Shown: piece after piece, positions 1 to 14,709 of the stretch
Numbering within the stretch: the stretch's first letter is position 1
Layout of the letters: each line of letters starts with the position of its first letter
Origin: Nitrospinota bacterium
GTDB taxonomy: Bacteria > JADFOP01
NCBI GenBank assembly: GCA_022562795.1
Contig: JADFOP010000048.1
Location: 1-14,709 of the forward strand
Reading direction: 5' to 3'
Length of the DNA: 14,709 nucleotides
Notes under the pieces: generated by a model
What the model was told of the DNA's origin: nothing
Seen by the model: the letters and a program-made list of their open reading frames with translations, nothing else
Database searches by the model: none
Program-made: the position numbers and the translations under genes

Positions 1-108
1 GAACCTATCCACTCCGATCTCCATCACATCGTGGAGACAGCGTGGAGGTGGTGCGAGCGCCGCCCGCTCGGCTTCGCTTCGCCCCCTCAGCCTGCGGCTT
101 CTGAATGA
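1..108 (+). CDS. C-terminal end of a probable UDP-glucose 4-epimerase (partial)
   Basis: An open frame enters from the left edge and ends with TGA at 106-108, giving 35 residues. The segment with HSDLHHIVETAWRWCERRP followed by LGF resembles the C-terminal helix of GalE-type UDP-glucose/UDP-galactose 4-epimerases, where an I/V-x-x-AWRW-x-x-x-x-P segment is common. If correct, the enzyme is a cytoplasmic short-chain dehydrogenase that interconverts UDP-hexoses and would supply sugar nucleotides to the glycosyltransferases that follow. Only the tail is visible, with no NAD-binding or catalytic residues, so the call rests on one short motif plus context. It is followed after 39 bases by the GT4 gene on the same strand, so the two may be co-transcribed. 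Confidence 0.55.
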   Translation, partial: EPIHSDLHHIVETAWRWCERRPLGFASPPQPAASE

Positions 109-133
109 GCCCCCCATTGCTGGTGTCCTAACG

Positions 134-141
134 AAGGAGGT
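134..141 (+). promoter_or_regulatory. Strong Shine-Dalgarno site
   Basis: AAGGAGGT lies six bases upstream of the ATG at 148. It is a near-perfect anti-16S match and fixes the start of the GT4 gene at 148. Confidence 0.85.
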
Positions 142-147
142 CGGTGG

Positions 148-1332
148 ATGGCCCCGCGAGGAGACGCGGCTTCCGGGTCAAAGCCTGAGAGGCCTTTGAA
201 GATTTGTCTCATGCTCGGGGGCATGGGCTTTGGTGGAGGTGAGAAGTACGTCCTCTCCCTTGCCGAGCACCTCTCGGGCGCACACTACTCCTTTCACTTC
301 GTCACCCACCAAGAGAGCCTCTTCTGCGAGGAAGCGCGACGGCGAGGCTACCCCGTAACGGTCATCGACATGACCTGGCGCCTCAATCCCCTGAGCCTCT
401 ATAAGCTCATCCAGTTCTTCAAGCGCCAGCGCATCGATCTGGTTCACACCAACGGGGCTAGGATGAACTTCTACGGCCGCCTGGCAGCCCACAGGGCAGC
501 AGTTCCCAATATCTGCTCGACGGTCCACAACTCTCTGTTCGACTACCCCATCGGGGCCTTCAAGCGGTCCGTCTACGTAAAGGCCGACGCGTGGACCGCC
601 CGGTACGCCCACCGCATCATCACTGTGGCTGAGGCCCTGGCCCGCGACCTCCGAGACAGGTACGGCATCCCCGCAGAGAAGATTCTCACCATCCACAACG
701 GCATTGACCTGGCCGGACTGGCACCGGCACGCTCCCGCGACGCGGTCCTCAAAGAACTTGGCATTCCCACCGAGGCTCTGTGCATGGGAGCCATCGGGCG
801 AATGACCAACCAGAAGGGGTTCGTCTTCCTCCTGCGGGCTCTTCCCGCACTGTTCGACCGCTTCCGCACGGCCCGATGCCTACTGGTGGGAGAAGGGCCT
901 CTTCGCGGCGATTTAGAAAGGGAGGCGGCCAAGCTCGGAGTAAGCGACCGCTGCATATTCACCGGACTGAGAAACGACATCCCTGACCTGTTTCAGGCAA
1001 TGGATGTCTTCGTCATGCCGTCTCTCTCGGAGGGCTTTCCCATGGTCTTGCTCGAGGCGATGGGGATGGAGCGGCCCGTTGCGGCGACTGCCGTAAGCGG
1101 CAACCCCGAGCTCATCGAGCACGGCCGAACCGGCCTTCTCATCTCTCCTTCAGACCCCCCGGCTATTGTCGAGGCTGTCGCCTGGCTTTTGGAGAACCGT
1201 GACGAGGCGGTCGCAATGGGCCAAGCGGCCCGCTCGGCCGTCGAACAAAAATTCACCGTCACAGCGATGGCCGATAAGACCGAAGGCGTCTACAGGGCGA
1301 TGTGGAGCGCTCCCTCAGGAGGCCCGCCCTGA
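148..1332 (+). CDS. Glycosyltransferase family 4 (GT-B fold)
   Basis: This 394-residue protein is a probable retaining glycosyltransferase that moves a sugar from a nucleotide-sugar donor to a growing glycan at the cytoplasmic face of the membrane. The N-terminal domain shows the glycine-rich acceptor-side loop (LMLGGMGFGGGEKYV, residues 21-35). A hinge with HNGID is at 183-187. The C-terminal donor domain has AIGRMTNQKG (215-224), LLVGEGP (245-251) and the E-x7-E motif EGFPMVLLE (295-303). Length is normal for GT4. The start is set by the strong SD at 134-141. It probably follows the epimerase in one transcript and is convergent with the M16 peptidase gene, 38 bases away. Donor and acceptor cannot be read from the sequence. 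Confidence 0.93.
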   Translation: MAPRGDAASGSKPERPLKICLMLGGMGFGGGEKYVLSLAEHLSGAHYSFHFVTHQESLFCEEARRRGYPVTVIDMTWRLNPLSLYKLIQFFKRQRIDLVHTNGARMNFYGRLAAHRAAVPNICSTVHNSLFDYPIGAFKRSVYVKADAWTARYAHRIITVAEALARDLRDRYGIPAEKILTIHNGIDLAGLAPARSRDAVLKELGIPTEALCMGAIGRMTNQKGFVFLLRALPALFDRFRTARCLLVGEGPLRGDLEREAAKLGVSDRCIFTGLRNDIPDLFQAMDVFVMPSLSEGFPMVLLEAMGMERPVAATAVSGNPELIEHGRTGLLISPSDPPAIVEAVAWLLENRDEAVAMGQAARSAVEQKFTVTAMADKTEGVYRAMWSAPSGGPP

Positions 1333-1370
1333 TGTGACATGGGAGGGGGGCTGGTGAAAGGGCTAAAGGG

Positions 1371-2639
1371 TCATTCCTGAAGTAGGGCGGCAAAGCGCCC
1401 GGGGTCCTCGAAAGGCCCTATAACTGCAAACTTCATACGCTCAGGGCTAAACAGGTGTGCGGAGACCCGCGCGACATCGTCTCGCGTTACCCGGTCGACC
1501 TTCTCCAGAATCTCTCTTGGTGTCAAAATCTTATCGTAGAGCAGCTCGCTAACCCCCAGGAGGCTGGCCACCCGCATGGAGCTCTCCAGCTGAAGGGTCA
1601 ATCGGCCCCGGAAGAACTCCTTAGCCTTGGCGAACTCCGCCTCATCTAAGCCGTCCTTGACAATCTTGCGATATTCCTCGCGAATAGCAACCACAGACTG
1701 GTCGACCCGAGAGATGTCCACCCCCGCCTTGGTGACCATGACGCCTGCGTCGGTATACCCGAAAGAGCCAGTGTTGACGTAGTAGGCAAGGCCCTGCCGT
1801 TCACGTACCGACAGGAACATCCGGGAGCTCATGTTGCCGCCGAGGATGATCCCGGTGAGGCGCGCCGTGTAGAAGTCCTCGTGCTCCTGTGGATATCCAA
1901 TGACCCCAATGGCCAGGTGGGCTTGCTCGGTGGGGCGCTGGCGGATAAAGACCGGCTCGCCGTCGGCGGGCACCTCGAAGGGCTTCCAGGTGTAGTCCTT
2001 GCCTGCCTTCGAAAATGCAAATGAAGAAGAGACTAACCCTGGCAGAGTAGCTTCATCGAAGGCGCCGGCGACGCTCACCACCGTGTTGTCCGGCGTGTAG
2101 AGCTTGGCCCTGTAGTCCACGAAGTCGCCCCGCTGCAGGCTCTTGATGGTCTCCATGGTGCCGATCTCGTCCCACCCCAGGGGCTGGTCGCCGAATAGGT
2201 GTCGCTCGAAGTCGAAGCTCACCTGCGAGGAGGGGGTGTCCAGGTACATGTTGTACTCTTCCAATATTACACCCCGTTCGCGCTCGATCTCCTCTTCCGG
2301 GAAGGTAGAATTGAGGAGCATGTCGGAGAGCACGTCGAGGGCCAGCTCTAGGTGCTCAGAGGCCACCCGGACGTAGTAGCCGGCATACTCCTTGGAGGTG
2401 AAGGCGTTGAACTCCCCCCCTACCCCGTCGATGGCTTCGGCCACAGCCTTGGTGTTGGGATATCGCTTGGCCCCCTTGAAGAACATGTGCTCGGTGAAGT
2501 GAGCCAGGCCGTTGATCTCCCGCCATTCGTAGCGGCTCCCAGCCCCCACGAGCACGAGGATGGTAACTGCCTCGGTGTTTGCCATGGGCGTCGAAAGGAG
2601 CCGAAGGTCGTACTGAAGTCGTGTCAGGGTATATTCCAT
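1371..2639 (-). CDS. M16 family zinc metallopeptidase (insulinase/processing peptidase type)
   Basis: A 422-residue protein of the M16 (pitrilysin/MPP-like) family. The inverted zinc motif HxxEH appears as HFTEH at residues 47-51 (H47 and H51 bind zinc, E50 is catalytic). The third ligand fits E127 in ERGVILEE, exactly 76 residues after H51. The C-terminal half carries the R/Y segment RQGLAYY (281-287), also typical of active single-chain M16B enzymes. No signal peptide is seen, so it is probably cytoplasmic and degrades or processes small proteins. The ATG at 2639 has GGAG at 2650-2653, ten bases upstream. It lies downstream of a GT4 gene on the same strand but has its own -10-like box, so it may be expressed separately. 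Nothing in the sequence links it to glycan synthesis. Confidence 0.95.
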   Translation of the reverse strand: MEYTLTRLQYDLRLLSTPMANTEAVTILVLVGAGSRYEWREINGLAHFTEHMFFKGAKRYPNTKAVAEAIDGVGGEFNAFTSKEYAGYYVRVASEHLELALDVLSDMLLNSTFPEEEIERERGVILEEYNMYLDTPSSQVSFDFERHLFGDQPLGWDEIGTMETIKSLQRGDFVDYRAKLYTPDNTVVSVAGAFDEATLPGLVSSSFAFSKAGKDYTWKPFEVPADGEPVFIRQRPTEQAHLAIGVIGYPQEHEDFYTARLTGIILGGNMSSRMFLSVRERQGLAYYVNTGSFGYTDAGVMVTKAGVDISRVDQSVVAIREEYRKIVKDGLDEAEFAKAKEFFRGRLTLQLESSMRVASLLGVSELLYDKILTPREILEKVDRVTRDDVARVSAHLFSPERMKFAVIGPFEDPGRFAALLQE

Positions 2640-2678
2640 CGGAGCGCATCTCCATGTGGGTAATAAAGTGGAACGCCT

Positions 2679-2684
2679 ATTATA
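2679..2684 (-). promoter_or_regulatory. -10 box candidate for the M16 peptidase gene
   Basis: A perfect TATAAT on the minus strand lies 39 bases upstream of the ATG at 2639, a normal distance for a sigma70 promoter. No good -35 hexamer is found at 16-18 bases (AACCTA at 17), so the promoter is tentative. Confidence 0.45.
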
Positions 2685-2737
2685 CTCTTACTGACCCCCA
2701 CTAGGTTGGGACCCCATCCCCTCAATAGTAATGCCCG

Positions 2738-2784
2738 GCCCGGCGTTGTCAAGAAGACCCGCTTCGTGCGGGCGGACGCCGGGC
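2738..2784 (-). terminator. Nested stem-loop just after the GT4 gene
   Basis: A perfect 9-bp inverted repeat (GCCCGGCGT at 2738-2746, ACGCCGGGC at 2776-2784) encloses a second perfect hairpin (CCCGC at 2758-2762, GCGGG at 2768-2772, five-base loop). It begins three bases after the TGA of the minus-strand GT4 gene and separates it from the M16 gene. No T-tract follows on either strand, so it is either a non-canonical terminator or an RNA-stabilising 3' structure. Confidence 0.5.
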
Positions 2785-2786
2785 TC

Positions 2787-4007
2787 TCACCTCTTCGGGT
2801 CTAAGACTTCCTGTATGGTCTCATCGACCACCTGGAGAAAATGCTTCTCATTGAGGTGGTCCTGGATATACCGGAGAGCGCCTTCGGCCAGGACGCGGCG
2901 CTCCTCGGGGTGGGCCAAGAGGTGGGCTATCTCTTCACTCAGACGAGCCACGTCCCCTGGGGGAACCAGGCGGCCAGTCTTGCCGTGGACAACCACATCG
3001 GGGATGCCACCGATTGCCGAGGTAATGATTGGGGTGCCGCATGCCATCGCCTCGGTAATCACGAGCGGCATCCCTTCGACGCGCAAAGTGGGGTTGATGA
3101 AGAGATCGCTCGCATTGTAATAGCCCGGCATGGCGTCCGGCTCGACGGCCCCACAGAAACGCACTCTCCCAACGATACCCAGCCGCTCGGCCAAGCCTTT
3201 TAGGTTCGCTTCGTAGCGTCCCCCACCAACTACAAGGACCCCGAGGTCGGGAAAGGTTTCGATAAGCCGACAAACGGCCTCGAGGCCCACCTGCAGCCCC
3301 TTCTGCTTGGAGAGCACGGCCGCCATGAGGATGACCGGCTGCTGCTCGCCAAAGCCATATTGCTTTCGCACGTGAGCCCGAAGGATGGGGTCAGGCCGGA
3401 AGCGCTCCACATCGGCGGGGGATAATGCGGGTCGAAACTTGGCCTCAGAGACCCCAAACTCCTTCATGAGAATTGGGATCAGAGAGGTATGGTCAACCAG
3501 TATCCGGTCGGCTGCCCGTAGCACATCCCGGAACCAGCACCGATATCCCCACCACCACTCGGGTAGGGCCCTGAGCAAAAAATGCGACATGTCCTTTAGT
3601 CCGTCCGCTTCGGTCCATCGGTTTCGCAGCCCGTCCTTCCACCCGCCGCTCAGAAACGAAACGAATGGCAACGGCGACCTAGGGCGGCAGGTGGTCGCCC
3701 AGCCGTAGCCCGCCATGGAGATGTCCATGACGACATCCACGGGGTCGCGGCCGTGAACCCTCTCAAATGCCTGAGCGCTGGCCTCCCAGTAGGCTTGCGA
3801 GAAACGGGCAATCGGGGTCTGAGCAAGGTAGTGAATCTCCACCCCCTGGGCCTCCTCGCGCTCCACACCCTCGGGATGGCGGGTCGTCAGCACCGTCACG
3901 CGGTGCCCAAGCTGGACCAAGGAGTCTATCAAGTACTTGGCCTGCCGCTCGTTTCCCCCCAACCCGTGGGCTAGCAAGCTCCTGGCAAAAAAGCAAATGT
4001 GCGCCAT
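2787..4007 (-). CDS. Glycosyltransferase family 4 (GT-B fold)
   Basis: A 406-residue glycosyltransferase of the GT4 type, probably adding a sugar to a lipid-linked or polymeric glycan at the inner membrane face. The N-terminus has HGLGGNERQAKYLIDSL (14-30), the usual glycine-rich loop plus helix. The donor domain shows SKQKGL (233-238), LVVGGGRYE (258-266), the E-x7-E motif EGMPLVITE (311-319) and ACGTPIITS with GGIPD after it, all classic. The ATG at 4007 is preceded by GGGAGG (4018-4023) at ten bases. It lies 86 bases after the GT2 gene on the same strand, a probable pair. It is not a close copy of the GT4 at 148-1332. Confidence 0.93.
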   Translation of the reverse strand: MAHICFFARSLLAHGLGGNERQAKYLIDSLVQLGHRVTVLTTRHPEGVEREEAQGVEIHYLAQTPIARFSQAYWEASAQAFERVHGRDPVDVVMDISMAGYGWATTCRPRSPLPFVSFLSGGWKDGLRNRWTEADGLKDMSHFLLRALPEWWWGYRCWFRDVLRAADRILVDHTSLIPILMKEFGVSEAKFRPALSPADVERFRPDPILRAHVRKQYGFGEQQPVILMAAVLSKQKGLQVGLEAVCRLIETFPDLGVLVVGGGRYEANLKGLAERLGIVGRVRFCGAVEPDAMPGYYNASDLFINPTLRVEGMPLVITEAMACGTPIITSAIGGIPDVVVHGKTGRLVPPGDVARLSEEIAHLLAHPEERRVLAEGALRYIQDHLNEKHFLQVVDETIQEVLDPKR

Positions 4008-4093
4008 CTTCCACCCGCCTCCCGAAGGGGCCTTATGCTCTCGGGTCTTCGCAGGGCCGTAATCGACATAGACTAATTATGCCTACCATGCCC

Positions 4094-5011
4094 TCAAAAG
4101 TCCCGCCAACTGGCGTCGCCCCGGAGGCCGTCCCAGAAGGCCCGTCCGATTATGCTCCACTCGACACCCCGCAAGCCCCGGTGATGGCGCACCGCATCAA
4201 CATACGCTTTGGGGATCCCCAAGAGGACGTGGCCCCCAATGGCGACCAGACGGCCCAGGCCCTTGGTATGGCGTCTCAATAGGATTATCTTGTTGCGGTA
4301 GGTGTAATAGATCCGCTCGGGGGTGCGGCGCCCGCCGGGGGCAACCTTGTGTTTGATGAGAGCCCCTGGGGCAAAGTAGATCCCATAGCCGTGCTCCTTG
4401 AGGCGCAGGCAGAAATCGACCTCCTCATGGTCCGTGTAGAAAGTATAATCGAAACCGTCCACCGAATTGAAGGCATCGGCCTTAATCAGTTGGCCACATC
4501 CTATAACAGAATCGCACTCCGTTGGTATGTCGGGGTCCTTCATGGTGAACCGCCCTGTGATGCGGTTCATATATCGTGCCGCGCTTTGGATCTCCTCAGG
4601 CCTGTCAAAGTAGACCACCCGTGCACCCACCACGCCGGCCTGGGGGTGAGCGGCAAAGACGGCTACCATTTGCCGGAGGCAGTCCGGGGCCAGCTCCACA
4701 TCGTCGTCAATACAAAGTATGTAGGCAGCCCGCTCGTCGCGGAGGCGAAATGCCCGATCCCGCGCGGGGCCGACGCCTAAATTCGTTTGGTGTTCCACCA
4801 GGCGAAGGTTCCACCACCCATCGGACCCCATGTCCTCCAAGGCCTCCCTGAGGCGAGCAGGCGAGCCGTCGGTGGAGCCGTTGTCCCAGATGAGGATTTC
4901 CAATCGCTCTTTGGGATAGTCGAGCTCCTGGAGAGAAGCTAAGGTGGCCAGAGTAAGCTCGGCTCTGTTCCGCGTGGGGAAGATGATGGAGACAAAGGGG
5001 AGGTTTTCCAT
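4094..5011 (-). CDS. Glycosyltransferase family 2 (GT-A fold, rhamnosyltransferase-like)
   Basis: This 305-residue protein is an inverting GT2 glycosyltransferase. It starts with the canonical VSIIFPTRNR (7-16) and has IWDNGSTDGS (41-50), in which the Asp contacts the nucleotide. The metal-binding DxD motif is IDDD (101-104). GCGQLIKADAF (171-181) and DHEEVDFCLR (194-203), the catalytic acidic segment, follow. Length is usual for the family. No membrane segment is obvious apart from a moderately hydrophobic C-terminal stretch, so it probably works at the membrane surface. The ATG at 5011 has a modest upstream AAGGGA. It precedes the GT4 gene and follows the CmcI-like gene by 226 bases. The sugar specificity is unknown. 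Confidence 0.93.
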   Translation of the reverse strand: MENLPFVSIIFPTRNRAELTLATLASLQELDYPKERLEILIWDNGSTDGSPARLREALEDMGSDGWWNLRLVEHQTNLGVGPARDRAFRLRDERAAYILCIDDDVELAPDCLRQMVAVFAAHPQAGVVGARVVYFDRPEEIQSAARYMNRITGRFTMKDPDIPTECDSVIGCGQLIKADAFNSVDGFDYTFYTDHEEVDFCLRLKEHGYGIYFAPGALIKHKVAPGGRRTPERIYYTYRNKIILLRRHTKGLGRLVAIGGHVLLGIPKAYVDAVRHHRGLRGVEWSIIGRAFWDGLRGDASWRDF

Positions 5012-5162
5012 GGCTGTGAGTTCCCTTGTTCACCCCATACCAACCCATGGCCACGGTGACCGCCATGGCTTTTCGGTTCCTGAAGCGCTCTCGTTCTCAA
5101 CAGAACCCCAAGGGATTGGAAGTTAGGACAGTGCTAGCCGGGGCCGATGGGAAGCGACTCGA

Positions 5163-5181
5163 ATAAGCCTTTGACGGGCTT
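5163..5181. repeat. Small inverted repeat in the GT2 leader region
   Basis: TAAGCC (5163-5168) and GGCTTA (5176-5181) form a perfect 6-bp stem with a seven-base loop, in the 226-base gap between the CmcI-like gene and the GT2 gene. A second pair, CCATGGC (5045-5051) and GCCATGG (5062-5068), lies nearer the GT2 start. No clear promoter was found in this gap. The function of either repeat is unknown. Confidence 0.3.
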
Positions 5182-5237
5182 AGGGGGACTACCCGTGCTT
5201 TCCTAAGAACTGATCGGATCGTCCACGAGGCGCCCTT

Positions 5238-5885
5238 TCATGCTATCTTACGAAGAAAGCCCTTGGGATTAAAGGTTAAATAGTGATGCTCTTTATCTCT
5301 GTCGACTATAAAATCTTTGTTCTCTTTTAAAAATTCCTCAATCGCCTCCATCGGGCCGGGGCCAAACTCTGGAACCACCGGATGACCGTTCAGGTTGGAA
5401 TCCTCAACGATCAAATAACTCCCCTTAGTAACAAAACTGCTGTACATTCTCAATTCGTTAAGTACGTGCTCTCTGGTGTGGTCCGAATCCAATATCACCA
5501 TGACCTCATCTTCGTCTGTTATAAAACTTCTAACCTTCTCGACAATCTCCTCCGAGGTCGATGAACCGCGCACATAGGATATTCGTTCGTGTTCTGGCCG
5601 TCCTTCTCTGTCCTCAATGTCGATTGTAATGACCTTTCCATGACCTAATAAGTGGCTAATAGAAGCCAGAAAAAGAGCACTCCCACCGTGGGCTGTTCCA
5701 CACTCGATGATGACATCTGGTTTCAAATCATAAATGATTTCCTGATACATCCACATATCCAACGGACACTTCAATGTTGGAACTCCAAACCAAAACGTGT
5801 TAGCCCAGGCCCGCCCAAAATGATGTGCATCGTAGTAAAGTTTATGAAAGTTATTCGTGACCTCTATTTCGACTTTGGGACTCAC
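5238..5885 (-). CDS. CmcI-like cephalosporin hydroxylase family protein (class I methyltransferase fold)
   Basis: The 215-residue frame belongs to the CmcI family, which has a SAM-binding Rossmann fold and is found in many polysaccharide clusters, where its real reaction is mostly unknown. Visible hallmarks are NNFHKLYYD (11-19), LKCPLDMWMYQEI (38-50), motif I IIECGTAHGGSA (59-70), VITIDIEDREG (85-95), MVILDSDHTREHVLNEL (129-145), YLIVEDSNLNGHP (157-169), FGPGPMEAIEEFL (174-186) and TFNPKGFL (204-211). The first start in the uninterrupted frame is GTG at 5885, with no good SD. The same frame extends upstream through a TGA (5892-5894) to an ATG at 5984 with a good SD and a family-like basic N-terminus. 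The natural gene is therefore probably 5238-5984 with a nonsense codon. GC is much lower than in the neighbours. Confidence 0.85.
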   Translation of the reverse strand: MSPKVEIEVTNNFHKLYYDAHHFGRAWANTFWFGVPTLKCPLDMWMYQEIIYDLKPDVIIECGTAHGGSALFLASISHLLGHGKVITIDIEDREGRPEHERISYVRGSSTSEEIVEKVRSFITDEDEVMVILDSDHTREHVLNELRMYSSFVTKGSYLIVEDSNLNGHPVVPEFGPGPMEAIEEFLKENKDFIVDRDKEHHYLTFNPKGFLRKIA

Positions 5886-5891
5886 GTAGAC

Positions 5892-5984
5892 TCAACGTCG
5901 CACAAGTTTTCGTAATGTCAATACCTCGTCATAAAGAATTCTCACCGGTTTGATCGAGCGCAGGAGTTTTCTTATCTTCTTCAT
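5892..5984 (-). CDS. 30-codon ORF, in frame with and probably the true N-terminus of the CmcI-like gene
   Basis: An ATG at 5984 with GGAG at 5994-5997 (nine-base spacing) opens a 30-residue basic peptide that begins MKKIRKLLRSIKPV and ends at TGA (5892-5894). The stop is followed in the same frame by V-Y-V and the CmcI-like sequence, so removing the TGA would give a 248-residue protein, a normal family length. Basic, leucine-rich N-termini of this kind are common in CmcI-like proteins of glycan clusters. This could be a nonsense mutation, a sequencing error, or a short leader ORF with reinitiation at the GTG at 5885. Its ATG overlaps the stop of an upstream open frame (TGATG). Confidence 0.55.
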   Translation of the reverse strand: MKKIRKLLRSIKPVRILYDEVLTLRKLVRR

Positions 5985-6187
5985 CAGGCTCTACTCCACC
6001 ATGTTTCACGTCTGGTTGTCCATGTCGTCTCGTATGTAACCGACGTGATCCGCCAATGAGGACCCGTCCATTTGTCTACCGAGAGACCCATATTATAGGC
6101 CATTTCCTCAGTCGGTGGGGCTACACTCAATCGCGAAAAGCTCGAAGTATCGAAACGTCTGAATGCGAATGGAGGCAATAGTCTGCG
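5984..6187 (-). pseudogene. Probable 3' remnant of an unidentified gene
   Basis: A 67-codon open stretch, with an in-frame TAG at its upstream edge (6188-6190), ends in TGA overlapping the ATG at 5984 (TGATG), a typical arrangement for translationally coupled genes. The peptide contains PTEEMAYNMGLSVDKWTG and several Trp residues and looks more like a protein C-terminus than random sequence. I do not recognise the family. There is no SD and only a TTG (6178) as a possible start. Its upstream boundary, near 6190-6205, coincides with the start of the flippase-like repeat, which fits a truncated gene at a recombination junction. It could still be a chance frame. Confidence 0.35.
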
Positions 6188-6204
6188 CTATCTTTTATGC
6201 TCTG

Positions 6205-6343
6205 TTATAGAAGGGCTACATGAGGTTGACTCTCGGTAAAGTACTAACCCCTGCCTTAGCTCCTAAAAACCTTTGCCCTCACCCGACGTAGCAGAGGCTG
6301 AAGACCCCAGTGGACAGGGCCAGGCTCCATGCGGGCAGGCCAT
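6205..6343 (-). pseudogene. Decayed remnant of the flippase 3' end plus downstream flank (direct repeat copy 1)
   Basis: This stretch matches 9256-9446, the last codons and downstream flank of the intact flippase gene, in the same orientation. Bases 6283-6316 are identical to 9385-9418 (34 bases). Across 6283-6342 there are three substitutions and one deletion. The stop regions align (TAA at 6256-6258 against TAG at 9306-9308), and so does the 32-base flank 6205-6236 (26 identical). About 52 bases corresponding to roughly 9333-9384 are missing. A one-base deletion shifts the frame, and a TGA (6279-6281) interrupts what remains, so it cannot be functional. Upstream sequence (6344 on) has no clear flippase similarity. 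Confidence 0.8.
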
Positions 6344-6377
6344 GGACCAAGAAACCCTTAGCATAGAAAGGGTTGGA

Positions 6378-6518
6378 TTACAACAGGGCCTCGGAGAGAA
6401 AATGCCTTCCTGCTGGAGGTGAACCCTCCTCGTGAAGCCATCCACAGCGGCCGATGGTGTACCCTGGCCCTCTCAAACGGGTTGACTCCTTTCCTTTCGG
6501 AGCCTGTTTAACGTGCAT
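6378..6518 (-). CDS. Small ORF abutting the stop of the 811-residue protein
   Basis: An ATG at 6518 directly follows the TGA of the upstream gene (TGAATG) and opens 46 codons to TAA at 6378-6380. The peptide starts MHVKQAPKGKESTRLRG and shows no domain, membrane segment or recognisable family. It could be translated by termination-reinitiation, but it lies in the decayed intergenic zone and may be chance. Listed only because of the perfect abutment. Confidence 0.2.
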   Translation of the reverse strand: MHVKQAPKGKESTRLRGPGYTIGRCGWLHEEGSPPAGRHFLSEALL

Positions 6519-8954
6519 TCATACCTTCCTGGAGAGAGTGTGATTGATAGCTAGGGCCTGAGACCAAAGGAGCTTAGTGACTGACTTGACCGACGCCACG
6601 ATTAGAAACGCGCTGATGACGGCCACGAAGTATCCAAGAAGAACAGGAAGTCGAGCAAGTTCCTCCCACGGGAGACCGACATAAGCGGTTGAAACCAATA
6701 TGCTTAGCCTAACACCTATTCCACAAAGGGCTGGCAACAACGCGGTAGAGACCATCGATACCGTTGAAGCACCCGAATCGGCCCACGTCATTCCCCAAAG
6801 AAGAACCGTAGCAGGAAGGATATATCGGCTGGCAATCACAAGAACCGTCCGTTCAATATGTTCCGTCATCGCGGAACCGAGGATAAATTGGTCGGTCAGT
6901 TCTATAAGCTTTAAACCAAACCCGTTACCCGGCAATAGGTAGAAGGCCCATATAAACAGACTAATCATTATGCCTCTCGCCACCGCTGATGTTCCCCTTG
7001 CAGCTACCCAAATGGCAATGAGAATGGGTAGCGCGACAATGTGAGTCGTGTGATTAATATTACTGGAAGTCCCAAGATAGAAGAAGACAACCCACAGGGA
7101 CAACCAAACATCTCTGGTTATTGGTTTCTTCAAGCTGACTAATGCCACCGGAATTAATAACAGTACCAGTAGAATGGTCCGTACTTCTACGGTAGAAGGC
7201 CAGGCAATAGCCGCTACACCAGGGACAAACAATAATAGTCCATTGCTAAGAGTGCTTATTCTCTCCGGGTCTTCCCTTAACCTCCACCATAGAAAGGAGA
7301 AACCTACTACCAGGACGCCTGCGGCCAGAAGCCATCTGTCAGGTAAGCTGATGGGAGTGTATACGTTGTAGAACGTCAGCCTTCTGATGGCGAGGCCGAT
7401 CCAAAACGCACCGAAGAGCAGAATCCAAACGGGACGGCGGGACAACCCCCACGCCACCAAGGGGATGCTAAACACCAACCAGTTGAGGGGATGATACGGA
7501 TTGGCAGATAGAAACCCCCCCGTGAAGAGAAGCGTAAAAAGAAACAAGAGCAGCCCATCTTCCAGGCTGGAGTTCCTCTTGCCGAAGAGTCGAACATAGA
7601 ACATTGGCAAAGCCGCAATGAGCGCAAAAGCGGCCGCCACCTGCCAAGGATTAGCGAAAATTAAATTGGCGCTGAAAGGCAGATGAGAGGAGACGTAGTC
7701 CGATACTCCCACGTAGAACTCAATGCCGATGAGCGCGCAGAGACCAAGTATCCCGCCCCCAATCAGCCAAATCCTGGAACGCACGGTCCATCCGAGATCA
7801 CCATCGGAAAGGGAGACATATGCCAGAAGCGCCATGGATAACAAGGTGGCCGATACCATAAATACTCCCATGGGTGATGAGCCTTTTCTTCCCATGTTGG
7901 CCAGCCTCTTATCGCGAAGCTCATTCAGCGTCATGGGGGTTGAAGTCCCAGTTATTACCTTAGAAAGCAGCTTTATCATCATAGACTTGTCTTCGGCAGG
8001 TAGTTTGAGCAAATCTAGGGCTGGCAAAGCCGGGGATTCGTAGAACGGAGACACGCCCGCCAATATGGAGAGGGTTGGAGCCCAGTCTATTTGTAGAACT
8101 TTCGTCGGTCCCCCTTTTTTCACGCGGGGGCCTAAGAGAATAAACGGGGTTTCCATCACCATCTCAGTACGGTCCACATGAAAACCATTGTCATCCATCC
8201 CGTGTTCAGCCGTAATCAATACAACGTCCTTGTCTGTGGTCAAATTGACAAGTTGGCGCACATAATCGTCAATAATTCGTAGAGTAGGTGGATACTTAGG
8301 GGATCGTGGAGTTTCAAGATGTCCGATGTAATCCAAAGTGATGAATTGAACCACTGCAAGATCCCATTTTTCTTTCTTGAGAAAACCGTAAGCCTGATTG
8401 AATAGGTACCTCGCGTCCTTGCGGTACTGACTAAAGAGAAAAAATCGAGGCTTAAATGCGGTAAGATCAGTGTACTTACCGTAGGCCCCGTGCATAACGT
8501 CGGAACTAAAAATTACGGCTCGCCTGTTTTGTTGAGTTACACGTTGAAAAAGGTTATCAGAAGCCGTTGCTGATGCTTGAAAATCTTCAAAGAAGGCGAA
8601 GGGACTTGCCAGGGTTCCAGAGAATATTGCTAGGTCGCCCGCAATTGTTAGCGGGACGGAGGCCACCTCGGAGATGCCCCACGCGCCGTATTCTCGAAGG
8701 CTGGAAATAAATGGCATGTGGTCGCTGAACGTGAAGTCCTTGCGTGCGGAATCTAACAGAATTACCAACATTCTCCCACGCGGCGGAACCAATGACGAAG
8801 GAGGATTGATTTCTCCATATTCTACGTGATTCTGAATAGCTAGGAGACCGAAGCCTGCGTAAGCAATCGCGGTCGAAAAAATGAGCAGAGCCAAAAAGAA
8901 TAAAATGGCACCTTTTTGTCTTGCCCACAAGGGGATGATTCTCCTTTTCACCAC
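6519..8954 (-). CDS. Membrane-anchored alkaline-phosphatase-superfamily protein, GPI ethanolamine-phosphate-transferase-like
   Basis: An 811-residue protein with one N-terminal membrane segment (about 16-40), an extracytoplasmic alkaline-phosphatase-fold domain (about 60-300) and roughly 13-15 membrane segments from about 363 to the end. Metal and active-site motifs in order are LVILLDSARKD (63-73, D68), VPLTIAGD with candidate nucleophile T103, FITLDYIGH (204-212, D208/H212), IDDYVRQL (228-235) and ITAEHGMDDNGFH (247-259, E250, H251, H259). Motifs and layout resemble PIG-O/PIG-N/PIG-G, which transfer phosphoethanolamine to a GPI glycan. Those show D-H where this protein has E250-H251. Likely role (inference): phospho-group transfer to, or hydrolysis from, an exported glycan or lipid. 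Start is GTG at 8954; a second GTG follows immediately. GC is lower than in the flanking flippase gene. A simple phosphodiesterase/sulfatase role remains possible. Confidence 0.8.
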   Translation of the reverse strand: MVKRRIIPLWARQKGAILFFLALLIFSTAIAYAGFGLLAIQNHVEYGEINPPSSLVPPRGRMLVILLDSARKDFTFSDHMPFISSLREYGAWGISEVASVPLTIAGDLAIFSGTLASPFAFFEDFQASATASDNLFQRVTQQNRRAVIFSSDVMHGAYGKYTDLTAFKPRFFLFSQYRKDARYLFNQAYGFLKKEKWDLAVVQFITLDYIGHLETPRSPKYPPTLRIIDDYVRQLVNLTTDKDVVLITAEHGMDDNGFHVDRTEMVMETPFILLGPRVKKGGPTKVLQIDWAPTLSILAGVSPFYESPALPALDLLKLPAEDKSMMIKLLSKVITGTSTPMTLNELRDKRLANMGRKGSSPMGVFMVSATLLSMALLAYVSLSDGDLGWTVRSRIWLIGGGILGLCALIGIEFYVGVSDYVSSHLPFSANLIFANPWQVAAAFALIAALPMFYVRLFGKRNSSLEDGLLLFLFTLLFTGGFLSANPYHPLNWLVFSIPLVAWGLSRRPVWILLFGAFWIGLAIRRLTFYNVYTPISLPDRWLLAAGVLVVGFSFLWWRLREDPERISTLSNGLLLFVPGVAAIAWPSTVEVRTILLVLLLIPVALVSLKKPITRDVWLSLWVVFFYLGTSSNINHTTHIVALPILIAIWVAARGTSAVARGIMISLFIWAFYLLPGNGFGLKLIELTDQFILGSAMTEHIERTVLVIASRYILPATVLLWGMTWADSGASTVSMVSTALLPALCGIGVRLSILVSTAYVGLPWEELARLPVLLGYFVAVISAFLIVASVKSVTKLLWSQALAINHTLSRKV

Positions 8955-9305
8955 GACCCTAGTTCTACAGCTAAATGCTCGTAGTTCTCCACTCCAGAAT
9001 CAAGACATTACGCCGAAGCTGGGCCCCAAGCGTTCCTTTGACCATGGTCCTAGCACCGAAAGAGGGTCGACGTCGGACTCAACCCCCTTGGTTCCTTCTT
9101 ACGCCCATCCAATGGCGTAAAGCCCATTACAGTACCACTATATAATCTCAGCTGGGCCTCAAGGGTCTTTTTTAGCTCTGCTTACTTACGCCTCCCTCGT
9201 GCTCGGGTCCGAGCGCGAATGAAAGCTCTGGTCCCGGGGGAGTCCTTGTTCTCGATTATAGCAGAGCAAAATGAGGCTGACTGTCGGCGCTGTCCCGGTC
9301 CTTGC
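8955..9305. other. 351-base intergenic region holding direct repeat copy 2 and inverted repeats
   Basis: No convincing gene is seen here. The end next to the flippase (9256-9305) belongs to the direct repeat shared with 6205-6343. An inverted repeat TTACGCC/GGCGTAA (9099-9105 and 9114-9120, eight-base loop) could fold in the RNA between the flippase and the 811-residue protein gene. GCTCGG/CCGAGC (two-base gap) occurs near 9208-9221, and GACCATGGTC (9040-9049) is a perfect palindrome. A TATAAT on the minus strand near 9255-9260 has only a poor -35. No reliable terminator or promoter was found. Confidence 0.4.
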
Positions 9306-9446
9306 CTAGCGTCCAAACACCCTCGCCCTCAGCAGCCGTAACATTTGCAGGTCCTCCCGCTCAAGCTGCTGAAGGAGCAGGAGACCGACGTAGCAGAGGC
9401 TGAAGACCCCAGTGGACAAGGCCAGGCTCAATACGGGCGAGGCCAC
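9256..9446 (-). repeat. Direct repeat copy 2 (intact flippase 3' end and downstream flank)
   Basis: The partner of the decayed copy at 6205-6343. It includes the last 46 codons of the flippase, its TAG and 50 bases beyond. The two copies flank the 811-residue protein gene in direct orientation, about 3.05-3.1 kb apart. Confidence 0.75.
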
Positions 9447-10913
9447 AGGCGCCACCAACCGGAACCCCACTACGACCAAGCCTCCAGCCAGGCCGGCAGC
9501 GAGCGGTTTGGCCCACTTTCTATCATAGGGCGAGAGTTTCAAGAACCACCGAACCTGCGCGAGGCCCAAGAAATTGCCTACAACCATGGCCGCCCCCGTC
9601 GCTATGGCCGCACCCAGAATACCAAAGCGGGGGATCAAGAGGAGATTGAGCAAAAAGTTCAACCCGGTCACCGCAAAGGTGTTGGCCAAAACCAGCCGAC
9701 TCCAGCCGGCCATGCGAATTATAGCGCCGCACGATCCAACGCACGAGTTGTAGAAAACGGCCCCGGCCAAGATAATCAATGCCAGACCGCCCTGCGCGAA
9801 CTCGGCGCCAAAGATTACCAAAATGTCCCGGCTGAGCAGCACGACGAGGACAAATATGGGCAGGGTGAGGGTAAAGACCCAACGGGTATCGATCTTGAAG
9901 AGCTGGTCGAGCCCATCCATGTCGTTGCGATGAAGGAGCTCTGCGATTATCGGAGCGAAGATGGAACCAAAGGCAAAATGGATCATCCCACATAAAGCCG
10001 CCACCCGCAGGGCCACGCTGTAGACGCCGACCTGTGCCGGGGCGGTAAAGTAGCCCAACATTATCGTATCGGTCCATTCCACGATCATCGCCAGCATGCC
10101 GGCCCCAAGCAAGGGAACTGAAAAGCTGATCAAGGCCCAGGCTTGGCCGGGTTCCCTCCGTCTCGTGCCGGAGGTTAGGAGGCGTCGGAGCGCCAAGCCG
10201 GCCAGGACGGCGCCTGCCACTGCGGCAACGACGTAAGAGCCCACCGCCGCCCCGATTTCCAAGCCCCCAAGGACTAGCACCAGGAAGAGCCCAATGCGTG
10301 CGGCGGGCTCAAAAAGGTTGCTTACCCAGAACGTCTCTTCCATGCGTTGAAAGCCCCTGGTCGCATGAAGCCACAGCGTGCAGAAAACGGCGGCCGGCAC
10401 CGCTATCGTCATCAAGCGCAGCATGCCACCTATGGCGGGCTGATGGAATATTCGGGTCGCAACGGGAGCCGCCACGGCCCAGCCAGCCAGAACCACTACC
10501 ACGGAAGAGGCGAGCCCCATCCACGAGGCCGTCCCTACCAGGCCCGGTATGTGGTCAGCGCTCCCCCCGGCTCTTTGCTGGGCGACGAACCGCATCACGC
10601 CTTGATCGAGACCCATCGCCGCAACCGTCGTCATGATGGTAACGGCGCCAACCAGGAGCATATAGGTCCCGTAGCCGCCAGCGCCCAGATAAGTGGTGAG
10701 GATAAAAATGTAGGCGACGCCGAGGAAGCGCCGAAGGACAACCCCCAAAATGGCCAGCCCCCCACCCCGAAGGAGCGTGCGGAGATAGCTTTGGAGTTCA
10801 TCAATGAGCCGGTCGGCGTCAGAGGTCGCTTCTTCCACAATGGGCCTCAAGTTCTCCACGTACTCTGGGGTGGAAGCGGTCCGGCGGCGCCTCTCCCTGA
10901 TAGGTCTCTTCAC
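9306..10913 (-). CDS. Polysaccharide flippase (Wzx/MOP superfamily)
   Basis: A 535-residue polytopic membrane protein of the MOP flippase superfamily, which flips lipid-linked oligosaccharides across the inner membrane. It has about 12-14 hydrophobic segments starting near residue 50. The first pair contains the family-typical LGVAYIFILTTYLGAGGYG (69-87) and MGLDQGVMRFVA. There is a conserved-looking ATGAAMVVGNFLGLAQVRWF near the C-terminus. About 48 charged, non-membrane residues precede the first segment, longer than usual. The start is GTG at 10913, with an in-frame TAA just upstream and only a weak GGGC SD. A strong sigma70-like promoter lies at 10951-10979. It is the first gene of the minus-strand glycan block and divergent from the CDP-alcohol phosphatidyltransferase-like gene. 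A degraded duplicate of its 3' end lies at 6205-6343. Confidence 0.93.
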   Translation of the reverse strand: MKRPIRERRRRTASTPEYVENLRPIVEEATSDADRLIDELQSYLRTLLRGGGLAILGVVLRRFLGVAYIFILTTYLGAGGYGTYMLLVGAVTIMTTVAAMGLDQGVMRFVAQQRAGGSADHIPGLVGTASWMGLASSVVVVLAGWAVAAPVATRIFHQPAIGGMLRLMTIAVPAAVFCTLWLHATRGFQRMEETFWVSNLFEPAARIGLFLVLVLGGLEIGAAVGSYVVAAVAGAVLAGLALRRLLTSGTRRREPGQAWALISFSVPLLGAGMLAMIVEWTDTIMLGYFTAPAQVGVYSVALRVAALCGMIHFAFGSIFAPIIAELLHRNDMDGLDQLFKIDTRWVFTLTLPIFVLVVLLSRDILVIFGAEFAQGGLALIILAGAVFYNSCVGSCGAIIRMAGWSRLVLANTFAVTGLNFLLNLLLIPRFGILGAAIATGAAMVVGNFLGLAQVRWFLKLSPYDRKWAKPLAAGLAGGLVVVGFRLVAPVASPVLSLALSTGVFSLCYVGLLLLQQLEREDLQMLRLLRARVFGR

Positions 10914-11214
10914 AATCTGCCCGACTTAACAGCCAGAGAGACTCTTCGGCATTATAGGAGATTAGCCCGATAGTGACAAGGAACCTCTTCTTCCAGAATG
11001 AGCTCCTGCCCGAGGGGTCGCAGCGGGCCGTTCGGAATCGCTCTTTTCAAGGTCTTAGGGATTTGCTATCTTTTGTTTGCAACTTGGGATGAAGGCCTAA
11101 GGTGTCTAGAGGATAGAACGGTGCTATCTAGAGACCTGTCGGAAGTGATTGCTAGAGCTGACTCGGATGCCCTTAGTATACGTCAGGTGGCTAGAGCCGG
11201 GGCCTTTAGAGCCG
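10914..11214. other. Divergent intergenic region
   Basis: About 300 bases between the flippase and the CDP-alcohol phosphatidyltransferase-like gene. It holds the strong minus-strand promoter at 10951-10979. For the plus strand I see only a weak candidate (TTTTCA near 11044, an AT-rich TATC stretch near 11068-11074). A short hairpin GATAG/CTATC (seven-base loop, about 11112-11128) lies in the plus-strand leader. No gene is evident. Confidence 0.4.
10951..10979 (-). promoter_or_regulatory. Sigma70-like promoter of the flippase gene
   Basis: On the minus strand TTGTCA (10974-10979) and a perfect TATAAT (10951-10956) are separated by exactly 17 bases. The predicted transcript starts near 10944, about 30 bases before the GTG at 10913. 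This is one of the two best promoters in the window. Confidence 0.8.
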
Positions 11215-12036
11215 ATGCGCACTAAAGTCCCTTCGGGCGAAACGCGCCCGACCCTCGATGAGGTCTGGGCCTCGTGGAGCGACGAGAAGCGTGGCTGGGA
11301 TGCCCGGTACCCCTGGATTTACTACTGCAAACGACCTCTCTCGCTTTATCTGACCCGGTGGCTCATTCCCTTTGGGGTCACGGCCAACCAGGCTACGGCC
11401 TTCTCGGCGCTGGCCCTGGTTGGGAGCATTATCTGCTTCAGCTTAGGTTTCAATGCGGGCTTTGTCGCGGGAGGCATCCTGCTGATGGTCTTCTTCGTAG
11501 CCGATAAGGTAGATGGCAACCTCGGCCGATTCCTAGAGGGAGGCTCGCAGGCCGGAGAATTTTTCGACAACGTCGCGGGTGCGCCTTCCTTCACCATCTA
11601 CTTCTTTATCGGGCTAGGGCTGATGCGGACGCCCGATGCCTGGGGCCACCACCTCGTTGCCGCGGTGACCGCCGAGCCCGACGCCGCCTTCGTGGGGGCC
11701 GGGCTCTTAATCCTAGGCGCCTGGACGACCATCGCCGCCCTCTTGACCATGGTCCTGAGAACCCTGGTCACCCTCAACCTCCTGCAGAAGGCCGAGCCCG
11801 AACGTCTGGCGGCCCTCCCCGGTGTGCTCGCCACTTCCCATGGCCGGCGCCTCCACAAATTCAAGGTGAATCTGGTCGATCTCCAGGGGCACGATTTCCT
11901 CCCCCTTGTTGCCGCAATGACCGGCGGGATGAGCTTGTTTCTCGCCGCCAGCGCCGTCGTCCAGACCATCAACCTAATCCTGGAGACGTTCTACTACTGT
12001 CGCCGCGCTCTTCGGCTCTTTCCGCCTTCGGGCTAA
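11215..12036 (+). CDS. CDP-alcohol phosphatidyltransferase family protein with altered active site
   Basis: A 273-residue membrane protein from the ATG at 11215; ATG at 11167 and TTG at 11149 are in-frame alternatives (up to 295 residues). No start has a clear SD. The family transfers a phosphatidyl or phospho-alcohol group from a CDP-alcohol. Numbered from 11215, the signature is D97-K-V-D100-G101-N-L-G104-R105-x8-G114-x3-D118-x3-G122. It fits the canonical spacing, but Ala before Arg is Gly and the fourth aspartate, the presumed catalytic base, is Gly. About six hydrophobic segments are present, plus an N-terminal amphipathic part (RPLSLYLTRWLIPFGVTANQ, 40-59) as usual for the family. It is divergent from the flippase gene and probably part of the same surface-lipid or glycan function. 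It is either inactive or a divergent subfamily. Confidence 0.85.
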   Translation: MRTKVPSGETRPTLDEVWASWSDEKRGWDARYPWIYYCKRPLSLYLTRWLIPFGVTANQATAFSALALVGSIICFSLGFNAGFVAGGILLMVFFVADKVDGNLGRFLEGGSQAGEFFDNVAGAPSFTIYFFIGLGLMRTPDAWGHHLVAAVTAEPDAAFVGAGLLILGAWTTIAALLTMVLRTLVTLNLLQKAEPERLAALPGVLATSHGRRLHKFKVNLVDLQGHDFLPLVAAMTGGMSLFLAASAVVQTINLILETFYYCRRALRLFPPSG

Positions 12037-12121
12037 CCCATTCCTTCCGGCTCACTTGACCGAGCCCCATCCTTCAAGGATAACCTCTTACGTTGGGCTG
12101 TGGGCCCTATATTCCTCCGGC

Positions 12122-12150
12122 TTGACTCATGTCTGGTGCGCTGCTATACA
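12122..12150 (+). promoter_or_regulatory. Sigma70-like promoter of tRNA-Ala
   Basis: TTGACT (12122-12127) and TATACA (12145-12150) with exactly 17 bases between. The expected start is near 12157, giving a leader of about 43 bases before the tRNA at 12200. Confidence 0.8.
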
Positions 12151-12199
12151 GATGGTCCCGGACCTATAAGCCCGGGCTGATGCCGATCGCCAACCCCGT

Positions 12200-12275
12200 G
12201 GGGCAGTAGCTCAGTCGGGAGAGCGCCACGTTCGCAACGTGGAGGTCGTGGGTTCGATTCCCATCTGCTCCACCA
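12200..12275 (+). tRNA. tRNA-Ala (anticodon CGC)
   Basis: A complete 76-base cloverleaf with encoded CCA. The acceptor stem GGGGCAG pairs with CTGCTCC and has the G3-U70 wobble that marks alanine tRNAs. The D-arm is GCTC/GAGC. The anticodon stem CCACG/CGTGG holds the loop TTCGCAA, so the anticodon is CGC and reads GCG. The T-arm GTGGG/CCCAT holds the loop TTCGATT. It has its own promoter and a likely downstream terminator. Confidence 0.97.
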
Positions 12276-12310
12276 TTCTTCATTTAGAGATCTAAGGTCT
12301 TCCAAGCAAG

Positions 12311-12360
12311 AAGCGACCTTCTGGCCTCATCTGGCGTCTCCGACTTCAAGGCCGCTTTTT
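12311..12360 (+). terminator. Probable rho-independent terminator after tRNA-Ala
   Basis: AAGCGACCTT (12311-12320) pairs with AAGGCCGCTT (12348-12357) with one mismatch, and a run of five T ends at 12360. The 27-base loop is long. An alternative shorter stem is GGCCT/AGGCC (12323-12327 and 12349-12353). Confidence 0.5.
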
Positions 12361-12397
12361 AGGGGATAATGGAGGCCGCATACCGTTACAGCTTCAA

Positions 12398-12415
12398 GTG
12401 GGCTACCGGGCCCAC
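12398..12415. repeat. Hairpin between the convergent tRNA and methyltransferase genes
   Basis: GTGGGC (12398-12403) and GCCCAC (12410-12415) form a perfect 6-bp stem with a six-base loop. It lies about 90 bases after the methyltransferase stop on the minus strand. No T-tract, so a terminator role is uncertain. Confidence 0.35.
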
Positions 12416-12503
12416 CCGATTCACAACCATTGCAACCGGTTAGCGGAGCGGAACTTTATCTTACCGGAGAGCCTAAAGGCGCCAAGGAGGTTGGCCTAGT
12501 TCA

Positions 12504-13244
12504 TTAAGACTTCTTAAGACCTGCCAGAACATGAAATGTCCTAACCTTTGTCCATCGATAGTTTATTTGACGGCAGAAATCAAAAAGCGAGTCATTTCTT
12601 CCCACGTCATGAGCTAATAACATTCCGTTGCTTTTTAAAACAGGCCATGCGCTGGTGAATTCAAACATCATGTTTTCGTAGGAATGATCGCTGTCATGAA
12701 GAAAAATATCAATCGGGCTAACTTCTTGAAGGAGTGGGTCTAAAATATCTTCTGAGGTACCAAGCAGCAGGTTCCAGCGACTTCTGAGGTCGTCTTGGAC
12801 TATCCATCCACTAGATTGTTTTTCGTCAGGCAAGTCTATCGAGTGCAGAACCCCTTTCCCGTTCTTTTCCATGGCCTTGAGGATAAACGCTGATGATTTC
12901 CCAGCCCCCACTCCCGTCTCAACAACCACATCTGGTTTCATGAGACGAACTACAACGTAGAGTAAATCCGCCTCTCGCGTCATATAAAACCTGCCAGGGC
13001 CTGGCGCTTTCAACTCCAGGCTCTCATTGACTGAAGTTAAAAAGCTTTCCTCCTCGGCCAGTTCCTCAAACAATTCTGATACGTTTTTCTTGGGAATTCC
13101 CAAAAGATCAACGGGAAAGCGAATCTTTGAGGTAAATGTGTATCTATACTTAAGCTCCCTCACCGCTCTTTTAGGGCCAAATATTGCTTTAACGATATGT
13201 TTGGGATAAATACTTCGCAGAACGTCCAGCGTCCATCGACTCAT
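12504..13244 (-). CDS. Class I SAM-dependent methyltransferase (Methyltransf_24-like)
   Basis: A 246-residue cytoplasmic protein from the ATG at 13244; the frame also opens at a TTG at 13274 with ten more residues, a less likely start. The SAM-binding motif I is VVVETGVGAGKSS (106-118). HSIDLPD (134-140) holds the acidic ribose-binding residue. DIFLHDSDHSYENM (179-192) and LLAHDVGRND (209-218) complete a fold shared with O-methyltransferases and CmcI-like proteins. The target is unknown; similar genes in glycan clusters methylate sugars. It ends in tandem stops (TAA TGA). GC is strikingly lower than in the tRNA, the CDP-alcohol phosphatidyltransferase-like gene or radC, suggesting transfer. 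A TATATT box at 13284-13289 lies 39 bases upstream of the ATG. Confidence 0.85.
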   Translation of the reverse strand: MSRWTLDVLRSIYPKHIVKAIFGPKRAVRELKYRYTFTSKIRFPVDLLGIPKKNVSELFEELAEEESFLTSVNESLELKAPGPGRFYMTREADLLYVVVRLMKPDVVVETGVGAGKSSAFILKAMEKNGKGVLHSIDLPDEKQSSGWIVQDDLRSRWNLLLGTSEDILDPLLQEVSPIDIFLHDSDHSYENMMFEFTSAWPVLKSNGMLLAHDVGRNDSLFDFCRQINYRWTKVRTFHVLAGLKKS

Positions 13245-13283
13245 GACAAGAGCTCTCTCGGGGGAAGCACCCAATTTGCTCTT

Positions 13284-13323
13284 AATATACTATCGGTTGG
13301 AAGGATATAAAATCAACCGGTTG
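13284..13323 (-). promoter_or_regulatory. Promoter/operator candidate of the methyltransferase gene
   Basis: A -10-like TATATT (13284-13289) has no convincing -35 at standard spacing. Just upstream on that strand are a perfect 10-bp palindrome CAACCGGTTG (13314-13323) and a further half site CGGTTG (13294-13299). The three CGGTTG/CAACCG half sites around the core promoter suggest a binding site. Confidence 0.35.
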
Positions 13324-13371
13324 AATAGAACCCCCTTATGGATAGGGGAAATCGCCCAAAAAAAAGCAGAT

Positions 13372-13399
13372 ATTCGGAAATTCGCGGAAATTCGCGGAA
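13372..13399. repeat. Short tandem repeat, 2.8 copies of ATTCGCGGAA
   Basis: One 8-base copy ATTCGGAA (13372-13379) is followed by two exact 10-base copies of ATTCGCGGAA (13380-13389, 13390-13399). The ten-base period equals about one helical turn, as in iterated protein-binding sites. Confidence 0.6.
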
Positions 13400-13536
13400 A
13401 AAATGCTGTATGCCGCGAGCCCAAGCGCCCGGCCCAACCCTACTCAACGCGCCGGAACGGAACCCTTCCCGCAGCCACGCGGGGGCACTCTAGACAGATG
13501 TGTCAGCCGCGCGGAGGCCTCCAAGGATACGCCTCC

Positions 13537-13579
13537 TTGTTCCGCCATCCCGAATCATGCTAAAATCGGCCCAGGGCCG
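13537..13579 (+). promoter_or_regulatory. Promoter-like element 1 with palindrome
   Basis: TTGTTC (13537-13542), an 18-base spacer and TAAAAT (13561-13566) are followed directly by the perfect 13-bp palindrome CGGCCCAGGGCCG (13567-13579), which would cover the transcription start. Promoter strength is moderate. Confidence 0.45.
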
Positions 13580-13610
13580 CGCGGTCTCATAGATACCAGG
13601 GAGTGCCTAT

Positions 13611-13641
13611 TTGACCATTGTGCGGCTCTGGGCCGTAAAAT
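13611..13641 (+). promoter_or_regulatory. Promoter-like element 2 with palindrome in the spacer
   Basis: TTGACC (13611-13616) and TAAAAT (13636-13641) are 19 bases apart, and the spacer contains the near-palindrome CGGCTCTGGGCCG (13623-13635), ending at the first base of the -10. This is the second copy of the site at 13567-13579. The expected transcript starts near 13648, 40 bases before the XRE start codon. Confidence 0.5.
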
Positions 13642-13687
13642 ATCGGCTGCTCAAACTCCCCATAATTATAACCATAAATGGTGTGCA

Positions 13688-14071
13688 ATGTCAAGCGATA
13701 AATCACCTGACGTAGTGATTAACCCTATCTGTAAGAGAATCAAAGAGTTACGAGAAGAAAGGGGCTGGAATCAACGGGAGCTGGCCAACGCGGCCGGTAT
13801 CCATCCCAACTTCATCAACCGGGTCGAGGCGGGAAAAGGCTTAAGCCTCGATAATCTCTGTAAGATTTTCGACGCCCTGGGAGTCTCTATAGAAGAACCT
13901 CATGAAGAGCGGGGCGTCCCCGCCTTCCGCGAGGACCGCCTGGCCCCCATGTACGGAAGGATGCGTCCGGAGAGCAGGAAGCTCCTGGAAGAGGTCCTTG
14001 CGGATCGCGAAGGGCGGAGCTACCTGCTCGAGCAGGCCCGGTTTTGGTTGAGCCGACGAAAGGGAAAATAG
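13688..14071 (+). CDS. XRE-family transcriptional regulator
   Basis: A 127-residue protein with an N-terminal HTH_3/Cro-C1 domain at residues 15-68 (KRIKELREERGWNQRELA, AGIHPNFINRVEAGKG, then LDNLCKIFDALGVS) and a charged helical tail of about 55 residues (REDRLAPMYGRM, LEEVLADREG, EQARFWLSRRKGK) that could mediate dimerisation. The ATG at 13688 is chosen because it leaves a complete HTH domain. The SD is poor, so translation may be weak. The two palindromes at 13567-13579 and 13623-13635 upstream are the obvious candidates for autoregulation (inference). radC follows in an overlapping or abutting frame, so the two are probably one operon. Confidence 0.92.
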   Translation: MSSDKSPDVVINPICKRIKELREERGWNQRELANAAGIHPNFINRVEAGKGLSLDNLCKIFDALGVSIEEPHEERGVPAFREDRLAPMYGRMRPESRKLLEEVLADREGRSYLLEQARFWLSRRKGK

Positions 14072-14709
14072 CGAAGGAGAAGCGCCACAGGGTCGCCGAG
14101 TGGCCGGTCAGCGAGCAACCGAGGGAGCGGCTTAGGGCGTTCGGCGCGCCCGCCTGCTCCGACGCGCAGCTTCTCGCCATCCTGCTTCGGACTGGCGACG
14201 GCAAGGTCGACCCTGTTACGCTCGCCCGCTCGCTCATTCACGAATTCGGAGGCCTTAGGGCCCTCTCCGAAGCCTCGATCGACGAGTTCATGGAGATCAA
14301 GGGCCTCGGGCTCGCCAAGGCTGCGGTCATACGGGCCGCCTTTGCCCTAAGCCAGAGGCTGGGCAACGCCGATGGCGCCGACCGGCCCATCTTCGACGCC
14401 GGGGACGTTTTCGACGTCTACGGCGAGGAGATGGCGGCGCTCCCCCACGAGGTGCTCAGGCTCCTCGTCCTCAACGCCAAAAACCGCCTCATCAGACACC
14501 GGGACATCGCCGTCGGCGGGCTCTTCGGACGAAACGTCCGGGCTGCCGACGCCTTCTACCACGCTGTGCGCGAGCGGGCCGCCTCGGTGATTTTCGTCCA
14601 CAACCATCCCTCGGGCGACCCGACGCCGAGCAAGGACGACCGGGACCTGACCCGACACTTATGCGAGACGGGCGCCCTGCTCGACATCCCCGTCCTCGAC
14701 CACATCATC
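14044..14709 (+). CDS. radC: RadC family JAB-domain protein (partial, runs off the window)
   Basis: At least 222 codons, open to the right edge. The N-terminal part has PRERLRAFGA, SDAQLLAILLRTG and a helix-hairpin-helix segment EIKGLGLAKAAVIRAAFALSQR split around KGLGLAKA. The C-terminal JAB/MPN-like metal site is VIFVHNHPSGDPTPSKDD, with the HxHPSG and distal Asp expected of RadC. Despite the old name, its role in DNA repair is doubtful. The start is unresolved: TTG at 14044 would overlap the XRE gene by 28 bases, and no ATG or GTG is found in frame before the conserved region. A strong GAAGGAG at 14073-14079 has no usable start at normal spacing. Confidence 0.92.
   Translation, partial: MVEPTKGKIAKEKRHRVAEWPVSEQPRERLRAFGAPACSDAQLLAILLRTGDGKVDPVTLARSLIHEFGGLRALSEASIDEFMEIKGLGLAKAAVIRAAFALSQRLGNADGADRPIFDAGDVFDVYGEEMAALPHEVLRLLVLNAKNRLIRHRDIAVGGLFGRNVRAADAFYHAVRERAASVIFVHNHPSGDPTPSKDDRDLTRHLCETGALLDIPVLDHII

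What the first reader, a model, noticed from the sequence alone, without database searches (positions are those of the whole stretch)
6519..8954. Bacterial protein with the layout of eukaryotic GPI ethanolamine-phosphate transferases
Seen: one N-terminal membrane segment, an alkaline-phosphatase-fold domain with D68, candidate T103, D208/H212, E250-H251 and H259, then about 14 membrane segments. Known: PIG-N/PIG-O/PIG-G share this order and the motifs DxxGH and DHGM-x-x-x-GxH. Inference: it transfers a phospho-alkanolamine (or similar) onto an exported glycan or glycolipid, which would be a prokaryotic parallel to GPI decoration. The E in place of the usual D before H251 is a notable deviation.
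Basis: partly seen in the sequence, partly recalled or inferred. Interest (0 to 1): 0.65.

Follow-up and report, generated by a model that had tools for sequence, protein, structure and literature searches.

The report
Bacterial cousin of GPI-anchor decorating enzymes
A bacterium from a poorly known candidate phylum carries, inside a sugar-polymer assembly cluster, a membrane enzyme whose catalytic domain looks closer to the eukaryotic enzymes that decorate GPI anchors than to the ordinary bacterial enzymes sampled here, but its membrane half is new and its substrate is unknown.

Summary
The 811-aa ORF (6519-8954, minus strand) has one N-terminal membrane segment, an alkaline-phosphatase (AP) superfamily domain with D68, T103, D208, H212, E250, H251 and H259, then about 14 hydrophobic segments. 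It is a real gene: a full-length homologue (44-45% identity) lies in a second phylum (Candidatus Tectomicrobia MAG JACPUC010000019.1). E250 is conserved there, while 24 other compared AP domains have D. A modest AlphaFold model of the AP domain matches AP enzymes in the PDB (best Z 16.4).

Pfam finds only PF01663. The membrane half matches neither PIG-N nor PIG-O/G C-terminal models, nor anything else searched. Yet AP-domain trees group the pair with human PIG-N/O/G (support 94/90), and a grouping with another bacterial AP-plus-membrane family is disfavoured (p-AU 0.024). No PIG structure was found in the PDB copy.

The gene sits among a flippase, glycosyltransferases and methyltransferases. 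Most likely it moves a phospholipid head-group phosphate ester onto an exported glycan or glycolipid. Donor and acceptor are unproven. It works like a GPI phosphotransferase, but should not be filed as one.

The parts
6519..8954 (-). gene for the 811-aa AP-domain/polytopic membrane protein
   Evidence: ORF; 45% identical full-length homologue in another phylum
8850..8906 (-). N-terminal membrane segment, residues 17-35
   Evidence: hydropathy
8040..8774 (-). AP-superfamily catalytic domain, residues 61-305
   Evidence: PF01663 2.8e-12; AlphaFold model with fold matches Z 16.4 and below
8751..8753 (-). D68, predicted metal ligand
   Evidence: aligned with invariant D of AP relatives
8646..8648 (-). 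T103, predicted nucleophile (S in the G050 homologue)
   Evidence: aligned with T/S of PSLTLP-type motifs
8319..8333 (-). D208-xxx-H212, predicted metal ligands (DxxGH)
8178..8207 (-). E250-H251 ... H259, predicted metal ligands (EHGMxxxGxH); E replaces D
   Evidence: E in both family members, D in 24 other AP domains
6585..7871 (-). C-terminal membrane domain, residues about 362-790, about 14 hydrophobic segments, no known family
9306..10913 (-). Wzx-like polysaccharide flippase, upstream on the same strand (context)
   Evidence: PF01943 8.1e-23
5238..5885 (-). CmcI / rhamnosyl O-methyltransferase-like, downstream (context)
   Evidence: PF04989 4e-69
4094..5011 (-). GT2 glycosyltransferase (context)
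   Evidence: PF00535 1.1e-26
2787..4007 (-). GT4 glycosyltransferase (context)
   Evidence: PF00534 5.2e-40
148..1332 (+). GT4 glycosyltransferase (context)
   Evidence: PF13692 1.3e-40

Best explanation
It is a membrane-embedded AP-superfamily phosphotransferase on the outer (periplasmic) face of the cytoplasmic membrane. By analogy with AP-superfamily lipid phosphotransferases, T103, held in a two-metal site (D68, D208, H212, E250, H251, H259), attacks a phospholipid head group, becomes transiently phospho-esterified, and hands the phospho-alcohol to a hydroxyl of a glycan or glycolipid that the neighbouring flippase has brought across. The 14-segment membrane domain would bind the lipid donor or lipid-linked acceptor. 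Inferred: catalysis, topology, donor (phosphatidylethanolamine is plausible) and acceptor.
For: The seven expected ligand/nucleophile positions are filled, six as usual and one by the conservative D-to-E change. AP fold confirmed by prediction: pTM 0.65, mean pLDDT 50, best Z 16.4 over 210 residues; the top Foldseek rows include PbgA/YejM and LtaS. Gene context: flippase upstream, methyltransferase and two glycosyltransferases downstream on the same strand; in G050 a GT9 glycosyltransferase lies directly upstream on the same strand. Trees place the pair with PIG-N/O/G at 94/95 and 94/90. Phosphatidylserine decarboxylase is present in the window's genome.
Against: No hit to GPI-transferase C-terminal models. 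No phosphatidylserine decarboxylase match in G050, which is 88% complete, so phosphatidylethanolamine may not be the common donor. E replaces the usual D ligand. PIG sequences came from memory. Grouping support is just below the strict mark. The AP model is only medium quality. Two known family members are too few for residue covariation or a membrane-domain model.
Confidence: 0.55

Rival explanations
1. Same mechanism, different cargo: it transfers another phospholipid-derived group (for example phosphoglycerol or phosphoinositol), as LtaS or OpgB-type enzymes do with phosphoglycerol, so the GPI likeness is only in layout.
For: LtaS and PbgA structures are among the top Foldseek rows. G050 shows no phosphatidylserine decarboxylase. 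Both family-bearing genomes carry two inositol-1-phosphate synthase genes, and the window genome a CDP-inositol-type bifunctional enzyme beside one of them.
Against: LtaS, EptA and YejM carry their membrane helices before the AP domain (established knowledge); here they follow it. The AP domain groups with PIG enzymes in the trees.
Confidence: 0.25
2. A membrane-anchored phosphodiesterase or phosphatase of the nucleotide-pyrophosphatase type that hydrolyses an exported substrate rather than transferring a group.
For: The only significant Pfam family is PF01663; NPP and iPGM structures give similar Z. Soluble AP relatives are common: 78 of 386 sampled genomes have an AP match.
Against: A 14-segment membrane domain conserved over two phyla at 39% identity, with conserved charged and polar residues, is not needed for hydrolysis. 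In the 30 loci read, nearest soluble relatives lack it. Gene context is glycan assembly.
Confidence: 0.12
3. The bacterial genes come from a eukaryotic GPI transferase by horizontal transfer (or the reverse), and the membrane half diverged beyond recognition.
For: AP-domain grouping with PIG-N/O/G and very patchy bacterial occurrence: 2 of 386 sampled genomes, neither same-genus G002 nor same-class G001.
Against: Long branches separate the bacterial pair from the PIG rows (path about 3.6 changes per site); no detectable similarity in the membrane half; eukaryotes could not be sampled here.
Confidence: 0.08

Closest known systems
Eukaryotic GPI ethanolamine-phosphate transferases PIG-O/Gpi13, PIG-G/Gpi7, PIG-N/Mcd4
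   Same: One N-terminal segment, AP domain, then many membrane segments (general knowledge); HGMxxxGxH spacing; AP-domain similarity 43-74 bits and tree grouping with sequences recalled from memory.
   Different: C-terminal membrane domain matches neither PF19316 nor PF04987; E for D in the metal site; no GPI pathway context shown.
AP-domain plus about 5-6 membrane segments family of G077's phylum (L005, L044-L046, L048, L049)
   Same: N-terminal segment, AP domain, C-terminal membrane segments.
   Different: Shorter membrane part with its own motifs (FNTEEQ, WYLPDL..GFKYYLD); usual DHG motif; forcing it into one clade with the window pair is disfavoured, p-AU 0.024.
LtaS / EptA / PbgA-YejM (bacterial envelope AP-superfamily membrane proteins)
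   Same: AP fold; LtaS and PbgA/YejM are among the top structural matches; LtaS and EptA transfer phospholipid head groups at the outer face of the membrane (general knowledge).
   Different: Membrane helices precede the AP domain in these (general knowledge); no sequence hit to their families in Pfam or NCBIfam.
PF01663 type I phosphodiesterases / nucleotide pyrophosphatases
   Same: Pfam family of the AP domain, 2.8e-12; overall active-site pattern.
   Different: The soluble relatives read here lack C-terminal membrane segments.

Membership tests
AP superfamily, PF01663-type | Profile match above curated cut-off | tested here: met
   47.3 bits against cut-off 23
AP superfamily, PF01663-type | Fold | tested here: met
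   Model pTM 0.65, mean pLDDT 50; 465 of 1000 candidate chains at Z 8 or more, best 16.4 with rmsd 3.4 over 210 residues
AP superfamily, PF01663-type | Metal ligands D, D/H, D-H, H and T/S nucleophile | tested here: inconclusive
   All positions filled, but E250 replaces D, conserved in the homologue.
GPI ethanolamine-phosphate transferase (PIG-N/O/G) | Order: one membrane segment, AP domain, about 10-15 membrane segments | tested here: met
   1 + AP + 14 peaks by hydropathy
GPI ethanolamine-phosphate transferase (PIG-N/O/G) | C-terminal domain PF04987 or PF19316 | tested here: not met
   No match in hmmscan at E up to 10, weak matches partly filtered; also none in the genome searches, though no control genome rang there
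GPI ethanolamine-phosphate transferase (PIG-N/O/G) | DHG motif (D as ligand) | tested here: not met
   EHG in both family members
GPI ethanolamine-phosphate transferase (PIG-N/O/G) | AP domain branches with PIG-N/O/G | tested here: inconclusive
GPI ethanolamine-phosphate transferase (PIG-N/O/G) | Structure like a solved PIG enzyme | not testable with these tools
   No PIG enzyme found in the PDB copy by a sequence search with a recalled PIG-N segment; membrane-domain model failed
GPI ethanolamine-phosphate transferase (PIG-N/O/G) | Transfers ethanolamine phosphate from phosphatidylethanolamine to a glycolipid | not testable with these tools
   Needs biochemistry
LtaS/EptA-type phosphotransferases | N-terminal multi-helix membrane domain before a PF00884 domain | tested here: not met
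   Single N-terminal segment and no PF00884 match

The most novel reading that the evidence does not exclude
A bacterial sister lineage of the eukaryotic GPI phosphoethanolamine transferases that decorates an exported glycolipid, possibly an inositol lipid, with a phospho-alcohol: a prokaryotic counterpart to a step of GPI-anchor synthesis whose origin is not, to the reviewer's knowledge, established.
Probability: 0.25. Interest if true: 0.78.

Novelty: new variant of a known kind. Interest (0 to 1): 0.5.

Why it matters
The three ethanolamine-phosphate transfers of GPI synthesis are done by enzymes whose prokaryotic origin I know of no report for, and the literature searches here found none. 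A rare bacterial family whose catalytic domain groups with them, carrying a different membrane half and sitting in a glycan-export cluster, would give a concrete candidate for where that enzyme type arose. It would also be a new kind of bacterial surface-glycan decoration with a conserved metal-ligand swap (Glu for Asp) that can be assayed.

Tried and rejected
AlphaFold on the full length with two sequences failed (mean pLDDT 39), so the membrane fold is unknown. Viral-contig scans with five queries gave no family member; one gave a distant soluble AP relative, used as a row of the AP model. The plasmid collection gave only generic AP-family proteins at 23% identity. A membrane-domain profile over 386 genomes found only the two known members, and none in the PDB. 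Pfam and NCBIfam scans of the membrane half and of neighbours of the homologue gave nothing further. Literature searches found no bacterial GPI-transferase homologue. Considered and rejected: ordinary sulfatase (no PF00884 match); phosphopentomutase or iPGM (NCBIfam scores far below cut-offs); spurious ORF (45% identical homologue); eukaryotic contamination (the contig carries bacterial glycan genes, RadC-like sequence and a tRNA). No PIG structure was found in a sequence search with a recalled PIG-N segment; its absence from the structural lists therefore says nothing.

Full report
Observation. The ORF at 6519-8954 on the minus strand encodes 811 residues. Hydropathy averaged over the protein and its homologue shows one N-terminal segment and 14 C-terminal ones, with a further weak peak inside the AP domain. 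Pfam reports PF01663 at 2.8e-12 and a sub-threshold PF01676, nothing else.

It is a real and rare family. Among 386 diverse bacterial genomes one other full-length member was found, G050, 45% identical over residues 19-788; the same locus carries the public name Candidatus Tectomicrobia JACPUC010000019.1. The window's own phylum holds three genomes, and neither the same-genus nor the same-class genome has the gene. The AP domain is 59% identical between the two members and the membrane part 39%, with conserved H488, N491, R506, R507, N634, H635, H638, N677, D688, Q689, E764 and E765 among others. A profile of the membrane part alone found only these two.

Catalytic domain. An alignment of 26 AP domains shows D68, T103, D208, H212, H251 and H259 in register with the AP motifs. 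The one oddity is E250: E in both family members, D in the other 24 rows. The homologue has Ser at the T103 position. A three-row AlphaFold model of the AP domain reached pTM 0.65 with mean pLDDT 50. Foldseek ranks PbgA/YejM, LtaS, phosphopentomutase and NPP enzymes highest; VIA-align gives Z up to 16.4 over 210 residues at 3.4 A, with phosphoglycerate mutases, sulfatases and NPPs tied within about one unit. This fixes the superfamily, not the substrate.

Relation to GPI transferases. No PIG enzyme was found in the PDB copy by a sequence search with a PIG-N segment, and no eukaryotic sequences are held. I therefore typed the human PIG-O, PIG-N and PIG-G AP domains from memory; they may contain errors and are a lead rather than database evidence. 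The recalled PIG-O domain behaves as expected against Pfam (PF01663 8e-17), and PIG-G and PIG-O match each other at 187 bits. With these, the window AP domain scores 73.9 bits to PIG-O and 72.0 to PIG-G, against 67.0 for the best bacterial non-family member; the homologue G050 itself scores higher with G077 (87.8) than with the PIG domains (75.5, 68.9). Two trees place the window pair with PIG-O, PIG-G and PIG-N (94/95 and 94/90). Forcing it with the other bacterial AP-plus-membrane family is disfavoured (p-AU 0.024); that group was named after the first tree was seen. Against membership, neither PigN nor PIGO_PIGG models match the C-terminal half, and the Asp of the DHG motif is replaced. So: works like, probably related in the AP domain, not filed as a member.

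How unusual is the layout? In the 30 best AP-domain loci read from 386 genomes, members other than the window, G050 and G077 lack multiple C-terminal membrane segments. G077's phylum has a family with about 5-6 segments and its own motifs. The general order is therefore not unique in bacteria, but the large membrane domain is so far confined to two genomes.

Context and likely role. Upstream on the same strand is a Wzx-like flippase; downstream come a CmcI/rhamnosyl O-methyltransferase-like protein, a GT2 and a GT4. In G050 a GT9 glycosyltransferase precedes the gene. This fits decoration of an exported glycan or glycolipid. Phosphatidylserine decarboxylase is present in the window genome but was not found in G050, which is 88% complete, so ethanolamine phosphate is plausible but not secure. 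Both genomes have two inositol-1-phosphate synthase genes, absent in G001 and G002, and one in the window genome sits beside a CDP-inositol-type bifunctional enzyme. With two genomes this co-occurrence is only suggestive.

Verdict.

Noticed in passing
window 6283-6336 and 9385-9438: A 54-nt direct repeat (94% identical): one copy lies in the 3' end of the flippase gene, the other downstream of the AP gene, so the AP gene is flanked by it. It may be a remnant of duplication or recombination that placed the gene here.
   Followed up: partly
window 11149-12036 (+): A CDP-alcohol phosphotransferase-like protein near PI-phosphate and archaetidylinositol-phosphate synthase models. By eye, its motif DKVDGNLGR-x8-GEFFDNVAG seems to lack the last Asp of the usual signature.
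   Followed up: no
L053 (G000:C25), 6022-8706: An inositol-1-phosphate synthase beside a bifunctional nucleotidyltransferase/CDP-alcohol transferase resembling IPCT-DIPPS; a second synthase gene lies on C12.
   Followed up: partly
L005, L044-L046, L048, L049: A separate bacterial AP-domain family with about 5-6 C-terminal membrane segments and shared motifs FNTEEQ and WYLPDL..GFKYYLD, in G077's phylum.
   Followed up: partly
window 5238-5885 and 12504-13274: Two Methyltransf_24/CmcI-like methyltransferases in one window.
   Followed up: no
window 12200-12275: tRNA-Ala (CGC) beside the cluster.
   Followed up: no
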